Positions 1 to 64,000 of a stretch of DNA of 64,000 bases are shown here, in pieces. The stretch comes from Indolivaga macrotermitis (GTDB lineage: Bacteria; Bacteroidota; Bacteroidia; Bacteroidales; Dysgonomonadaceae). The translations under genes were made by a program, and so were the position numbers. A model generated the notes under the pieces. That model was not told the DNA's origin. It worked only from the letters and a program-made list of their open reading frames with translations, and did no database searches. Numbering within the stretch: position 1 is the first letter of the stretch; every line of letters begins with the position of its first letter. The stretch spans positions 248,001-312,000 of the forward strand of contig NZ_FQUC01000002.1 of the NCBI RefSeq assembly GCF_900128985.1. Reading direction: 5' to 3'.

Positions 1-3000
1 TTGTAAATTCTCCGACCACCTCTTTTTTCGTCAGACGACCGTATTTGTCATAGGTCAGGTTAGTAACTTTTCCCCGTGCATCGGTTTCTTTATTGATATT
101 GCCTGCCAAGTCGTAACCGAAGCGTTTTGTTCCGGCACTTGGATCAATAATAGCTGTTTGACGCCCGTACTGGTCGTATTCGAATGAGGTGGTTATATCT
201 CCGGGCGCAACTATGGATTTTGGTTGTCCATCAGGACGATAGTTATACATTATACTACCCGAAGCGTCTGCAACACGGATTACTTCTCCGCTGGTATCGT
301 AAGTTTTAAGAGATCCTATGCCATCGATAACCGATTTTACTTTCAGCTTGTTGTATGCATAGGTGTCTTTCTTTCCTGAGGCATAAGTAACCGACTTAAT
401 ACGGTCATAGGTGTCGTAAGAAGACTCGTTCCAAAGGCTTGGCGATCCGCTTTTAAATGGCAAGGATGTTTTTTGTAACCTGCCTAGTTCGTCATATATA
501 TTGTCTGTATACAGATAGCTTCCGTCAAAACGTTGTGATCCGGTCCGGATTTCGCGTCCTAAAGCGTCGTAATATATTTTGGAAGCAGGTTCGCCTGATT
601 TTTTTGTAGTTATAGAAAACACTGCTCCTTGTGGGCTTGTTTCCCAATTAAGGGCCATGCTTTCGGTTGTTCCATCGGCATAAGTGGTTAAGGTATTATT
701 ACCCCAGCTATCATATGTATATGAAATAGTGTGCCCTTTGTGGTTTTTAACCGATTGCAGACGATCTTTTCCTCCATACTCGTAAACAGTAAATAAGCCT
801 AAAGGATCTGTCTCCTTTACTTTACGCCCATAAGTATCATATTCGTATTTCGTCGTCAACCAATCCGCCGATGTATAATTACGGCTTTGTAACTGTTGCA
901 AATTATTTGATGCATCGTATACGTACGCTTCTTCCGAAACCTGATTATTGTTATAATAATTTTTCTTTGATACAGGTAAAAACAGATTGTTATAACTTAT
1001 CTCTGCCTTCGAGGACGAAGATGCTCCGGCACGTGTACTGGTTTGCTGTTCTTCTTTCAATAGTCCTAATATGTAAGAAGAGCCGTTATCAATATTTTCC
1101 AGTTTATAACTTGTTTCGTTATTAATGCCATCGCCGTAATCGACAGATTTATTTGTAAGATTACCGTATGTATCGTATTTGAAGTTTGAAGTTACTGATG
1201 TTCCCCTTAATAAATCTTGTTGAACTTCTTTTTTCAGAAGCAACTGTAATTGTTTATTCTTTGCTACAAGGGCATCATAATCGCTTTTTACGGTCATCGT
1301 TGGTGTTTGTACACTTGTCAATACTCCAAACTTTAACGGATCATAATTTTGGATAGTGGTCTTTCCTCTAAGATTATCTGTTATCGCCACCTGCTCAAAT
1401 CCCCGGAATCCAAGTCCTTGACGGTGTACTACTGGATTGTGGTACTTGTAAGATCCGGACGAGATATTTGCCCCGTTCAATTCTGTTTTAATATCTTTCA
1501 ATACAAAAATATCTTCTATCAGATAATTGTACGGAAAAGGGACTGTATCTTGTTCACCGACACTACAAATTTCTTTATTGGTTAATGTTCCATAAGTATA
1601 TTTGGTTTCTACTCCGTAACTGTTTACAGATGTAGCCATCAGCCTATCTTCCTGTTCATTAACCGAGTTATTTATCAAAGCCAGATTCTTTTCTTTTATA
1701 CCCATTACCGGATACAACTTATTAGCTTCGCGAACACGTGAAATTACCAGCTTACTACGTTTGTCTATTTTATCAGGAGCTACAATAGGGCCTGCCCTGA
1801 ATTGTCCTTTGATATTCTTATAAATAGAAACGATGCCATCCTGATCCAACATGACTAAGTCAGGTAAACCATTACCATCTACATCCTGCAATATATATTT
1901 GTTATCGGAATAAAAAGGTGCCGTTTCTTCGAGTGTATAGTCTGCATGAACAAAGCCATCTCTACCATTCGAAAAATAATAAGTCCAATAATCTTTATCG
2001 TTAGCTAATTCTTTTGATATAGGAGAACGAATAACATCTGTTTTACCATCTCCATTCATATCTCCAAATAAGTATATATGACCTATTTTTCCTGTTTTGT
2101 TGTTTGTACTCGGAAGCATATAAGGCATATCATAGCCTGCAATTTTAGTAAATCCTGTATCCAGAGTAAACTTGTAGACATACATACCTTTATCATTCAT
2201 ATGGAAAATTTCATTTTTCCCATCTCCATCAAAGTCTATTGCGCAAACAATATCCCCATATGATACATCGAAACATTCTTTATTGTATATGACTGCATTC
2301 TGATTAAAATCAATAACAATAGCAGAGCTAGCTCTTGTATCTTCATTAAAGTCTTTGTGATGTGTTATATACAATAGTCTTTCATAACCATCTCCGATAA
2401 AGTCACCAACCAAATAACTTCGTGTTATATTTGAGATAGTCTCTCCTTTATTTTTATACATTACATGTTTTTCGGGGATATCAATTGTTATGCTGTCTTT
2501 CGTCTCAAAATTTTCACCTCTCCAAAAGGTAAAACGTTGCGTGGAAATATCTTTATATTCATCATAGAGCCTGGTTTTTTCTACTATCTGGAAAATTACG
2601 TTATTTCCATCACCTTTATGATCAATTGTATAAAGTCCTCTAAAATGTCCTTGAAGCTGGACAGTTCTTCCATCTTGACTCTTTATAAAAAAGGGACTAT
2701 TCAAGTCTAACTTTAGTGGTAAGGCTTTTGTGTCCGATACATTTTTATAGATATATGCATTACCACCACTAGCATAACCGGAAAAACCTGGAATTATATT
2801 ATAATCTAAAGACGCTGCCCAATTAAAGATTGATTTCTCAGGCATTACAATTAATCCATTTGTAGCCTCTTTCGATGAAAACTTAACAGGAATTAGAGAG
2901 ACAATACTATCTAGTGTTGTTGGATAACCAGTTAATTCTCTTTGAGTAATATTTAGATTTTCTTCCTTATCTTTTCCATAAGTAAAAGTTAACGGGTTCA

Positions 3001-3910
3001 GTTCTTTATTACTTCCTGTATGCTTTTTTCCTATTTTTTCCAGATAATATGTATCCTTCTCTTCTACATACTTATAAGACAGATTTATATCATAAATATC
3101 GTTGGCAGCCATAACTCCCTGAATCTGAATTCTATTCAATAAACGGGTCTGACTAACCTCTACTCCATCGAAGAAGAAAGGGACTCCTTTGGAGGTTATT
3201 GGAGTGTATTGAAAATGAACTGAGCCGATCTGGTTAAAGTTATTTGCTGCATAATAATATATATGCTTAATATGAGCTATTCCATTTACAAACTCATATT
3301 CATACGAAATAAAGTTTCCGACTTTATCTTCCATCTTAGTAATCGGATACGAAAGATAGGTCTGGGAACCAGCCAGCCAGTTGCTTCGATAAGTTGCTTT
3401 GTTTCCATTAGGATAGAATACTTCGAATCTAAAATTGCCATCATCTTCTATGCTCGGTTTAACAAGAATATTACCCTGTTCTGTTATAAGGAAACTTGTA
3501 CCTTCCTGTTTCACCAACCGGATTCCATCTAAAGAAAAAGAGCATGTGTCTGATAAATTGGCTGCTCTAACCTCTCCATCATAATAATTAGAAGAGTTAA
3601 CCCGGGTTATTGCTGATATACCACCAATAGACCAGCCCATACCAACGGATCCCATGCCAGCCATACTGTTGTATACCAGAGATATGTTAGGTTGTAATCC
3701 ATTGGGACTTTGATAACACTCTATGGGCACTGTATATGTCAATGCACCTTGAGGGGTTACTTTGATTTCGTAAGGGATATCCCCTACATCCTTGCTTGTA
3801 TCCGGTAAATATGTCGTATTTCCATCTGCCTTAGCAAACAAGGTAGAAGAAAGAATACTCAACGTACACACGAAGCATATTGTAATTATATATATAATAG
3901 ATTTTTTCAT
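1..3910 (-). CDS. SpvB/FG-GAP/RHS-repeat giant surface protein (3' end outside window)
   Basis: An open frame runs from the ATG at 3910 to the left edge without a stop, so about 1303 residues are visible and the C-terminus is missing. It opens with a signal peptide (hydrophobic stretch around residues 4-23, ending LFAKADG). An SpvB-like N-terminal domain follows, with the typical GMGWSIGGISAITR segment near residue 95. The middle (around residues 500-700) has FG-GAP/VCBS calcium-loop repeats such as DVDGNGLPDL and DMNGDG. From about residue 905 there are many YD repeats (FKYDTYGNLT, EYDTYGRKVKE, TYDKYGRLTKKE). This order is known for Tc-toxin B/SpvB-like and RHS proteins, whose YD repeats build a shell around a variable C-terminal polypeptide. 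That C-terminus, which would show a toxin or other cargo, is not in the window. The gene starts 38 nt after the BspA-like gene on the same strand and is probably cotranscribed with it. Confidence 0.85.
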   Translation of the reverse strand, partial: MKKSIIYIITICFVCTLSILSSTLFAKADGNTTYLPDTSKDVGDIPYEIKVTPQGALTYTVPIECYQSPNGLQPNISLVYNSMAGMGSVGMGWSIGGISAITRVNSSNYYDGEVRAANLSDTCSFSLDGIRLVKQEGTSFLITEQGNILVKPSIEDDGNFRFEVFYPNGNKATYRSNWLAGSQTYLSYPITKMEDKVGNFISYEYEFVNGIAHIKHIYYYAANNFNQIGSVHFQYTPITSKGVPFFFDGVEVSQTRLLNRIQIQGVMAANDIYDINLSYKYVEEKDTYYLEKIGKKHTGSNKELNPLTFTYGKDKEENLNITQRELTGYPTTLDSIVSLIPVKFSSKEATNGLIVMPEKSIFNWAASLDYNIIPGFSGYASGGNAYIYKNVSDTKALPLKLDLNSPFFIKSQDGRTVQLQGHFRGLYTIDHKGDGNNVIFQIVEKTRLYDEYKDISTQRFTFWRGENFETKDSITIDIPEKHVMYKNKGETISNITRSYLVGDFIGDGYERLLYITHHKDFNEDTRASSAIVIDFNQNAVIYNKECFDVSYGDIVCAIDFDGDGKNEIFHMNDKGMYVYKFTLDTGFTKIAGYDMPYMLPSTNNKTGKIGHIYLFGDMNGDGKTDVIRSPISKELANDKDYWTYYFSNGRDGFVHADYTLEETAPFYSDNKYILQDVDGNGLPDLVMLDQDGIVSIYKNIKGQFRAGPIVAPDKIDKRSKLVISRVREANKLYPVMGIKEKNLALINNSVNEQEDRLMATSVNSYGVETKYTYGTLTNKEICSVGEQDTVPFPYNYLIEDIFVLKDIKTELNGANISSGSYKYHNPVVHRQGLGFRGFEQVAITDNLRGKTTIQNYDPLKFGVLTSVQTPTMTVKSDYDALVAKNKQLQLLLKKEVQQDLLRGTSVTSNFKYDTYGNLTNKSVDYGDGINNETSYKLENIDNGSSYILGLLKEEQQTSTRAGASSSSKAEISYNNLFLPVSKKNYYNNNQVSEEAYVYDASNNLQQLQSRNYTSADWLTTKYEYDTYGRKVKETDPLGLFTVYEYGGKDRLQSVKNHKGHTISYTYDSWGNNTLTTYADGTTESMALNWETSPQGAVFSITTKKSGEPASKIYYDALGREIRTGSQRFDGSYLYTDNIYDELGRLQKTSLPFKSGSPSLWNESSYDTYDRIKSVTYASGKKDTYAYNKLKVKSVIDGIGSLKTYDTSGEVIRVADASGSIMYNYRPDGQPKSIVAPGDITTSFEYDQYGRQTAIIDPSAGTKRFGYDLAGNINKETDARGKVTNLTYDKYGRLTKKEVVGEFT

Positions 3911-3948
3911 CGTTATTTTTTTATTACTGATAAACATTTACCTGCATT

Positions 3949-6900
3949 TTATTCTTTTATAATCTTCCATGTACTGCGCTTTTGACCTATTTCGAGTACA
4001 AGAATATATACACCGGAAGGATTACCACTCAAGTCAAAACTTAATATTCTATCTTTTATAGATTGTTTATCAATTATCTGACCATTAATATTAAAGATCC
4101 GGGCTTGGACTAATTCTGTTCCTTCTGTATCTGAAATTTCTATATCAAGTTTGCCTTTTGTTGGATTAGGATAAATGATTACCTTGTTTTTGAATGTTTC
4201 ATCTGTTATTGCATTATTGGAACCTTCCGAAACCAATACTGGTAATAGGGTAATCTCTTTCATTATTCTGTTTCCTGATGCATCGTAAAAGTATTCGACA
4301 ATAAAACTATTAACAAAATCTCCAGATGGCTCTATATTGTCATCATGGATTGTAATATTATCATCTTGATAATCTTCATCGGGAAAATCAATGTCCGGAT
4401 CAGGAGTTAGCCCCGGATCTGTACCCGGTTGTTCTTCTTCATTTTCTGTTATATAAATTGGCAAACGGTCAACCAAGTACTCTTTGCCCAAAGTTCGTTC
4501 CGTAAAACGAATATTTTCATTCTCTTTCTGATATGGTATAAGCGTGTACTTACCTGATATGATAGTCGATGGTATTTTACATGTATAAATTCGCCCTGAT
4601 ACAGACTGCGACACGAGAGAAATAAGAAAACCATTTTCTGGATTAAAGAGTCCCAAAGCTACATTAGCCGGATAAGTGGAATTAGCGAATACTTTAAATG
4701 TACTCCCAGCCGTAATCTCCATTAAATCAGTAGTTCCTGTATCTATTAATAAATTACCATTGACTTCTGCTGCTGAATTTCTTAGCGACACAGTATTCCA
4801 ATTATTTTCAACAGTCACAGGTAAACGATCAACCAGGTGGGTTTTTGTCAAACGCGAAACCAATTTACGTTCGCCGTCTTCTATGAAGTAAGGGATTATG
4901 TTATAGCTCCCGTTCTGGATATTCTGTGATATCTGGCATGTAAAAGTATTACCCGATACCGATTTAGTTATATCTTCGGCAAATACTCCGTTTACATAAT
5001 AAAGCCCAATACGCACCTTAGACACTATATTGGCAGATAACTCAATATTGAAATTATCTGTTGTTATAATTTTGTAGAGATTAGTATTTTCTGTCTTTTT
5101 TAATTCTAGGTTATTTTTCAGGAATACGGTATATTCCTCTATCGAGAGGAAATCTTTCCACTGATCAGCAACGGCATAAAGCGGGACAGAACCTTTGGGT
5201 ACAAATAGTACACATTTAGTCTTGTCTATTCCGGTAAATACTCTGTTTCCCAAAGAGGATGGAATCGGGTTAAATGATACAAGTATATTTAGTTCCGCTA
5301 TATTTAAAGCATCATCTCTAATAGTCTTTACTGTTCTAGGTATAATTAATTCTTGATTCGATAACTTAGCCCCATAAAAACTCTTAATGCCTATTTCTTC
5401 TAATGATTCAGGTAGATTTACTGTGCCATAAAAATTCATAAATAAACAATTAGGAAGAATTTTCATGTCACGAGGTAAAATCACATGTCCGGAGTAACCA
5501 CTGAAAACGCCTGAGCCATTAGAAAATCCAACAGCGAAATTTGACAGATTCGAGTTAGTTCCTAAATCAATAGTTTTATTGCCAATATTACTAGAGGAAA
5601 AGACTGTTACTCCCATACTCTGAAGATTTGGGCATCTGCTGAAATCTATTGAGGGGACTGATATTCCGGCAAAGGCGCTGTTACCGACTGTTTGTAGGTC
5701 TGCGGGTAAGATTAACTTGTTTAAAGTAGCTGTAGATAACCCTGACTCTAAGATTTCTTGAACTGTATTCGGTATGATCAATTCTCCATTGGATAACTTT
5801 GATCCATAAAAACTTTTGATTCCGATTTTCTCTAATACCGGAGGTAGATCCACAGAACCATAGAAATTCATAAACATACAATCAGGAAGAACTTTCATGT
5901 CCCGAGGTAGAATTACATGTCCAGAGTAACCACTGAAAGCTCCTGAAGTATTCGAAAATCCAACAGCGAAATTAGACAGACTCGAGTTTGTACTGAAATC
6001 TACAATGTTGTTCCCAATCTGACTGGAGGAAAATACGGACACCCCTAATGAGGTTAGATTCTGGCAACGACTAAAATCTAGTTTTGGGATTGATATGCCA
6101 GAAAAGGCATTGTTTCCAAGTGATTGAAGACTTGTAGGAAGGGTCAAATTCTCTAAAACAGCCGTAGATAAGCCCGATTCCAAGATCTTAAGAACTGTAT
6201 TCGGTATGACTAATTCTCCATTGGATAACTTTGCTCCATAAAAACTTTTGATGCCGATTTCTTCTAGTACCGGAGGTAGATCTACAGAACCATAGAAATT
6301 CATGAACATACAATTAGGAAGAACTTTCATGTCCCGAGGTAGAATCACATGTCCGGAGTAACCACTGAAAGCTCCTGAAGTATTCGAAAATCCAACAGCA
6401 AAATTTGACAGACTCGAGTTTGTTCTGAAATCTACAATGTTGTTCCCGATCTTGCTAGAAGAAAATACGGATACCCCTAATGAGGTCAAATTCTGGCAAC
6501 GGCTAAAATCTAGTTTCGCGACAGTAATATTTGCAAAAGCATTATCTTTAATCGTTTTTACAGTAATAGGAATAACCAGTTCTTGGCTAGATAGTTTTGC
6601 TCCATAAAAACTATTCTGTCCAATTTCTTCTAATCCTTGCGGTAGCTCTACAGATCCTAAGAAATTCATAAAAACATATCCTGGTAATATTTTCATAGAT
6701 GTAGGTAATACGACATGGCCTCCATAGTTTGTAAATGTCCCCGAAGAACCATAAGTTCCTACAGAAAAAGTCTCAAGACTCGAACAGTTGCTGAGATCTA
6801 CAATATTATTACCAATCTTACTTCCAGAGAATACAGGTGCACTCATGCTTTTTAAGTTTGAGCAGCTACTAAAATCGATTGAGGGAATAGTGATATTTGA

Positions 6901-7596
6901 AAAAGCATTATCTCCAATTGTTATAACAGAACTGGGGATTACTAATTCCCGGCTGGAGTTTGCTCCCATAAAAGACTGGCTTCCTATTTCTTCAAGGCCT
7001 GCGGGTAGATCAACAGTACCAGTAAAATTCTTGAAAAGATGAGCCGGTAAAACTTTCATTGTTACTGGTAATATTACATGGCCTCCATAACCGGTAAATG
7101 CTCCTGTAGCGCCATAGGTTCCTGATGTAAAAGTTAACAAGCTCAAATTCTGACTAAAGTCTATGATATTATTACCGATCTTACTTCCTGAGAATACGGT
7201 TGTTCCCATGCTTTTTAAGTTTGGGCAGCTACTAAAATCAATTGTGGGAATAGTGATATTTGCAAAAGCACTTGTTCCTATTGATTCGACATTAGACGGT
7301 AAAATTAGTTTATCCATAACCTTTCCCTGAAAAGCATTATTGGGAATCATTCCATTATCAATGATTACATTTCCCATGTCTAATGCTTTCAAAGCAGACA
7401 TACTCTTTATAGAAGTAAAGTCTGATGCATTAATAGTACCAGTTAAGGTTAGTTCTGTTACGTACGCCATGTCATTACCAAGTAATGTAGCTAGTGACCC
7501 TGGCGTTGTTACATTTACTGATTTTGATAGCTGCGCCTGTGTTACTGATATACTGAGCATTATGCTCAGTAAAAGCAGATAGAGTTTGTTTTTCAT
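3949..7596 (-). CDS. BspA-type leucine-rich-repeat protein with T9SS type A sorting domain
   Basis: A 1215-residue exported protein. It has a signal peptide (LYLLLLSIMLSISVTQAQ) and then, to about residue 760, BspA/LRR_5-type leucine-rich repeats in five large blocks, each with an FSxSxIGN core. Two tandem domains of about 105 residues follow, each ending in LVDRLP. After an Asp/Glu/Pro-rich linker comes a lone YD-like motif, YFYDASGNRIMKE. The last 80 residues are a T9SS type A C-terminal domain (IIYPNPTKGKLDIE ... GVYILVLEIGQKR ... WKIIKE). Established knowledge: such domains direct export through the type IX system, often to the cell surface, and BspA-family proteins often act in adhesion. 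A surface adhesin role is inferred. It is the first gene of a probable two-gene operon with the RHS protein, and the shared YD motif hints at a functional link. Confidence 0.88.
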   Translation of the reverse strand: MKNKLYLLLLSIMLSISVTQAQLSKSVNVTTPGSLATLLGNDMAYVTELTLTGTINASDFTSIKSMSALKALDMGNVIIDNGMIPNNAFQGKVMDKLILPSNVESIGTSAFANITIPTIDFSSCPNLKSMGTTVFSGSKIGNNIIDFSQNLSLLTFTSGTYGATGAFTGYGGHVILPVTMKVLPAHLFKNFTGTVDLPAGLEEIGSQSFMGANSSRELVIPSSVITIGDNAFSNITIPSIDFSSCSNLKSMSAPVFSGSKIGNNIVDLSNCSSLETFSVGTYGSSGTFTNYGGHVVLPTSMKILPGYVFMNFLGSVELPQGLEEIGQNSFYGAKLSSQELVIPITVKTIKDNAFANITVAKLDFSRCQNLTSLGVSVFSSSKIGNNIVDFRTNSSLSNFAVGFSNTSGAFSGYSGHVILPRDMKVLPNCMFMNFYGSVDLPPVLEEIGIKSFYGAKLSNGELVIPNTVLKILESGLSTAVLENLTLPTSLQSLGNNAFSGISIPKLDFSRCQNLTSLGVSVFSSSQIGNNIVDFSTNSSLSNFAVGFSNTSGAFSGYSGHVILPRDMKVLPDCMFMNFYGSVDLPPVLEKIGIKSFYGSKLSNGELIIPNTVQEILESGLSTATLNKLILPADLQTVGNSAFAGISVPSIDFSRCPNLQSMGVTVFSSSNIGNKTIDLGTNSNLSNFAVGFSNGSGVFSGYSGHVILPRDMKILPNCLFMNFYGTVNLPESLEEIGIKSFYGAKLSNQELIIPRTVKTIRDDALNIAELNILVSFNPIPSSLGNRVFTGIDKTKCVLFVPKGSVPLYAVADQWKDFLSIEEYTVFLKNNLELKKTENTNLYKIITTDNFNIELSANIVSKVRIGLYYVNGVFAEDITKSVSGNTFTCQISQNIQNGSYNIIPYFIEDGERKLVSRLTKTHLVDRLPVTVENNWNTVSLRNSAAEVNGNLLIDTGTTDLMEITAGSTFKVFANSTYPANVALGLFNPENGFLISLVSQSVSGRIYTCKIPSTIISGKYTLIPYQKENENIRFTERTLGKEYLVDRLPIYITENEEEQPGTDPGLTPDPDIDFPDEDYQDDNITIHDDNIEPSGDFVNSFIVEYFYDASGNRIMKEITLLPVLVSEGSNNAITDETFKNKVIIYPNPTKGKLDIEISDTEGTELVQARIFNINGQIIDKQSIKDRILSFDLSGNPSGVYILVLEIGQKRSTWKIIKE
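5270..7330 (-). repeat. Five tandem intragenic LRR blocks
   Basis: Within the BspA-like gene, five blocks of about 360 to 435 nt repeat in the same order: FSSSxIGNN, a GHVILP segment, an MNFYGSVDLP segment, an IGxxSFYGAKLS segment and an LVIP segment. The two blocks covering about 5870-6430 are almost identical in DNA over more than 100 nt, which points to recent duplication or gene conversion. The first two steps are about 120 residues long. The later ones are about 145 because an extra LRR (ESGLSTA...) is inserted. Confidence 0.8.
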
Positions 7597-7810
7597 TTTG
7601 TGAAGATTTGTTTGTAAAATAAATATCTAAATAAATGTTGTTTATACTATAGATAAAATAATGTCTATAAATCGTTAAGCAAAACAAAGGATGTGTAGTT
7701 TATTATTAAAAATAAATCAAACATAACGTCTTGTAAAAAAGTGCACAAAATTAATTGATAATTAAATATAAGCAATTGATTAAGCTAAAATTATTACTGA
7801 TCGGTAAAAC

Positions 7811-7889
7811 AAAATATTCACCTTTATTTACTACCTGTTTCAGAGGGAAGTAATTTAGCCCTCCGACAATCCACTGCCTGCCACACCAC
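7811..7889 (-). pseudogene. Inverted remnant of the porin gene's 3' end
   Basis: Read on the minus strand, this stretch matches 9413-9491 inside the neighbouring porin gene. My hand alignment finds about 71 of 79 positions identical, including a perfect run of about 40 nt. The translation WCGRQWIVGGLNYFPLKQVV corresponds to WCGRQRIVGGLNYFPLKQVV in the porin. The frame then drifts into unrelated sequence. It is best explained as the remains of a second, inverted porin copy. Confidence 0.75.
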
Positions 7890-8148
7890 CAATAAGCTAT
7901 TGGCTCATTAATCCTCAACATCTTACAAAATCTCACTTTGATTGAGATTAACTAATAAGGCAAACTGATCTCCCGTTTATCCGTAGATTTTATGTACTCC
8001 TGAAACAGAAGAAGCTGAATAAGACAGTTGAACATATGCGACCTAAACTTAGATATATTCATAAAAGTGTCAAATAAGCACACATAATCTTGTGTTTTTG
8101 TCATCATATCTAGGTATTCACAACTTCATAAATCATATTTATTAGGTA

Positions 8149-8179
8149 TTGATAGAATCTTTCAAACCTAATAATTTTG
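8149..8179 (+). promoter_or_regulatory. Bacteroidetes-type promoter for the porin/imelysin operon
   Basis: TAATTTTG at 8172-8179 fits the TAnnTTTG -7 consensus of Bacteroidetes housekeeping promoters. A TTGA element at 8149-8152 lies 19 nt upstream, where the -33 element is expected. The porin ATG is 33 nt downstream. Confidence 0.55.
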
Positions 8180-8212
8180 CAAAACACGAATTAACTTATT
8201 TTTATTAAAATA

Positions 8213-9571
8213 ATGAAAAAGACACTTATCATCTTTGTTGTTTGCATTTTCTTTTATTCCAGCTTTACAGACAAATTATCAGCACAAGATTCTCTTAAAA
8301 ATGAACAGGTAAATAAACAAATATCAATACCTGAAAAAGACGCAGATATGATAATAAGCCTATCAAAAGCGTTATCCAGACTACAATTAGGCGGATATGG
8401 CGAAATTGCAATGAGCCGGAACTTCTACAGCGATAATATCAATCGGTACTCACATGCCTCTGATTACAAGGATGCCAAAAGTCATGGCCGGTTTGACATT
8501 CCGCATGTAACATTTTTTATAGGTTATGATTTTGGTAAAGGATGGAGAATGAATGCCGAAATTGAATTTGAACACGGAGGAACCGAAGCTGCAATTGAAC
8601 TCGAAGCTGAAGAAGCCGGAGAATACGAGAGCGAAATAGAACGCGGCGGAGAGGTTGCCTTAGAACAATTCTGGATCGAAAAAACAATTACTCCTGCTCT
8701 TAATATCCGGATAGGACATTTTGTTGTTCCTGTTGGTTATACAAATGCAAACCACTTACCGACACAGTTTTTTACTGTATACCGCCCCGAAGGAGAAAAC
8801 ACAATTATGCCCTGTACTTGGCATGAAACGGGAATCAGCCTTTGGGGAAATATAGGTAAATGGCGTTACGAAGCCCAGTTTATCCCAGGACTCGACTCCG
8901 AATTATTCGACCGTAAAGGTTGGATACAAGGTGGCTCAGCTTCTCCTTATGAGTTTAAAATAGCAAATAAATATGCCGGAGTGTTGCGTATAGACAATTA
9001 TTCTGTTCGGGGACTTAGAATGGGTGTAAGCGGTTACTACGGACACAGCTTCAATAACAATATGCAACCAACTGATGCTGTAAAATATGAGAAAATTAAA
9101 GGAGCTGTTACCATCGGTACATTCGATTTTGAATATAAAGGATATAACATCATTGCACGTGGATACTTTGATTACGGGCATTTAGGTGACTCGGAAACTA
9201 TCTCGCAATTTAACAAAAGCCGTTCCAAGAACTCTCCCTCCCCCCGTACAAATGTAGCTTCGGATGCGATTGCAATTGGCTTTGAAGCCGGATACGATAT
9301 TTTTTCTCACATAAATAAACTGAAACAAGACAACCAAAAACTATATGTGTTTGGACGCTATGAATATTACGACTCAATGTACAAAACGGCAACAAATGTG
9401 ACCGAAAGTGAGTGGTGCGGCAGACAGCGGATTGTCGGAGGGCTAAATTACTTCCCTCTGAAACAGGTAGTCATCAAAGCTGAATATTCTGCCGGCTTAT
9501 TAAAGAGCCAATTCAATAATGAAAACAGTTTGTCTATCGGTATAGCTTATGCCGGACTTTTTACCCGATAA
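8213..9571 (+). CDS. Phosphate-selective-porin-like outer-membrane beta-barrel protein
   Basis: A 452-residue protein with a signal peptide (TLIIFVVCIFFYSSFTDKLSAQ). The rest is rich in alternating aromatic beta strands, from LQLGGYGEIAMSRNFYS through IRIGHFVVPVGYTN to the end at LSIGIAYAGLFTR. Architecture and length resemble porin O/P-like proteins that form outer-membrane channels. It leads an operon with imelysin, a di-heme oxidoreductase, a haem-lyase-like protein and a Rid-like protein, so it may admit iron, haem or another small ligand rather than phosphate (inference). Its last codons overlap a spurious upstream extension of the next frame, but the real imelysin start lies 28 nt after the porin stop. 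Confidence 0.75.
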   Translation: MKKTLIIFVVCIFFYSSFTDKLSAQDSLKNEQVNKQISIPEKDADMIISLSKALSRLQLGGYGEIAMSRNFYSDNINRYSHASDYKDAKSHGRFDIPHVTFFIGYDFGKGWRMNAEIEFEHGGTEAAIELEAEEAGEYESEIERGGEVALEQFWIEKTITPALNIRIGHFVVPVGYTNANHLPTQFFTVYRPEGENTIMPCTWHETGISLWGNIGKWRYEAQFIPGLDSELFDRKGWIQGGSASPYEFKIANKYAGVLRIDNYSVRGLRMGVSGYYGHSFNNNMQPTDAVKYEKIKGAVTIGTFDFEYKGYNIIARGYFDYGHLGDSETISQFNKSRSKNSPSPRTNVASDAIAIGFEAGYDIFSHINKLKQDNQKLYVFGRYEYYDSMYKTATNVTESEWCGRQRIVGGLNYFPLKQVVIKAEYSAGLLKSQFNNENSLSIGIAYAGLFTR

Positions 9572-9599
9572 TTCTTTACTTCAAATAATAACAGAACAA

Positions 9600-10760
9600 A
9601 TGAAAAAATTATTTAAGCTTTCGTTTTATACGATTTTCGCATTAACTTTTACATATGGCTTTACAGCCTGTAGTGATGACAATAACGAAACCGATGACAC
9701 TGAGAAAGATAAAACTCTAACGGCAATCTCAAAACAATATGTAAACAATACCGTTATTGCAACTTACACATCACTAGCCGACGAAACTATAACATTGTAC
9801 AATGCTCTTGTAGAATTAAAGGCAAATAAAACCAATGCAAATGTAAAAGCCGTTGCAGACAGTTGGATAAAGACAAGAGATTATTGGGAACTAAGCGAAG
9901 CATGGTTATACGGTCCAGCCGACGATTTCGGTATTGATCCACATATCGACACATGGCCCCTAGATAAAAATGCTCTTGAATCTACTATACTCACCAACAG
10001 TACTTACATAGAAAGAATGAGTGCTGAAGATGGTGATATCTGGGCAGGAAATTTCTTCGAAGACGGTTTACTAGGATTCCATGGTATAGAGTACATTATA
10101 TTCCAAAATGGAAGCACAAAAGATGTATCTAAAATATCAGAGAATGAATTGATCTATGCTGTTGCAGTTGCAGGTGATCTTCGTAACCAATGTTTCCGTT
10201 TGGAAGCTGCATGGGCAGGAATCGATAACGTTACAGCTGAGAAAAAAGCCAAACTATTGGCTATGGATGCTAAGATAACTTATGAAAGCACTTCTTATTA
10301 CTATGGAGAAGCTATGCTTAATCCGGGAACTACCGCATTCTGTGAATCGGCAACAGACGCTTGTGAAACAATCCTTGAGGGTTGTATTACTATTGCAGAT
10401 GAAGTAGGTGCAATGAAAATAGGACAACCATATACAGGAGAAGACATTAATTATATTGAATCTCCATACAGCTATAATTCTAAAGTCGACTTTGTAGGAA
10501 ATATCAAAAGTATCAGAAATGCTTACATGGGCGGAATAGAAAGTAAACGCGGAGCTTCACTTAGTGCCTATATCCAGAGTGTTGATCCGGATGTTGATAC
10601 CGAAATTAAAAATGCAATAGAAAATGCAATAGATAAAATCGAAGCTATTCCATATCCGTTTGCTCTGAATTATTCTTCAACCCAAGCTGGAGAAGCGATG
10701 AAAGCATGTAACGAACTGGGTACCATTCTGGCGAAGGCTAAAACCGTTATAAGAAAATAA
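9600..10760 (+). CDS. Imelysin (M75/IrpA-like) lipoprotein
   Basis: The frame stays open from 9549, but the ATG at 9600 is chosen because it gives a proper lipoprotein signal peptide (KKLFKLSFYTIFALTFTYGFTAC, Cys lipobox). The mature 360-residue protein is helical. It carries the imelysin signature GxHxxE in LGFHGIEYIIF, plus the conserved DYWELSEAWLYGPADDFGIDP segment. Imelysin-like proteins (IrpA, EfeO-like) are periplasmic or surface iron-uptake proteins; the peptidase name is historical. The neighbouring di-heme oxidoreductase is a frequent partner of this family, supporting an iron or haem role. Confidence 0.88.
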   Translation: MKKLFKLSFYTIFALTFTYGFTACSDDNNETDDTEKDKTLTAISKQYVNNTVIATYTSLADETITLYNALVELKANKTNANVKAVADSWIKTRDYWELSEAWLYGPADDFGIDPHIDTWPLDKNALESTILTNSTYIERMSAEDGDIWAGNFFEDGLLGFHGIEYIIFQNGSTKDVSKISENELIYAVAVAGDLRNQCFRLEAAWAGIDNVTAEKKAKLLAMDAKITYESTSYYYGEAMLNPGTTAFCESATDACETILEGCITIADEVGAMKIGQPYTGEDINYIESPYSYNSKVDFVGNIKSIRNAYMGGIESKRGASLSAYIQSVDPDVDTEIKNAIENAIDKIEAIPYPFALNYSSTQAGEAMKACNELGTILAKAKTVIRK

Positions 10761-10792
10761 GAACGAAAATTACAGATCAATAATAAAGAATG

Positions 10793-10822
10793 AAGAGAAC
10801 AGCTGAAATATACTGTTCTCTT
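10793..10822 (+). terminator. Intercistronic stem-loop
   Basis: AAGAGAACAG at 10793-10802 pairs with CTGTTCTCTT at 10813-10822, a perfect 10-bp stem with a 10-nt loop. It lies between imelysin and the di-heme oxidoreductase. The U-run is poor, so it may be partial termination or an mRNA-processing structure. Confidence 0.5.
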
Positions 10823-10841
10823 ATATAGCTAAAAAATCTAT

Positions 10842-12362
10842 ATGAAAAAGCTTAGACTATATTGTATACACACAACTACGTTAGTTTTATTTCTCTTACT
10901 GACAAATTGCAGCGATGATAACAATAGCAATACAAACACACCCGATCCTAACAACGAGTTAGCCGAAGAATACTACAGCGGAGGAAAATTAGGCACGACA
11001 TTTAACACTACCCCTTATGCATATGAACAGCCGACTCCTGCTGTAGAAGAATCTTCTGAAATGTCGTTACAATTTAAGTATGGAGAAGCATTTTTCGAAA
11101 ACCCTTATTTGACAAACACATCCGGCATGCGTCATGGCCTAGGCCCGGCGTACGTTCGCAGTTCCTGCATTACATGCCATCCCGGATATGGGCACGGCAA
11201 AAGAATGGAACAATACCGTTCTAAAGATTATGGCAACGGTTATCTTCTTGTTGTCACTGACGCAAACGATAACTATATAAGCCAGTTAACCGGTATGCCT
11301 CAGACACAAGCGGTAGCTCCTTTTTTACCTCCGATCGACGAATCGGGAATAAAAATAGAATGGCTGAACCACACTGACGAATACGGAAACCAGTTTCCCG
11401 ATGGCGAAACTTACAGCCTGATATATCCGGAAGTTACTATCGACAGGTCGGCTTTCAATGTCCCTATGCCGGACTACTATAAAGTTCGTCTGGAAGCCAC
11501 AATAGGTATTTACGGTACAGGATTGATAGATGCGATTCATGACGATTCGATCATAGCCGAATACCAACGACAGAAGAGTTTAGGCTATACACTTAATGAT
11601 GCTAAATACCAGCCCGAGAACTTTATTAAAGAAGTCGATGGTACATCTCATCCAGGAAGATATACATACGGACTGACAAGAGGTACTCTGCAAAACGGGC
11701 CGGGAGCAAATGCAATCTGGAATATAACCAATGTTACCCGTTCCGACAGACGCTATCATTATATTACTGAAGCCTATGCAATTGCAATGTCAAAAAATAC
11801 AGATATTCAGAAGGCCTTGGGTCAAACAGAGCAGGAAATATATGATTATCTGATGTCGAAAGAACTTACTCCGGAAATGACGGATGAGGAATATATCAAT
11901 TTTATGGTATGGCACCGTGGACTCGCTGTTCCGGCTGCCCGTAATCTCGACGATCCTGTGGTTCAGCAAGGCAAGAAGAAATTTCTGGAAATCGGTTGCG
12001 CTTCGTGCCACCGGCCATCATGGACTACAGCTGCCGACGATTACGCCGGAGATCCGATGGTAAAAGGAAAACTTCCCCGTTATCCATATCAAAAAATATG
12101 GCCATACTCGGATTTTCTGCAGCACAGGCTCGAAATGGTAAATAACATACGTACCGGATGGTGTCGCACGACTCCATTGTGGGGACGCGGACTTTCGCAG
12201 AAATGCACAGGAGCCAGTGATCATCTGCATGATATGCGTGCGCGTAATTATACAGAAGCAATTATGTGGCACGGAGGAGATGCCAAATTTGCAAAACAAA
12301 AATACCGGAACCTGTCAAAAGAAGATAGAGATGCCCTTATTAAATTTCTTGAGTCTATCTGA
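10842..12362 (+). CDS. Di-heme oxidoreductase (DUF1111-type) lipoprotein
   Basis: A 506-residue lipoprotein (TLVLFLLLTNCSDD lipobox) with two CxxCH haem c attachment motifs: CITCH near residue 110 and CASCH near residue 387. This matches the di-heme oxidoreductase/DUF1111 family (often named putative thiol oxidoreductase), commonly encoded next to imelysins. The C-terminal third has the family's GRGL and MWHGG segments followed by LSKEDRDALIKFLESI. It would sit on the periplasmic or outer-membrane face and move electrons, perhaps changing the redox state of iron delivered by imelysin (inference). The haem-lyase-like gene starts 3 nt after its stop, consistent with a need for cytochrome c maturation. 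Confidence 0.88.
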   Translation: MKKLRLYCIHTTTLVLFLLLTNCSDDNNSNTNTPDPNNELAEEYYSGGKLGTTFNTTPYAYEQPTPAVEESSEMSLQFKYGEAFFENPYLTNTSGMRHGLGPAYVRSSCITCHPGYGHGKRMEQYRSKDYGNGYLLVVTDANDNYISQLTGMPQTQAVAPFLPPIDESGIKIEWLNHTDEYGNQFPDGETYSLIYPEVTIDRSAFNVPMPDYYKVRLEATIGIYGTGLIDAIHDDSIIAEYQRQKSLGYTLNDAKYQPENFIKEVDGTSHPGRYTYGLTRGTLQNGPGANAIWNITNVTRSDRRYHYITEAYAIAMSKNTDIQKALGQTEQEIYDYLMSKELTPEMTDEEYINFMVWHRGLAVPAARNLDDPVVQQGKKKFLEIGCASCHRPSWTTAADDYAGDPMVKGKLPRYPYQKIWPYSDFLQHRLEMVNNIRTGWCRTTPLWGRGLSQKCTGASDHLHDMRARNYTEAIMWHGGDAKFAKQKYRNLSKEDRDALIKFLESI

Positions 12363-12365
12363 TAA

Positions 12366-13502
12366 ATGAAAATTTATATCAAGCGTATAGCTTTCGGACT
12401 ATTGGTAATAATACTGATAGTCCTTGCTTCTGCAACCGTCATAGAAAAACTATATGATAGTGAATTTGTCTCCGCGAAGGTTTACCACTCATGGTGGTTT
12501 GTCACGTTGTGGATTCTGTTTTGCCTTGCTTCTTGTATTTATATTATCCTGCAGAAATTATACAGGCAAAAAGCCGTCTTCTTACTGCATTGTGCCTTTG
12601 TTGTTATTTTGTTAGGTGCTTTTATTACTTACATTTCAGCAGAAAGAGGATATATACATCTCAGGCAAGGCAAACCGCAAAATGCTTATATCCTTGATGA
12701 CGATATAACAAAACGCTCTCTGCCTTTTGAGATAAAACTGGTTCTTTTTGAAATGGAATACCATCCTGACTCTGACCAGCCAGCCGATTTCATTAGCTAT
12801 CTAATGATTGACGGAGAAATGTGTAAGGTCTCGATGAATAAGATAAAAACACATCAGAATTATCGGTTCTATCAAATTGATTATGACAGGGATGAGATGG
12901 GTAGCGTGTTGCTCGTAAACTACGATCCGTTCGGAATAGCAACAACTTATACCGGATACTTGTTACTGGCTTTATCAATACTATGGCTGCTATGGTTACG
13001 CATAGGATGGAAAGGCTTGGTATGTATTGTAATACCTACAATTATCGTTTGGTTTTACATATCCCGGATAAATCCGATGACACCAGTTTTGCGGACTCCT
13101 ATGCTCGCAATGCATGTATCAGTGATTGTAATCTCCTATCTGCTATTGCTGCAGATTGCAATAATGAGCCTGATCGGAATTATATCGAAAAAAAGGTGTA
13201 AACAAATGTATCGCTGGAACAAGAAATTACTTTATCCAGCACTATTTTTATTGGCTGCCGGAATATTTATCGGTGCAGTCTGGGCCAATATTTCATGGGG
13301 ACGTTACTGGGGATGGGATGCAAAGGAGACTTGGGCTTTAATCACCATGTTAGTATATGCAATACCCATGCACAGAAAAAGCCTTCCCTTCTTTTCCGAC
13401 CCATTGAAGTTTCACCGATATTGCCTTATCGCTTTCCTAACCGTACTGATGACCTTTTTAGGTGTTAGCTTCCTGTTAAGAGGCCTCCATAGTTATATAT
13501 AA
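12366..13502 (+). CDS. Compact ResB/CcsA-like cytochrome c biogenesis protein
   Basis: A 378-residue membrane protein. The N-terminal half has three hydrophobic segments and a soluble domain like Ccs1/ResB. The C-terminal half resembles CcsA: several transmembrane helices, a histidine in MLAMHVSVIVISY, and the tryptophan-rich WGRYWGWDAKETWALI (WWD-type haem-binding motif) near residue 312. CcsBA proteins carry haem across the membrane and attach it to CxxCH motifs. This one is much smaller than usual CcsBA fusions and sits 3 nt after a two-CxxCH protein, so it may be a dedicated lyase for that partner (inference). Confidence 0.8.
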   Translation: MKIYIKRIAFGLLVIILIVLASATVIEKLYDSEFVSAKVYHSWWFVTLWILFCLASCIYIILQKLYRQKAVFLLHCAFVVILLGAFITYISAERGYIHLRQGKPQNAYILDDDITKRSLPFEIKLVLFEMEYHPDSDQPADFISYLMIDGEMCKVSMNKIKTHQNYRFYQIDYDRDEMGSVLLVNYDPFGIATTYTGYLLLALSILWLLWLRIGWKGLVCIVIPTIIVWFYISRINPMTPVLRTPMLAMHVSVIVISYLLLLQIAIMSLIGIISKKRCKQMYRWNKKLLYPALFLLAAGIFIGAVWANISWGRYWGWDAKETWALITMLVYAIPMHRKSLPFFSDPLKFHRYCLIAFLTVLMTFLGVSFLLRGLHSYI

Positions 13503-13513
13503 AGAAAATAAAA

Positions 13514-14635
13514 ATGAATGAATATAAAGCTTTTATTCTCGGGGATGTAAACATCCCGGAATATCATATATCATTAGCTCCTGACAATCTAGATATATTT
13601 CAGGAACAACTGAATAGTCTCTCTTTTAAATTCGAACATGTAATAAAAGAGCTTGGATTAGAAAACAGGCATCTTGTGTTTGCCAAAATATTCTTGAGTG
13701 ATTATATTAATCAGAAGCCAATTCTCAAAAATCACACTAAATTTCGATCAATTCTGGGGAATGCTGCAATATCATATATAGAACAACCTCCTTTGGATGG
13801 AACAAAGATAAATCTGCTCCTACTCTTTATCAAGACCGACAACATCGTTATAGAAAAAGAAAAAGATGCATATTTTATCAGAATTGAGAATAAGACACAT
13901 GTATATCAAAGCATAGTCAAATATGAAAGCTCAATTGAGTCCCCTTATGCCCAGACAAAAGATGCTTTCACCCGCCATATAGAACTCCTGTCCAATAACG
14001 GGATGTCTCTCAAAGATAATTGCGTCAGAACGTGGCTATACTCCCGTGATGTAGATAAGGACTATGCCAGCATTGTAAAAGCCCGTAACCATATATTTGA
14101 CAAACAAGGCCTGACTGTCAATACCCATTTCATAGCCTCAACCGGAATAGAAGGAAAAGGTTTATGCCCCGGTTCATCGGTAAATATCGATTTTTATTCA
14201 ATCAAAGGTATCTCTAATGAACAAGTCAGATATTTACAAGCATTAGATTACTTAAATAACACCTACGAATACGGGGTTTCTTTTGAGCGAGGGACATGTA
14301 TAACATACTCAGACAGGAAACATATATTTATATCGGGAACAGCCAGTATCGATAAAGAAGGAGAATGTATATATCGGAATGATGTTCTTAAACAGACAGA
14401 ACGCCTGTTTCTCAATATAAAAATGTTACTTAAAGATGTTAGTGCAGACTTGACGGATATTGCACAAATGATCGTTTATTTGAGGAATATTTCAGATTAT
14501 GAAATAATTAATAATTACCTAATTAGCAACTACAAAGAAGTCCCCAAAGTTATTGTCCAAGCACGGGTATGTCGTCCCGAATGGCTTATCGAAGTAGAAT
14601 GTATTGCAATAAAACGGACGTCTGACGGATTATAA
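13514..14635 (+). CDS. Rid/chorismatase-like protein with tandem Rid-type folds
   Basis: A 373-residue soluble protein. The C-terminal ~120 residues look like a RidA/YjgF fold, with IFISGTASIDKEGECIYR, the amphipathic QTERLFLNIKMLLKDVSADL helix and an ending VQARVCRPEWLIEVECIAIK. The middle (YAQTKDAFTRHIELLSNNGM and WLYSRDVDKDY) looks like a second related unit, as in FkbO/Hyg5-like chorismatases and other two-domain Rid proteins. It starts 11 nt after the cytochrome biogenesis gene and is the last gene of the operon. Its substrate is not evident; the call rests on fold-like motifs. Confidence 0.6.
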   Translation: MNEYKAFILGDVNIPEYHISLAPDNLDIFQEQLNSLSFKFEHVIKELGLENRHLVFAKIFLSDYINQKPILKNHTKFRSILGNAAISYIEQPPLDGTKINLLLLFIKTDNIVIEKEKDAYFIRIENKTHVYQSIVKYESSIESPYAQTKDAFTRHIELLSNNGMSLKDNCVRTWLYSRDVDKDYASIVKARNHIFDKQGLTVNTHFIASTGIEGKGLCPGSSVNIDFYSIKGISNEQVRYLQALDYLNNTYEYGVSFERGTCITYSDRKHIFISGTASIDKEGECIYRNDVLKQTERLFLNIKMLLKDVSADLTDIAQMIVYLRNISDYEIINNYLISNYKEVPKVIVQARVCRPEWLIEVECIAIKRTSDGL

Positions 14636-14829
14636 CATTGTATTTTCCGGTATAGAACAATCATAATTTATGATTACATATCAAGTCAATCTCTATTTTC
14701 CTGAAGATATATGATAAAGATAGCATGGAGAACTATCCTTTTATGAAATTTTGAGGTTTCCTCTTTTTATTCATCTTAAATATTATGTTTGGGATTCATT
14801 TTGATCTTAGAAGCTCAGAGTTATAGAAA

Positions 14830-14863
14830 AGCAAAAAGTCATAAAGACTTTCTGCTTTTTGCT
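14830..14863. terminator. Bidirectional terminator between convergent operons
   Basis: AGCAAAAAG at 14830-14838 pairs with CTTTTTGCT at 14855-14863. A- and T-rich flanks on both sides let it end the Rid-like gene (plus) and nrdG (minus). Confidence 0.7.
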
Positions 14864-14885
14864 CTTTTATTAAGAAAACAATCTA

Positions 14886-15413
14886 TTAATAAGTAACTGA
14901 CATTCCCTTCTCACTAAAGACATTTTTCCATGTGATAGCTTTTTCCCTTTTTAAAGATTTCTGCACATCAATAATACGTTGATTACTGCTGCCTCGGAAT
15001 TGCAAATCTATGTCTCTCAAAGCACCCATATATCTTCCATCTACCAGCACATCTATAAAAGGCAAAATCTGAGATAATTTATTCGACCTTATAATCTGCT
15101 CGTAAGTAAAACCTGTATAACACCAGATGTCTTTTGTAGTTTCATTTTTTATAAGTTGTGCTAACTCCGTAAATCCTTCTATCTGAAAGAGAGGGTCACC
15201 TCCCGAAAAAGTCACGTTCGAAAATTCATCCTTCTTTATTATTTCCAATAGAGTATGCATAGAATAAAATGTACCCGCATTTATATCCCACGATTGAGGA
15301 TTATGGCATCCGAGACATTGATGCAGACAGCCTGCACCGTAGATAGCCGTACGGAATCCGGGACCATCTACAGTGGTATCACACACAATATTTAGTATAG
15401 ATAGCCTACTCAT
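14886..15413 (-). CDS. nrdG: Anaerobic ribonucleotide reductase activating enzyme
   Basis: A radical-SAM activase that places the glycyl radical on NrdD using a 4Fe-4S cluster and S-adenosylmethionine. The cluster motif CxxxCxxC is visible in GAGCLHQCLGCHNPQSW, followed by the NVTFSGGDPLFQ glycine motif. The ATG at 15413 (MSRLSILNIV) is preferred over an upstream GTG; it gives about 175 residues, a normal length. It overlaps the nrdD stop by 8 nt, so the two are translationally coupled and share the upstream cobalamin riboswitch. Confidence 0.93.
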   Translation of the reverse strand: MSRLSILNIVCDTTVDGPGFRTAIYGAGCLHQCLGCHNPQSWDINAGTFYSMHTLLEIIKKDEFSNVTFSGGDPLFQIEGFTELAQLIKNETTKDIWCYTGFTYEQIIRSNKLSQILPFIDVLVDGRYMGALRDIDLQFRGSSNQRIIDVQKSLKREKAITWKNVFSEKGMSVTY

Positions 15414-17613
15414 GGATGATACGGTCGTTAAGTTCCGCCAGTTTAGCACTATTCCATCTGTCGGTAGTACCTACCAGATAACCGGTGATACGTTGTAAGC
15501 GGTCAATTTCAGTACTTCCACATTTGGGACATTTTTCTAATTTCGCATCGGCATTTTCATATCCGCATTTCAGACAACGGTTGCGATTGTGATTAACGGA
15601 TGCATAACCGATATTATATTTATCCATCATATCTACAACTGTCATGATCGCTTCCGGATTGTGGGTTGCATCTCCGTCCACTTCCACATAGAAGATATGA
15701 CCGCCACGTGTCAAATCATGGTAAGGAGCTTCGGTTTTTGCCTTGTGATGCGCACTGCAAGAATAATAGACAGGAACATGATTGGAGTTTGTATAATATT
15801 CCCGGTCGGTTATTCCTTCAATGAGTCCGAAATCTTTCCTGTCCCTGCGTGTGAAACGTCCCGCAAGCCCTTCGGCAGGAGTAGCAAGCACACTATAATT
15901 ATGCTGATATTTATCAGAAAATTCATTGACACGGTCTCTCATATAGATTACCATTTCCAGACCTAATTTTTGTGCATGTTCATCTTCGCCATGATGTTTC
16001 CCGATTAAAGCGACTAACGCTTCGGCAAGACCGATGAAACCGATACCTAATGTACCTTGATTAATTACTTTTTCGATCGTGTTTTCTTCTGTTAGTTGTT
16101 CGCAACCTTCCCAAAGAACCGACATTAATAAGGGAAATTGTTTAGGTGCAGCTGTTTTCTGGAATTCGAAACGGCGGTGTAATTGCAAAGCTGCTAAGTC
16201 GAGCAACTGGTCTAATTTACTGTAAAAACAATCGATTCGTTCCTTCGTATTTTCTATATTCCTACATTCTAATGCTATGCGTACAAGATTCAGAGTCGAA
16301 AACGAAAGATTACCACGTCCGACAGAAGTTTTCTTTCCGAAACGGTTTTCGAATACTCGTGTACGGCATCCCATTGTAGCTACTTCGTAATTAAATCTTT
16401 GCGGGTCTTCAGAATTCCAATCTTCGTGCTGATTAAAAGTAGCGTCCAGATTCAGAAAGTTCGGGAAGAAACGGCGGGCACTCACCTTACATGCTAATTG
16501 ATACAGGTCGTAATTCCTGTCTTCAGGCAGATAACTTACGCCTCTTTTCTTTTTCCATATTTGTATCGGGAAAATGGCTGTTACGCCATGTCCTACACCT
16601 TCGTAAGCTGTATGCAATAATTCACGAATGACGCAACGCCCTTCGGAGGAAGTATCCGTTCCGTAATTAATGGAACTGAAAACCACCTGATTACCTCCAC
16701 GCGAATGTATAGTGTTCATATTGTGGATAAAAGCCTCCATTGACTGATGAATACGTCCGACAGTACGGTTTATCGCATGTTGCAGAATACGTTCGTCTCC
16801 TTGTAATTCGGATAATTCTTTGGGTAAATAATCTTGTATTTCGATGTCATACAAATGCTTGTAATCTTGTCCGTTAATTTGTTCCAGAACTTTTATTTCT
16901 TCGATATAACTTTTTCTAACAAAAGGCGCCAGGTAAAAATCGAAAGCAGGAATAGCCTGTCCGCCGTGCATTTCGTTCTGAGCAGTTTCCAGCGATATGC
17001 ATGCCAGCATACTCGCCGTTTCGATACGCTTAGCCGGGCGTGATTCGCCGTGTCCTGCATTAAATCCGTTCTGTAATATCTTATCCAACGGATGCTGAAC
17101 ACAAGTCAAACTTTTAGTCGGATAATAATCTTTATCGTGAATATGCAAGTAGTTCAGACGAACAGCTTCTTTTACTTCGGGAAGTAATAAATAATCATCG
17201 ACGAATGGCTTTGTGGTTTCACTTGCAAACTTCATCATCATACCTGCCGGAGTATCGGCATTCATATTTGCATTTTCACGGGTAATGTCATTCGATTTTG
17301 TCTCGATGATTTCGAGAAACATATCCCTTGTTTTGGCTTTGCGTGCAATGTTGCGTTTGTCCCGATAAGCAATATATTTTTTAGCCACCTCTTTGCGGGG
17401 ACTTTTCATCAGCTCCATTTCCACCATATCCTGTATCTGTTCTACGGTCATCTGTTCGTTGCCCTGACAAGATACATAATCGGTTATACGCCTGATAATA
17501 GTTGTGTCTTCGCCATATTCGGTGTGAAGCATGGCTTTGCGGATAGCCGCCATGATTTTTTCTTCGTTGAATCCAACGATACGTCCGTCTCTCTTTACTA
17601 CTGTCTGAATCAT
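15406..17613 (-). CDS. nrdD: Anaerobic (class III) ribonucleoside-triphosphate reductase
   Basis: This glycyl-radical enzyme makes deoxyribonucleotides without oxygen and without B12. The N-terminus is an ATP cone (VVKRDGRIVGFNEEKIM). The C-terminus has the four-cysteine zinc site CLKCGYENA...CPKCGS and the glycyl-radical segment RITGYLVGTTDRWN, with the radical glycine near residue 711. The ATG at 17613 (MIQTVVKRDG) is chosen; the longer frame would need a TTG start. The result is 735 residues, typical for the family. A cobalamin riboswitch about 100 nt upstream on the same strand implies repression when adenosylcobalamin is plentiful. Confidence 0.95.
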   Translation of the reverse strand: MIQTVVKRDGRIVGFNEEKIMAAIRKAMLHTEYGEDTTIIRRITDYVSCQGNEQMTVEQIQDMVEMELMKSPRKEVAKKYIAYRDKRNIARKAKTRDMFLEIIETKSNDITRENANMNADTPAGMMMKFASETTKPFVDDYLLLPEVKEAVRLNYLHIHDKDYYPTKSLTCVQHPLDKILQNGFNAGHGESRPAKRIETASMLACISLETAQNEMHGGQAIPAFDFYLAPFVRKSYIEEIKVLEQINGQDYKHLYDIEIQDYLPKELSELQGDERILQHAINRTVGRIHQSMEAFIHNMNTIHSRGGNQVVFSSINYGTDTSSEGRCVIRELLHTAYEGVGHGVTAIFPIQIWKKKRGVSYLPEDRNYDLYQLACKVSARRFFPNFLNLDATFNQHEDWNSEDPQRFNYEVATMGCRTRVFENRFGKKTSVGRGNLSFSTLNLVRIALECRNIENTKERIDCFYSKLDQLLDLAALQLHRRFEFQKTAAPKQFPLLMSVLWEGCEQLTEENTIEKVINQGTLGIGFIGLAEALVALIGKHHGEDEHAQKLGLEMVIYMRDRVNEFSDKYQHNYSVLATPAEGLAGRFTRRDRKDFGLIEGITDREYYTNSNHVPVYYSCSAHHKAKTEAPYHDLTRGGHIFYVEVDGDATHNPEAIMTVVDMMDKYNIGYASVNHNRNRCLKCGYENADAKLEKCPKCGSTEIDRLQRITGYLVGTTDRWNSAKLAELNDRIIHE

Positions 17614-17714
17614 AATAAAACTGTCTTTATACTTTTTGTTCAAAAATATAACCGACGGAAGGCTCAGAAATACACGGGAATGCTTATAAATGGAAATTAA
17701 CCGTATATTCTATC

Positions 17715-17910
17715 GCTTTTCTCCCGAAAGCTACGAATGTATATACGGCAGGTCTTCTGACTCGTTTCAAGTTAGATGCCTTCCCATTTTTCAGTTCATA
17801 AAAAACAGTGGCGAAGATACTAACTCGTTATCGAAACTTACAGCTACGGGGATAGTTCAGGACTTGCACCTAATTCCCTTTTCATCCAATTTTTGATTGG
17901 AACCATATAT
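17715..17910 (-). promoter_or_regulatory. Cobalamin riboswitch upstream of nrdDG
   Basis: Read 5' to 3' on the minus strand from 17910. A P1 strand (ATATATGG) is followed by AGGGAATTAGGTGCAAGTCC and CCCCGTAGCTGTAA. Next come the B12-box GCCACTG, GGGAAGGC, CAGAAGACCTGCC, and the closing P1 strand CCGTATAT (17741-17748), which pairs perfectly over 8 bp counting one G-U. Downstream, GCTTTCGGGAGAAAAGC (17715-17731) forms a hairpin whose CGGG loop is complementary to CCCG in L5: the classic L5-L13 kissing loop. The aptamer lies about 100 nt before the nrdD ATG. Cobalamin riboswitches normally switch genes off when ligand binds. Confidence 0.92.
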
Positions 17911-17915
17911 GGGAA

Positions 17916-17923
17916 CAAAGATA
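17916..17923 (-). promoter_or_regulatory. -7 element of the nrdDG promoter
   Basis: On the minus strand this reads TATCTTTG, an exact TAnnTTTG match just upstream of the riboswitch. Transcription would start at about the beginning of the aptamer. No clear TTTG -33 element is seen. Confidence 0.5.
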
Positions 17924-18227
17924 AAGCAATTCTTTTGATTATCTCGTTAAAAATATTTTCATTACCCAATATCAATTTATTAAATTTCCTAAAAATAATA
18001 TCAAATATCTATTTTTCAACCAAATAAAATTCAACAACCATTAAAAAGTTTTCCGAAATAAAAATTTATACTCCCCATTTCAGCTTCCCGATTTTTCTTT
18101 TTAGAAACTTAATCCTTAGATATACTCCTGTTACAGATACAACTGTTCCTTCTAACATCACTGCAAGCAAGAACCGCATTTTAACCAACTGTCAATAAAA
18201 TTAACATTAGTTATAACTTCACAAAAA

Positions 18228-18248
18228 TGTAATGTCATATTCATTACA
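18228..18248. promoter_or_regulatory. Perfect dyad, candidate operator before TonB receptor
   Basis: TGTAATG (18228-18234) and CATTACA (18242-18248) form a perfect inverted repeat with a 7-nt AT-rich spacer, about 50 nt before the receptor start and about 18 nt before a TTCATTTG promoter-like element (18266-18273). Size and spacing suit a dimeric repressor or activator; the protein is unknown. Confidence 0.4.
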
Positions 18249-18297
18249 AAAAAACTCTTTTCGTGTTCATTTGCGGTAAACAAATTAAACAGTTTAT

Positions 18298-21200
18298 ATG
18301 AAAAGGATTTTGCTTTTATTACTAATGACTATGGGATTTGGGATATACCTATCCGCCCAAGTTACAACCTCATCGATGAGCGGAAAAATAACAGGTACGA
18401 ACAATGAGGTCATCATTGGAGCTACGGTTCAAGCTATACATGAGCCTTCGGGTACATTTTACGGTGGAGCAACGAATGCCGATGGACGTTATACGATTCA
18501 GGGTATGCGTGTCGGAGGTCCTTACAATATAAAGATATCTTATGTAGGGTACGAAACAGTCGTTTTCTCTGATGTAACACTCAAATTAGGTGAAACTGCA
18601 AATATTTCAACTTCTTTGAAAGAGTCAAGCCAATCGTTAAATGAAGTAGTAATAGTTGGTAAGTCCGGTATTGCAGCTAACAAAACAGGCGCAGCAGCCA
18701 GTCTGAGTGCTGACGAAATTGACCGCATGCCTTCTATCACACATGGCATTGCCGATGTTATCCGTCTGACTCCACAGGTAAATATAAGTAATACCGGTGC
18801 AATGTCTTTTGCCGGAACAAACAATCGCTATAACAGTTTTCAGATCGATGGTGCAATGAATAATGATGTTTTCGGTTTGACAAGTAACGGCTCCAATGGT
18901 GGACAGGCAGGAGCTCAACCCGTATCTATGGAAACGATCGAACAGATTCAGATAAATATTGCACCCTTCGATGTTACTCAATCCGGATTTACAGGTGGAG
19001 CGATTAACGCCATTACAAAATCGGGAACTAATACCTTCCATGGTTCTGCATATGGTTTTGGAAACAATCAGGATTTGATAGGAAAAAAATATACCCTGAT
19101 GAACGGACAGACCAGCGAAAAATATGACAAACAATCCGAATATCAGGCAGGTATCACATTAGGAGGTCCTATCATTAAAAACAAGTTGTTCTTTTTTGCC
19201 AACTACGAAAAAGCAAATAAGAAATATCCGAATGCATATGGACTAGGATCTTCTGCTTCGAATATTGATGCAAACGAGGCTCAAAAGATTTTGAATACGA
19301 TAAAAGAAATGGCCGAAGCGCAAGGTGTAACCTACAATGGAGCTTTCAGCAACTCGGACGTGTACACAGAATCGGACAAAGCCGGTGCAAAATTAGATTG
19401 GAATATCAATGATAAACATAAGGCTACTGTTCGTTGGAGTTTGGTTTCTGCCAAACAATTAAACAGCGCTAGTTCTGCATCTAACCTGAACACTTCGGAT
19501 TATAGTTACGATTTTGTATCCAAAACAAACACATTTATTGCCGAATTGCAAAGTCGTTTTTCAGATAACTTAAGTAATGAGTTCCGTGCTTCGTATGTCC
19601 GTGCACGTGATCAACGTGACCCGGGTAGTCCGTTCCCGATGATCAGCATATCGAATGTAGGAGATGGAACATTAAACATTGGTAACGAACGTTCTTCTAT
19701 GGCTAACTCTCTGGATCAGGATATCTGGTCGTTTACCGATAACCTTACTTTATATAAAGGAAACCATACCTTCACACTTGGTACACACAATGAATTCTAT
19801 AATTTTTCGAATCTCTTTATTCAGGATGCTTATGGTACTTACTACTATAATAGTGTCGATATTTCTATGCAGGTAAGATTCGCCAGTACCGTTTCGCGCA
19901 GGCAAATGTAGATGTAACAGGAGACCCTTTATGGAAAGCAACGTTCGGAGCAGGACAATTAGGGCTTTATGCTCAAGACAAATGGAATGTAACCGACAAG
20001 CTGGACGTGACTTTAGGTCTTCGTATGGATATTCCTCTATTTTTTGATACTCCTACCGAAAATGCAGGATTCAACGAATATGCTGCTTCTAAGGGCTGGG
20101 GCTATAAAACAAACCAGAAATTAAGCAGCACCCCTCTATTCTCTCCACGTCTAGGATTCCGCTGGGTTGCAGACGATTATGAAAAACTGGTTCTACGAGG
20201 AGGATTAGGTATCTTTACCGGACGTATTCCTTTTGTATGGTTAAGCAATAATTTTTCGAATACAGGTATACAGCTATCTACATATAATACTACTTCCGCA
20301 GGTGATTTATCGTTGATTTTGGATCCGAATAAACAGACTCAAAATACAGATTTACTAACTGCTGCCGGTAGCCAGACAATTAATGTATTTAGTGACGATT
20401 TTAAATTTGCGCAAAACTTCCGTATCAATTTAGGATTGGATTTCGAAGTGGGAGGTATCGACTGGACCGCCGAAGCCATCTATTCAAAAACCTTGAACGA
20501 TATCCTTTATCAGAATCTGGCGTATGATATGAATGGAAAAACTTTAGGAGAAACAGTGTCCGGGCTTACATTCGATCAACGTCCGATGTTTGAAAGAGTA
20601 ACAACCGGAACGGATTATGCTTACATCTATGCTTTGTCTAATACAAGTAAAGGCTATACTTATAACCTATCCTTAAAGGGAGAAAAGAAGTTTGATTTCG
20701 GTCTAGACCTGATGGCTTCTTACACATTTACCCGCTCTAAATCCTTAAATAGCGGAACCTCTTCAGTCGCACAATCAAACTGGGCTTACAACTATACCAG
20801 AGGAGATGCGAATAATCCCGAATTAGGATTCTCTGCTTTCAATACACCTCACCGTATCAATGCTTCGGTGTTCTATCATAAGGAATACGGAAGATCCAGC
20901 TGTAATTCTTGGACAACAACAGTCGGTCTGCTCTATACAGGTTCATCAGGGGCACCTTATTCAATATATTATAACGGAGACCTAAACGGTGATAGCTCAA
21001 ATGGTAATGACCTTATCTTCATACCTACTGATGCACAAATCGACCAAATGCCGTTTCTGGCTACAAGCGCTTATACTGTAGAACAACAGAGAGCCAATAT
21101 GAAATCATGGGTTGCTAATGACTCTTACCTGAGTAAACATCGCGGGGAATATTATGACCGTTATGCAGATAATGAAGATTTTGAGCATCATTTCGACTTC

Positions 21201-21470
21201 CATATCGCACAGAAACTAAACTTTAATGTCTGTGACAGAACTCATTCTCTGGAACTTTCATTTGACATCATAAATGTAGGTAACATGTTCAACAAGAAAT
21301 GGGGACATTATGCTTCTGCCGGAGGTTCGGCTACATATTACAGCCCTATAACTTATAATAGTTCTTCGCAAGCCTTTCAGTTTCTTCATGATGCCGATTA
21401 CAACATGCGTTCATATAGCGATTATTATTCTCGCTGGAGAGGCCAAGTCGGTTTGAAATACATTTTTTAA
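18298..21470 (+). pseudogene. Oar-like TonB-dependent receptor, frameshifted
   Basis: Two adjacent frames make one receptor of about 1057 residues. Frame 1 (18298-19911) has a signal peptide, a carboxypeptidase-regulatory domain (SGKITGTNNEVIIGATV), a plug with NRYNSFQIDGAMNNDVFG, and the barrel start. It derails after GTCGAT at 19855-19860. The following bases read FYAGKIRQYRFAQANVDV in the next frame, which continues through LYAQDKWNVTDKLDVTLGLR to the C-terminal barrel end VGLKYIF at 21470. Inserting one base near 19861 (GATAT to GATGAT) restores the frame and gives 3174 nt, a whole number of codons. The Oar-like family normally has 1000-1100 residues. Everything else looks intact, so this is a very recent inactivation, programmed slippage or a sequencing error. 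A translation restart at 20007 would lack signal and plug. Confidence 0.85.
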
Positions 21471-21500
21471 ACAACTAACTTCCTTCTATAAATATTTGAT

Positions 21501-21534
21501 TTCAGGCATTGTTTGTATATTTACAATGCCTGAA
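21501..21534 (+). terminator. Intrinsic terminator after the TonB receptor
   Basis: TTCAGGCATTGT (21501-21512) pairs perfectly with ACAATGCCTGAA (21523-21534), followed by ATTTTATC. Confidence 0.75.
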
Positions 21535-21556
21535 ATTTTATCATAAAGAATAAACT

Positions 21557-22774
21557 ATGAGACCTTATTTTATCAAAATTTTCATCTGCTTTGTATTTTT
21601 TTCCAACCTTCAGCTTTCATCTGCAAAAGACGGAAAAAAAGAAGATAAAAATTATACAATCATTGTTTCTTTAGACGGTTTCAGATGGGATTATCCTCAG
21701 TTATATAATACCCCTAACTTAGATAAAATATCTCACAGAGGGGTTAGTGCAGTAATGAAGCCATCATACCCATCTTCTACTTTCCCTAATCATTACACTT
21801 TAATAACAGGGCTTGTTCCCGATCACCATGGCATAATAAACAATACATTCTGGGATAGAAAAAACGAACGTCAATACAGTATGGGCGATTCTATTACCCG
21901 TAATAATTCGAACTACTATAAAGGCGAGCCTATCTGGATCACTGCCGAAAAGCAAAGCGTTACAACAGGTAGTTTGTACTGGATCGGTTCAGACATAGCC
22001 ATAAAAGGAATGCATCCTACCTATTATAAAGTGTGGGCAGACGAACCACGTCTGACTTTCGCCCAACGGATCGATACTGCCTTGGTATGGCTCAATAAAA
22101 CGGAGTCAGAACGTCCGCATCTTATTACCCTGTATATGGAAGAGCCGGATGGAACCGGGCACCGATTTGGACCTAATGGAGAGGAAACACGCAATACGGT
22201 ACAAATGGTAGATAGCTTGATAGGCGTTTTAATTAAAGGTATTGATAGTCTGAGTTTTTCAAAACAGGTAAACTTAATCGTAACTTCGGATCATGGTATG
22301 ACCAATATTTCCCCGGAACGTTTCATAAACGTCAATGATTACCTTAAACCCGAATGGTATCAACGTATTGCTGGGTCGAATCCGTCTTCTATATTTTGTG
22401 ATACAAACTATTGTGATTCAATTTATAATATCTTATCTGAAGTAGATCACATACGCGTTTTCAAAAAGGATGAGATATCTCCTTCCCTCAATTATGGTAC
22501 AAATGAAAATATAGGAGACTTGATTGTTATTGCAGATTGTGGCTGGCAATTCGGATTTAGCTCACTACCAACACATGGTGCACATGGATATGATACGGCT
22601 TGCACTGATATGCATGTTATCTTTTTTGCTTATGGCCCCGATTTTAAAGAGAATTATAAAGGAACAATGTTTGACAATACTGCAATCTATTCGTTATTAG
22701 CTAATCTTTTAGGAATCGAGCCCGCTAAAACAGACGGGGATATAAATCAAATAACACAATTCCTCCGAGAATAA
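21557..22774 (+). CDS. Exported nucleotide pyrophosphatase/phosphodiesterase (NPP family)
   Basis: A 405-residue exported enzyme of the alkaline-phosphatase superfamily that hydrolyses phosphodiester or pyrophosphate bonds. A signal peptide precedes VSLDGFRWDY (metal aspartate). The nucleophile is the Thr of YPSSTFPNHYTLITG, and later metal ligands are in EEPDGTGHRFGP, VTSDHGMT and THGAHGYD. This is the full NPP motif set at normal length. It faces Ppx/GppA convergently and lies just upstream of a nucleic-acid-degrading locus, so it may help release nucleotides or phosphate in the periplasm (inference). Confidence 0.88.
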   Translation: MRPYFIKIFICFVFFSNLQLSSAKDGKKEDKNYTIIVSLDGFRWDYPQLYNTPNLDKISHRGVSAVMKPSYPSSTFPNHYTLITGLVPDHHGIINNTFWDRKNERQYSMGDSITRNNSNYYKGEPIWITAEKQSVTTGSLYWIGSDIAIKGMHPTYYKVWADEPRLTFAQRIDTALVWLNKTESERPHLITLYMEEPDGTGHRFGPNGEETRNTVQMVDSLIGVLIKGIDSLSFSKQVNLIVTSDHGMTNISPERFINVNDYLKPEWYQRIAGSNPSSIFCDTNYCDSIYNILSEVDHIRVFKKDEISPSLNYGTNENIGDLIVIADCGWQFGFSSLPTHGAHGYDTACTDMHVIFFAYGPDFKENYKGTMFDNTAIYSLLANLLGIEPAKTDGDINQITQFLRE

Positions 22775-22805
22775 TCAATCTTTAATAATTAATATGTAAT
22801 AAGCT

Positions 22806-22848
22806 ATATCCAATGTACAACATCAAAATTGTATCTTGGATATTTTTT
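22806..22848 (+). terminator. Terminator of the NPP gene, overlapping the ppx 3' end
   Basis: ATATCCAA at 22806-22813 pairs with TTGGATAT at 22836-22843, with further pairing between TACAA (22816-22820) and TTGTA (22829-22833), followed by a T-run. It reaches into the last codons of the convergent gene. Confidence 0.55.
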
Positions 22849-23716
22849 CCGAATACAAATTTCGGATCATACCGTCGGCTAATCCGATAACCGGAATTTC
22901 TATTTCTTCTGCTTTCAGTATTTTCATCAGGTGTAAATAAATCTTTATAGCTGGCATTATTACCATCGCCCTGTTTAATCCTATCTTAGCACTAAAGATA
23001 AACTCTTCGTAATCCATCTCTTTAAGATAAATGTAATATTTATTTAGGTCGTATCTCTTTATTTTTCCTCGTTTCCGGAAAATAGAATTCAGCTGGTTGA
23101 TATTCCCTCCTGAACCCATTAATATTAGTTCTTTGTGCCCATTTCGTACGGACTGCATCCACGTCTCAAGTTTTTTCCACTCTGATAATTCTTCTTCTTT
23201 TTTCAAGGGACGTATTGTACCCAGATCAAAAGATTTATATACAGGTTTCTGGTTTTTCACGAATGCTGTGATCTCTGTACAACCTCCGCCGACATCTGCA
23301 ACTACATATACTTTATTATCGTCATCTCTTCTGTTTTCTAAATTCAAACCGATTAGGCGAGCCTCTTCATCCGTAGATATAATATTGATATATTGCCGGG
23401 TACTATTCCAAAGATAATCAACTATTTCATTAGCATTCGCAGCTTCCCTTAAGGCAGAAGTAGCACAAATAGACCAGTATTCGACCTCATTAATTTGAAC
23501 CAATGAAATAAAAGTTTTTATTAACTCCGACAACTTTCTTATTTTCTCTTCAGAAACATATCCCATAGAGAATGTATCCTCTCCTAATTGTAGTGGTACC
23601 CTTGTAAATGAAGCAGTTCTTAAAGCTATTTTATTATTACTGTTAATTGCGTCACTTATAAGTAATTTGACAGAGTTAGAACCTATATCAATAGCAGCCA
23701 AACGATTAATATTCAT
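22823..23716 (-). CDS. Ppx/GppA family exopolyphosphatase-like protein
   Basis: A 297-residue member of the ASKHA phosphotransferase fold. The phosphate-1 motif is RLAAIDIGSNSVKLLISD, the phosphate-2 motif is VYVVADVGGGCTEITAF, and the ICATSALREAANANEIV segment is typical. Family members cleave polyphosphate or pppGpp. It is the short single-domain form, without the C-terminal HD-like domain of E. coli Ppx. The ATG at 23716 is chosen; the longer frame starts with TTG. It stands alone. Confidence 0.85.
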   Translation of the reverse strand: MNINRLAAIDIGSNSVKLLISDAINSNNKIALRTASFTRVPLQLGEDTFSMGYVSEEKIRKLSELIKTFISLVQINEVEYWSICATSALREAANANEIVDYLWNSTRQYINIISTDEEARLIGLNLENRRDDDNKVYVVADVGGGCTEITAFVKNQKPVYKSFDLGTIRPLKKEEELSEWKKLETWMQSVRNGHKELILMGSGGNINQLNSIFRKRGKIKRYDLNKYYIYLKEMDYEEFIFSAKIGLNRAMVIMPAIKIYLHLMKILKAEEIEIPVIGLADGMIRNLYSEKISKIQF

Positions 23717-24005
23717 AAGAATTGTTTTTATCAAAAGTATTTCATGAAAGTTTCAATATCATTAATTAAAAGTTAATTAGAACATAAGCTTTTATTAATC
23801 AGCAGCTAAACCTCTTTTCTTAATAAGAATCATCTACAATACAACCAAAGTATGTACGAAACGAAGCGTTGTAATAACTTAACATCCTATTAATATCTAC
23901 GAAACGATATTGAGAGAATATAATTTAACCTTTGCAAATGAAAACAAATCGGAAAGCTGAAAATAAAACAACATTCATCATCAAGAGTTAAATCAAGAGA
24001 ATATT

Positions 24006-25592
24006 ATGAGAATCAACCGTATACTACTAATTACTCTACTATTAGGTATTTTTTATTCATGCGAAAGTGAAAAAGATATATCAGATCATAATTCTTCTGC
24101 AGCCATACAGTTTACTTCTGAGATAAACAATAATGACATACAAACCAGAGCCTATAACTCTTTGTGGGAAAATGAAGACAAAATAGGGGTTTTTATGAAA
24201 ACATCCGGAATACAATTGTCAGACCAATCAATTGTAAACGGATACTCAAATATAATATACACAACCACCGGAAACGGTACATTTACGGCAAAAAACGAAG
24301 AGCAAAATATCCATTTCCCGGAAAACAATTCGGCTGTCGATTTCATTGCATATTATCCTTATCAGAACAATATCAACAATTATATCTATAAAGTTGATAT
24401 AATTGACCAGAGTATACCTCAGCATATAGACCTGTTATATTCAAACAATATAACAAATGCATCCCTGAGCAATCCTTCGAATTCATTGCAGTTTTCACAC
24501 CAACTTTCGAAAATCAGTTTTAATATAAGTGCAAGTGAGGATGTATCGAGTTTGAATGGAATTCGGGTAAGTGCTTCCGGACTTAAAACATTAGCCGATT
24601 TTAGCCTGATTGATGGCACCCTTACTGCTGACGAAAACTCCACTGGAAATATAGATTTTAAGACGTCAGTTAATTCAAACTCAGCATCAGCCGAAGCAAT
24701 ATTGATTCCAGACGGAGGAGGCTCAGGACGAATCGTTACTTTCTACTTACCTGATGTAGGTTCTTTTAAATGGGAAATTCCATCGGGAACAAGATTGGAA
24801 AAGGGAAAAAAATACACATATAATATAACTCTAAATGGCGGAGGTATTGTTGTAAAGCCCGAAAATGGTTGGGTGGAAACTCCCCTTATGAACAATTTAC
24901 CGACCAATGCGACTTATATCTCACATATGATACCGAACAGTACACGAATAAGAAACTATTCGATGCTCTATGATACCAAATATAAATTGGCTTATTGGGT
25001 AGCATATCCTATGCATGGCTACTATTTAGGAGATTCGGGCAGAAGCGATGCCTGGGGATATGATCCTTCAATCAGCCAAGCATTTCAAGCTTACCTCAAA
25101 AGTGGATATGGTATAAGTGGTATCGATAGAGGCCATCAGATACCAAGTGCAGACAGGACAATTAATACAAATACGAATAAGACTACTTTCTATTATACAA
25201 ATATGACACCACAAGCCAGCACTTTGAATCAACAAATGTGGGCGAACCTCGAGAGTCAGATCAGAACATGGACACAGAGATGCGATACACTATACGTAGT
25301 TACAGGTGCTATGATTACAACAAGCACCGATAATACGATAGAATATGTTACTGATAATAATAACCAATCCGTTGCAAAGCCAAAGTATTACTATAAAGCT
25401 TTAGCCCAAAGAATTAATAATGTCTATTATACAATTGCTTTCAAGATGGATAACAAGACATATAGTAGTGGAGGAAGCTACAATAATTACAAAATGACAA
25501 TCCAGCAACTGGAACAGGAGACTGGGCTTACATTCTTCCCATCAATATCAGCGTCAAGTAAAAACAGTATTGATGCATCCCATTGGAATTAA
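24006..25592 (+). CDS. Fimbrillin-like lipoprotein fused to DNA/RNA non-specific endonuclease
   Basis: A 528-residue lipoprotein (TLLLGIFYSCES lipobox). Residues ~35-290 are fimbrillin/Mfa-like: a TRAYNSLWENEDKIGVFM start, IAYYPYQNN, the IDLLYSNN motif and SLQFSHQLSKISFNI. Residues ~300-528 form a DNA/RNA non-specific (NUC1-type) endonuclease with the catalytic DRGH motif at residues 374-377 and the metal-site segment YYTNMTPQASTLNQQ. The enzyme should be anchored on the outer membrane and cut external DNA or RNA. It starts a plus-strand series with a second fimbrillin-like gene 37 nt downstream, then a TonB receptor, an OB-fold lipoprotein and an EEP nuclease. Confidence 0.85.
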   Translation: MRINRILLITLLLGIFYSCESEKDISDHNSSAAIQFTSEINNNDIQTRAYNSLWENEDKIGVFMKTSGIQLSDQSIVNGYSNIIYTTTGNGTFTAKNEEQNIHFPENNSAVDFIAYYPYQNNINNYIYKVDIIDQSIPQHIDLLYSNNITNASLSNPSNSLQFSHQLSKISFNISASEDVSSLNGIRVSASGLKTLADFSLIDGTLTADENSTGNIDFKTSVNSNSASAEAILIPDGGGSGRIVTFYLPDVGSFKWEIPSGTRLEKGKKYTYNITLNGGGIVVKPENGWVETPLMNNLPTNATYISHMIPNSTRIRNYSMLYDTKYKLAYWVAYPMHGYYLGDSGRSDAWGYDPSISQAFQAYLKSGYGISGIDRGHQIPSADRTINTNTNKTTFYYTNMTPQASTLNQQMWANLESQIRTWTQRCDTLYVVTGAMITTSTDNTIEYVTDNNNQSVAKPKYYYKALAQRINNVYYTIAFKMDNKTYSSGGSYNNYKMTIQQLEQETGLTFFPSISASSKNSIDASHWN

Positions 25593-25629
25593 GACGTTCT
25601 AGATACACTTTTAATTAAAACCAACTCTT

Positions 25630-27324
25630 ATGAAATTTAGGAATTTACTATCTATTACATGTATTGCTATGTTGGGTCTTTCAGCTTGCAATAATGATGA
25701 CGAACCGAACTTTGGAGGTTTAAACCAAAACTATGCGACATTCGATGGTGCTATCGAAAGTATGGGAGCATTAAAAACAAGAGCATCAGGAACTACCTGG
25801 GATTCTGGCGACGCAATAGGTGTCTATATGAAAGCTACAGGAGCTGATATATCTACCAGTAGTGCAATAAATATTAAATACACCACTCCCGGAGACGGAG
25901 CATTCACTGCTGCCAGTACAGGTATCGAACTTCCATCTGACGGAAGTAATGTTGATTTTGTAGCATATTACCCTTACCAAACAACTATTACAGGCCAGAC
26001 TTATCCGATAAACGTATCTAATCAATCTGACCTGACAAAGATCGATTTATTGTATTCTAACAATGCAACAAATACAAATAAGACTAATTCTGCTATTGCT
26101 CTGAACTTTAAGCACAAGCTTTCTCAGTTGATACTGAATATCACAGCAGGTGGTGGAGTAAGCTCTTTATCAGGATTAAGCTTATCTGTAAGCGGTTTGA
26201 CTACAGACGGTAATTTTAGTTTAGCTGATGCCACTACTACACTGGGAACAACTAAGGCAGTCTTAACTCCGGTAGTAAGTGTAGCTACAGCTGCAACTGT
26301 AAATGCAATATTGATACCGGGAGATAACCTGAATAACGGAAAACTGACTTTCTCTTTAAATGGCAAGGTATATGAATGGACTCCTGATGCTCAGGTTCTA
26401 GAATCGGGTAAGAAATATACATATTCTGTTCAGCTCACTACAACCGGTATTGTTGTTGCAAATCCAAGCGGAACTATCGAAGATTGGACTGAAGGAAATA
26501 CCGGCGGATCAACTGTTATCCTTACTCCAAATGAAGGTGATGTATTTACATCGAGCAAGGCAACTGTATCTTTGGCTGCAACAGCTTCAAGCGATGTTAT
26601 TCAATTGACAACTCAAAGTACTGAGAACTGGACTGCTACATCATCTCAAACCTGGCTGACCATATCTCCTACCAATGGAACAGGTAATGCCACTATTACA
26701 CTTACCGCAGAAGCTAACACCGGAGCAGCACGTACAGCCACTATTACTTTAACTCCAGCTACAACTTCACTTAGTCCTGTTACTATCTCAGTAGAGCAAG
26801 CAGCTGCAAGCACAGGTGCGGATATTGCATTTCCCGGCTCTAATTTCGAAGACTGGTCTGCATTTCTATCAAATCTGAATAGTTACGGATTATTGCCTTT
26901 TGGTAGTCAAAGTGCAACCGGAGGACGCAACGGATCTTCTGCATTACACATAGCAGGAAGTACTACAGCTAATGAATATATGTTTACAGCTGTGGCAAGC
27001 ACCTCTACCCCTGTTTCCGCCTCTAAAATAGTTCTTTATTTAAAAGGTACAGCAACAGGTAAATCACTGTCTTTCAATGTTTATTCACCTGATGCTACCG
27101 GTGGATATTACAAATTCAATTTAGGTATCTGCAATGGAGATGCAAACCTCTCATCTTCAGGTGCAAATGCTTATACAGGATCTATAGATACAGGAGGCCA
27201 ATGGGTAAAAGTTATTCTTGATATTACAGGCTATAACTTAAGTACAACAGGTAATTTCTTTGCACTTAAGACTGGTAGTTCAGCAACTTATGACCTATAT
27301 GTAGATGATATTACTTTTGAATAA
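25630..27324 (+). CDS. Fimbrillin-like lipoprotein with BACON domain
   Basis: A 564-residue lipoprotein (CIAMLGLSACNNDD). Residues ~40-290 repeat the fimbrillin-like domain of the upstream gene (TRASGTTWDSGDAIGVYMKA, VAYYPYQT, IDLLYSNN, LNFKHKLSQLIL), showing the two are paralogues. A BACON domain follows (STENWTATSSQTWLTISP ... ARTATITLTPA). A C-terminal beta-sandwich of about 170 residues ends YDLYVDDITFE, like carbohydrate-binding modules. It has no nuclease motif; a substrate-binding or adhesive role next to the anchored nuclease is likely (inference). Confidence 0.8.
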   Translation: MKFRNLLSITCIAMLGLSACNNDDEPNFGGLNQNYATFDGAIESMGALKTRASGTTWDSGDAIGVYMKATGADISTSSAINIKYTTPGDGAFTAASTGIELPSDGSNVDFVAYYPYQTTITGQTYPINVSNQSDLTKIDLLYSNNATNTNKTNSAIALNFKHKLSQLILNITAGGGVSSLSGLSLSVSGLTTDGNFSLADATTTLGTTKAVLTPVVSVATAATVNAILIPGDNLNNGKLTFSLNGKVYEWTPDAQVLESGKKYTYSVQLTTTGIVVANPSGTIEDWTEGNTGGSTVILTPNEGDVFTSSKATVSLAATASSDVIQLTTQSTENWTATSSQTWLTISPTNGTGNATITLTAEANTGAARTATITLTPATTSLSPVTISVEQAAASTGADIAFPGSNFEDWSAFLSNLNSYGLLPFGSQSATGGRNGSSALHIAGSTTANEYMFTAVASTSTPVSASKIVLYLKGTATGKSLSFNVYSPDATGGYYKFNLGICNGDANLSSSGANAYTGSIDTGGQWVKVILDITGYNLSTTGNFFALKTGSSATYDLYVDDITFE

Positions 27325-27349
27325 ATAATATATCATTAAGATACTAATT

Positions 27350-27382
27350 ACAAGAAGGCAGGCATTTTGCCTGCCTTCTTGT
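27350..27382 (+). terminator. Strong intrinsic terminator
   Basis: A 14-bp perfect GC-rich stem, ACAAGAAGGCAGGC (27350-27363) with GCCTGCCTTCTTGT (27369-27382), a 5-nt loop and a following T-rich stretch. It separates the fimbrillin pair from the TonB receptor unit. Confidence 0.85.
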
Positions 27383-27409
27383 TTCTAAACTTTTATAGAA
27401 AGCCATATT

Positions 27410-30130
27410 ATGAAGAGAAAATTACTATTCATAATAACATTACTTCTCTGCTTATACAGTTATGGTCAGCAAAGTACCGGATTGAGAGGAAATGTTATAA
27501 ATTCTGCCACCAATAAACCAATACCAGGTATACAAGTAATTATTAAGGGGCAAAACCAATCGGCATTAACAGATACCAAAGGTGAATTCTATTTTATAAG
27601 CGTTGCATCCGGAGAAGATGTACTAGTATTTAGTTCTTCCGAAATTATTTCCAAAGAATTGCCAGTCACTATACAGCCCGACGTCACAACTTCATTGAAG
27701 GATGTAAAATTAGTTGCTATCGAAACAAATACCAATCTGGCTTTAGTTGGTATAAGTGATGAATCATTGTTGGATGATGACGAATCATCGTCCCAGGAAA
27801 TAAGTTCGATGGTTATTCTATCGAACGACCAATATTTGAGTAATGTACGCTATCAGCTATCCCCCTTACGCTTTAAGATCAGGGGTTATTCTAATATATA
27901 TGAGCAAAAATATATAAACGGAGTTACTTTTAACGACCAGAACAGAGGCGTTTTCAACTATGCTTCAATAGGAGCTTTAAACGACCTTACCCGAAACGGG
28001 GACGTTGTTAATTATCATGGTCCGAGTACTTTTACTTTCGGATCGATCGGAGGTACGGAGAATATAAATATGCGTGCCGGCAACTATGCAAAAGGAACCA
28101 AACTTACACTATCATATACAAACAGGTTGTATTATCTAAGGGGTATGGCCAGCTATTCCACAGGGTTACAGGATAACGGATGGGCATTTACGGCTGCCGT
28201 CGGAGGAAGATATTCGGATGAAGGAAACGTGGATGGAACATTTTATCACAATTTTTCTTACGCTATAGCTTTAGAAAAACAATGGAACAACGGGCAGCAC
28301 AGTCTATCCTTCACTACATTCGGGTCACCGGTCGAGAGAGCCCAACAATCAGCATCGTATCAGGAAGCCTATGATCTGACAGGTGATAACCTTTATAATC
28401 CTAACTGGGGATGGCAAAACGGGAAAAAGAGGAATTCCAGAATTGTCAAAGCCTATGATCCCACTGCTATTGTTTCCCATATATGGAAAATAAACGAAAA
28501 AACAACATTAACAACAGGCGTCGGTTCACACTATGCCCGGTATGGGAACACAGCTCTTAACTGGTATAATGCTCCGGATCCTAGACCGGACTATTACCGG
28601 TATATGCCTTCGTACTTTTCCGATGTCGAAAGCGTCCATGATTACTATACAGAGTTGTGGAAATCGAAAAATACTTCTACCGGGCAAATAAACTGGTACG
28701 ACATGTACCGGGCAAATAAACTGGCAAAAGATCAGGGAGAAGGTGCATTGTATATAGTCGAAGAACGTAGAAGCGACTTATTTGAAACCTCTCTAAATTC
28801 CACAATAAATACACAGATAAGCGAAAGAAACAAACTGACGGCAGGTGTAGGGATACGCACATCCCAATCGAAGCAGTTTAAGACTGTGGACGATTTATTA
28901 GGAGCCAACTATGTTTTAGATGTAGACAAATTTGCCGAAAGGGATTTCCCGGGAAATTCAGATATTATCCAGAACGACCTGAATCGTCCGGACCGCAAAG
29001 CTTATGAAGGAGACATATTCGGTTACGATTATCGTTTAAATATCAATTCGGCAAACATCTGGGCTCAGAATCAATATACGACTAGCCTGTTCGATTTCTA
29101 TTACGGGTTCAACCTTAGTTATACCGATTTCCAGCGCGACGGAAAAATGAAAAACGGCCGCTATGAAAATAATTCTTACGGAAAAGGTACTAAACATTCT
29201 TTTGTAGATTTCGGAGTAAAGGCCGGACTGACTTATAAGATTACAGGCCGGCACCTGATAACCGGTAACATTAGTTATGCTACCGAAGCGCCATTGCCTA
29301 ATAATGCTTATATCTCGCCCCGTATTTCGGATGATGCGATCAATAATATAGAAAGTGGGAAAGTTTTTTCAGCCGATCTGAATTATATATTTTCCATGCC
29401 GTCACTAACGGGCCGTATATCTGTATTCCAAACGAATTTCTATGATCAGATAAGCAGAATCAGTTATTATCATGATACTGAAAGGACTTTTGTAAATCAT
29501 ACTTTATCCAATATGAGTAAAGTGAACCGGGGTTTTGAACTCGGAGTAAATTACAAGATTAATACAAATTGGAACATTGATTTAGCCGGAACAGTTGCCG
29601 AATACTATTATAGCAATAATCCGGATGGTAGTATCAGTTATGAGAATGGTAAAGAAAAAAATATCGAAGAAAAGGTATATCTTAAAAATTACTATGTAGG
29701 GGCTACTCCTCAAACAGCAGGCACATTGGGTATAAACTATTTTTACGATTATTGGTTCTTAAGTGCCAACCTGAATGGATTTGCGCGGAACTATATAGAA
29801 ATAGCACCTCTCCGCCGTCTTGCTTCGAACTATTCAGGAATAAATCCTTCAGATGAAGCAGCGATGGAGGCTTACAATATACTTGTAGATCAGGAACGTT
29901 TTGGCAGTGGTTATACACTTGACCTTTCTATAGGCAAAGTTTTGTATTTGTCTAATAACAGAGCCATTAACCTCAATTTTTCATTCAACAACATAACAAA
30001 CAGAAGAAATATAAAAACAGGAGGATATGAACAAGGGCGATTAGATATTACAGCTCCCCGTAAGTTCGCCTCTAAATATTATTATATGCAAGGAATCAAT
30101 TGCTTCTTAAATGCAAGCTACAGATTTTAA
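27410..30130 (+). CDS. TonB-dependent receptor with carboxypeptidase-regulatory N-domain
   Basis: A 906-residue outer-membrane receptor. A signal peptide ends near SYGQQ. A CarboxypepD_reg-like domain follows (GLRGNVINSATNKPIPGIQV), then a plug (FKIRGYSNIYEQKYINGVTF) and a beta barrel ending in a terminal aromatic (FLNASYRF). Energy-dependent uptake by TonB is established for the family. It starts about 30 nt after a strong terminator and is followed 49 nt later by a DUF5689 lipoprotein, so the two may form a receptor plus surface-lipoprotein pair. Given the flanking nucleases, nucleotides or oligonucleotides are the likeliest cargo (inference). Confidence 0.88.
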   Translation: MKRKLLFIITLLLCLYSYGQQSTGLRGNVINSATNKPIPGIQVIIKGQNQSALTDTKGEFYFISVASGEDVLVFSSSEIISKELPVTIQPDVTTSLKDVKLVAIETNTNLALVGISDESLLDDDESSSQEISSMVILSNDQYLSNVRYQLSPLRFKIRGYSNIYEQKYINGVTFNDQNRGVFNYASIGALNDLTRNGDVVNYHGPSTFTFGSIGGTENINMRAGNYAKGTKLTLSYTNRLYYLRGMASYSTGLQDNGWAFTAAVGGRYSDEGNVDGTFYHNFSYAIALEKQWNNGQHSLSFTTFGSPVERAQQSASYQEAYDLTGDNLYNPNWGWQNGKKRNSRIVKAYDPTAIVSHIWKINEKTTLTTGVGSHYARYGNTALNWYNAPDPRPDYYRYMPSYFSDVESVHDYYTELWKSKNTSTGQINWYDMYRANKLAKDQGEGALYIVEERRSDLFETSLNSTINTQISERNKLTAGVGIRTSQSKQFKTVDDLLGANYVLDVDKFAERDFPGNSDIIQNDLNRPDRKAYEGDIFGYDYRLNINSANIWAQNQYTTSLFDFYYGFNLSYTDFQRDGKMKNGRYENNSYGKGTKHSFVDFGVKAGLTYKITGRHLITGNISYATEAPLPNNAYISPRISDDAINNIESGKVFSADLNYIFSMPSLTGRISVFQTNFYDQISRISYYHDTERTFVNHTLSNMSKVNRGFELGVNYKINTNWNIDLAGTVAEYYYSNNPDGSISYENGKEKNIEEKVYLKNYYVGATPQTAGTLGINYFYDYWFLSANLNGFARNYIEIAPLRRLASNYSGINPSDEAAMEAYNILVDQERFGSGYTLDLSIGKVLYLSNNRAINLNFSFNNITNRRNIKTGGYEQGRLDITAPRKFASKYYYMQGINCFLNASYRF

Positions 30131-30179
30131 TCTGAGAACCTTGTAATAAAAACTAAGTAAACAATAAAATAGACCAGAT

Positions 30180-31529
30180 ATGGATACTTTAAAGAAAATA
30201 TTTTATCTAATCCTCACTGTATTAAGCATTACATCTTGTACTCGCGATTATGATGCTCCCCTTATTCCCGAACCATCGTATGATGGAAAAGTGAACTTAA
30301 CAATTGCCGAATTGAAGAAAAAGTATGCTAATACAGTTTCGGGTACTCCCACACTTATCGATGTAGACTATGTTATTAAAGGATATGTAACAGCAAATGA
30401 TAAGTCGGGAAATATATTTAAGCAATTGTATATTCAGGATGGTAGTGCAGCCATTAATATAGGAATAGACCAAAACAGTATTTATACTTCGCTCAATGTG
30501 GGACAAGAAGTTTTTATAAATCTGCACGGTTTTAGTATCGTTAATTATGGAGGCGAATTGCAAATTGGCTATGACGGAACCAACGCAAACCGTATAGCAT
30601 GGGATATATTCGACGCACAGACTTTTTTGAACGGGTGGCCGGACGAATCGAAAGCAACTCCTAAAACAGTTAATATGAATAGCCTTACTCCCGATATGGT
30701 AAATATGCTGGTTCGTCTCGACAATGTTTATTTCGTAAACGGAGGGAAAAATAATTTTGCAGCAAACGATGCGACAACAAATGAAGCCATCAAAAACGGA
30801 AACGGGAATACATTAGATGTAAGGACCAGTTCCTATGCCAATTTTGCTGCCAACTTATTGCCTTCCGGATCGGGTTCTATCATCGGAATACTGGGACGTT
30901 TTAATAGTTCCTGGCAACTATTGGTTAGATCAACAGACGATCTGATCAATTTTGGAGGTGAGCTTCCGGGAACACTTGATCCCGAAACACCTGCGGCGGA
31001 AGTTGTATTCAATGAAACATTTGGCGACGGATACTACCCATCCGGTAACAGACCGAAAATTGCAGATTTCACAGACTTCGATATGAAGTCTCCGGTTGTG
31101 TACACTGATGCAACAGGAAATGCCGATGTACGCAGTATTTCAGGGGACAATGGAGTACATGTCTGGTTCCCGGCCAACAACAATTCGCAATTAAAGATTT
31201 CGGGTATAAACACCAGTGGTAAGTCTAATTTAGTATTATCTTACCAAGTAGCAGCTAATCTGTATGATGCCGGTTCGAGCGGAAATCTGAATGCTATAAC
31301 AGTAAAGTGCAACGGAACAAGTCTTAGTGTCCCAAGCACTCCTGTCTCGAATGCAAATGGAGATAATTCTAAATTCTATACATTCAGATTCGAAAATATT
31401 GTTGCAACTGAAAATCTGACTCTCGAATTTGCCACTACTGCGGAAGCAAATGCGATAGGCTTACGCCTTGATAATATCAAGATAGAAGTGAAAAGCGACA
31501 ATATTGTATTGGAAGCTTCCAATAAGTAA
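30180..31529 (+). CDS. DUF5689-type OB-fold surface lipoprotein
   Basis: A 449-residue lipoprotein (LTVLSITSCTRD lipobox). The N-terminal part matches DUF5689: LTIAELKKKYA, VIKGYVTANDKSGNIFKQL, LYIQDGSAAINIGID and the LNVGQEVFINLHGFSIVNYGGELQIG OB-like barrel. The C-terminal ~170 residues form a jelly-roll-like binding domain ending ANAIGLRLDNIKIEVK. DUF5689 proteins of Bacteroidetes often accompany extracellular nucleases. It sits between a TonB receptor and an EEP nuclease, consistent with presenting polynucleotide at the cell surface (inference). Confidence 0.75.
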   Translation: MDTLKKIFYLILTVLSITSCTRDYDAPLIPEPSYDGKVNLTIAELKKKYANTVSGTPTLIDVDYVIKGYVTANDKSGNIFKQLYIQDGSAAINIGIDQNSIYTSLNVGQEVFINLHGFSIVNYGGELQIGYDGTNANRIAWDIFDAQTFLNGWPDESKATPKTVNMNSLTPDMVNMLVRLDNVYFVNGGKNNFAANDATTNEAIKNGNGNTLDVRTSSYANFAANLLPSGSGSIIGILGRFNSSWQLLVRSTDDLINFGGELPGTLDPETPAAEVVFNETFGDGYYPSGNRPKIADFTDFDMKSPVVYTDATGNADVRSISGDNGVHVWFPANNNSQLKISGINTSGKSNLVLSYQVAANLYDAGSSGNLNAITVKCNGTSLSVPSTPVSNANGDNSKFYTFRFENIVATENLTLEFATTAEANAIGLRLDNIKIEVKSDNIVLEASNK

Positions 31530-31607
31530 ATTTATATTCGGAAACAACATATTCATAATACAATATTTGCTTACTTATCAAATCAATTAGTATTATTAAA
31601 TACAATA

Positions 31608-32636
31608 ATGAAAAGAACAATATTAATTTATATTTGTATACACTGCTTATTTTCACTGAACATATTTGCCCAGAAAAAATTAGGTGTATATTCTGTTGCA
31701 TTTTATAATCTGGAGAATTTATATGATACTGAAAATGATCCTTTGACAAATGATGAAGAATTTACACCGAAAGGGTCAATGCAATGGACAGACGAAAAGT
31801 ATCAGAAGAAGTTAGAGAACATGGCTTCTGTTATAAGTAAGCTTGGAAGAGAATACTGCCCAGGAGGGCCTATAGCTATTGGTGTTTCGGAAATTGAGAA
31901 CAGAAAGGTTCTTGAAGACTTGATAAATACAGGTGCTTTAACAGAAATGGGATTAGATATTATACACTACGATTCGCCGGATCGCAGAGGTGTGGATGTT
32001 GCATTATTATATAACCCAAAACTATTTCAGGTTACTTCATCTAAAGCATATCCTTATATACTTCCGGGTGATGCTACTTTCAAAACAAGAGATGTACTGT
32101 TAGCTAGTGGAACTTTGGCGGGAGAATCCTTTCATATTTTAGTAAACCATTGGCCATCCAGACGGGGAGAGAAATCGTCGGAACTAAGGGAATTTGCTGC
32201 TGCAATCAATATACACATTGCCGATTCCATATATAAAGCAAACCCTTTAGCTAAAATTGTGATAATGGGAGACCTCAATGATGACCCTACTAATAAGAGT
32301 TGTCAGAGAGTATTGAATGCCAAGAAAAATCGGGACGAGGTAAAACCCGGAGGGTTATTCAATACGATGTGGACTTTTTATGACAAAGGCATAGGTTCTC
32401 TTTCTTATAAAGGTCAATGGAATCTTTTCGATCAGATAATTATTTCCGAAAGTTTATTAGGAAAAGATTACTCTTCTTTAAAGTATTGGAAATCTCAAAT
32501 ATTCAATAGTGATTTCTTAATTCAAAAAGAAGGAAAAAACAAGGGATATCCTCTACGTACTTTCTCTGAAGGTAAATTTATAAATGGATATAGCGACCAT
32601 TTTCCGGTGTTGATATATATAGTTAAAAACTTATAG
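31608..32636 (+). CDS. Exported endonuclease/exonuclease/phosphatase (EEP) family protein
   Basis: A 342-residue exported protein (HCLFSLNIFAQKK signal end). EEP motifs appear in order: FYNLENLYD (metal Asn), GVSEIENRKVL (metal Glu), YDSPDRRGVDVALLYN, VNHWPSRRGEKS, VIMGDLNDDPTN (Asp-x-Asn) and GYSDHFPVLI (catalytic Asp-His). The family hydrolyses phosphodiesters in DNA, RNA or nucleotides. It lies 78 nt after the DUF5689 lipoprotein and fits as the periplasmic or surface finishing enzyme of the locus. Confidence 0.88.
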   Translation: MKRTILIYICIHCLFSLNIFAQKKLGVYSVAFYNLENLYDTENDPLTNDEEFTPKGSMQWTDEKYQKKLENMASVISKLGREYCPGGPIAIGVSEIENRKVLEDLINTGALTEMGLDIIHYDSPDRRGVDVALLYNPKLFQVTSSKAYPYILPGDATFKTRDVLLASGTLAGESFHILVNHWPSRRGEKSSELREFAAAINIHIADSIYKANPLAKIVIMGDLNDDPTNKSCQRVLNAKKNRDEVKPGGLFNTMWTFYDKGIGSLSYKGQWNLFDQIIISESLLGKDYSSLKYWKSQIFNSDFLIQKEGKNKGYPLRTFSEGKFINGYSDHFPVLIYIVKNL

Positions 32637-32762
32637 TATAATCCTATATGGTAGGTAGTAGATTTATTGATACAGATCAATTATATTCCTGTACTTCTTC
32701 CAAACCAATAACTTAGGGTAATAACTTCACATAGCAGAGCTTTTCACTTCTAGCCAACCGCA

Positions 32763-32799
32763 AATCACCTGCCCAAGAATGAGACAGGTGATTGTTTTT
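32763..32799 (+). terminator. Terminator after the EEP nuclease
   Basis: AATCACCTG (32763-32771) pairs with CAGGTGATT (32785-32793), followed by GTTTTTAT. It faces the convergent efflux operon. Confidence 0.75.
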
Positions 32800-32882
32800 A
32801 TAGGGACTAATAGGTGTAAGATATATTTTTATAGCAGACAAAGAGAAAACATATAGCAAGTAGTAATGTGATCTTCAGGTTT

Positions 32883-34199
32883 TCAATCCATATAAGACAG
32901 AGCTTGTCCGCTAATCTGCATCAGTGATATTTCGCACAGCTTAGTATTGTACTGAGCCTGCACCAAGCGTTCTTCCGCTTCTAAAAGACTATTTTGCGCT
33001 TCCCGCAGCTCCAAACCAGATAGTTCACCCAGTTTATAACGTTCCATCGCGATCTCATAATTGTCATAAGCTGTTTCCAGATTCTCTTTTTCCAGATTAG
33101 AAAGCTCGATGTTATTCTGATAAGCCATCCACATGTTAGCAAAGTCAGTTTTTACCGAAAGCTGAAGTTGCTCATATTCCAGTTCACGCTTTTTTATATC
33201 CAACTTTGCATTTTTCTGCCTTCTGTTTTTATTAAATCCATCGAAAAGATTAAACCCGACGGTTATTCCATAGTTGAAACCCAGATTTTTTTGCCAGTCA
33301 TAATTCCCGGCTCCGTAAAAGTTCTGAGTATAACCATATCCTGCATTCAATCTAACATAAGGATAATTATCTTTTTGTGCTATTTTAAGATCAAGTACGC
33401 TGATATTTTTTTGCCTCTGCGATAGAAGCAGGTATGTATTACCTGCCAAAGTTTTATCCCATAAATCTTCTTTTGCAAATAGGGCATCATAACTAATGAG
33501 CGTATCAGATACCATTACCTGTTGTTCGACATCTCTGATAGCCATCATCTGATTAAGATTGGTACGAGCAACAAATAAAACTTCATATTGCTTGATAAGC
33601 TTAGAGCTATCACTGTTGAAATCTACTTTAGCCTGTTGCAACTCCATACGTGAACCTGCTCCGATCTGGTAACGGGATTCAACGATCCGGACACGTTCTT
33701 TAGACAATTTTACCGCGTATTTTAGATTCTCAAGACGGATATTTTGCTGTACATAATTGTAATATTCGGCAGCCAGTTGGGCTATAAAATTTTCAATAGC
33801 GACACGGGTATTCAGTTCTCCAGTGTCTTTCATTTCCCTTAGTCTCTTATAATTAGATTGTATATTAAATCCGTCGAACACTGTCCAGTTAAGGTTTATT
33901 CCGGCATCCAGAACCTGATTATGAACCCCGTTATCCTTGATAGATTCACCGTCAGCCGTTTTTTGAGTAGTATTGTTTATTGTCCCCGAATATCCGGCAT
34001 TCAAGTCAAGTGTCGGTAAATATCCGGCATTGCCTATAGTATAATTATTATTGGCAATTTGCTGATCATTACGCACAATCCGAATATCAAAATTCTGTTC
34101 CAATCCTATTTCAAGGCAGCGATTCAGATTTAGTATTTCCTGAGATTGAGCGGTGCAGCAAATAGTCAGAAATATTACAATAGTTAGTAGGCTTTTCAT
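32883..34199 (-). CDS. TolC-family outer-membrane efflux channel
   Basis: A 438-residue protein with a signal peptide (LLTIVIFLTICCTAQSQ) and two TolC half-repeats. Each starts with a LxxALxxN-like helix (LNLNRCLEIGLEQNFDIRIV) and has long coiled-coil stretches (ENLKYAVKLSKERVRIVESRYQIGAGSRMELQQ). It is the outer-membrane duct of the tripartite efflux pump encoded upstream. It starts 69 nt after the RND gene and is the last gene of the three-gene operon. Confidence 0.92.
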   Translation of the reverse strand: MKSLLTIVIFLTICCTAQSQEILNLNRCLEIGLEQNFDIRIVRNDQQIANNNYTIGNAGYLPTLDLNAGYSGTINNTTQKTADGESIKDNGVHNQVLDAGINLNWTVFDGFNIQSNYKRLREMKDTGELNTRVAIENFIAQLAAEYYNYVQQNIRLENLKYAVKLSKERVRIVESRYQIGAGSRMELQQAKVDFNSDSSKLIKQYEVLFVARTNLNQMMAIRDVEQQVMVSDTLISYDALFAKEDLWDKTLAGNTYLLLSQRQKNISVLDLKIAQKDNYPYVRLNAGYGYTQNFYGAGNYDWQKNLGFNYGITVGFNLFDGFNKNRRQKNAKLDIKKRELEYEQLQLSVKTDFANMWMAYQNNIELSNLEKENLETAYDNYEIAMERYKLGELSGLELREAQNSLLEAEERLVQAQYNTKLCEISLMQISGQALSYMD

Positions 34200-34268
34200 A
34201 TATAGCTAAAATTATATTCTATAAACTTTATATCGAATAATGTTTTCTTAATTCTTTAATTGATAGCA

Positions 34269-37200
34269 TCATATATCTTTTCTCAGACGCTTTTCACGAT
34301 TAGTTGAAATGAACATATACATTGCCGGGACAACAAATATGGTAAGCATTGTAGACACTAACATACCTCCGACAACAGCTACACCCATCGCTATACGTCC
34401 GTTAGAACCTTCGGCACTTGCAAATATGAGGGGTAACAACCCAAGAATAGTAGCAAAACTGGTCATCAAAATAGGGCGCAAACGTTGAACTGCAGCACCT
34501 TGTATCGATTCGAGTTTGCTCATACCCGATTCCTGACGTTGGTTTGCAAACTCAACTATCAGTATTCCATTCTTCGCAACAAGTCCTATCAACATAATAA
34601 TACCTATCTGGCTGAAGATATTCATCGTTATATCACCAAAGTACATAAACATTAAGGCTCCTGCTATAGCCAGAGGCACCGTAAGCATGATTACCAAAGG
34701 ATCTTTAAAGCTCTCGAACTGTGCAGCCAAGATCAGGAAGATAAGAACAACAGCCAGAATGAATGCAAACATAAGGCTAGACGAGCTTTCTCGAAAGTCC
34801 TTCGAGTCTCCTGATAAAGCTGTACGAAAAGTTTCATCGAGAGTTTCCTTGGCAATCTTGTCCATTTCGTCCAGCCCTCGACCGATAGTCACACCCGGAG
34901 CAAGCCCGGAAGATACAGTAGCCGAGTTAAAACGATTATAGCGATAAAGCTGAGGAGGAGCTACCGTTTCGCGAAGTTCGACCAGATTATCCATTTGAAT
35001 CATGTTTCCATTGAGGCTTTTCAGATAGATCGATTTAAGATCGAGGGGCGTATTCCTTTGTTGACGATTTATCTCTCCAAGTATCTGATATTGCTTGCCA
35101 TTCATGTAAAAATATCCCATACGTTGACCGCTGAGTGCATATTGAAGGGTTTCACCTATATCTCTGGTACTGACTCCCAATACGGCAGCCTTATCCCTGT
35201 CTATAATAATCTGAGTTTCGGGTTTCGTAAATTTGAGATTTACATCGGCCATCTGAAACAGAGGGCTCTCCTGTACCTTTTGCATAAAAATAGGGATAAA
35301 CTTCTGTAATTGTTCTATATTGGGAGCTTGTAAGACGTATTGAATAGGCATACTGGTACGCCGTCCTCCGAATGTAGATTGCTGTTGTACAAAAGCACGG
35401 GCTTCGGTTTGTTTCCGTAATACCGATGCTAAGTCATTTGCAATTTCCATCTGGCTTCTTTTCCTATCTTTAATATCAGGAAGTACGAGGCTGATATTTC
35501 CCCCACCCGATCTTGCTCTTACTATATTAAACAGACGTTCGGGGGCTACTGAATCAGTTATATCCGAAATTTTGGTTGTATAATCCCTGTAAAATTCAAA
35601 AGTTGCTCCTTCAGGACCACTGGTGCGGATGGATACTTGCGAACGGTCTTCGAGAGGTGCCATTTCAGAAGGAATTTTACTCAAAAAGAATCCGATTGCA
35701 ACAAGTGTTACTGCGATAATCGGCCACAGCATCATTTTATGCAGCAGAAAGTATTCCAAAGCCTTATGGTAACCATTATTCATACCTTTAAAGAAAGGTT
35801 CCGTTTTACGATAAAACCATCCGGGCTTGTCATTCCGCTTCAGTAATTTGGTCGAAAGCATCGGAGTGAATGTTAAAGCTACGAATGCCGATATAAGTAC
35901 CGCCCCTGAAATTACAATACTAAATTCGCGAAAAAGTCTTCCGGTCATTCCCTGTAGAAAAACAATAGGGAAGAATACGGCAACCAGAGTTATAGTCGTT
36001 GATATTACGGCAAAGAATATTTCTTTCGAACCTTCTATTCCCGCTTGTAAAGGTGACATTCCATCCTCTATCTTAAGGTATATGTTTTCAGTAACAACTA
36101 TAGCATCGTCTACCACAAGACCTACAGCCAAAACGACAGCAAGCATAGATAATACATTGATAGAAAAGCCTCCGAGATACATCACAAAGAAAGCTCCGAC
36201 CAGAGAAATTGGTATTACTACGCAAGGAACTAATGTAACACGCCAGTCGCGAAGGAAAAGGAAAATAATAAGCACCACCAGAAGGAATGCAATATATATA
36301 GTCTCTTGTACTTCGTAGATAGAAGCCCTGACAAATTTCGTATTATCGAAGGCAATACCTAATTGGACATCTTCAGGAAGGTCTTTTTTCATTTGTTCCA
36401 GACGAATCGCTGTTTCATCTGATATTTCGATCTGATTGGCTCCCGGTTGAGGGATAATAACCGTACTGACCATAGGCACGCCATTCTTACGCATAAAGTT
36501 GCGTGGATTTTCGGCTCCAAGTTCGGCTGTACCTATATCCTTGAATCGTACTATATTGTAATTATCTTCTCTGATGACCAGATTATTAAATTCTTCGGGC
36601 GTTTGCATAAGCCCCAAAGTCCGGATACTAAGTTCGAGGCTGTTACCTTCTATACTTCCCGAAGGTAGCTCTACGTTTTCTTTATCTATAGCATTCTTTA
36701 CATCGATAGGCGTTACTCCATATGCAGCCATCTTTACAGGATCGAGCCAAAGGCGCATCGAGTAACGATGTTGTCCCCATATCTCAACGGAACTTACATT
36801 CGGAATGGTTTGCAAGCGTTCTTTTATGGTGAGCTCGGCTATTTCACTAAGTTCTAGTAATGACCGCTTCGGGCTTTCTATCGTAATCTGTATAATAGGA
36901 TTGGCATCGGCATCGGCTTTCGATACTGTAGGAGGGTCACAATCACGAGGCAAATACCTTTGTGCTCTTGATACTTTGTCGCGCACATCGTTTGCCGCAG
37001 TCTCAAGATCTACTGAAAGTTCGAACTCAACAGTAATCGAACTTGAACCCTGGCTACTTGAGCTAGTAAGGGAACGGATCCCCGGTATACCATTGATATT
37101 CTGTTCCAATGGCTCTGTTATCTGGCTTTCGATAATTTCGGCATTCGCTCCCGGATAAGAAACCGAAACTGTTATTATCGGATTGTCTATATTAGGATAT

Positions 37201-37307
37201 TCACGTATTCCCAGATATGTATACCCGACCATTCCCAATAAGAAAATGACCAGAATAAATACAGTTGCCAATACAGGTCTTCGGATACTTAATTCTGATA
37301 TAAGCAT
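34269..37307 (-). CDS. RND efflux transporter, AcrB/HAE1 type
   Basis: A 1012-residue inner-membrane proton-driven pump. The first helix is RPVLATVFILVIFLLGMVGY. The TM4 proton-relay aspartates are in LAVGLVVDDAIVVTENI, and the second half shows LMIGLVAKNGILIVEFANQR. The two large porter domains and 12-helix plan are as expected for hydrophobe/amphiphile RND pumps. It follows the adaptor gene by 3 nt. The substrate is not deducible; detergents, bile-type compounds or drugs are usual for the family. Confidence 0.95.
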   Translation of the reverse strand: MLISELSIRRPVLATVFILVIFLLGMVGYTYLGIREYPNIDNPIITVSVSYPGANAEIIESQITEPLEQNINGIPGIRSLTSSSSQGSSSITVEFELSVDLETAANDVRDKVSRAQRYLPRDCDPPTVSKADADANPIIQITIESPKRSLLELSEIAELTIKERLQTIPNVSSVEIWGQHRYSMRLWLDPVKMAAYGVTPIDVKNAIDKENVELPSGSIEGNSLELSIRTLGLMQTPEEFNNLVIREDNYNIVRFKDIGTAELGAENPRNFMRKNGVPMVSTVIIPQPGANQIEISDETAIRLEQMKKDLPEDVQLGIAFDNTKFVRASIYEVQETIYIAFLLVVLIIFLFLRDWRVTLVPCVVIPISLVGAFFVMYLGGFSINVLSMLAVVLAVGLVVDDAIVVTENIYLKIEDGMSPLQAGIEGSKEIFFAVISTTITLVAVFFPIVFLQGMTGRLFREFSIVISGAVLISAFVALTFTPMLSTKLLKRNDKPGWFYRKTEPFFKGMNNGYHKALEYFLLHKMMLWPIIAVTLVAIGFFLSKIPSEMAPLEDRSQVSIRTSGPEGATFEFYRDYTTKISDITDSVAPERLFNIVRARSGGGNISLVLPDIKDRKRSQMEIANDLASVLRKQTEARAFVQQQSTFGGRRTSMPIQYVLQAPNIEQLQKFIPIFMQKVQESPLFQMADVNLKFTKPETQIIIDRDKAAVLGVSTRDIGETLQYALSGQRMGYFYMNGKQYQILGEINRQQRNTPLDLKSIYLKSLNGNMIQMDNLVELRETVAPPQLYRYNRFNSATVSSGLAPGVTIGRGLDEMDKIAKETLDETFRTALSGDSKDFRESSSSLMFAFILAVVLIFLILAAQFESFKDPLVIMLTVPLAIAGALMFMYFGDITMNIFSQIGIIMLIGLVAKNGILIVEFANQRQESGMSKLESIQGAAVQRLRPILMTSFATILGLLPLIFASAEGSNGRIAMGVAVVGGMLVSTMLTIFVVPAMYMFISTNREKRLRKDI

Positions 37308-37310
37308 GAT

Positions 37311-38411
37311 TTAATTCTCTATTTTATCAATGGTTACCGATATACCGTCCCTAAGCTGCATTACACCACTGGTAATCAATGTATCGCCGGGTTGCAGTCC
37401 CTCTACGACCTGTACGGATGAGTTCGTACGCATACCCTTTGTCAGAGTAATCTGCTGAGCTTTCCCTCCTTTATAAACGTAAGCTATATCTCTACCCATC
37501 TCAGCAATAGTCGAAAGACTGGGTATCACCAGTGTATTTTTTATCTCCTGTAATTTTATCTCGATATTTGCCGAACGTCCGGGCTTTAGCGAACCTCCGG
37601 GATTGGGATACAAAGCTCTAGCCCTTAATGAGAGCGTGCTACCATCCAGTCTCGATTCTACAGCAAAAACTGACGCTTCGTATACATTCAAATCATTATC
37701 AAGCATAAACCGGATAGGTGTGCCTTGCTTGATTTCGTTAGATTGTCTTTCGTTTACAGAGAATTCCAGTTTAAGAGGGCTGATTTTCGAGAGTCTCGAT
37801 ATAATAGTTGTAGGAGATGCATAAGTTCCTTCACTCACTTGTCGCAAACCAATGACTCCATCAAAGGGAGCACGAAGCTCGGTTTGATATATTCTTGCTT
37901 TTACCAGATCTATGTCTGCTTTTAGCTTTTCGAGTTCAGTATTTACTGACTCATAAGCTTCCTGACTAACGGCATCTTTAGCAAGTAGAGCTTTCTGCCG
38001 GTATACCCGGTCTTGTGCTAACGGCATCTGGGCTTCCAGCTTTTTCAACTCGGCCTGTAATGTATTATCATTTACCTTAGCGAGAAGTGTTCCCTTACGA
38101 ACCGGGGTTCCTTCCTTGAAATATATATTTGTTATTTTTCCCGAAGTTTCAAAAGAAAGATCTACTTCCTCATCAGGAATTAATACTCCTTTAGTCTTAA
38201 ATATATCATCTAGATTCTGGTATTTCAGAATCTGTACGTTTACGTTAAGAGGGCTGTTGCCTTGCTTGCCGCCTCCTCCCGGACCGCCGGGTACCGATGG
38301 CGTTTCTTCTTTGCCAGTTATAAGATGCTGCTTAACCTGAGGGTAAAAGGCCATACCGGCAATAAACAGAACAATAACAACAATGAGTGCTATTTTTGTT
38401 TTTTTATTCAT
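37311..38411 (-). CDS. RND periplasmic adaptor (membrane fusion protein)
   Basis: A 366-residue MFP with an N-terminal membrane anchor (IALIVVIVLFIAGMAFYP) and a Gly/Pro-rich linker. Lipoyl/barrel-sandwich halves (ITNIYFKEGTPVRKGTLLAKV and LRAPFDGVIGLRQVSEGTY) flank a helical hairpin, and the protein ends in a beta barrel (VVEGLQPGDTLITSGVMQL). It bridges the RND pump and the TolC-like channel. It is the first gene of the operon. The 297-nt region before it shows no clear operator. Confidence 0.93.
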   Translation of the reverse strand: MNKKTKIALIVVIVLFIAGMAFYPQVKQHLITGKEETPSVPGGPGGGGKQGNSPLNVNVQILKYQNLDDIFKTKGVLIPDEEVDLSFETSGKITNIYFKEGTPVRKGTLLAKVNDNTLQAELKKLEAQMPLAQDRVYRQKALLAKDAVSQEAYESVNTELEKLKADIDLVKARIYQTELRAPFDGVIGLRQVSEGTYASPTTIISRLSKISPLKLEFSVNERQSNEIKQGTPIRFMLDNDLNVYEASVFAVESRLDGSTLSLRARALYPNPGGSLKPGRSANIEIKLQEIKNTLVIPSLSTIAEMGRDIAYVYKGGKAQQITLTKGMRTNSSVQVVEGLQPGDTLITSGVMQLRDGISVTIDKIEN

Positions 38412-38616
38412 AGTAGTAATGGTAGATGATAGAGTATTAGTGTAATTTAGTTTATCCTAAGACTGTTGACTAGGAAATACTCATAAGGTTTAATCACTAA
38501 ACTGCATTTTTATATTTATTCACACAAATTAAAACAATTTCAATAAATATAAAAGTAGAAAACAACGCTTTTTTGGGGGCACTTTTTCTATAATCTATTA
38601 AAATTTCACCGATTCA

Positions 38617-38661
38617 TAAAAAAAAACAGACATCCGATGCCGTATTAGGATCGAATGCCTG
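38617..38661 (-). terminator. Intrinsic terminator of the Kelch/DUF4907 operon
   Basis: On the minus strand CAGGCATTCGAT (38661-38650) pairs with ATCGGATGTCTG (38638-38627), allowing two G-U pairs, followed by nine or ten U. It lies just downstream of the DUF4907 gene. Confidence 0.8.
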
Positions 38662-38708
38662 CTTTTCCATTTAATTAGTTTCGTATAAATAAAAATAAAG
38701 GCTAAAAC

Positions 38709-39053
38709 TTATTTTTCATTTACCATCAATATCTTATTTACTTCTTCAATGGTCAGTGACGGATTTTCGTGATTTTTTATTTTAGATAAAACCAAATTTC
38801 CTGTATTCTCTGCTAATATCTCATTCGGAAAAGATTTATCCCCTTCAATGCAAGGTATACATGGTTGATATATTATAACCTTCCCGTTCTTACTAATCTG
38901 ATACCCCCAGCCTCTATTATATTCGAAAGTATTTACTTCGTAAATATTATCACCTCTATAATCTTCTGCTTTAGGCACAGCTCTCCAGTACAGGAATGAA
39001 GCAATCCCAATTACAGATAATACGATTATTATAACCGAAATTCGTTTAATCAT
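38709..39053 (-). CDS. DUF4907-like membrane-anchored protein
   Basis: A small protein with one N-terminal hydrophobic helix (ISVIIIVLSVIGIASFLYW) and a periplasmic domain. That domain contains EVNTFEYNRGWGYQISKNGKVIIYQPCIPCIEG and ends LTIEEVNKILMVNEK, which matches what I recall of DUF4907. The ATG at 39053 overlaps the upstream Kelch stop by 8 nt and puts the membrane helix near the N-terminus; longer starts exist. Its function is unknown. DUF4907 genes commonly accompany Kelch and DUF4270 genes in Bacteroidetes, as here. Confidence 0.7.
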   Translation of the reverse strand: MIKRISVIIIVLSVIGIASFLYWRAVPKAEDYRGDNIYEVNTFEYNRGWGYQISKNGKVIIYQPCIPCIEGDKSFPNEILAENTGNLVLSKIKNHENPSLTIEEVNKILMVNEK

Positions 39054-40053
39054 ATTCGTTATATTCATCTTTCGGTTTGAATTCCCACATATCATCATAA
39101 TAGAGAGAGGATAAACTCCGGCCTGTCAGAACAAAGCCCCTATTATCTATAGAAAAACCTACTGCTGCGGTCCGGGCAGAGCCTTCGAAACTGGTTCTCT
39201 CTTTCCATCGGTCAGTATCAGGGTTATACTCCCATGTTTTAGAATTAAGGCTACCGGTCTCTCCTGTAGCCAGATACCCTAAGCCATCGATAACCAGCGA
39301 AACCGTATTAAGACGCGCTATTGTCGTATAATCATCATCAAAGTCATAATCGGTTTTATCTGCAATCTGGGCTTTTTCAACCCACGATTGAGAATCGGGA
39401 TCAAACATCCAGAAATCTTTCACATAATCCCCATTATTCAAACCACCTGCTACATACACCTTATTATTTATTGTAAAATTAGTAGCAAATGAACGTTTTG
39501 TGCCTTGTATACTTATACTGGTTTCCCAAGTATCAGTGAGAGGGTTATATTTGTAAAAATCCATCAAATAGTTACCGTCATAACCGGTTCCGGCATACCC
39601 CACTCCATTTATATAAAAAGCAGTAGCACCATAACGGGCAGACCCTTTAAAATCGGCTTTCTGAGTCCACACATTACCTGTCGGATCAAACTCCCAGAAA
39701 TCATTATAATATTTATCTCCATCATATCCGGTACCAACATATCCTTTGGTTTCTGAAGCAAAAGCAAATCCCGAACTACGTGCAGTACCGGGAAAAACCG
39801 CCTTCTGAGTCCAGTATCCCTGATCGAAGTCATATTCCCAGATATCTCCCAATCTTTTTTTACCTTCGTAACCACCAAAAACATAGGCCTTTCTATTTAT
39901 GACAAAGCATGATGCATCCCCTCTGGCCGGACCTTCGAAGTCTGAACGTCTTATCCAGTTTCCAACAAGATCATCATCATCACTGGAACATGCCGGAAGA
40001 ATGAGGATCAGAAGCAGATACAACATTGATGGCCAAACTCTAAATTCTCTCAT
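39046..40053 (-). CDS. Kelch-repeat surface lipoprotein
   Basis: A 335-residue lipoprotein (LLLILILPACSSDD lipobox). It has six or so Kelch repeats of about 48 residues, each with a GxxxYVxGG- or GYVGTGYDG-like strand pair and a DxWEYDPxxxxW segment (DIWEYDFDQGYW, DFWEFDPTGNVW, DFWMFDPDSQSW, TWEYNPDTDRW, DMWEFKPKDEY). It should fold as a beta-propeller, like galactose-oxidase or NanM-type proteins. No catalytic set can be assigned. It is followed by DUF4907 with an 8-nt overlap and lies divergently from DUF4270. Confidence 0.88.
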   Translation of the reverse strand: MREFRVWPSMLYLLLILILPACSSDDDDLVGNWIRRSDFEGPARGDASCFVINRKAYVFGGYEGKKRLGDIWEYDFDQGYWTQKAVFPGTARSSGFAFASETKGYVGTGYDGDKYYNDFWEFDPTGNVWTQKADFKGSARYGATAFYINGVGYAGTGYDGNYLMDFYKYNPLTDTWETSISIQGTKRSFATNFTINNKVYVAGGLNNGDYVKDFWMFDPDSQSWVEKAQIADKTDYDFDDDYTTIARLNTVSLVIDGLGYLATGETGSLNSKTWEYNPDTDRWKERTSFEGSARTAAVGFSIDNRGFVLTGRSLSSLYYDDMWEFKPKDEYNEYD

Positions 40054-40343
40054 AAATCATTTATAATTTTTATTACTATTCCTTCTTTCAATTGCTCGTA
40101 AAAGTATATATGTGTTTTTCCTTACAAAAAAAAAATCGATCAATGCTATCTTTTTATCGGTGAACGGGCAGAAAAAATCTGTAACTGTCTACTTTCTCTT
40201 TCTGTAGTAATAAAACCCATATCATCGAACAGCTGGGCGGGTTGAAAGATTAATCATTACAGCTCATCGATTATTTTTCACTAAGACATTTCCTTAATCT
40301 TTCTTTGTGAGATCAATGAAACCATTGTATTATCAATTAGTCT

Positions 40344-41687
40344 ATGAGATATATAATTTGTTCGATAGTTTGCTTTCTTTCCATTGTATCCTGCATCAAC
40401 GATAAGTTTTCGGTCGGTGATAATTTAACTTCAGTCACAGGCCGGAGTTTAATTATTGATACCTGTACCGTAGAATTACACACTCAATTAGCGGACTCAT
40501 CTGTCACAAGCGGATTATCCAAAGTATTCGAGGGTAAATATAATACGGGTGATCTGGGAACAATAACGACTCATGCTTATTTTGATTTTAACCAGCCGAG
40601 TTATAGTACAAGCGAATTTGGTTCTAATGCAACCGTTGCCGTAAAATTCGATTCCATATCTTTAATACTAAAGTACGATGACTTTAGATACGGAGACACT
40701 ACACAAGTTCAGACTTTAAATATATACAAGCTTAAACAGATTATAGAGCTGGATGACGATGACAAGTTATACTCTACCAACTCTGTGCCATCCGAGTCTG
40801 AACCATGGGTTTCATATAAGTTTAACAGACCCACTAAATTTTATGAAAACGATAGCACTTTAGAAATACGGTTACCCGACGAGTTTGGATTAGAACTGAT
40901 GAGAATGATGCATGCGCAATCAGATTCATTAGATACCTACGAAAACTTTCAAAAATATTTCAAGGGAATTAAGCTCTCTCCGGGAGCAAACGATAATGCC
41001 ACTGTCAATAGTTTCGTAATAGATGATTCGTATCCTGTTATAAGGTTATATTACAGAACAATCAGTTCATCAAGCACAGAAAAATATATGGATTTGAATG
41101 TGGGAACCAGCACCGCCTTTTCCCAGATAGAAGTAGATAGGAGCAATACCGTACTGAGTCCGATAAATTATAAGAACAATTCATTAAACTCAAAAGACTG
41201 CGAAAACAAAGCATACATACAAGGGATAATAGGTTTATCTGCTAAAATAAACTTTCCCTATATAAACGAGATGCTCAAGATGTCGAAGTATGTTGTTATA
41301 TCTCAGGCATATCTCTATGCATATCCTGTATTAGGCTCTTATAACGACTTCACTCCCCTTCCTCAGGAATTATCATTAAACTATTTTGATGAGAACGGAA
41401 AGGCGATGGATATATATGTAGACCAAACCACATCTGCAGTACAATCGGGAACTTTGGTTGAAGATAAGGTCTATAATAAAAACACTTATTATGCATTTGA
41501 TATCACTAGTTACCTTAAACAGGAAATAGAGGCAATAGGGATGAATAAAACATCTCTGCAACTTCAACTCTCGGACGAGGATACAAGCGGAACACTTAAA
41601 AGTCTGGTTATAGGAGACCCGAAATATTCTAATGAAAACAACAGAATCAGGTTGGTAATATACTTTATAACTTACGATAATGATTAA
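40344..41687 (+). CDS. DUF4270-type lipoprotein
   Basis: A 447-residue lipoprotein (IVCFLSIVSCINDK). It has a beta-rich body with GKYNTGDLGTITTHAYFDF near residue 70, typical of DUF4270. It ends in a SLQLQLSDEDTSGTLKSLVIGDPKYS segment. Function unknown. The next gene, an outer-membrane barrel, overlaps it by 8 nt, so the pair is translationally coupled. The divergent Kelch/DUF4907 pair belongs to the same recurrent Bacteroidetes neighbourhood. Confidence 0.75.
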   Translation: MRYIICSIVCFLSIVSCINDKFSVGDNLTSVTGRSLIIDTCTVELHTQLADSSVTSGLSKVFEGKYNTGDLGTITTHAYFDFNQPSYSTSEFGSNATVAVKFDSISLILKYDDFRYGDTTQVQTLNIYKLKQIIELDDDDKLYSTNSVPSESEPWVSYKFNRPTKFYENDSTLEIRLPDEFGLELMRMMHAQSDSLDTYENFQKYFKGIKLSPGANDNATVNSFVIDDSYPVIRLYYRTISSSSTEKYMDLNVGTSTAFSQIEVDRSNTVLSPINYKNNSLNSKDCENKAYIQGIIGLSAKINFPYINEMLKMSKYVVISQAYLYAYPVLGSYNDFTPLPQELSLNYFDENGKAMDIYVDQTTSAVQSGTLVEDKVYNKNTYYAFDITSYLKQEIEAIGMNKTSLQLQLSDEDTSGTLKSLVIGDPKYSNENNRIRLVIYFITYDND

Positions 41688-42882
41688 AAAGCTTTCTTTT
41701 TCATTCTTTTTCCTATATTTTACTCTTAATATATATTCTCAGTCTAACTATTCTCCATACTCCATGCTTGGATTAGGAGAAATAGAAACCCGGGATTACG
41801 GGAGGACAGCCGGAATGGGAAATCTCAGTACAGGAGTAAGGGACTTCAACTATTTAAATCCTTCCAACCCTGCAGCGATTAGCGGAATAGATAGCCTGAG
41901 ACTTATATTCGACATATCGGTCTCTGGAAAACAATCGTACTACTCCCGAAGATCTAAAAGTGACGGAGCTTTCAATGGAAATCTGAAAAAACTTTCATTA
42001 GGCTTCAGACTTGCTCCCAGATGGGGTATATCGGTTGGTGTAAGACCATTGAGTGATGTCGGGTACCAGATATATAGTGAAGAACCTATAGAAGGAACAA
42101 ATTCTACAAAAGCCGTATACCTCAAAGGCAGTGGCGGATTGTATGAATTCTATATATCTAACGGATTCAAAATATCCAATAACTTTTCCGTAGGAATAAA
42201 TACAATGTATATAAGCGGAATCATAAAACAGGCAGAAGACCAGACAGAATACATATTCGAAAAGGAGTCGCGACTCTCGCAGATATATAATACGTTTGGA
42301 ATTCAGTACCACCAAAAGGATCTTACCATAGGAGCCATTTACGGATATAAACAAAGCTTATCCCTGACAAATAAAACATTGGTATACGACAGTAGTTACA
42401 ATCTTACAGAAGAGGAAAAGGACAGATCTTCGAGCCAGTTTATCCCCGAAACCATGGGAGTCGGCTTTTCATTAGCCAATAAGAAGCTCATTTGGGGTAT
42501 GGATTTTCAATATCAGAAATGGGAAGGATTAAATTCCGGGACAAGTAACACCAAAATAGTAGATTCATATAGAATTAGTGGAGGTCTGGGTTACACCCCA
42601 AATAGTGATAAGTTCTATAAGATCAGGAATCAGGGGCAAATACAAGTCGGAGGTTCATTATCTCAATCGTATATACAGGTTGCCGGCAAGAAAGCTTATA
42701 ATTACTCTGTAACTACAGGATATAGCCTACCGGTCGATAAAACCGGAACTTTACTCAATCTGTCTCTCGAATATGGTAATACTTTATCTGCTCCATCCGG
42801 TTATATCAAAGAATCGTATGTTATGCTTACAGTTAATTTCTCATTTATAGAACAATGGTTCAAGAGGGGAAAATTATATTAA
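41680..42882 (+). CDS. Outer-membrane beta-barrel protein, FadL/PorV-like
   Basis: A 400-residue exported protein (SFFFLYFTLNIYSQS signal). The early segment YSPYSMLGLGEIETRDYGRTAGMGNLSTGV and the following NPSNPAAISG resemble the N-terminus of Bacteroidetes FadL/OmpP1-like and PorV-like barrels. Amphipathic strands continue to VMLTVNFSFIEQWF. It is the coupled partner of the DUF4270 lipoprotein, so the two probably work together at the outer membrane. The ligand is unknown. Confidence 0.65.
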   Translation: MIKKLSFSFFFLYFTLNIYSQSNYSPYSMLGLGEIETRDYGRTAGMGNLSTGVRDFNYLNPSNPAAISGIDSLRLIFDISVSGKQSYYSRRSKSDGAFNGNLKKLSLGFRLAPRWGISVGVRPLSDVGYQIYSEEPIEGTNSTKAVYLKGSGGLYEFYISNGFKISNNFSVGINTMYISGIIKQAEDQTEYIFEKESRLSQIYNTFGIQYHQKDLTIGAIYGYKQSLSLTNKTLVYDSSYNLTEEEKDRSSSQFIPETMGVGFSLANKKLIWGMDFQYQKWEGLNSGTSNTKIVDSYRISGGLGYTPNSDKFYKIRNQGQIQVGGSLSQSYIQVAGKKAYNYSVTTGYSLPVDKTGTLLNLSLEYGNTLSAPSGYIKESYVMLTVNFSFIEQWFKRGKLY

Positions 42883-43141
42883 TCTGTACAATAATTACAT
42901 AATGCAACTATCATTCAGCAACAAAAAATAAAACATATATACATCTTAATATCAACACACTATAGTTAAATATTCTAAACAACTGAAGGCATACAGCCTC
43001 ATATGCATCTATACAAAGAGCCGGATTATTATTCATAAATCGACTCAGATTGTGTTTGTGTCTATCAAATAGCCCTGAACATCGAAATCTGTACTCTTAT
43101 ATATTTTACTTCTCTATTTTTACGTTCTATAATCTATATAA

Positions 43142-44248
43142 ATGTACAAAAAAGCTATAAGATTCATTCTACACTTTTTAATCTGGGGAGGTATCCTCTT
43201 TATAATGACTTTAATGCCATTAAGACCAGAGGAGACATTCTCATTCGGACGAAATCTTCCCTTTATAATCACATATTCATATCTGGTTTGCTTTTTCTAT
43301 CTGAATGCCGATTTTCTGACAATTAGATTAATCCAAAATAAAAAGTATTTTACATACTTTTCAGGAATAGCCGTTATCCTCGTCATATACATATGTTTCC
43401 ATAAATATATATTCTCGTTATTTGTGCAACTAGCATACTTTCCGCCTCCAAGGATGATGGCAAACAGACCAATGCCTTTTCCCGATCTGGAACGAACTGC
43501 TTCTGTCGGGCGCATCATACTTCCGTTTACCCAATTCTTCCTATTCTGGATACTCAGTTTATGTTACAGGTTATCCCTCGAATGGTTATCTACTAACAAA
43601 AGGAATAAAGAAATTGAGGCTGAAAAATCAATTATCGAGCTTGCCTATCTAAAAGCTCAGATAAACCCTCATTTTATTTTCAATACATTAAATACAATTT
43701 ATTCATTAACGATAAACAAGAATGAGAAAGCTCCCGATGCGATATTACTATATTCGGATATTGTCCGTTACGTTTTCGATAAGATAGATACAAACCTTGT
43801 ACCCTTACAGGAAGAGATCGATTATATTGCCAACTACATCGATTTACAAAAAATGAGGTTTATAAATAAGCTAAACATAGAGTTTGAAATTAAAGGAAAT
43901 ACCGAAAACCAAATGATTGCACCACTTATACTCATCGCTTTTATCGAGAATGCTTTTCAATATGGTATAAGCAATCATTACGAGTCTATTATATCTTTCT
44001 CTATAGAGGCTTCCGATAACAGTATACATTTTACATCAAAAAATAAAAAATACAAGAAAGATGAATTTCAGCACATAGGTAAAAATATAGGAATACAAAA
44101 TACCCGAAGAAAACTAAACCTCATATACCCTGATAAACACAGGCTGTCTATAAAAGATTCAAACGATGTTTTCGATCTGGATCTAATTATCTACGGCACC
44201 TCAGTAACTAAACCTGTAGTCGATCAAAACCATTCTTTAATAAATTGA
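43142..44248 (+). CDS. LytS-type sensor histidine kinase
   Basis: A 368-residue membrane kinase. It has four hydrophobic segments in the first 155 residues, then the His_kinase (LytS/YehU) domain with the phospho-acceptor histidine in LKAQINPHFIFNTLNTIYSL and the N-box LIAFIENAFQYGI. No extracellular sensor domain is seen; the signal is unknown. It is followed 6 nt later by its LytTR response regulator. Confidence 0.92.
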   Translation: MYKKAIRFILHFLIWGGILFIMTLMPLRPEETFSFGRNLPFIITYSYLVCFFYLNADFLTIRLIQNKKYFTYFSGIAVILVIYICFHKYIFSLFVQLAYFPPPRMMANRPMPFPDLERTASVGRIILPFTQFFLFWILSLCYRLSLEWLSTNKRNKEIEAEKSIIELAYLKAQINPHFIFNTLNTIYSLTINKNEKAPDAILLYSDIVRYVFDKIDTNLVPLQEEIDYIANYIDLQKMRFINKLNIEFEIKGNTENQMIAPLILIAFIENAFQYGISNHYESIISFSIEASDNSIHFTSKNKKYKKDEFQHIGKNIGIQNTRRKLNLIYPDKHRLSIKDSNDVFDLDLIIYGTSVTKPVVDQNHSLIN

Positions 44249-44254
44249 ACCTGT

Positions 44255-45013
44255 ATGAGGAGAAAGATAAGTTGTGTTATCATTGATGACGAACCGCCTG
44301 CTTCAGATATTCTGGAAAGTTATATTAATAAGACGCCCGATTTTGAAGTAAGTAAAGTATTTAACGACCCGATAAAAGCACTCGAAGGATTAAATAACAT
44401 AAAAGCAGATGTTATATTCTGTGATGTGGAAATGCCGGATATTAACGGATTGGAGCTTCTTGGTTCTCTTTTCCAGAGTCAGGATTCATTGATTGTTATA
44501 GTTTCGGCACATACCAAATATGCTATAGACGGGTTTAATATTAATGCTATTGACTACCTGCTAAAGCCGGTCTCCTTTGCGAGATACCTTAAGACTACTC
44601 AAAAGATACTTCATCAATTAATGGATAGAGACCTCGAAAGCAGAGATGCTCAGGTGCAAACATCTTTAATAGAATTACCTAAGGATCATTTCTTTATAAA
44701 ATCCAATAATAGACTACTGAAAATAAATTACAGCGACATCCTCTTTATAGAGGGTTTAGGTGATTACATTAAAATTCACCTCGAGAGTTCAAGTAAACCT
44801 GTTTTGATATTGGATAGTTTAAAGCATCTGGAAGAAACGTTATCCTCTACCCTCTTCAAAAGAATACACCGCTCATACATAATACCTATATCCCGGATAA
44901 AAGCTATAGAGTACAGAAGAGTGATTATAGGCGATAACCTATCTTTGCCAATAAGCAATTCGTATTATGATACTTTATATGATAGCCTGATTTCTAACAA
45001 AATCATAAAGTAA
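44255..45013 (+). CDS. LytTR-family response regulator
   Basis: A 252-residue regulator. The receiver domain has acidic residues in VIIDDEPPAS, the phospho-acceptor Asp in DVIFCDVEMPDINGLE, and the switch Lys in DYLLKPVSF. The LytTR DNA-binding domain follows (FFIKSNNRLLKINYSDILFI ... RIHRSYIIPISRIKAI). It pairs with the kinase just upstream. Targets may include the preceding DUF4270/OMP genes (inference from proximity only). Confidence 0.92.
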   Translation: MRRKISCVIIDDEPPASDILESYINKTPDFEVSKVFNDPIKALEGLNNIKADVIFCDVEMPDINGLELLGSLFQSQDSLIVIVSAHTKYAIDGFNINAIDYLLKPVSFARYLKTTQKILHQLMDRDLESRDAQVQTSLIELPKDHFFIKSNNRLLKINYSDILFIEGLGDYIKIHLESSSKPVLILDSLKHLEETLSSTLFKRIHRSYIIPISRIKAIEYRRVIIGDNLSLPISNSYYDTLYDSLISNKIIK

Positions 45014-45151
45014 AACAGAATATCTATCTTAATCATCTCTTTGTACATGCTTAACCTTTAACGGATAATCTTCCGGTATAAATAATACTATAATATTATG
45101 TTTAAATATCTAAATTAAGCAGAAAGCCATATATAACTCTGATAAAAGTAT

Positions 45152-45159
45152 TACCTTTG
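45152..45159 (+). promoter_or_regulatory. -7 element of the pflBA promoter
   Basis: TACCTTTG, an exact TAnnTTTG match, lies a few bases before the start of the cobalamin aptamer, so the transcript would begin with the riboswitch. No good TTTG at -33 is seen. Confidence 0.5.
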
Positions 45160-45164
45160 CAAAA

Positions 45165-45382
45165 CATTTTTGGTGTTACAAATCCGATATCCGGAGATTG
45201 TAATGAAAAGGGAATATCGGTGCGAATCCGAAGCAGTACCCGCTGCTGTAAACTCAGTTAAAGTCTCCGAACCAGACTCAGAGCCACTATTCGAAAAAGA
45301 ATGGGAAGGATGTTCGGAAGACAGAGTAAGCCAGAAGACCTGCCAGACATGATAAGTTTGAAGCTTTCGGGAGATAAAAAGC
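45165..45382 (+). promoter_or_regulatory. Cobalamin riboswitch upstream of pflBA
   Basis: The full aptamer signature is present in order: AAGGGAATATCGGTGCGAAT, ACCCGCTGCTGTAA (L5), GCCACTATTC (B12-box core), GGGAAGG, and AAGCCAGAAGACCTGCC (45328-45344), with P1 closing around TTGGTG and TGCCAGA. Downstream, GCTTTCGGGAGATAAAAAGC (45363-45382) is the P13 hairpin whose CGGG loop can kiss CCCG in L5. This is almost the same P13 as in the nrdDG riboswitch. It lies 120 nt before the pflB ATG, with no other gene between. Ligand-induced repression is the expected output. Confidence 0.93.
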
Positions 45383-45501
45383 AACAGACAAGCAACTAAA
45401 TTGTTATCAATTAAATGAGGATGCCAAAAGAATAGGAAGTTATACAGATTATAACTTTCGGATTATGTAGTAACTATAATTATCAAACCAATTCAATATA
45501 T

Positions 45502-47733
45502 ATGGACGCATATAAAGATTTTAAAGGTACTAAGTGGAAAGAAGAAATCAATGTAAATGATTTTATTCTTAAAAACTATACAGAATATGCAGGCGATGAA
45601 TCTTTTCTGGCAGGAGCAACCGAAGCTACTACTAAATTGTGGGACAAGCTGAGCGAGATGTTCAAAATAGAAAAAGAAAAAGGTGTATATGATGCCGAAA
45701 CCAAGATTCCTTCGCAGATAGATGCTTACGGACCGGGTTATATAGACAAAGATCTGGAGAAGATAGTAGGAGTTCAGGCAGACAAGCCTCTTAAAAGAGC
45801 TATTTTTCCGAATGGCGGCCTCCGCATGGTTCAACAGAGCCTCGAAGAATATGGCTATAAACTAGACCCGATCACAACCGAAATATTCTCAAAATACCGT
45901 AAGACCCATAACGAAGGAGTATTCTCGGCATATACCGACAGTATCCGCCGTGCCAGAAGTAATGGCTTACTTACAGGTCTGCCCGATGCATACGGGCGTG
46001 GGCGTATTATCGGCGACTACCGTCGTATCGCACTGTATGGAGTAGACCGCTTAATTGCAGAACGCGAAAAACGATATAAAGAATGTGACCCGATCGTTAT
46101 GACAGACGATCTGATCCGCCTTCGCGAAGAGTTAAATTCGCAGATACTGGCTCTGAAGGCTCTTAAACGTATGGCTGCTTCTTACGGCTTCGATATATCA
46201 AATCCTGCGACTAATGCACAGGAAGCTGTTCAATGGACATACTTCGGTTATCTGGGTGCAATCAAAGACCAGAACGGTGCAGCTATGAGTCTGGGACGTG
46301 TAACTACATTCCTGGATATCTATATCGAACGCGATCTAAAAGAAGGTAAGATCACAGAACAAGAAGCTCAGGAAATTATAGATCATTTTGTAATGAAATT
46401 ACGCATTGTACGCTACCTGCGTACTAATGAGTACAATGAGTTATTCTCAGGAGACCCTGTATGGGTTACTGAATCTATAGGAGGTATGACAAATAACGGC
46501 CGTTCGATGGTCACAAAGAACAGCTATCGTATGCTGCATACCCTTTACAACCTAGGACCTGCTCCCGAACCCAACCTGACTATTCTCTGGAGTGACCGCC
46601 TACCCGAATCATGGAAAAAATATTGTGCGAAAGTATCTATCGATACTTCATCCCTACAATATGAGAATGACGACATTATGCGTCCTCAATTAGGAGATGA
46701 CTATGGTATCGCCTGCTGTGTATCGCCTATGCGAATCGGTCATCAGATGCAATTCTTCGGGGCACGCGCCAATTTACCTAAAGCATTACTTTATACCATA
46801 AACGGAGGTAAAGACGAGAAAACCAAAGCACAGGTATTACCTAAACACTGGATCGAAAAAGTTACAGGTGATTATCTTGAGTTCGATGAAGTATGGGACA
46901 AATTTGACCGTACATTAGACTGGGTAGCCGAAACTTATGTTAAGGCCTTGAATATAATTCACTACATGCACGATAAATACTCGTACGAAGCACTCGAAAT
47001 GGCATTGCACGATGTTGATATTGTACGTACCCAAGCCTTTGGGGTATCCGGATTGTCGATTATCGCCGATTCATTTGCCGCCATCAAATACGGAAAAGTA
47101 CGGATAGTAAGAGATGCCGATGGTGATGCAGTGGATTACATCCTTGAAAAAGATTATATTCCTTTTGGAAATAATGATGAAAATACTGATAAATTCGCGG
47201 TACAGATCGTAGAGAAGTTTATGAATAAAATCCGTAAACGTAAGATGTACAAAGATGCAATACCAACTCAATCGGTATTAACTATCACGTCTAACGTGGT
47301 TTACGGAAAGAAAACCGGAAATACACCCGACGGACGCCGCGACGGAACACCGTTTGCTCCGGGAGCCAACCCAATGCACGGGCGGGATACCCGCGGCGCT
47401 GTAGCGTCACTGTCTTCTGTAGCCAAACTTCCGTTCGAACATGCGAATGACGGTATATCTTATACATTTGCAATCACCCCTAATACTTTAGGTAAAAACC
47501 GTGATGAAGAAGCTCAAAACCTTTCGGGGCTATTGGATGGATATTTCCTTCAGACAGGACATCATTTGAATGTAAATGTCTTTGACCGCCAATTATTGAT
47601 AGATGCGATGGAACATCCTGAACAATATCCTCAATTAACGATCCGGGTTTCGGGCTATGCTGTAAACTTCGTAAAACTGACAAAAGAACAGCAGTTGGAT
47701 GTAATCAACCGTACTATTACAACTACTGTTTAA
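45502..47733 (+). CDS. pflB: Pyruvate formate-lyase (formate acetyltransferase)
   Basis: A 743-residue glycyl-radical enzyme that converts pyruvate and CoA to acetyl-CoA and formate in the cytoplasm under anaerobiosis. The adjacent catalytic cysteines are at residues 405-406 ([12 protein letters not shown]). The glycyl-radical motif is near the C-terminus in [13 protein letters not shown] (Gly about 718). The N-terminal PFL domain and overall length are typical. The activase gene follows. The unusual feature is the cobalamin riboswitch in its leader. Confidence 0.96.
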
Positions 47734-47752
47734 ATAGACAAATAAATATTTT

Positions 47753-47787
47753 AAACGAAGTGAGGTTATGTCGACTTCACTTCGTTT
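47753..47787 (+). terminator. Perfect stem-loop between pflB and pflA
   Basis: AAACGAAGTGA (47753-47763) pairs perfectly with TCACTTCGTTT (47777-47787), followed by GTTTAATTTTT. It could partly terminate after pflB, keeping the catalytic activase at lower level than the enzyme. Confidence 0.65.
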
Positions 47788-47804
47788 GTTTAATTTTTCC
47801 GTAT

Positions 47805-48521
47805 ATGAAAGGATACATACACTCATACGAGACATTCGGTACCAAAGACGGGCCGGGTATTCGCTTTGTTGTTTTTATGCAAGGTTGTCCTCTACGTTGC
47901 CTGTATTGCCACAATCCTGACACATGGAAAAAAGAAGAAGCCAAATTTATAAAAACACCAGAAGAAGTTTTTCAGGAATTTGATAAAGTAAAGAATTTTG
48001 TACGTGGAGGGATCACTGTATCAGGAGGCGAGCCTTTACTTCAGGCTGAATTCGTTCTCGAACTTTTCAAAATATGCAAAGAGAATGGTGTCCATACAGC
48101 AATAGACACATCGGGCGTATATCTTAACGATAAGGTGAAAGAACTACTTTCATATACAGACTTGGTTTTGCTAGATATAAAACAAATTGATGCTGATAAA
48201 TACAAAGAGCTGACCAGAGTTTCACTCGAGCCTACACTCAAATTCATGGATTACTTATCCTCTGTAAACAAAGCAGTGTGGTTACGGTACGTTCTTGTGC
48301 CTGATTATACCGATGATGAAAAAGACCTGACAGAATGGGCTAAGTATGTTTCCCGATTCAATAATGTCGAACGGGTAGATATTCTTCCATTCCATCAAAT
48401 GGCAATACATAAATGGGAAAAACTGGACAAAGATTATAAGTTAAAAGATATTCTGCCACCAACACAAGAACAAATAGAAAAAGCTTCTGCCATTTTTAAA
48501 TCTTTCGGGTTAAAGGTATAA
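47805..48521 (+). CDS. pflA: Pyruvate formate-lyase activating enzyme
   Basis: A 238-residue radical-SAM activase. The ATG at 47805 (MKGYIHSYETFGTKDGPGIR) is chosen; a longer frame begins within the preceding stem-loop. The cluster motif CxxxCxxC is in MQGCPLRCLYCHNPDTW, with the SGGEPLLQ glycine motif after it. The length equals E. coli PflA. It uses SAM to install the glycyl radical on PflB. Confidence 0.95.
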   Translation: MKGYIHSYETFGTKDGPGIRFVVFMQGCPLRCLYCHNPDTWKKEEAKFIKTPEEVFQEFDKVKNFVRGGITVSGGEPLLQAEFVLELFKICKENGVHTAIDTSGVYLNDKVKELLSYTDLVLLDIKQIDADKYKELTRVSLEPTLKFMDYLSSVNKAVWLRYVLVPDYTDDEKDLTEWAKYVSRFNNVERVDILPFHQMAIHKWEKLDKDYKLKDILPPTQEQIEKASAIFKSFGLKV

Positions 48522-48579
48522 TTTACAAAAACTTCGATACCATTCATAAAAGAGCACAACTAACTTTTTATTCCAAAAA

Positions 48580-48610
48580 TTTGTTAATTCAAAATTCTAT
48601 TATACATTTG
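48580..48610 (+). promoter_or_regulatory. Canonical Bacteroidetes promoter
   Basis: TTTG at 48580-48583 and TACATTTG at 48603-48610 are separated by exactly 19 nt, an ideal match to TTTG-N19-TAnnTTTG. No gene starts until rtcB at 48950, so it gives either a leader of over 330 nt or a separate small RNA. Confidence 0.7.
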
Positions 48611-48949
48611 CAACTGTAAATAGAATATTAACCCTTAAAAAATTTAGAGAAAGGGTACAATTATGTTGGTCAATAAATAACAAACACTCAGAAACTAATT
48701 AGGTTTATCGCGACGATAGACCTGACAGTACGAATAACACATATCTTCGATATCACGGCTGCATAAGAAGATAACTGGTTAGTTTCACAATCAAACTCAT
48801 CATTTTAAAATATTTAGTCAATGTTTTAACAGGCATTTGTTATGCTTATCCGTTATTGCATTGAAAAACAGAGATATAATCTGTCGTAGGCATACATATA
48901 TTAGTATACCTGCCGAAGACATATATATATATCGTTCATTTACAACATA
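48611..48949 (+). other. Long leader or possible small RNA upstream of rtcB
   Basis: No credible protein gene; only a five-codon ATG frame at 48663. Several local hairpins are visible: ACCCTT/AAGGGT (48631-48656), AGGTTTATCG with CGATAGACCT around 48701-48723, and AGGCATAC with GTATACCT just before 48912. No known RNA family or riboswitch is recognised. It could be a regulatory 5' leader of the RNA-repair operon. Confidence 0.4.
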
Positions 48950-50347
48950 ATGGGCATACAATTAAAAGAATTAAGTAAATTGGGATATACCAACAATGTA
49001 GCACGTAGTCTGGCTATAAATATTGTAAGTAAATATTGCAAACACGATAGCAAAGAACAGATCTTAACAACGCTCAGCGATTTGCTGGAAAATCCTGAAA
49101 AATATAAAGACAATGAAAGGTGGGGAAAACTCGCCGAACATTTTGCACCAACTGTATCGAATAAAGAATTTACAATTCACAATCTATCAGAGAACTATTT
49201 GCCATACAAGACTTACGGCGGTAAATTTATCGAAAGTCTGGCCAAACAGCAGATGGAGTTGGCAATGCGTCTTCCTGTTACAATAGCCGGAGCTTTGATG
49301 CCCGATGCACATGCCGGATACGGATTGCCTATAGGTGGCGTACTCGCAGTAGAGAATGCTGTCATCCCTTATGCAGTAGGTATGGATATCGGTTGCCGCA
49401 TGAGCCTGACAATATTTGATGTAAAAGCAGATTTTCTGAAACGTTATTCGCATCAGATAAAGGAGGCACTCAAAGAATATACACATTTCGGAATGGAAGG
49501 AGGTTTACCTTTCACTCAGGAACATAGGGTGTTGGACAGACCTGAATTTCAACTAACTTCATTACTGAAGCAAATTCACGGTAAGGCTGTCAGACAATTA
49601 GGTACATCCGGAGGGGGAAATCACTTTGTAGAGTTCGGTGAGATAGAACTGTTTGAGAGTAATATCACAAAACTTCCGGCAGGAAAATACATGGCATTAC
49701 TTTCTCATTCAGGCTCACGAGGTATGGGAGCAGCCATTGCCCGTCATTACAGCGATATAGCCCGCGAAACCTGTAAATTGCCAAGAGAGGCACAACATTT
49801 CGCATGGCTGGGACTCGATACTGAAGCAGGACAAGAGTATTGGATGAGTATGAATCTGGCCGGCGATTTTGCGCAAGCCTGTCACGAGCAGATACATCTC
49901 AACCTGAGCAAAGTTCTCGGTTTGAAACCGATTGCGAATGTAAACAACCATCACAATTTTGCATGGCGCGAAGAAATCGAAACAAACAGGTATGCAATTG
50001 TACACCGTAAGGGAGCTACTCCGGCAGCAAAAGGAATTGCCGGATTTATCCCTGGCAGCATGGCTACAGCCGGCTATTTGGTTTGTGGAAAAGGGGAAAT
50101 ACAATCGCTCAATTCAGCTTCGCACGGAGCCGGACGGGCAATGTCGCGCCAAAAAGCGAAAGAACAATTTACCCAATCAGCATTAAAGAAATTACTATCG
50201 CAACAGCAAGTAACCTTGATTGGCGGAAGTGTAGAAGAAATGCCTTTTGCGTACAAAGACATCGATAAGATAATGCCGGCGCAGGAATCATTAGTCGAAA
50301 TTCACGGTAGGTTTGTGCCACGGATAGTAAGAATGCATAAAGAATAG
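48950..50347 (+). CDS. rtcB: RNA-splicing ligase RtcB (PrfH-associated type)
   Basis: A 465-residue GTP- and Mn-dependent ligase that joins RNA 2',3'-cyclic phosphate or 3'-phosphate ends to 5'-OH ends. Conserved segments are all present: MPDAHAGYGLPIGG, GMDIGCRM (Asp146, Cys149 metal ligands), LGTSGGGNHFVEFGE, SHSGSRGMG, NVNNHHNFAWRE, HRKGATPA, GFIPGSMATAGYLV and ASHGAGRAMSR (guanylylated His392). It should be active. It opens an operon with prfH three genes on and kptA near the end. Established knowledge: RtcB partnered with PrfH (RtcB2-type) repairs ribosomes nicked in the decoding centre. The next gene starts 4 nt after its stop. Confidence 0.93.
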   Translation: MGIQLKELSKLGYTNNVARSLAINIVSKYCKHDSKEQILTTLSDLLENPEKYKDNERWGKLAEHFAPTVSNKEFTIHNLSENYLPYKTYGGKFIESLAKQQMELAMRLPVTIAGALMPDAHAGYGLPIGGVLAVENAVIPYAVGMDIGCRMSLTIFDVKADFLKRYSHQIKEALKEYTHFGMEGGLPFTQEHRVLDRPEFQLTSLLKQIHGKAVRQLGTSGGGNHFVEFGEIELFESNITKLPAGKYMALLSHSGSRGMGAAIARHYSDIARETCKLPREAQHFAWLGLDTEAGQEYWMSMNLAGDFAQACHEQIHLNLSKVLGLKPIANVNNHHNFAWREEIETNRYAIVHRKGATPAAKGIAGFIPGSMATAGYLVCGKGEIQSLNSASHGAGRAMSRQKAKEQFTQSALKKLLSQQQVTLIGGSVEEMPFAYKDIDKIMPAQESLVEIHGRFVPRIVRMHKE

Positions 50348-50351
50348 AATT

Positions 50352-50822
50352 ATGTATTGGCAAGAAAAACTAAATATAATAAAAAAGAAATACCCATCGC
50401 TGGTTTTCCGTGATATGTTCCATAGTGGCGGAGAGGTCGCCGAAAAAATCATCCGCAAATTCCATAATGCAACATATCTGACCTTTAAACAATGTGATGA
50501 TCCAAAAACATTACTAAAAGATTGTAGATTAGTTAAAGAGACAGGAATTCTGGAATTGGAAAACTATCTGTATGAGCTGGAGGATGGTATAAATTACTGG
50601 CTCTTTTTACTGAATCCACCGATGGGAAACACTTTTCAGGTATACGATTGCCGGAAAGCCCCATTGATCGATTTATACTATCTGGCTTCCGGTAGAGAAG
50701 ACCTTAAATTTTATATTGTAGATAAAAAGTACGAATGGCTGTTGTTGGTCGAAATAGAAACCGAAGAAAATACGGCATTCATTTATGAAAGTAAAGCAAA
50801 CAAAAATGGAAAAGAGATATAA
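50352..50822 (+). CDS. Uncharacterised 156-aa protein in RtcB-PrfH operon
   Basis: I do not recognise a family with confidence. It is a soluble, acidic-aromatic protein without signal or membrane segment. It opens with MYWQEKLNIIKKKYPSLVF and ends with a strand-rich part, LKFYIVDKKYEWLLLVEIE. The last segment resembles SMI1-like or DUF6756-like immunity-type proteins, in which a KKYxWL strand is common, but this is weak. It is 4 nt from rtcB and overlaps the next gene, so it is surely cotranscribed. A role as specificity or control factor for the repair module is inferred from location only. Confidence 0.6.
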   Translation: MYWQEKLNIIKKKYPSLVFRDMFHSGGEVAEKIIRKFHNATYLTFKQCDDPKTLLKDCRLVKETGILELENYLYELEDGINYWLFLLNPPMGNTFQVYDCRKAPLIDLYYLASGREDLKFYIVDKKYEWLLLVEIETEENTAFIYESKANKNGKEI

Positions 50823-51396
50823 ACAAACAGGATATTATTACGCAAAATATTACTCGGTAGAATGTCCGAAGTGCCACAAAGAAGCTACCGTTTCTCATGA
50901 CGGAAGTTATTGGGGGTGGAAAAATGCAGAACTAAAGTGTCTCCATTGCATGCACAAAGAAAACCGCGCTGATTTACTATTATATGAGGTAACAGTAAGG
51001 CGGAACTGCCCTGATTGTGGAAAACAGATTTCTGCAGAAATAAATAATCTGAAAAATCCACCGAAGGAGATGAACGTAACCTGCCCCGATTGTAGTTTTA
51101 GCGCCAAATATACTACCAACATAAGTTCTTATAGACTTGTCAATAAGCTGAATGGAATGAAAGGAGATCCCCTCTTCAATTATCCACTATGGCTTCAGGG
51201 AGAAGTGAAAAGAAATTTGTTCTGGGCATACAACAGAGAACATCTGGAAGAAATAAGATCTTATGTAGATGCTGAATTGAGAGAAAGACAATCTTTATAT
51301 TTAATGACTATGGTTGCGCGCTTACCTCAGTTTATCAAAGAAGCAAAGAACAGGGATGATATTCTGAAAAAAATAGACATTCTTCTGAAACGATAA
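50785..51396 (+). CDS. Zinc-ribbon protein with four CxxC motifs
   Basis: A protein of 203 residues (196 if the in-frame ATG at 50806 is used; both starts overlap the previous gene). The first ~110 residues carry CPKC, CLHC, CPDC and CPDC, enough for two zinc ribbons. The C-terminal half is helical (EVKRNLFWAYNREHLEEIRSYVDAELRER ... ILKKIDILLKR). Paired ribbons of this kind often bind RNA or ribosomes. The stop is 3 nt before prfH, so a role in recognising damaged ribosomes or RNA with PrfH/RtcB is plausible (inference). No exact family is recognised. Confidence 0.65.
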   Translation: MKVKQTKMEKRYKQTGYYYAKYYSVECPKCHKEATVSHDGSYWGWKNAELKCLHCMHKENRADLLLYEVTVRRNCPDCGKQISAEINNLKNPPKEMNVTCPDCSFSAKYTTNISSYRLVNKLNGMKGDPLFNYPLWLQGEVKRNLFWAYNREHLEEIRSYVDAELRERQSLYLMTMVARLPQFIKEAKNRDDILKKIDILLKR

Positions 51397-51399
51397 GTA

Positions 51400-52020
51400 A
51401 TGAATAATAAGATATACTTACAAATAACTTCCGGACGTGGTCCTGCAGAATGTTGCAGGGTAGTAGCTTTAGTTCTAGAGAAAATATTACAACAGGCAAA
51501 AAAGCTTGGTCTAAATACCGAAATTATCGAAAGAGAACAAGGCATAATAAACCGTACATTATTTTCGGCTGTCATATCGATCGAAGGAGAAAAAAGCCGA
51601 GAGATTCTAACGGAATGGGAGGGTACAATCCAATGGATAGCGCAAAGCCCATACAGGATTTACCATAAGCGAAAGAACTGGTTCGTCGGGGTCAAATCGT
51701 TCTCATCACCTGATGCTAATAATTTGAATATAAAAGAGATCTCTTATCAGACTCTTCGGGCATCAGGTCCCGGAGGGCAGCACATTAATAAGACCGAATC
51801 GGCAGTGAGGGCTACACATATTCCTTCCGGACTAAGTGTAACAGCATCCGATCAACGCTCACAAATACAGAATAAAAAACTGGCTACCGAGCGGTTATTA
51901 ATAAAGCTTTCGGCATGGGAAATAGAACAGGCTATGCAAAAAGCTCAGGAAAACTGGAATAATCACAATAATCTTCAACGGGGAAACCCGGTGAAGGTTA
52001 TACAACTTCCTTTAAATTAG
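51400..52020 (+). CDS. prfH: Peptide chain release factor H homologue
   Basis: A 206-residue class-I release-factor relative. It starts with the PrfH signature IYLQITSGRGPAECCRVV. The catalytic GGQ is at residues 125-127 (RASGPGGQHINKTESAVRAT), followed by a basic C-terminal tail, and the stop-codon recognition domain of RF1/RF2 is lacking. Established knowledge: PrfH acts with RtcB2 on ribosomes cleaved in the decoding centre, releasing the stalled peptide so that the 16S rRNA can be religated. Its place in an rtcB operon supports this. Confidence 0.92.
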   Translation: MNNKIYLQITSGRGPAECCRVVALVLEKILQQAKKLGLNTEIIEREQGIINRTLFSAVISIEGEKSREILTEWEGTIQWIAQSPYRIYHKRKNWFVGVKSFSSPDANNLNIKEISYQTLRASGPGGQHINKTESAVRATHIPSGLSVTASDQRSQIQNKKLATERLLIKLSAWEIEQAMQKAQENWNNHNNLQRGNPVKVIQLPLN

Positions 52021-52032
52021 AGAAACAACAAG

Positions 52033-52170
52033 ATGCAGAAAATAAGATTAGACAACGAACCGCCATTAGCTATTGAGGAATGGGGCAGGAAATAAAGGAG
52101 TGAGAGCAACAATGATCAATCATAACGGAGTTCCGATAGAATAAATAGAGTTCAAAAAACAAATTCAGAA
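52033..52170 (+). pseudogene. Remnant of a small VOC-like gene
   Basis: Two short coding scraps sit here. ATG at 52033 reads MQKIRLDNEPPLAIEEWGRK then stop. In another frame, 52097 onward reads GVRATMINHNGVPIE, a stop, then IEFKKQIQK. These resemble the beginning and end of a glyoxalase/VOC-type protein of about 130-150 residues, with the middle deleted. The family assignment is from memory and tentative; that it is a decayed gene is more secure. Confidence 0.45.
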
Positions 52171-52173
52171 AGT

Positions 52174-52767
52174 ATGTTTGCAAGAAGAACAGCCACCAGA
52201 ATAAAGAAAGGAACTGTACTAAAAAAGAATAAGCATTTTCAGACACCCAATTACTGGAATACCCGTCAGGACGAAATACAGATAGACATTGAGAATCCCG
52301 GAAATGGATATAAACATTTTCTTAAAAAGCGCGATATAAAACGATTTTTAGAAATACTTCCCAACCGGGAAGAAATAGACATTCAATTTGATGCAATCGT
52401 ATTATCTCATGGAAGTTATTTCGATGATGGTTATTACAATAATGGAGTTATTTGCATCTGTGCATGGAGAAAAGAAATGACAGTAGAATATACTTTAGAT
52501 TATTTCAATGATCATAAAAGGATATTTAATCAGCTTGGGGTGAGATATACTAAAAAGAAAGATTATATGATATGCGATTTCACTGAAAATCAAATTAAAG
52601 CATACCAACTCTTACATATCTTATTGCACGAACTGGGGCATCATCATGACAGAGTAAGTACAAAATCGAAAAGAAAGTGTGCAAGAGGCGAAAATTATGC
52701 CGAAAGCTATGCTTTCATGTATGAAGAAATTATATGGAACAAGTTTTTCGAAAACTTTCCACTTTAA
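52174..52767 (+). CDS. Putative HExxH zinc metallopeptidase
   Basis: A 197-residue soluble protein with a basic N-terminus (MFARRTATRIKKGTVLKKNK). Near the C-terminus is a metallopeptidase motif, HELGHHHDRVSTKSKRK (HExxH at residues 152-156), followed by ENYAESYAFMYEE, whose Glu could be the third zinc ligand as in gluzincins. The N-terminal ~140 residues are not recognised. It starts 12 nt before the AAA+/M41 gene, so two putative metalloproteases lie side by side in the RNA-repair operon. It may cleave a regulator or a toxin or stalled protein (inference). Confidence 0.65.
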   Translation: MFARRTATRIKKGTVLKKNKHFQTPNYWNTRQDEIQIDIENPGNGYKHFLKKRDIKRFLEILPNREEIDIQFDAIVLSHGSYFDDGYYNNGVICICAWRKEMTVEYTLDYFNDHKRIFNQLGVRYTKKKDYMICDFTENQIKAYQLLHILLHELGHHHDRVSTKSKRKCARGENYAESYAFMYEEIIWNKFFENFPL

Positions 52768-52779
52768 TTAGAATAAACA

Positions 52780-54819
52780 ATGGAACAAATAAATAAAGAA
52801 CAATATAAACAACATTTGAAAGGGAAAAGAGAAGTACTGGATAAAGCAGTTACACTCTTGAAACAAGAATTCATAGGTATTGACTCAGTTATCGACCAGA
52901 TTGCGAATGCTATTACCCCATGGTTTTTCTTTCCGGAGATGCAAGACCGGCCTGTAATTATCAATCTATGGGGGTTGACCGGAATAGGAAAAACATCAGT
53001 CATTAAGCGTCTGACTGAACTGATTGGATATACTGAACATTATTTCCGATTCGACCTTGGAGAATGTTCGAGCCAATACTTCGACATTCAGGATTCATTC
53101 AAAGATATTTACGAAAACTGTGATGGAGAACCCTTTATCATCGGATTAGACGAATTCCAACTGGCAAGAACGATCAACGAAGACCAGGAAGAAATAGATA
53201 GAGCATCTATCCGTGCTATATGGGATTTGCTCGATTCCGGGAAATTCGATGTTGTAAACTTCGATTACAATATGAGTTGGCTCAGCAAGCTTATCAAAAA
53301 ACTCGATTTAGCCCTGTTCAAAGGCGTGGAAGTTGAGAATGGGTTTATTTCTCAAAATGAAGATATATATTGGGACATTGTAAATCCGAATAATAAGCCT
53401 GAGAAAAAGAAAAACAAAAATGCAGAAAAAACGCTTTTTGTTTCCGAAGGTGAACTGGACTCAATCTTTGGCATGGTCGACCATCTCTTTCTGATAAAAA
53501 GCGAATTAAGGGAAAAACTCGATGTTATGGACGGAGATCAAACAATAGATTACCTGATAAGCCTTTACAAAGCTTCGTTGAAACCCAAGACTGTAGATTG
53601 TACAAAATCCCTTATATTCGTTATGGGCAATCTGGATGAAGTTTACACCATGAGCCGGAATTTTAATCCGGATATGAGTGCAAATGAATTTCATCGTCAA
53701 TCGAAAGAGATAACTGTTACAGAGGTGAAACAGGCTTTGCTAAACCGTTTCCGAAGCGAACAGATAGCCCGGTTGGGGAATAACCACATTATTTATCCGG
53801 CATTCGATGAAAAATCATTTTTCGGAATTATCCGTCTGGAGCTAGATAAAATCAGGAAAAAAGTATCTGATACTTACGGACTGGAAATGCTGTTTGACAC
53901 TAAAGTCGAACGTCTGATATACGACGAAGGTGTTTTTCCGACACAGGGAACACGGCCTCTCTTCACAACGGTTCATCAGATTGTAAATACACGTTTAGGC
54001 AAGATCCTGAACGAAATTTACTTGAACGGTTTCGAAGCCGATTCTCTCCGGTTTACCATAAACGAAGAAGCCTCGGCAAAAGATAATACCGCTCTGCAAA
54101 TAGATTTTCTGAAAAACGATGCGGTCATTCACCATATAACAGATCAGCAACCATTAGTACTAGGAAAACTGCGGCAGGAAAAACAAAACGACGAACAGGC
54201 AATTGTTGCCGTTCATGAGAGCGGACATGCTATTCTCTCGTCTGTATTAATGAAAACGATTCCTGATGTTGTTTTCTCTGTAACTGCAGATAGTAACAGT
54301 AGCGGCTTTGTACTCATGCGCCCCGAATGGAATTATATTTCGAAAAAAGAAATCATAAACCGTCTGGCAGTATTACTCGGTGGATTAGTTGCCGAACGTA
54401 TTTTATTCGGAGATGAGAATGTAACTATCGGTTCTAGTTCCGATCTGGGTAAAGCAACACATTTGGCCACATATGCAGTCTATATCTGCGGAATGGGTGA
54501 GGTAAAAGCTACTTTCGGTAATGAGAATATGAACAGTACACCTTCGGTTATATTTGACAATAGCAGTGAAACTGTAAATAAAGATGCCAAGGAGTTACTT
54601 ATAAAAGCAGAGCAATTAGCCGAAACGACACTGAATAAGCAAAGAAAACTATTGATCAAGATGGCAGATTATCTGAGTGATAAACGGACATTAAACAAAG
54701 AACAAATGCGAGACTATATCAAAGAATATGCAACAGATTTCGACTTGAACGAGATAGTTGAAGATGCCGAACATTTATTCTATCGTAAACATCTTAAAGA
54801 ACTGGCCGAAAAGCTTTAA
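52780..54819 (+). CDS. Soluble Clp-like AAA+ ATPase fused to FtsH-like M41 peptidase
   Basis: A 679-residue cytoplasmic protein without membrane helices. The AAA+ module has Walker A GLTGIGKT (65-72), Walker B FIIGLDEF (119-126), a sensor-1-like LIFVMGNLDE and a Clp-type small domain (GTRPLFTTVHQIVNTRL). The C-terminal module is an M41 metallopeptidase: HESGH at 479-483, LAVLLGGLVAERILFG, and the third ligand Asp near 555 in IGSSSDLGKAT. FtsH normally has two N-terminal membrane helices and its own AAA subtype; here a Clp/ClpX-like ATPase replaces them. It should be an ATP-driven protease acting in the cytosol. Between RNA-repair genes, its natural substrates would be nascent chains or proteins of damaged ribosomes (inference). 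Confidence 0.88.
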   Translation: MEQINKEQYKQHLKGKREVLDKAVTLLKQEFIGIDSVIDQIANAITPWFFFPEMQDRPVIINLWGLTGIGKTSVIKRLTELIGYTEHYFRFDLGECSSQYFDIQDSFKDIYENCDGEPFIIGLDEFQLARTINEDQEEIDRASIRAIWDLLDSGKFDVVNFDYNMSWLSKLIKKLDLALFKGVEVENGFISQNEDIYWDIVNPNNKPEKKKNKNAEKTLFVSEGELDSIFGMVDHLFLIKSELREKLDVMDGDQTIDYLISLYKASLKPKTVDCTKSLIFVMGNLDEVYTMSRNFNPDMSANEFHRQSKEITVTEVKQALLNRFRSEQIARLGNNHIIYPAFDEKSFFGIIRLELDKIRKKVSDTYGLEMLFDTKVERLIYDEGVFPTQGTRPLFTTVHQIVNTRLGKILNEIYLNGFEADSLRFTINEEASAKDNTALQIDFLKNDAVIHHITDQQPLVLGKLRQEKQNDEQAIVAVHESGHAILSSVLMKTIPDVVFSVTADSNSSGFVLMRPEWNYISKKEIINRLAVLLGGLVAERILFGDENVTIGSSSDLGKATHLATYAVYICGMGEVKATFGNENMNSTPSVIFDNSSETVNKDAKELLIKAEQLAETTLNKQRKLLIKMADYLSDKRTLNKEQMRDYIKEYATDFDLNEIVEDAEHLFYRKHLKELAEKL

Positions 54820-54832
54820 ATAAAGAAAATCA

Positions 54833-55426
54833 ATGGCAATACCTAAAAAAGGAAGCAGAAAGATAACCATAGATAATAACATCTTTGTATGGAAGATAAA
54901 GAAACATCCGAGCCACAACGAGCGGCATGATGTAGACTATCTGATACCTATTCAGCATATCGATGGCGGACAAATATTATTAGTCCGTTTAGGATATTGC
55001 CGTTCGGGATATAGCTTATCTCCTATTCAGGAAATAACGCCGTCTATCATTAAAAGATGTATTAAAGAGGCTACTATTAAAGGCTGGCATTTCGATAAAA
55101 AAGCAGCTCCATTGGTGTTAGATTTGGCGTATCTTCTGAGAGATGAAGCTATCTCTTTAACGAAACAGTTTTTTGATGAGATAATTAATAATTCTCGGAA
55201 CGAATCGGCAAACAAAATAGTTTCAAATGCAGACAGCCTGATGCAAGCCGGAGAATTTGAAATAGCTTTAGAAATGGTTATTGACAATTTAGCTGAATAT
55301 CAAATTGAATTACCAGAAGTAACTATAAATATAGCTGACAGGGCGCTAACTATTTATGGCAACCATAAGTATAAATCAGTATTGAGAGAGATACTCAAGA
55401 ACTATAAAAATGACAGAACAAGATAA
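54833..55426 (+). CDS. Uncharacterised 197-aa protein, possible MafI-like C-terminus
   Basis: The first 110 residues contain the recurrent hypothetical-protein signature MAIPKKGSRKITIDNNIFVW and a SPIQEITPSIIKRCIKEATIKGWHF segment. The last ~75 residues form a helical unit, ADSLMQAGEFEIALEMVIDN then AEYQIELPEVTINIADRAL, which recalls MafI-type immunity proteins. No catalytic motif is seen. It lies 13 nt after the AAA+/M41 gene and overlaps kptA by 17 nt, so it is translationally coupled to it. Function unknown. Confidence 0.6.
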   Translation: MAIPKKGSRKITIDNNIFVWKIKKHPSHNERHDVDYLIPIQHIDGGQILLVRLGYCRSGYSLSPIQEITPSIIKRCIKEATIKGWHFDKKAAPLVLDLAYLLRDEAISLTKQFFDEIINNSRNESANKIVSNADSLMQAGEFEIALEMVIDNLAEYQIELPEVTINIADRALTIYGNHKYKSVLREILKNYKNDRTR

Positions 55427-55952
55427 AAAACGGATCGGTAAATTCCTGAGCCTTATTCTCAGGCACGATCCTCAAAAAATAGGAATAGAGCTCGATGAAC
55501 AAGGTTGGGCTAAAGTGAGTGAACTGATAGAGAAATGCAAAAAGCATCGTTATCACTTTTCGAGGGAAGATCTTATAGAGATTGTTGAGACAAACGATAA
55601 GCAGCGCTACTCATTCAATGAAAAGCGCAGTAAAATCAGGGCAAATCAAGGGCATTCGATAGACATTGACCTAGCCTTATCACCTACTGAACCTCCCGAA
55701 TATTTATATCATGGGACAGCAACACGTTTCCTTAGCTCTATTATGGAACAAGGCATTGTGAAAGGCAGCCGCCAGCATGTTCATTTGAGTAAAAATAAGG
55801 AGACAGCTGATAAAGTAGGCTCGCGCCACGGAAAACCGGCTATTTTAACAATCATGTCGGGAAAAATGTATACGGATGGCATTCTGTTCTATCAATCGGA
55901 GAATGGTGTCTGGCTGACCGATTATGTGGATACAAAGTATATATCCGAATAA
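55410..55952 (+). CDS. kptA: RNA 2'-phosphotransferase (KptA/Tpt1 family)
   Basis: A 180-residue enzyme that uses NAD+ to remove a 2'-phosphate from RNA, releasing ADP-ribose 1'',2''-cyclic phosphate. Conserved parts are present: GKFLSLILRHDPQKIGIELD (Arg-His), RSKIRANQGHSI (Arg), YLYHGTATRFL and SRQHVHLSKNKETADKVGSRHG. In eukaryotes Tpt1 finishes tRNA splicing. In bacteria its substrate is uncertain, since RtcB does not leave a 2'-phosphate. Its presence in an rtcB-prfH operon gives a rare clue that its substrate arises from RNA damage or repair (inference). Confidence 0.92.
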   Translation: MTEQDKKRIGKFLSLILRHDPQKIGIELDEQGWAKVSELIEKCKKHRYHFSREDLIEIVETNDKQRYSFNEKRSKIRANQGHSIDIDLALSPTEPPEYLYHGTATRFLSSIMEQGIVKGSRQHVHLSKNKETADKVGSRHGKPAILTIMSGKMYTDGILFYQSENGVWLTDYVDTKYISE

Positions 55953-55971
55953 ATGATAAAAAATAAAAAAC

Positions 55972-56757
55972 ATGAAAATTATAGATATAGGTATAAATCT
56001 AATGCACCGGTCGTTTAACGAAGACCGGGAAGCCGTAGTACAATCGGCTATTGAATCAGGGGTAAGCCCCCTGATCATAACAGGAACAAGTGAGAGAAGC
56101 AGCGTATTAGCAGCAAAATACGCATCTTCATATCCCGGTAAATTATATAGTACTGCCGGAATACATCCACACGATGCAAAATCATGTACAACTGATACTA
56201 TCAAAAATCTGAAAATTCTTACCAGAAAAAGCTGTGTTGTGGCCATCGGTGAGTGCGGATTGGATTATAACCGTGATTTCTCGCCCCGGGAAACTCAGCG
56301 TAATTGCTTCGAAGCACAAATTGAATTAGCTTGCGAAACAGGCTTACCATTGTTCCTACACGAGAGAGACGCTTTTGATGATTTTTACGGAATATTAGAA
56401 AAACATCAAAACGATATAAGTAATATGGTTGTTCATTGCTTTACCGGTCAGAAATATCAACTGGAAAAATATCTGGAACTAGGTTGCCATATCGGACTGA
56501 CAGGATGGATATGCGATGAGCGGCGAGGCAAGCATCTACCTGATCTAGTGAAGATTATTCCGAAAGACAGACTAATGATCGAAACAGATGCACCGTTCTT
56601 AATTCCGCGAAATCTGGAGAAAAAACCTAATAATGGAAGAAATGAACCCCAATATCTGGTTCACATATTAGATGAACTCGCCTATTATCTGGATGAAGAC
56701 ATTGACGATTTGGCTGATTGTATATATATGAATACCAAAAGATTCTTTAACATTTAA
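55972..56757 (+). CDS. tatD: TatD-family metal-dependent nuclease
   Basis: A 261-residue TIM-barrel hydrolase, very close to E. coli TatD in layout. Visible segments are DIGINLMHRSF, STAGIHPHDAKS, VAIGECGLDYNRDFS, LHERDAF, VVHCFTGQKYQ, GLTGWICDERRG and LMIETDAPFLIPRNL. These supply the His and Asp metal ligands. TatD is a 3'-5' exonuclease on DNA and RNA. It starts 19 nt after kptA and precedes a strong terminator, so it is the last gene of the operon; trimming damaged RNA ends is a reasonable role. Confidence 0.93.
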   Translation: MKIIDIGINLMHRSFNEDREAVVQSAIESGVSPLIITGTSERSSVLAAKYASSYPGKLYSTAGIHPHDAKSCTTDTIKNLKILTRKSCVVAIGECGLDYNRDFSPRETQRNCFEAQIELACETGLPLFLHERDAFDDFYGILEKHQNDISNMVVHCFTGQKYQLEKYLELGCHIGLTGWICDERRGKHLPDLVKIIPKDRLMIETDAPFLIPRNLEKKPNNGRNEPQYLVHILDELAYYLDEDIDDLADCIYMNTKRFFNI

Positions 56758-56791
56758 TTATTCCGCATAATGAACTTAGCCGATATACAAA

Positions 56792-56829
56792 AATAAGGCA
56801 GGAAACTATAAGAAGTATCCTGCCTTATT
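56792..56829. terminator. Bidirectional terminator after tatD
   Basis: AATAAGGCAGGA (56792-56803) pairs perfectly with TCCTGCCTTATT (56818-56829), 12 bp, with AT-rich flanks on both sides. It ends the repair operon and the convergent aldo/keto reductase genes. Confidence 0.85.
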
Positions 56830-56845
56830 GCATTTTAATTATAGA

Positions 56846-57835
<990 letters not shown>

Positions 57836-57865
57836 TTATTTATTTAAATCAAACAACACAGTTCA

Positions 57866-58765
<900 letters not shown>

Positions 58766-58938
58766 TTATAGCTACATTGCCCATACTCCATTTTCGGCAT
58801 TATATCTAACTCTCCAAAACAGAGACTCTACGGCTCTCTTCTATATTTTAATATCCTATCCGGAATATGAAAACAAAGGTATCACGAAGGCAGGTATAAG
58901 CATTTGCCTGCTTAGCTCAAACAACTAGTCTGTGTAGC

Positions 58939-59766
58939 TCAACTATAGTGTGTAGGAGAATAACCGAAGTTTTCTTTATAAGCCCTCGAGAAATGTGAAA
59001 GATCCTTGAACCCTACTTCGAGATAGACATCCGACACTTTTTTCTTTTCATTCATGATCTTGTCCTGAGCAATCTGAAGTCGTTTTTTCATAAGCCATTT
59101 ATGGGGAGAGAGTAAGCTTATTTTCTTAAAATCACGTTTGAATGAAGCCAGGCTCCGGCCTGTGAAATGGGCAATTTCTTCCATAGACAAGTCATACATA
59201 TAGTTCTCATTCATAAAATCAATAATGTCGATTTTCCACGGATCAGAAAAGTCAAACAAAGACGAATAAAACTTTTTGTCTACATTCAACAGAGAAAATA
59301 CGCCTTCTATCTGTTTCAGCCTCATTATATCATCAGAGGGTTCTATCGATGTATCAAAATACGGCGTCATAGAAAGAAACAGGCTTTCGATACTTGGCAC
59401 TTTGGGCAACTTAATAACACTCGATTGCGATCTTTTAGTACCAATAGGAAGGCTTTGATTCTCAATTTTATGAAACATCTCCTTCAAAAAACTACGCTTG
59501 AAAGTCATAAAAATCCCTTTAAACCATTCACCGTCTTTAGGGAGCTTGTTCATAATAACCCGGTTATCTTTCCTGAGAAAGACACATTCTCCGGCTCCAA
59601 CTGTAGTTGTCACACCACCCTCTTCGATAAGGTATTCCCCTGAATAAATATATACTAAAGTATGATCCTTTACCATTTGAGAACAGACATGTTCTGTATC
59701 AATATAGTAACTAAAAAATATGTCTGAATACCCGAACACCAAGGCTTTATTTTGTTTTGATTCCAT
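58939..59766 (-). CDS. AraC-family transcriptional regulator
   Basis: A 275-residue regulator. The N-terminal ~170 residues include a cupin-like strand set (LVYIYSGEYLIEEGGVTTTVGAGECVFLRK). The C-terminal 100 residues hold two helix-turn-helices (LSMEEIAHFTGRSLASFKRDFKK and VSDVYLEVGFKDLSHFSRAYKENFGYSPTHY). It lies upstream of two aldo/keto reductases on the same strand, an arrangement like YqhC with its aldehyde-responsive reductases, so it probably controls them in response to a carbonyl stress signal (inference). Confidence 0.9.
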   Translation of the reverse strand: MESKQNKALVFGYSDIFFSYYIDTEHVCSQMVKDHTLVYIYSGEYLIEEGGVTTTVGAGECVFLRKDNRVIMNKLPKDGEWFKGIFMTFKRSFLKEMFHKIENQSLPIGTKRSQSSVIKLPKVPSIESLFLSMTPYFDTSIEPSDDIMRLKQIEGVFSLLNVDKKFYSSLFDFSDPWKIDIIDFMNENYMYDLSMEEIAHFTGRSLASFKRDFKKISLLSPHKWLMKKRLQIAQDKIMNEKKKVSDVYLEVGFKDLSHFSRAYKENFGYSPTHYS

Positions 59767-60029
59767 ATATCTGTTTGGTTAAAATCGCTGTTATAATTGA
59801 TTAATACAAAAATAGAATGATATCCGAAAATATACTTTTGTCATTCAAACCATTACTTGTTCAAATCAAACAATAGGTATCGGAGATTATAAAAAAGCTT
59901 CAGTCCGGTTGCGGATTCTGGTTTTTCAATATATTAAATTACGGAACATCGCATCTTTTCTGTGACCAGTTACGTCTAACTATATATTATCCGCCAATGA
60001 GGTAATGTCAAACTAATAAAAATAAGCAA

Positions 60030-60914
60030 ATGAAAGATTTTTTTAAGGTAGCACTACTTACAGTGATTGTTAGTATTATTTTTATCGGGATTTCTATAGC
60101 TGTCCCATATTCACAATCATTCCGCGAAATAAGTGGTGATTCGGGTCTGACAGGTATAGCAACTTTACTGATTCTGAACCTTTTCTGTTGCTACACTATC
60201 TTTTATGTGATCAGAAATTCTACGCTTTCGGGTATAAAAACCATTATCTGTTTATCCATTTCATTACCATGTGTATATATATTTATGACACAAATCGAAA
60301 CACTGTTCTTCATCTCAGCATTTCCTGCATTGACAAAAATGGATGTTCTGCTGATCATGTTTTCTAATTCTGTTCCTTTAGTTATTGGTATATTAATCGG
60401 GAATAAAATATTTGCCCGAAAAGAGAAAATAATAAATTATGAAATTGAGAGCAAAACCCTTTTTTCGAAGAAAGGATTGATTGCAAAAATATTCATTATC
60501 GGTTTTTTATATGCCATTATCTATTTCCTATTTGGCTATTTTGTAGCTTGGCAATCAGAAGATTTGCGGATATTTTATTCGGGAAGTCCATTAAAAGATA
60601 GCTTTATAGAAAAACTGATTTCTAATTTCAAAGAAGATCCATTTATATATCTTTTTCAAATTGTCAGAGGAATACTTTTCGCATTGTTTATTTCCCCAAT
60701 TGTATTCCTATTTAGTAATAAATCTAAAACTCTTTTAGTAAGCATCATATTAATATATGCCACTACAGCTCTTTGCCTAATCATTCCCAATAAACTATTT
60801 CCCGACAGTGTCAGGTGGGCACATTTTATAGAAATGTCAACCTCCATGCTACTATTTGCATTTGTAACATGGTTTGTTTATAACAAGATTAGTATAAAAA
60901 CAAACAACGGCTGA
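60030..60914 (+). CDS. Uncharacterised polytopic membrane protein
   Basis: A 294-residue protein with about eight hydrophobic helices: VALLTVIVSIIFIGISIAV, ATLLILNLFCCYTIFYVI, IICLSISLPCVYIFM, VLLIMFSNSVPLVIGILIG, IFIIGFLYAIIYFLFGYFVA, IVRGILFALFISPIVFLF, TLLVSIILIYATTALCLII and SMLLFAFVTWFVYNKI. No catalytic or transporter motif is recognised. It stands alone between opposite-strand genes, with its own terminator (60920-60944). Confidence 0.65.
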   Translation: MKDFFKVALLTVIVSIIFIGISIAVPYSQSFREISGDSGLTGIATLLILNLFCCYTIFYVIRNSTLSGIKTIICLSISLPCVYIFMTQIETLFFISAFPALTKMDVLLIMFSNSVPLVIGILIGNKIFARKEKIINYEIESKTLFSKKGLIAKIFIIGFLYAIIYFLFGYFVAWQSEDLRIFYSGSPLKDSFIEKLISNFKEDPFIYLFQIVRGILFALFISPIVFLFSNKSKTLLVSIILIYATTALCLIIPNKLFPDSVRWAHFIEMSTSMLLFAFVTWFVYNKISIKTNNG

Positions 60915-60919
60915 ACAAT

Positions 60920-60944
60920 AAAAGTGTCTCTATAAGACACTTTT
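60920..60944. terminator. Terminator between convergent genes
   Basis: AAAAGTGTCT (60920-60929) pairs with AGACACTTTT (60935-60944). A-run and T-run flanks allow use in both directions. Confidence 0.8.
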
Positions 60945-60950
60945 ACCATT

Positions 60951-61619
60951 TCACAATTTCCCTCTGTATTCATCCATAATCGCAGAAAATAATTCACCTG
61001 TCGTAGGTGGTGTATATGTAATCAAATTGGCCCCGGCTTCAATTGTAGAAAGAATACTTTCGGGAGTAGGTCCTCCTGTTGCTATTATCGGAAAATCGGG
61101 GTGTCTCTTTCTTATATTGTGAACAATACTTGCAGTATTAGAGCCTCCCGAAACATTGAATATTGATACTCCGGCCTTGATTCTCGACTCGAAATCTTCT
61201 TTTTCAGACACCACTGTTATAACAATGGGGATATCTAACCTCTCCTTCATTTCCGAAATTAAGCTGTTAGGTGTAGGTGCATTCAGCACTACACCATAAG
61301 CCCCATTTAACTCTGCATTAATTGCAATATCAATAGAGCGTTGTCCACTTGTAATGCCACCTCCTACACCACAAAACACAGGTGTGGGTGAGATCTCTAT
61401 AATTGCCTGATTAATTGCTATCTGGGGTGTAAAGGGATAAACCGCGATCACTCCGTCCGCATTATTGTTTTTAATAATGGCTAAGTCTGTAGAAAACACC
61501 AGTGATTTCAATCGCTTACCGAAAATATTAATGCCACTTGCATTGTATATCTCTTCCGGCATTTTTATTGGCTTCTTACGCAGTGCTGATTCAATTATCG
61601 GGATAGGTATTTTATTCAT
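60951..61619 (-). CDS. TIM-barrel protein, putative phosphate-binding
   Basis: A 222-residue soluble protein with the rhythm of a beta/alpha barrel: DGVIAVYPFTPQIAINQAII, TPVFCGVGGGITSGQRSID, GAYGVVLNAPTPNSLISEM, IPIVITVVSEKEDFESRI, GVSIFNVSGGS and PIIATGGPTPESILSTIEAG. The last segments resemble the phosphate-binding loops of aldolase- or HisA/TrpF-like barrels. The reaction is unknown. It is transcribed alone. Confidence 0.6.
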   Translation of the reverse strand: MNKIPIPIIESALRKKPIKMPEEIYNASGINIFGKRLKSLVFSTDLAIIKNNNADGVIAVYPFTPQIAINQAIIEISPTPVFCGVGGGITSGQRSIDIAINAELNGAYGVVLNAPTPNSLISEMKERLDIPIVITVVSEKEDFESRIKAGVSIFNVSGGSNTASIVHNIRKRHPDFPIIATGGPTPESILSTIEAGANLITYTPPTTGELFSAIMDEYRGKL

Positions 61620-61802
61620 AAAGCATTAGTATAATCAGTTTACAATGATCCATAAAGAGTAAACCCCAATCTTACAAGAGAAGTTTATTCCGACAGTCAG
61701 ACACAACTACTTATTATTATTTATATAGAAATTTTCACTAAATTTCATATCTGAAAGATATATAACCGTTTACCGACACTAAAATACTATGATAAAGCAA
61801 CA

Positions 61803-61832
61803 AAGCCCGAAACTTATTAAAGTTTCGGGCTT
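61803..61832 (-). terminator. Strong terminator of the WYL/GyrI/YciI/OmdA-like genes
   Basis: AAGCCCGAAACTT (61803-61815) pairs perfectly with AAGTTTCGGGCTT (61820-61832) around a 4-nt loop. On the minus strand TTGTTGCTTTAT follows. It is about 75 nt after the OmdA-like stop. Confidence 0.85.
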
Positions 61833-61908
61833 CTATATTTATTTCTCATCTTATACAATAAGCATTCGAATTAGTGCAGTTCTATGAAGAGTAAAATACA
61901 AATAGAAG

Positions 61909-62397
61909 TTATTTTAGTTTATCATAAAACTTCTCTCCTTTTTGCAGCATTATGATTGATTTAGCAATGCGGTCAGCTTTTGTTTGCTCTGTTTTGGCTG
62001 AATTAATCCAGTCTACAAATGCTTTTTTCTGGCCATCACTATAATTTTCAAATTTCTCTAAAACACCATCTTCATACTTCATGCACAGAATCAGTTCTTC
62101 GGGAATAATCAAAGGCGTTTTATCCTCGTATATAGTAACATGTACTGTGTCAGGCGCTTCCTTTTGTATCTTTTTCTTTATCGCCGATTTCACGGGAAGA
62201 ACAAGATTTCCGTTTCCAAGAGGCATAAGATGCACATTCGAGAACTCATAATCATCGATTTTCCCTTTCACTTTTAACATCCCAAAAGGAGCTTTAGCCA
62301 TCGGTATTTCAGGTATTTCGACATAAGTAACAGAACCTTTATAGTCCGGTTTCTGTAGCTGATAATCTTTATCTACTAATGGCTTTTCTATTTCCAT
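61909..62397 (-). CDS. YdeI/OmdA-like protein (DUF1905 plus bacteriocin-protection domain)
   Basis: A 162-residue soluble protein. The N-terminal ~90 residues match the DUF1905 barrel (FGMLKVKGKIDDYEFSNVHLMPLGNGN and LPVKSAIKKKI). The C-terminal part is the OmdA-like helical unit, FENYSDGQKKAFVDWINSAK then KADRIAKSIIMLQKGEK. Members have been linked to bacteriocin or peptide resistance and stress; the mechanism is unclear. It is on the same strand as the upstream YciI-like gene, 47 nt away. Confidence 0.82.
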   Translation of the reverse strand: MEIEKPLVDKDYQLQKPDYKGSVTYVEIPEIPMAKAPFGMLKVKGKIDDYEFSNVHLMPLGNGNLVLPVKSAIKKKIQKEAPDTVHVTIYEDKTPLIIPEELILCMKYEDGVLEKFENYSDGQKKAFVDWINSAKTEQTKADRIAKSIIMLQKGEKFYDKLK

Positions 62398-62444
62398 TTA
62401 GATCAATATTTTTTACGATTGTGACAATTCTCCTATTACGACAT

Positions 62445-62783
62445 TTACATATTTGTATAATGCATCAGCAGGTAGTTATTGGCAGAGTTAGCCTCCTGTA
62501 TTTCATGAATAAGATAAGTATTATATCCTTTCCGGACAATAAAAGGATCCCGCAATACATAACTCTCGGCTTCTTCATACGATTTTGCATTCAGTATAAG
62601 CATTGCTTTATCTTCTCTACCCAACAACGGCCCGCATAAAAAAAGTATCCCTTTAGAATCCAAATCCTTTAAATGTTCAACATGTGCATTTGTCGCATCT
62701 GTTACCTGCTCTGCTGTAAAAGTATCCTCAGTATTTAGGTCCTGATAAATAATCAAAAACTTAGATATTTTCGCGTTCTCCAT
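62445..62783 (-). CDS. YciI-like protein
   Basis: A 112-residue single-domain protein of the dimeric alpha-beta barrel type: FLIIYQDLNTEDTFTAEQV, AHVEHLKDLDSKGILFLCGP, KAMLILNAKSYEEAESYVLR and DPFIVRKGYNTYLI fit YCII-related proteins (conserved His and Asp). Its reaction is unknown. It begins 3 nt after the GyrI-like gene. Confidence 0.8.
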   Translation of the reverse strand: MENAKISKFLIIYQDLNTEDTFTAEQVTDATNAHVEHLKDLDSKGILFLCGPLLGREDKAMLILNAKSYEEAESYVLRDPFIVRKGYNTYLIHEIQEANSANNYLLMHYTNM

Positions 62784-62786
62784 AAT

Positions 62787-63257
62787 TTATTTCATCGGAA
62801 TGCATAAGTCTACTGTGCAAGGAGCATTCTCATCTTCAGGATCGCCACAAGTTATATATAGCTCATAATGATCACGCATATCATATTCATACCCTTTTTC
62901 ATTAAACTCGGCATATACTTTTTGCCATGCTTCACCATATTCTGACATATTTACCTCTACTTGCATCACAAAATATTTTCCTCCACTTATAGTATAATGC
63001 TTCATCCCTTCACCTAATGCAATACCCGAAAGATCTTCCAGACATGCTTCCGAACGCAATTTCTCAGCCGGGGTATGCATTGGATCATCGTGATAAACCC
63101 CTGCCATTTTAGGAGAAGCCGCCCAGAGATTATTTGCTCCTGCCCATTCAGCAAGCTTCTCAAATGCTCCCGCAATACCGGCGTATTCGCCAACATGTGA
63201 AACTGCAATTGTCTTGATCGGTTCGAGGTTCTTAACCTCTGCGCTGTTTATTTTCAT
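62787..63257 (-). CDS. GyrI-like small-molecule-binding protein
   Basis: A 156-residue protein with the GyrI-like/SOUL-type fold of AraC effector-binding domains: TIAVSHVGEYAGIAGAFEKLAEW, AGVYHDDPMHTPAEKLRSEA, the KHYTISGGKYFVMQVEVN strand and a C-terminal DHYELYITCGDPE. Stand-alone members bind drugs or act as gyrase modulators. Its ATG overlaps the stop of the WYL regulator (ATGA), so it is translationally coupled and may serve as a ligand sensor for that circuit (inference). Confidence 0.85.
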   Translation of the reverse strand: MKINSAEVKNLEPIKTIAVSHVGEYAGIAGAFEKLAEWAGANNLWAASPKMAGVYHDDPMHTPAEKLRSEACLEDLSGIALGEGMKHYTISGGKYFVMQVEVNMSEYGEAWQKVYAEFNEKGYEYDMRDHYELYITCGDPEDENAPCTVDLCIPMK

Positions 63258-64000
63258 AAGTCTAAATTTTTAATGATTTGTTTTATAATATCTTTAACTT
63301 CAACAGGACTAACCACTGTTGTTGTATCGGCATTGGCTAACGTCCACCTTGCTAAAAGCTCAAGCGAATAAGCCATGTACGTTTGTTCTATTTCTCCGTT
63401 TGGTAACTCTTTTTCATCGGTCAACCCCATAAAAAAGCACCTGTCGGCATTATAGCGAGCCACCTCCTTACTCGTATGTAAAACTACCTCCCTGAGACAT
63501 TGAGAGTCATCCACTCCAAGTAGTGATTCTAATGGGGGATGAACTCTAGTATGACTATCTGTTGTTATTTTTATTCCATTGATACGATCAAGCCTGAATG
63601 CCCGGTATCCTTCACGCACATGACACCAGGCAGAGAGGTACCAACAGGGATGTGAATAACTGACGCCTACAGCTTCAAGTGTTCTCTTGCTCTTATTCCC
63701 TTGTGCATTGATATAATCAACCTCAGTTATTAACCGGTCATTTATACTGCTCAATATGGTTTGCAGCAAATTAGGCAGGCTCTCACGTATATTTCTGCTT
63801 TTATATACCGCAATAGAATTGTCCATATGATGGAGGTAATCTTTATCTACGGTTTTGAGCGCAGCGCGAACCTTATCCATCCCCTGACGGAAATAATTAC
63901 TGTTCTGAGAATCGGTCAGTTGTTCTATAATCTTTTCTGCTGTCAGAAAAGCCATAGCCTCCTCTTTTGTAAACATAAGTGAAGGTAATCTGTACCCGTC
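63254..64000 (-). CDS. WYL-domain (YafY-type) transcriptional regulator, 5' end outside window
   Basis: The frame is open to the right edge. Before the internal ATG at 63976 it reads DGYRLPSL then MFTKEEAMAFLTAEK, which is the usual linker of YafY-type regulators after their winged-helix domain. The DNA-binding domain is therefore outside the window. The WYL part is visible as VDYINAQGNKSKRTLEAVGV, SYSHPCWYLSAWCHVREGYR, FRLDRINGI and VVLHTSKEVARYNADRCF. Such regulators sense ligands or nucleic acids. It heads the GyrI-like, YciI-like and probably OmdA-like genes. Confidence 0.88.
   Translation of the reverse strand, partial: DGYRLPSLMFTKEEAMAFLTAEKIIEQLTDSQNSNYFRQGMDKVRAALKTVDKDYLHHMDNSIAVYKSRNIRESLPNLLQTILSSINDRLITEVDYINAQGNKSKRTLEAVGVSYSHPCWYLSAWCHVREGYRAFRLDRINGIKITTDSHTRVHPPLESLLGVDDSQCLREVVLHTSKEVARYNADRCFFMGLTDEKELPNGEIEQTYMAYSLELLARWTLANADTTTVVSPVEVKDIIKQIIKNLDL

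What the first reader, a model, noticed from the sequence alone, without database searches (positions are those of the whole stretch)
48950..56757. Nine-gene RNA-repair and ribosome-rescue operon: RtcB, PrfH, two proteases, KptA, TatD
The sequence shows nine plus-strand genes with gaps of 3 to 19 nt or overlaps (one gap holds a decayed gene), ending in a strong terminator. Known: RtcB ligates cleaved RNA, and PrfH frees ribosomes cut in the decoding centre so RtcB can reseal them. Not established to my knowledge: joining these with a dedicated AAA+/M41 protease, an HExxH protein, two orphan proteins plus a MafI-like one, the 2'-phosphotransferase KptA and TatD. Inference: this is a complete damage-response system. 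PrfH releases the peptide, the protease removes it or damaged ribosomal proteins, RtcB and KptA restore RNA ends, and TatD trims unrepairable ones. It could defend against ribotoxins or anticodon nucleases from rivals or phage defence.
Basis: partly seen in the sequence, partly recalled or inferred. Interest (0 to 1): 0.92.

Follow-up and report, generated by a model that had tools for sequence, protein, structure and literature searches.

The report
Ribosome-repair operon with sensor-like RNA leader
A gut-type bacterium carries a set of genes predicted to free and re-join broken ribosomes and RNAs, and the set begins with a previously uncatalogued folded RNA containing a five-codon mini-gene that may tell the cell when its ribosomes are damaged.

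Summary
The nine-gene run is real and its rtcB-prfH core is an RNA-repair/ribosome-rescue operon, but it is modular, not a fixed machine. Among 21 genome hits found with the leader RNA alone, kptA follows in 10, the AAA+/M41 protease in 5, the HExxH protein in 5, tatD in 4. A 33%-identical protease also sits behind rtcB-prfH in a distant genome (L099), yet 8 of 10 protease genes in a 393-genome order sample are not beside rtcB; its role is unproved. The main discovery lies just upstream: window 48621-48790 is a conserved structured leader RNA without Rfam match and with strong covariation (36 double-change cells against 10.8 in shuffles, 0/500). All 21 hits of its model in 175 genomes lie directly upstream of genes of this operon family. 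It carries a Shine-Dalgarno-like site inside a hairpin and a mini-ORF, ATG TTG GTC AAT AAA TAA; a short leader ORF is seen in 30 of 30 loci. I infer a ribosome-status-sensing leader that switches the repair operon on. That step is untested, and coupling of mini-ORF to downstream structure is not shown in the window.

The parts
48580..48610 (+). Bacteroidetes-type promoter (TTTG, 19 nt, TACATTTG)
   Evidence: coordinates; conserved across aligned leaders; consensus form is recalled, not from a call
48621..48790 (+). conserved structured leader RNA, model R1, 156.4 bits
   Evidence: no Rfam match over threshold
48631..48656 (+). hairpin P1; its 3' arm AAAGGGT is the Shine-Dalgarno-like site of the mini-ORF
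48663..48680 (+). mini-ORF ATG TTG GTC AAT AAA TAA (MLVNK)
   Evidence: short leader ORF in 30 of 30 loci
48691..48786 (+). P2-closed junction with hairpin P3 (48701-48723), P5 (48726-48729 with 48774-48777) and P4 (48741-48773)
   Evidence: fold; P2, P3 and P5 counted; P4 from single folds; coordinates
48950..50347 (+). rtcB, RNA ligase (not the RtcB2 equivalog TIGR03073)
50352..50822 (+). orf156, weakly DUF6756-like; also in L038, remnant in L044
50785..51396 (+). orf203, four CxxC pairs (two zinc ribbons) plus C-terminal tail
51400..52020 (+). prfH, peptide chain release factor H, GGQ intact
52082..52162 (+). remnant of a 128-aa protein intact in relatives
52174..52767 (+). HExxH putative metalloprotease; homologue also ends an RNA ligase/HD-kinase operon in G023
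52780..54819 (+). AAA+ (ClpB-like) plus M41 protease; Walker A at residue 65, DEFQ at 124, HESGH at 479
54833..55426 (+). orf197, weak MafI-like C-terminus below cut-off; no match in 60 relatives
55410..55952 (+). kptA, RNA 2'-phosphotransferase
55972..56757 (+). tatD-like nuclease; one of three TatD-family genes in this genome
56792..56831 (.). 12-bp hairpin between convergent genes, likely bidirectional terminator

Best explanation
This is a modular damage-response operon for cleaved ribosomal and transfer RNA, headed by a structured leader RNA with a short, probably translated, ORF. Shown by computation: the leader RNA is real (covariation), sits at the head of genes of this family in every hit, and contains a very short ORF whose ribosome-binding site is folded into hairpin P1. 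Shown by homology: RtcB is an RNA ligase, PrfH a release factor H, KptA an RNA 2'-phosphotransferase, TatD a nuclease, and the 679-aa protein an AAA+ unfoldase joined to an M41 zinc protease. Inferred: healthy ribosomes translate and leave the mini-ORF, and expression is held back by the P2-closed domain. When decoding centres or tRNAs are cut, ribosomes dwell on or fail at the mini-ORF, the leader refolds, and the repair genes are expressed. PrfH then frees the ribosome and RtcB reseals the RNA; KptA clears 2'-phosphates that RtcB cannot use; in relatives an ATP-dependent ligase with HD-kinase gives a second sealing route; the AAA+/M41 protease clears trapped or truncated proteins or damaged ribosomal proteins. 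PrfH acting on ribosomes stuck on the mini-ORF would close a negative feedback loop.
For: Leader: fold z -3.76, 0 of 200 shuffles as stable; 95.7% of 349 cells paired, 36 double-change cells against a shuffled mean of 10.8 (0/500), 10 pairs with such changes against 5.9 (1/500), slid controls 29-54% paired; on 23 sequences pairs such as AU:13/GC:10 and UA:12/CG:11. 21 of 21 genome hits of model R1 lie directly upstream of operon-family genes. Leader ORF: 22 of 23 R1 RNAs have ATG, four codons, then TAA (19) or TAG (3); the 23rd reads MLVKKLLLHI; MLEK in L097, MLENNI in L098, MLEYNI in L096, MIEYN in L100 and L101; MLEYNLHIKSAGIDIHW in L099 and MIDFTLHIKPEVGKA in L102, read by eye from the sequence printed. 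SD-plus-mini-ORF patterns occur at 0.16 per kb-strand in the window. L102 folds like an attenuator: P(terminator) 0.67 free, 0.99 with a ribosome at the stop; P(antiterminator) 0.30 and 0.00. Genes: census; RtcB2-PrfH protects against colicin E3 (PMC9223846, abstract, introduction and discussion read).
Against: In the window P2 starts at 48691, at about the edge of the footprint (recalled size) of a ribosome on the stop codon, so steric coupling is not demonstrated; no plus-strand terminator was listed between leader and rtcB. In L102 a ribosome modelled at the start codon also lowers the antiterminator (0.14 against 0.30), which does not fit the simplest stall-means-on scheme. P1 never varies in the 14-sequence set, so that set does not test it; P5 was placed by eye and pairs in 82.1% of cells; the number of further pair types does not exceed shuffles (21 against 20.8, 302/500). 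The R1 set is narrow: 19 of the 20 genomes are of the window's family, so rows are not independent. Whole-operon transcription is inferred. Six order-sample genomes have both prfH and kptA, but only in 2 are they in one operon; in 4 they lie on different contigs. Eight of 10 protease genes in that sample are not beside rtcB, nor are the four distant ones of the 395-genome phylum sample. RtcB ligation itself leaves no 2'-phosphate (established chemistry, recalled), so the need for KptA is not obvious. Six of 21 R1 hits precede operons with no prfH or a broken one, and one more is cut by the contig end, so PrfH feedback cannot be universal.
Confidence: 0.45

Rival explanations
1. The leader is a trans-acting or protein-binding RNA (scaffold, decoy for the attacking nuclease, or binding site for the 128-aa protein or orf203) rather than a ribosome-sensing attenuator; the short ORF merely protects or processes the transcript.
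For: Conserved loops and unpaired stretches (GGGAN loop of P3, ACGGCUGCA) beyond what an attenuator needs; in three of 21 hits (G821 twice, G861) the RNA heads the 128-aa gene without rtcB; no terminator listed in the window leader.
Against: In cis, same strand, directly upstream of the first gene in 21 of 21 hits; short ORF in all 30 loci with stop-codon swaps and a frame-preserving deletion; L102 predicted attenuator-like.
Confidence: 0.27
2. The genes behind rtcB-prfH are a hot spot of independent defence or immunity genes that share a promoter but not a pathway; the AAA+/M41-KptA pair is a separate system.
For: Frequent gain and loss with remnants (128-aa remnant in window, 20-residue HExxH remnant in L035, orf156 remnant in L044, HD-kinase remnant in L097); L045 has orf203-protease-kptA-tatD with no rtcB or prfH; five of the other protease genes in the order sample pair with WYL regulators; orf197, found only here, is weakly MafI-like.
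Against: The order of the main genes is kept where they co-occur; most named passengers are RNA or ADP-ribose enzymes (KptA, RNA ligase, HD-kinase, DEDDh exonuclease, macro-like, TatD); HExxH recurs in a second RNA-repair operon; a 33%-identical protease is also behind rtcB-prfH.
Confidence: 0.3
3. Ordinary RtcB2-PrfH colicin-resistance operon with chance neighbours.
For: PrfH is a clear TIGR03072 member; several loci hold rtcB-prfH with no other recognised partner (L040, L100, L101).
Against: RtcB scores 129 against the 271.8 cut-off of the PrfH-linked RtcB model TIGR03073. Base rates of kptA (14 of 393) and protease (10 of 393) in the order against 5 and 3 of 20 PrfH-found loci, and 10 and 5 of 21 RNA-found places, make chance adjacency very unlikely; these loci are related, so no probability is given.
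Confidence: 0.05

Closest known systems
RtcB2-PrfH ribosome rescue/repair module (E. coli ATCC25922; PMC9223846)
   Same: rtcB directly followed by prfH in many loci; PrfH of the same family (TIGR03072), related to solved PrfH chains 9mor and 7sa4
   Different: RtcB belongs to another subgroup (below the TIGR03073 and NF007153 cut-offs); kptA, protease, HExxH, tatD and a structured leader are added
Accreted RFH-RtcB operons with TPR, Pol-beta NTase and Zn-ribbon partners (Burroughs and Aravind 2019, PMC6514570 section 2.4, read)
   Same: idea of accretion round RFH-RtcB; a protein with one or two Zn ribbons plus a charged helical C-terminus resembles orf203
   Different: that section names no AAA+/M41 protease, HExxH protein, KptA, TatD, RNA ligase/HD-kinase or leader RNA; supplement not read
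HD-Pnk plus ATP-dependent ligase operons (Runella slithyformis HD-Pnk; recalled, no paper read)
   Same: PF09414 ligase next to an HD plus AAA_33 kinase protein
   Different: here the pair trails rtcB-prfH-kptA in relatives (L034, L041, L044, L177, L183); PF09414 has no hit in the window's genome
FtsH (M41 AAA+ protease)
   Same: M41 domain, HExxH
   Different: AAA part matches ClpB/Clp chains rather than FtsH; no strong membrane segment (max 19-residue hydropathy 1.61); 78.5 bits against FtsH cut-off 600
Ribosome-mediated attenuators of resistance genes (ErmB, BmrCD, MsrD leaders; search listing and abstract openings only)
   Same: short leader ORF plus downstream RNA structure governing a gene that relieves ribosome distress
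   Different: 4-6 codon ORF in most loci with the SD-like site in a hairpin, a conserved junction RNA, in Bacteroidales, before RNA-repair genes; regulation not tested

Membership tests
PrfH / release factor H | TIGR03072 over curated cut-off, GGQ motif, no N-terminal RF3-interacting domain | tested here: met
   290 bits vs 166.65; GGQ invariant in 9 sequences; 206 aa
RtcB2 (PrfH-linked RtcB, TIGR03073) | score over 271.8 bits | tested here: not met
   129.2 bits
RtcB RNA ligase superfamily | PF01139 over cut-off and conserved active-site Cys/His including the SHGAGR histidine | tested here: met
   264 bits vs 27; aligned to P. horikoshii RtcB; C149, H225, H253, H392 invariant in 8; residue roles recalled
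KptA/Tpt1 | equivalog model over cut-off | tested here: met
   NF002014 261.7 vs 239
FtsH | TIGR01241 over cut-off and membrane anchor | tested here: not met
   78.5 vs 600; no clear membrane segment by hydropathy
E. coli-type TatD (NF007745) | equivalog model over cut-off | tested here: not met
   291.1 vs 395, though PF01026 is met
Qat QatD | NF041926 over cut-off | tested here: not met
   76.6 vs 230
MafI immunity (orf197) | NF033691 over cut-off | tested here: not met
   20.9 vs 31
RFH-RtcB-associated Zn-ribbon protein (orf203) | one or two Zn ribbons plus strongly positive C-terminal helix | tested here: inconclusive
   four CxxC pairs; net charge of last 70 residues only +3; published sequences not available
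any Rfam family (leader RNA) | score over gathering threshold | tested here: not met
   three hits far below threshold; none in L042, L044, L185
Ribosome-mediated attenuator | translated leader ORF | not testable with these tools
   ORF conservation supports it; no expression data
Ribosome-mediated attenuator | mutually exclusive terminator/antiterminator dependent on ribosome position | tested here: inconclusive
   predicted in L102 for a ribosome at the stop codon, but a ribosome at the start codon also lowers the antiterminator; no terminator listed in the window leader

The most novel reading that the evidence does not exclude
The leader is a ribosome-integrity sensor: a mini-ORF of 4-6 codons (longer in a few relatives) whose start site is locked in a hairpin is read by the cell's own ribosomes, and failure of damaged ribosomes on it switches on a modular toolkit that frees ribosomes (PrfH), reseals RNA (RtcB, or ligase plus HD-kinase), clears 2'-phosphates (KptA) and removes damaged protein through a dedicated soluble AAA+/M41 protease; PrfH resets the sensor where it is present.
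Probability: 0.3. Interest if true: 0.92.

Novelty: new variant of a known kind. Interest (0 to 1): 0.77.

Why it matters
How bacteria notice that their ribosomes have been cut, and switch on repair, is not known to me for PrfH systems. A conserved leader RNA with a mini-ORF gives a concrete, reporter-testable sensor. The operon also links a soluble AAA+/M41 protease, an HExxH protein and KptA (a bacterial enzyme whose role is unsettled) to RtcB-PrfH, and gives a covariance model that finds such loci without using any protein.

Tried and rejected
Structure predictions were too poor to use: orf156 mean pLDDT 40.0, HExxH protein 50.3. Plasmids: no match for the protease at 1e-20 or orf197 at 1e-3; orf156 has one DUF6756 hit in Rufibacter. 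Phage records: no protease match at 1e-20. HExxH in IMG/VR, single-sequence query: none. That the 128-aa protein is a glyoxalase/VOC enzyme is by eye only (Pfam none; PDB glyoxalase at E 0.58); 'VOC128' in my scripts is only a label. 'upHTH265' likewise labels an upstream charged protein with no family match. Whether the leader mimics rRNA or tRNA was considered by eye and recall only; not computed. A protease tree does not place L099 (long branch), so independent recruitment versus ancient linkage is open. P4 rests on single folds and is not in the counted structure.

Selection: the 30-locus census is biased, because L041, L042, L044, L045 and L047 were fetched through the protease. The counts for 20 PrfH-found loci and 21 RNA-found places are less so. 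Rows left out of the 30: duplicates L043 (=L036), L178 (=L041), L179 (=L042), L184 (=L045); also L103-L106 and L114 (L103 lacks a detected rtcB, L104-L106 carry another RtcB subgroup, L114 is the ligase operon), and protease loci not beside rtcB (L046, L048, L079-L082, L120, L124-L130). After the filing check I lowered the best explanation from 0.5 to 0.45 and the novel case from 0.35 to 0.30, because the start-codon case and the recount of protease places tell against the simplest scheme.
Full report
OBSERVATION. All nine ORFs exist as stated, with gaps of 4, -38, 3, 153, 12, 13, -17 and 19 nt. Families: RtcB, PrfH, M41 with a Clp-type AAA+ part, KptA and TatD are clear; orf203 has four CxxC pairs, orf156 is weakly DUF6756-like, orf197 weakly MafI-like below cut-off, and the HExxH protein has no family. 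PADLOC gives only weak hits, for example DolB 24.7 bits to the protease and QatD 66.9 bits to TatD. The genome holds one RtcB gene (two pieces of one ORF), three TatD-family genes and no PF09414 RNA ligase hit. The 153-nt gap holds a remnant (63% over 27 residues) of a 128-aa protein that is intact in relatives. The hairpin after tatD folds at -21 kcal/mol and lies between convergent genes.

NEIGHBOURHOOD. PrfH over its cut-off occurs in 9 of 61 relatives and 15 of 393 order genomes, 20 different loci in all. In the same operon in these 20 are kptA in 5 (window, L034-L037), the protease in 3 (window, L036, L099), HExxH in 3 (window, L036, L037; a 20-residue remnant in L035), RNA ligase in 3 (L034, L037, L039; pieces in L102) and tatD in 1 (the window). 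Adding the loci found with the protease (eight, of which three are duplicates or lie away from rtcB) and the RNA hits gives 30 non-duplicate loci: rtcB 26, prfH 23, kptA 11, an upstream charged protein 10, protease 8, 128-aa protein 8, RNA ligase 7, tatD 5, orf203 5, HExxH 5, HD-kinase 5, metallophosphatase 3, orf134 3, orf156 2, DEDDh exonuclease 2, orf197 1, macro-like 1. This last set is biased towards the protease by how it was found. The order of the main genes is constant: upstream protein, rtcB, prfH, HExxH, protease, kptA, tatD, RNA ligase, HD-kinase; the DEDDh exonuclease and the 128-aa gene occur on either side of prfH. Richest are L044 (record titled Tannerella) and L041 (record titled Prevotella; the genome set lists a contig of the same length and gene order, G855, in the window's own family). 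Remnants in L035, L044, L097 and the window show piecewise loss from larger operons.

THE PROTEASE, KPTA AND HExxH. Protease homologues of 63% identity or more are in 8 loci (window, L036, L041, L042, L044-L047) plus a broken copy in G001 (L130). They lie with rtcB in 6, with kptA-tatD but no rtcB in L045, alone in L046, and away from that genome's operon in G001. kptA starts 1-2 nt behind the protease in L036, L041, L042 and L045. A 33%-identical protease follows rtcB-prfH in L099. Against a dedicated role: in 393 order genomes 10 have the protease; only the window and L099 have it beside rtcB; one is the broken G001 copy and seven are elsewhere, five of them next to a WYL-type regulator (WYL confirmed by Pfam for L127). 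In the 395-genome phylum sample the four other full-length homologues (about 30-47% identity) are not beside rtcB or kptA, nor is the Riflebacteria one, L048. Distant homologues occur in IMG/VR (22 loci); with 5-kb flanks none has rtcB, kptA or RNA ligase nearby, and L148 has a 69-residue release-factor-like match. KptA is over cut-off in 14 of 393; 6 genomes have both KptA and PrfH against 0.5 expected, but the genes are in one operon in only 2 and on different contigs in 4. The HExxH protein is in 4 of 61 relatives: three in this operon and one, in G023, ending an operon of RNA ligase, a 276-aa HExxH-like protein and HD-kinase (the two HExxH proteins share only a short stretch, E 0.003). orf156 is in 2 of 61, both in this operon.

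THE LEADER RNA. Comparing upstream regions by shared 12-mers revealed a conserved non-coding block. It begins about 10 nt after a Bacteroidetes-type promoter (TTTG, 19 nt, TACATTTG at 48580-48610; consensus recalled) and spans 48621-48790. The window sequence folds with z -3.76 (0 of 200 shuffles as stable). On 14 sequences RNAalifold predicts 22 pairs, 9 with compensatory changes. The structure I named adds P5 by eye; it pairs 95.7% of 349 cells with 36 double-change cells against a shuffled mean of 10.8 (0/500) and a covariation score of 0.362 against 0.201 (0/500), while slid versions pair 29-54%; further pair types do not exceed shuffles (302/500), and P5 alone pairs 82.1%. With 23 sequences a fresh prediction gives P1, P2 and P3 again, 22 pairs of which 10 are compensated. 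P1 does not vary in the 14 and so is not tested by them. A further hairpin P4, variable in sequence but with a mostly conserved ACGGCUGCA stretch, is seen in many but not all single folds. Rfam has no match over threshold.

SEARCHING WITH THE RNA ALONE. Model R1 in 175 relatives gave 21 hits in 20 genomes (stricter filters, so weak hits may be lost). They include all nine PrfH genomes and G035, which has no PrfH over cut-off. Every hit lies directly upstream of genes of this family: rtcB within one to three genes in 17, orf203-protease-kptA-tatD in G035, a prfH piece plus the 128-aa gene in one G821 copy, and the 128-aa gene alone in the other G821 copy and in G861. Behind the 21 places come kptA in 10, RNA ligase in 6, HExxH in 5, protease in 5 and tatD in 4. 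Six of the 21 have no prfH or a broken one (G035, G818, G821 twice, G861, G459), and G851 is cut by the contig end. So the leader, not any one protein, is the constant part. Weak R1 hits also lie upstream of the operon in L097 (33.5 bits) and L098 (26.3 bits).

THE MINI-ORF. The 3' arm of P1 is a Shine-Dalgarno-like GAAAGGGT; 6-7 nt later comes ATG, and after four more codons a stop, in 22 of 23 R1 RNAs (TAA 19, TAG 3); the remaining one, L188, reads MLVKKLLLHI. Many changes are silent or keep the frame: TTG/TTA/CTG for Leu, AAA/AAG for Lys, TAA/TAG for stop, one codon fewer in L097 (MLEK). Seven loci that R1 misses or barely detects also have a short ORF upstream of the first gene with related peptides: L097, L096 MLEYNI, L098 MLENNI, L100 and L101 MIEYN, and, read by eye from the sequence printed, L099 MLEYNLHIKSAGIDIHW and L102 MIDFTLHIKPEVGKA (the latter without a clear SD). 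That is 30 of 30 loci. A promoter match by pattern was found only for L096 and L098 of these seven. L096-L098, L100 and L101 keep a P1-like hairpin over the SD, and L096-L098 a P2-like helix of different sequence. SD-plus-mini-ORF patterns occur 21 times in 128 kb-strands of the window. In L102 the leader ends in a canonical terminator hairpin whose 5' arm can instead pair with codons of the leader ORF: P(terminator) 0.67 and P(antiterminator) 0.30 without a ribosome, 0.99 and 0.00 with one at the stop codon, but 0.76 and 0.14 with one at the start codon.

MECHANISM. Shown: gene identities, modular conservation, leader RNA, conserved short ORF. Inferred: the leader reports on ribosome function and controls the operon; PrfH frees ribosomes cut in the decoding centre and RtcB reseals (for E. 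coli RtcB2-PrfH and colicin E3: PMC9223846, introduction and discussion read); KptA removes 2'-phosphates (its place in RNA repair is discussed in PMC9503650, passages read); the protease removes proteins from damaged complexes. The coupling of mini-ORF to the P2 domain is not demonstrated in the window: P2 begins 10 nt after the stop codon, near the expected edge of a terminating ribosome, and no plus-strand terminator is listed before rtcB. I hold the full sensor reading at about 0.3.

COMPARISON AND NOVELTY. Accretion of genes round RFH-RtcB is published (PMC6514570, section 2.4 read), including a zinc-ribbon protein that orf203 resembles. The listings of searches pointed to no description of the protease, HExxH or TatD partners or of the leader, but only sections or passages of four papers were read (PMC9223846, PMC6514570, PMC9503650, PMC13247085; PMC1586002 abstract only), Burroughs and Aravind 2016 and Tian et al. 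2022 were not held, and supplements could not be read. So absence from print is not established. Hence 'new variant of a known kind', with what looks like a new RNA family.

Noticed in passing
L120, L125-L128 (G511, G583, G466, G456, G541): Divergent AAA+/M41 proteases sit directly beside a WYL-type regulator, forming a separate two-gene unit unrelated to rtcB.
   Followed up: partly
L134-L155 (IMG/VR contigs): 22 viral-collection contigs encode distant AAA+/M41 proteases of the same architecture.
   Followed up: partly
L114:6780-9975 (G023): A separate operon of RNA ligase, HExxH-like 276-aa protein, HD-kinase and HExxH protein: two putative metalloproteases in an RNA-sealing operon.
   Followed up: partly
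L091:8100-9993 (G023): A second kptA lies beside an ADP-ribosylhydrolase-like and a macrodomain-like gene, a possible ADP-ribose clearing unit (labels by eye).
   Followed up: no
L181:2460-3215 and L187:471-1645 (RNA strand as +): The leader RNA heads only the 128-aa gene family (a 126-aa gene, and a 266-aa double version), suggesting a tight link between that protein and the RNA.
   Followed up: no
L177:1275-2585 (RNA strand as +; G837): A second RtcB of another subgroup lies directly upstream of the leader RNA and the rtcB-prfH operon.
   Followed up: no
L130:8971-10972 (G001): A protease gene split into two frames lies far from that genome's rtcB-prfH operon.
   Followed up: no
L044:12746-13222: A macrodomain-like gene (weak Pfam hit, DarG-like by NCBIfam) follows kptA, as expected if it clears the ADP-ribose cyclic phosphate that KptA makes (inference).
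   Followed up: no
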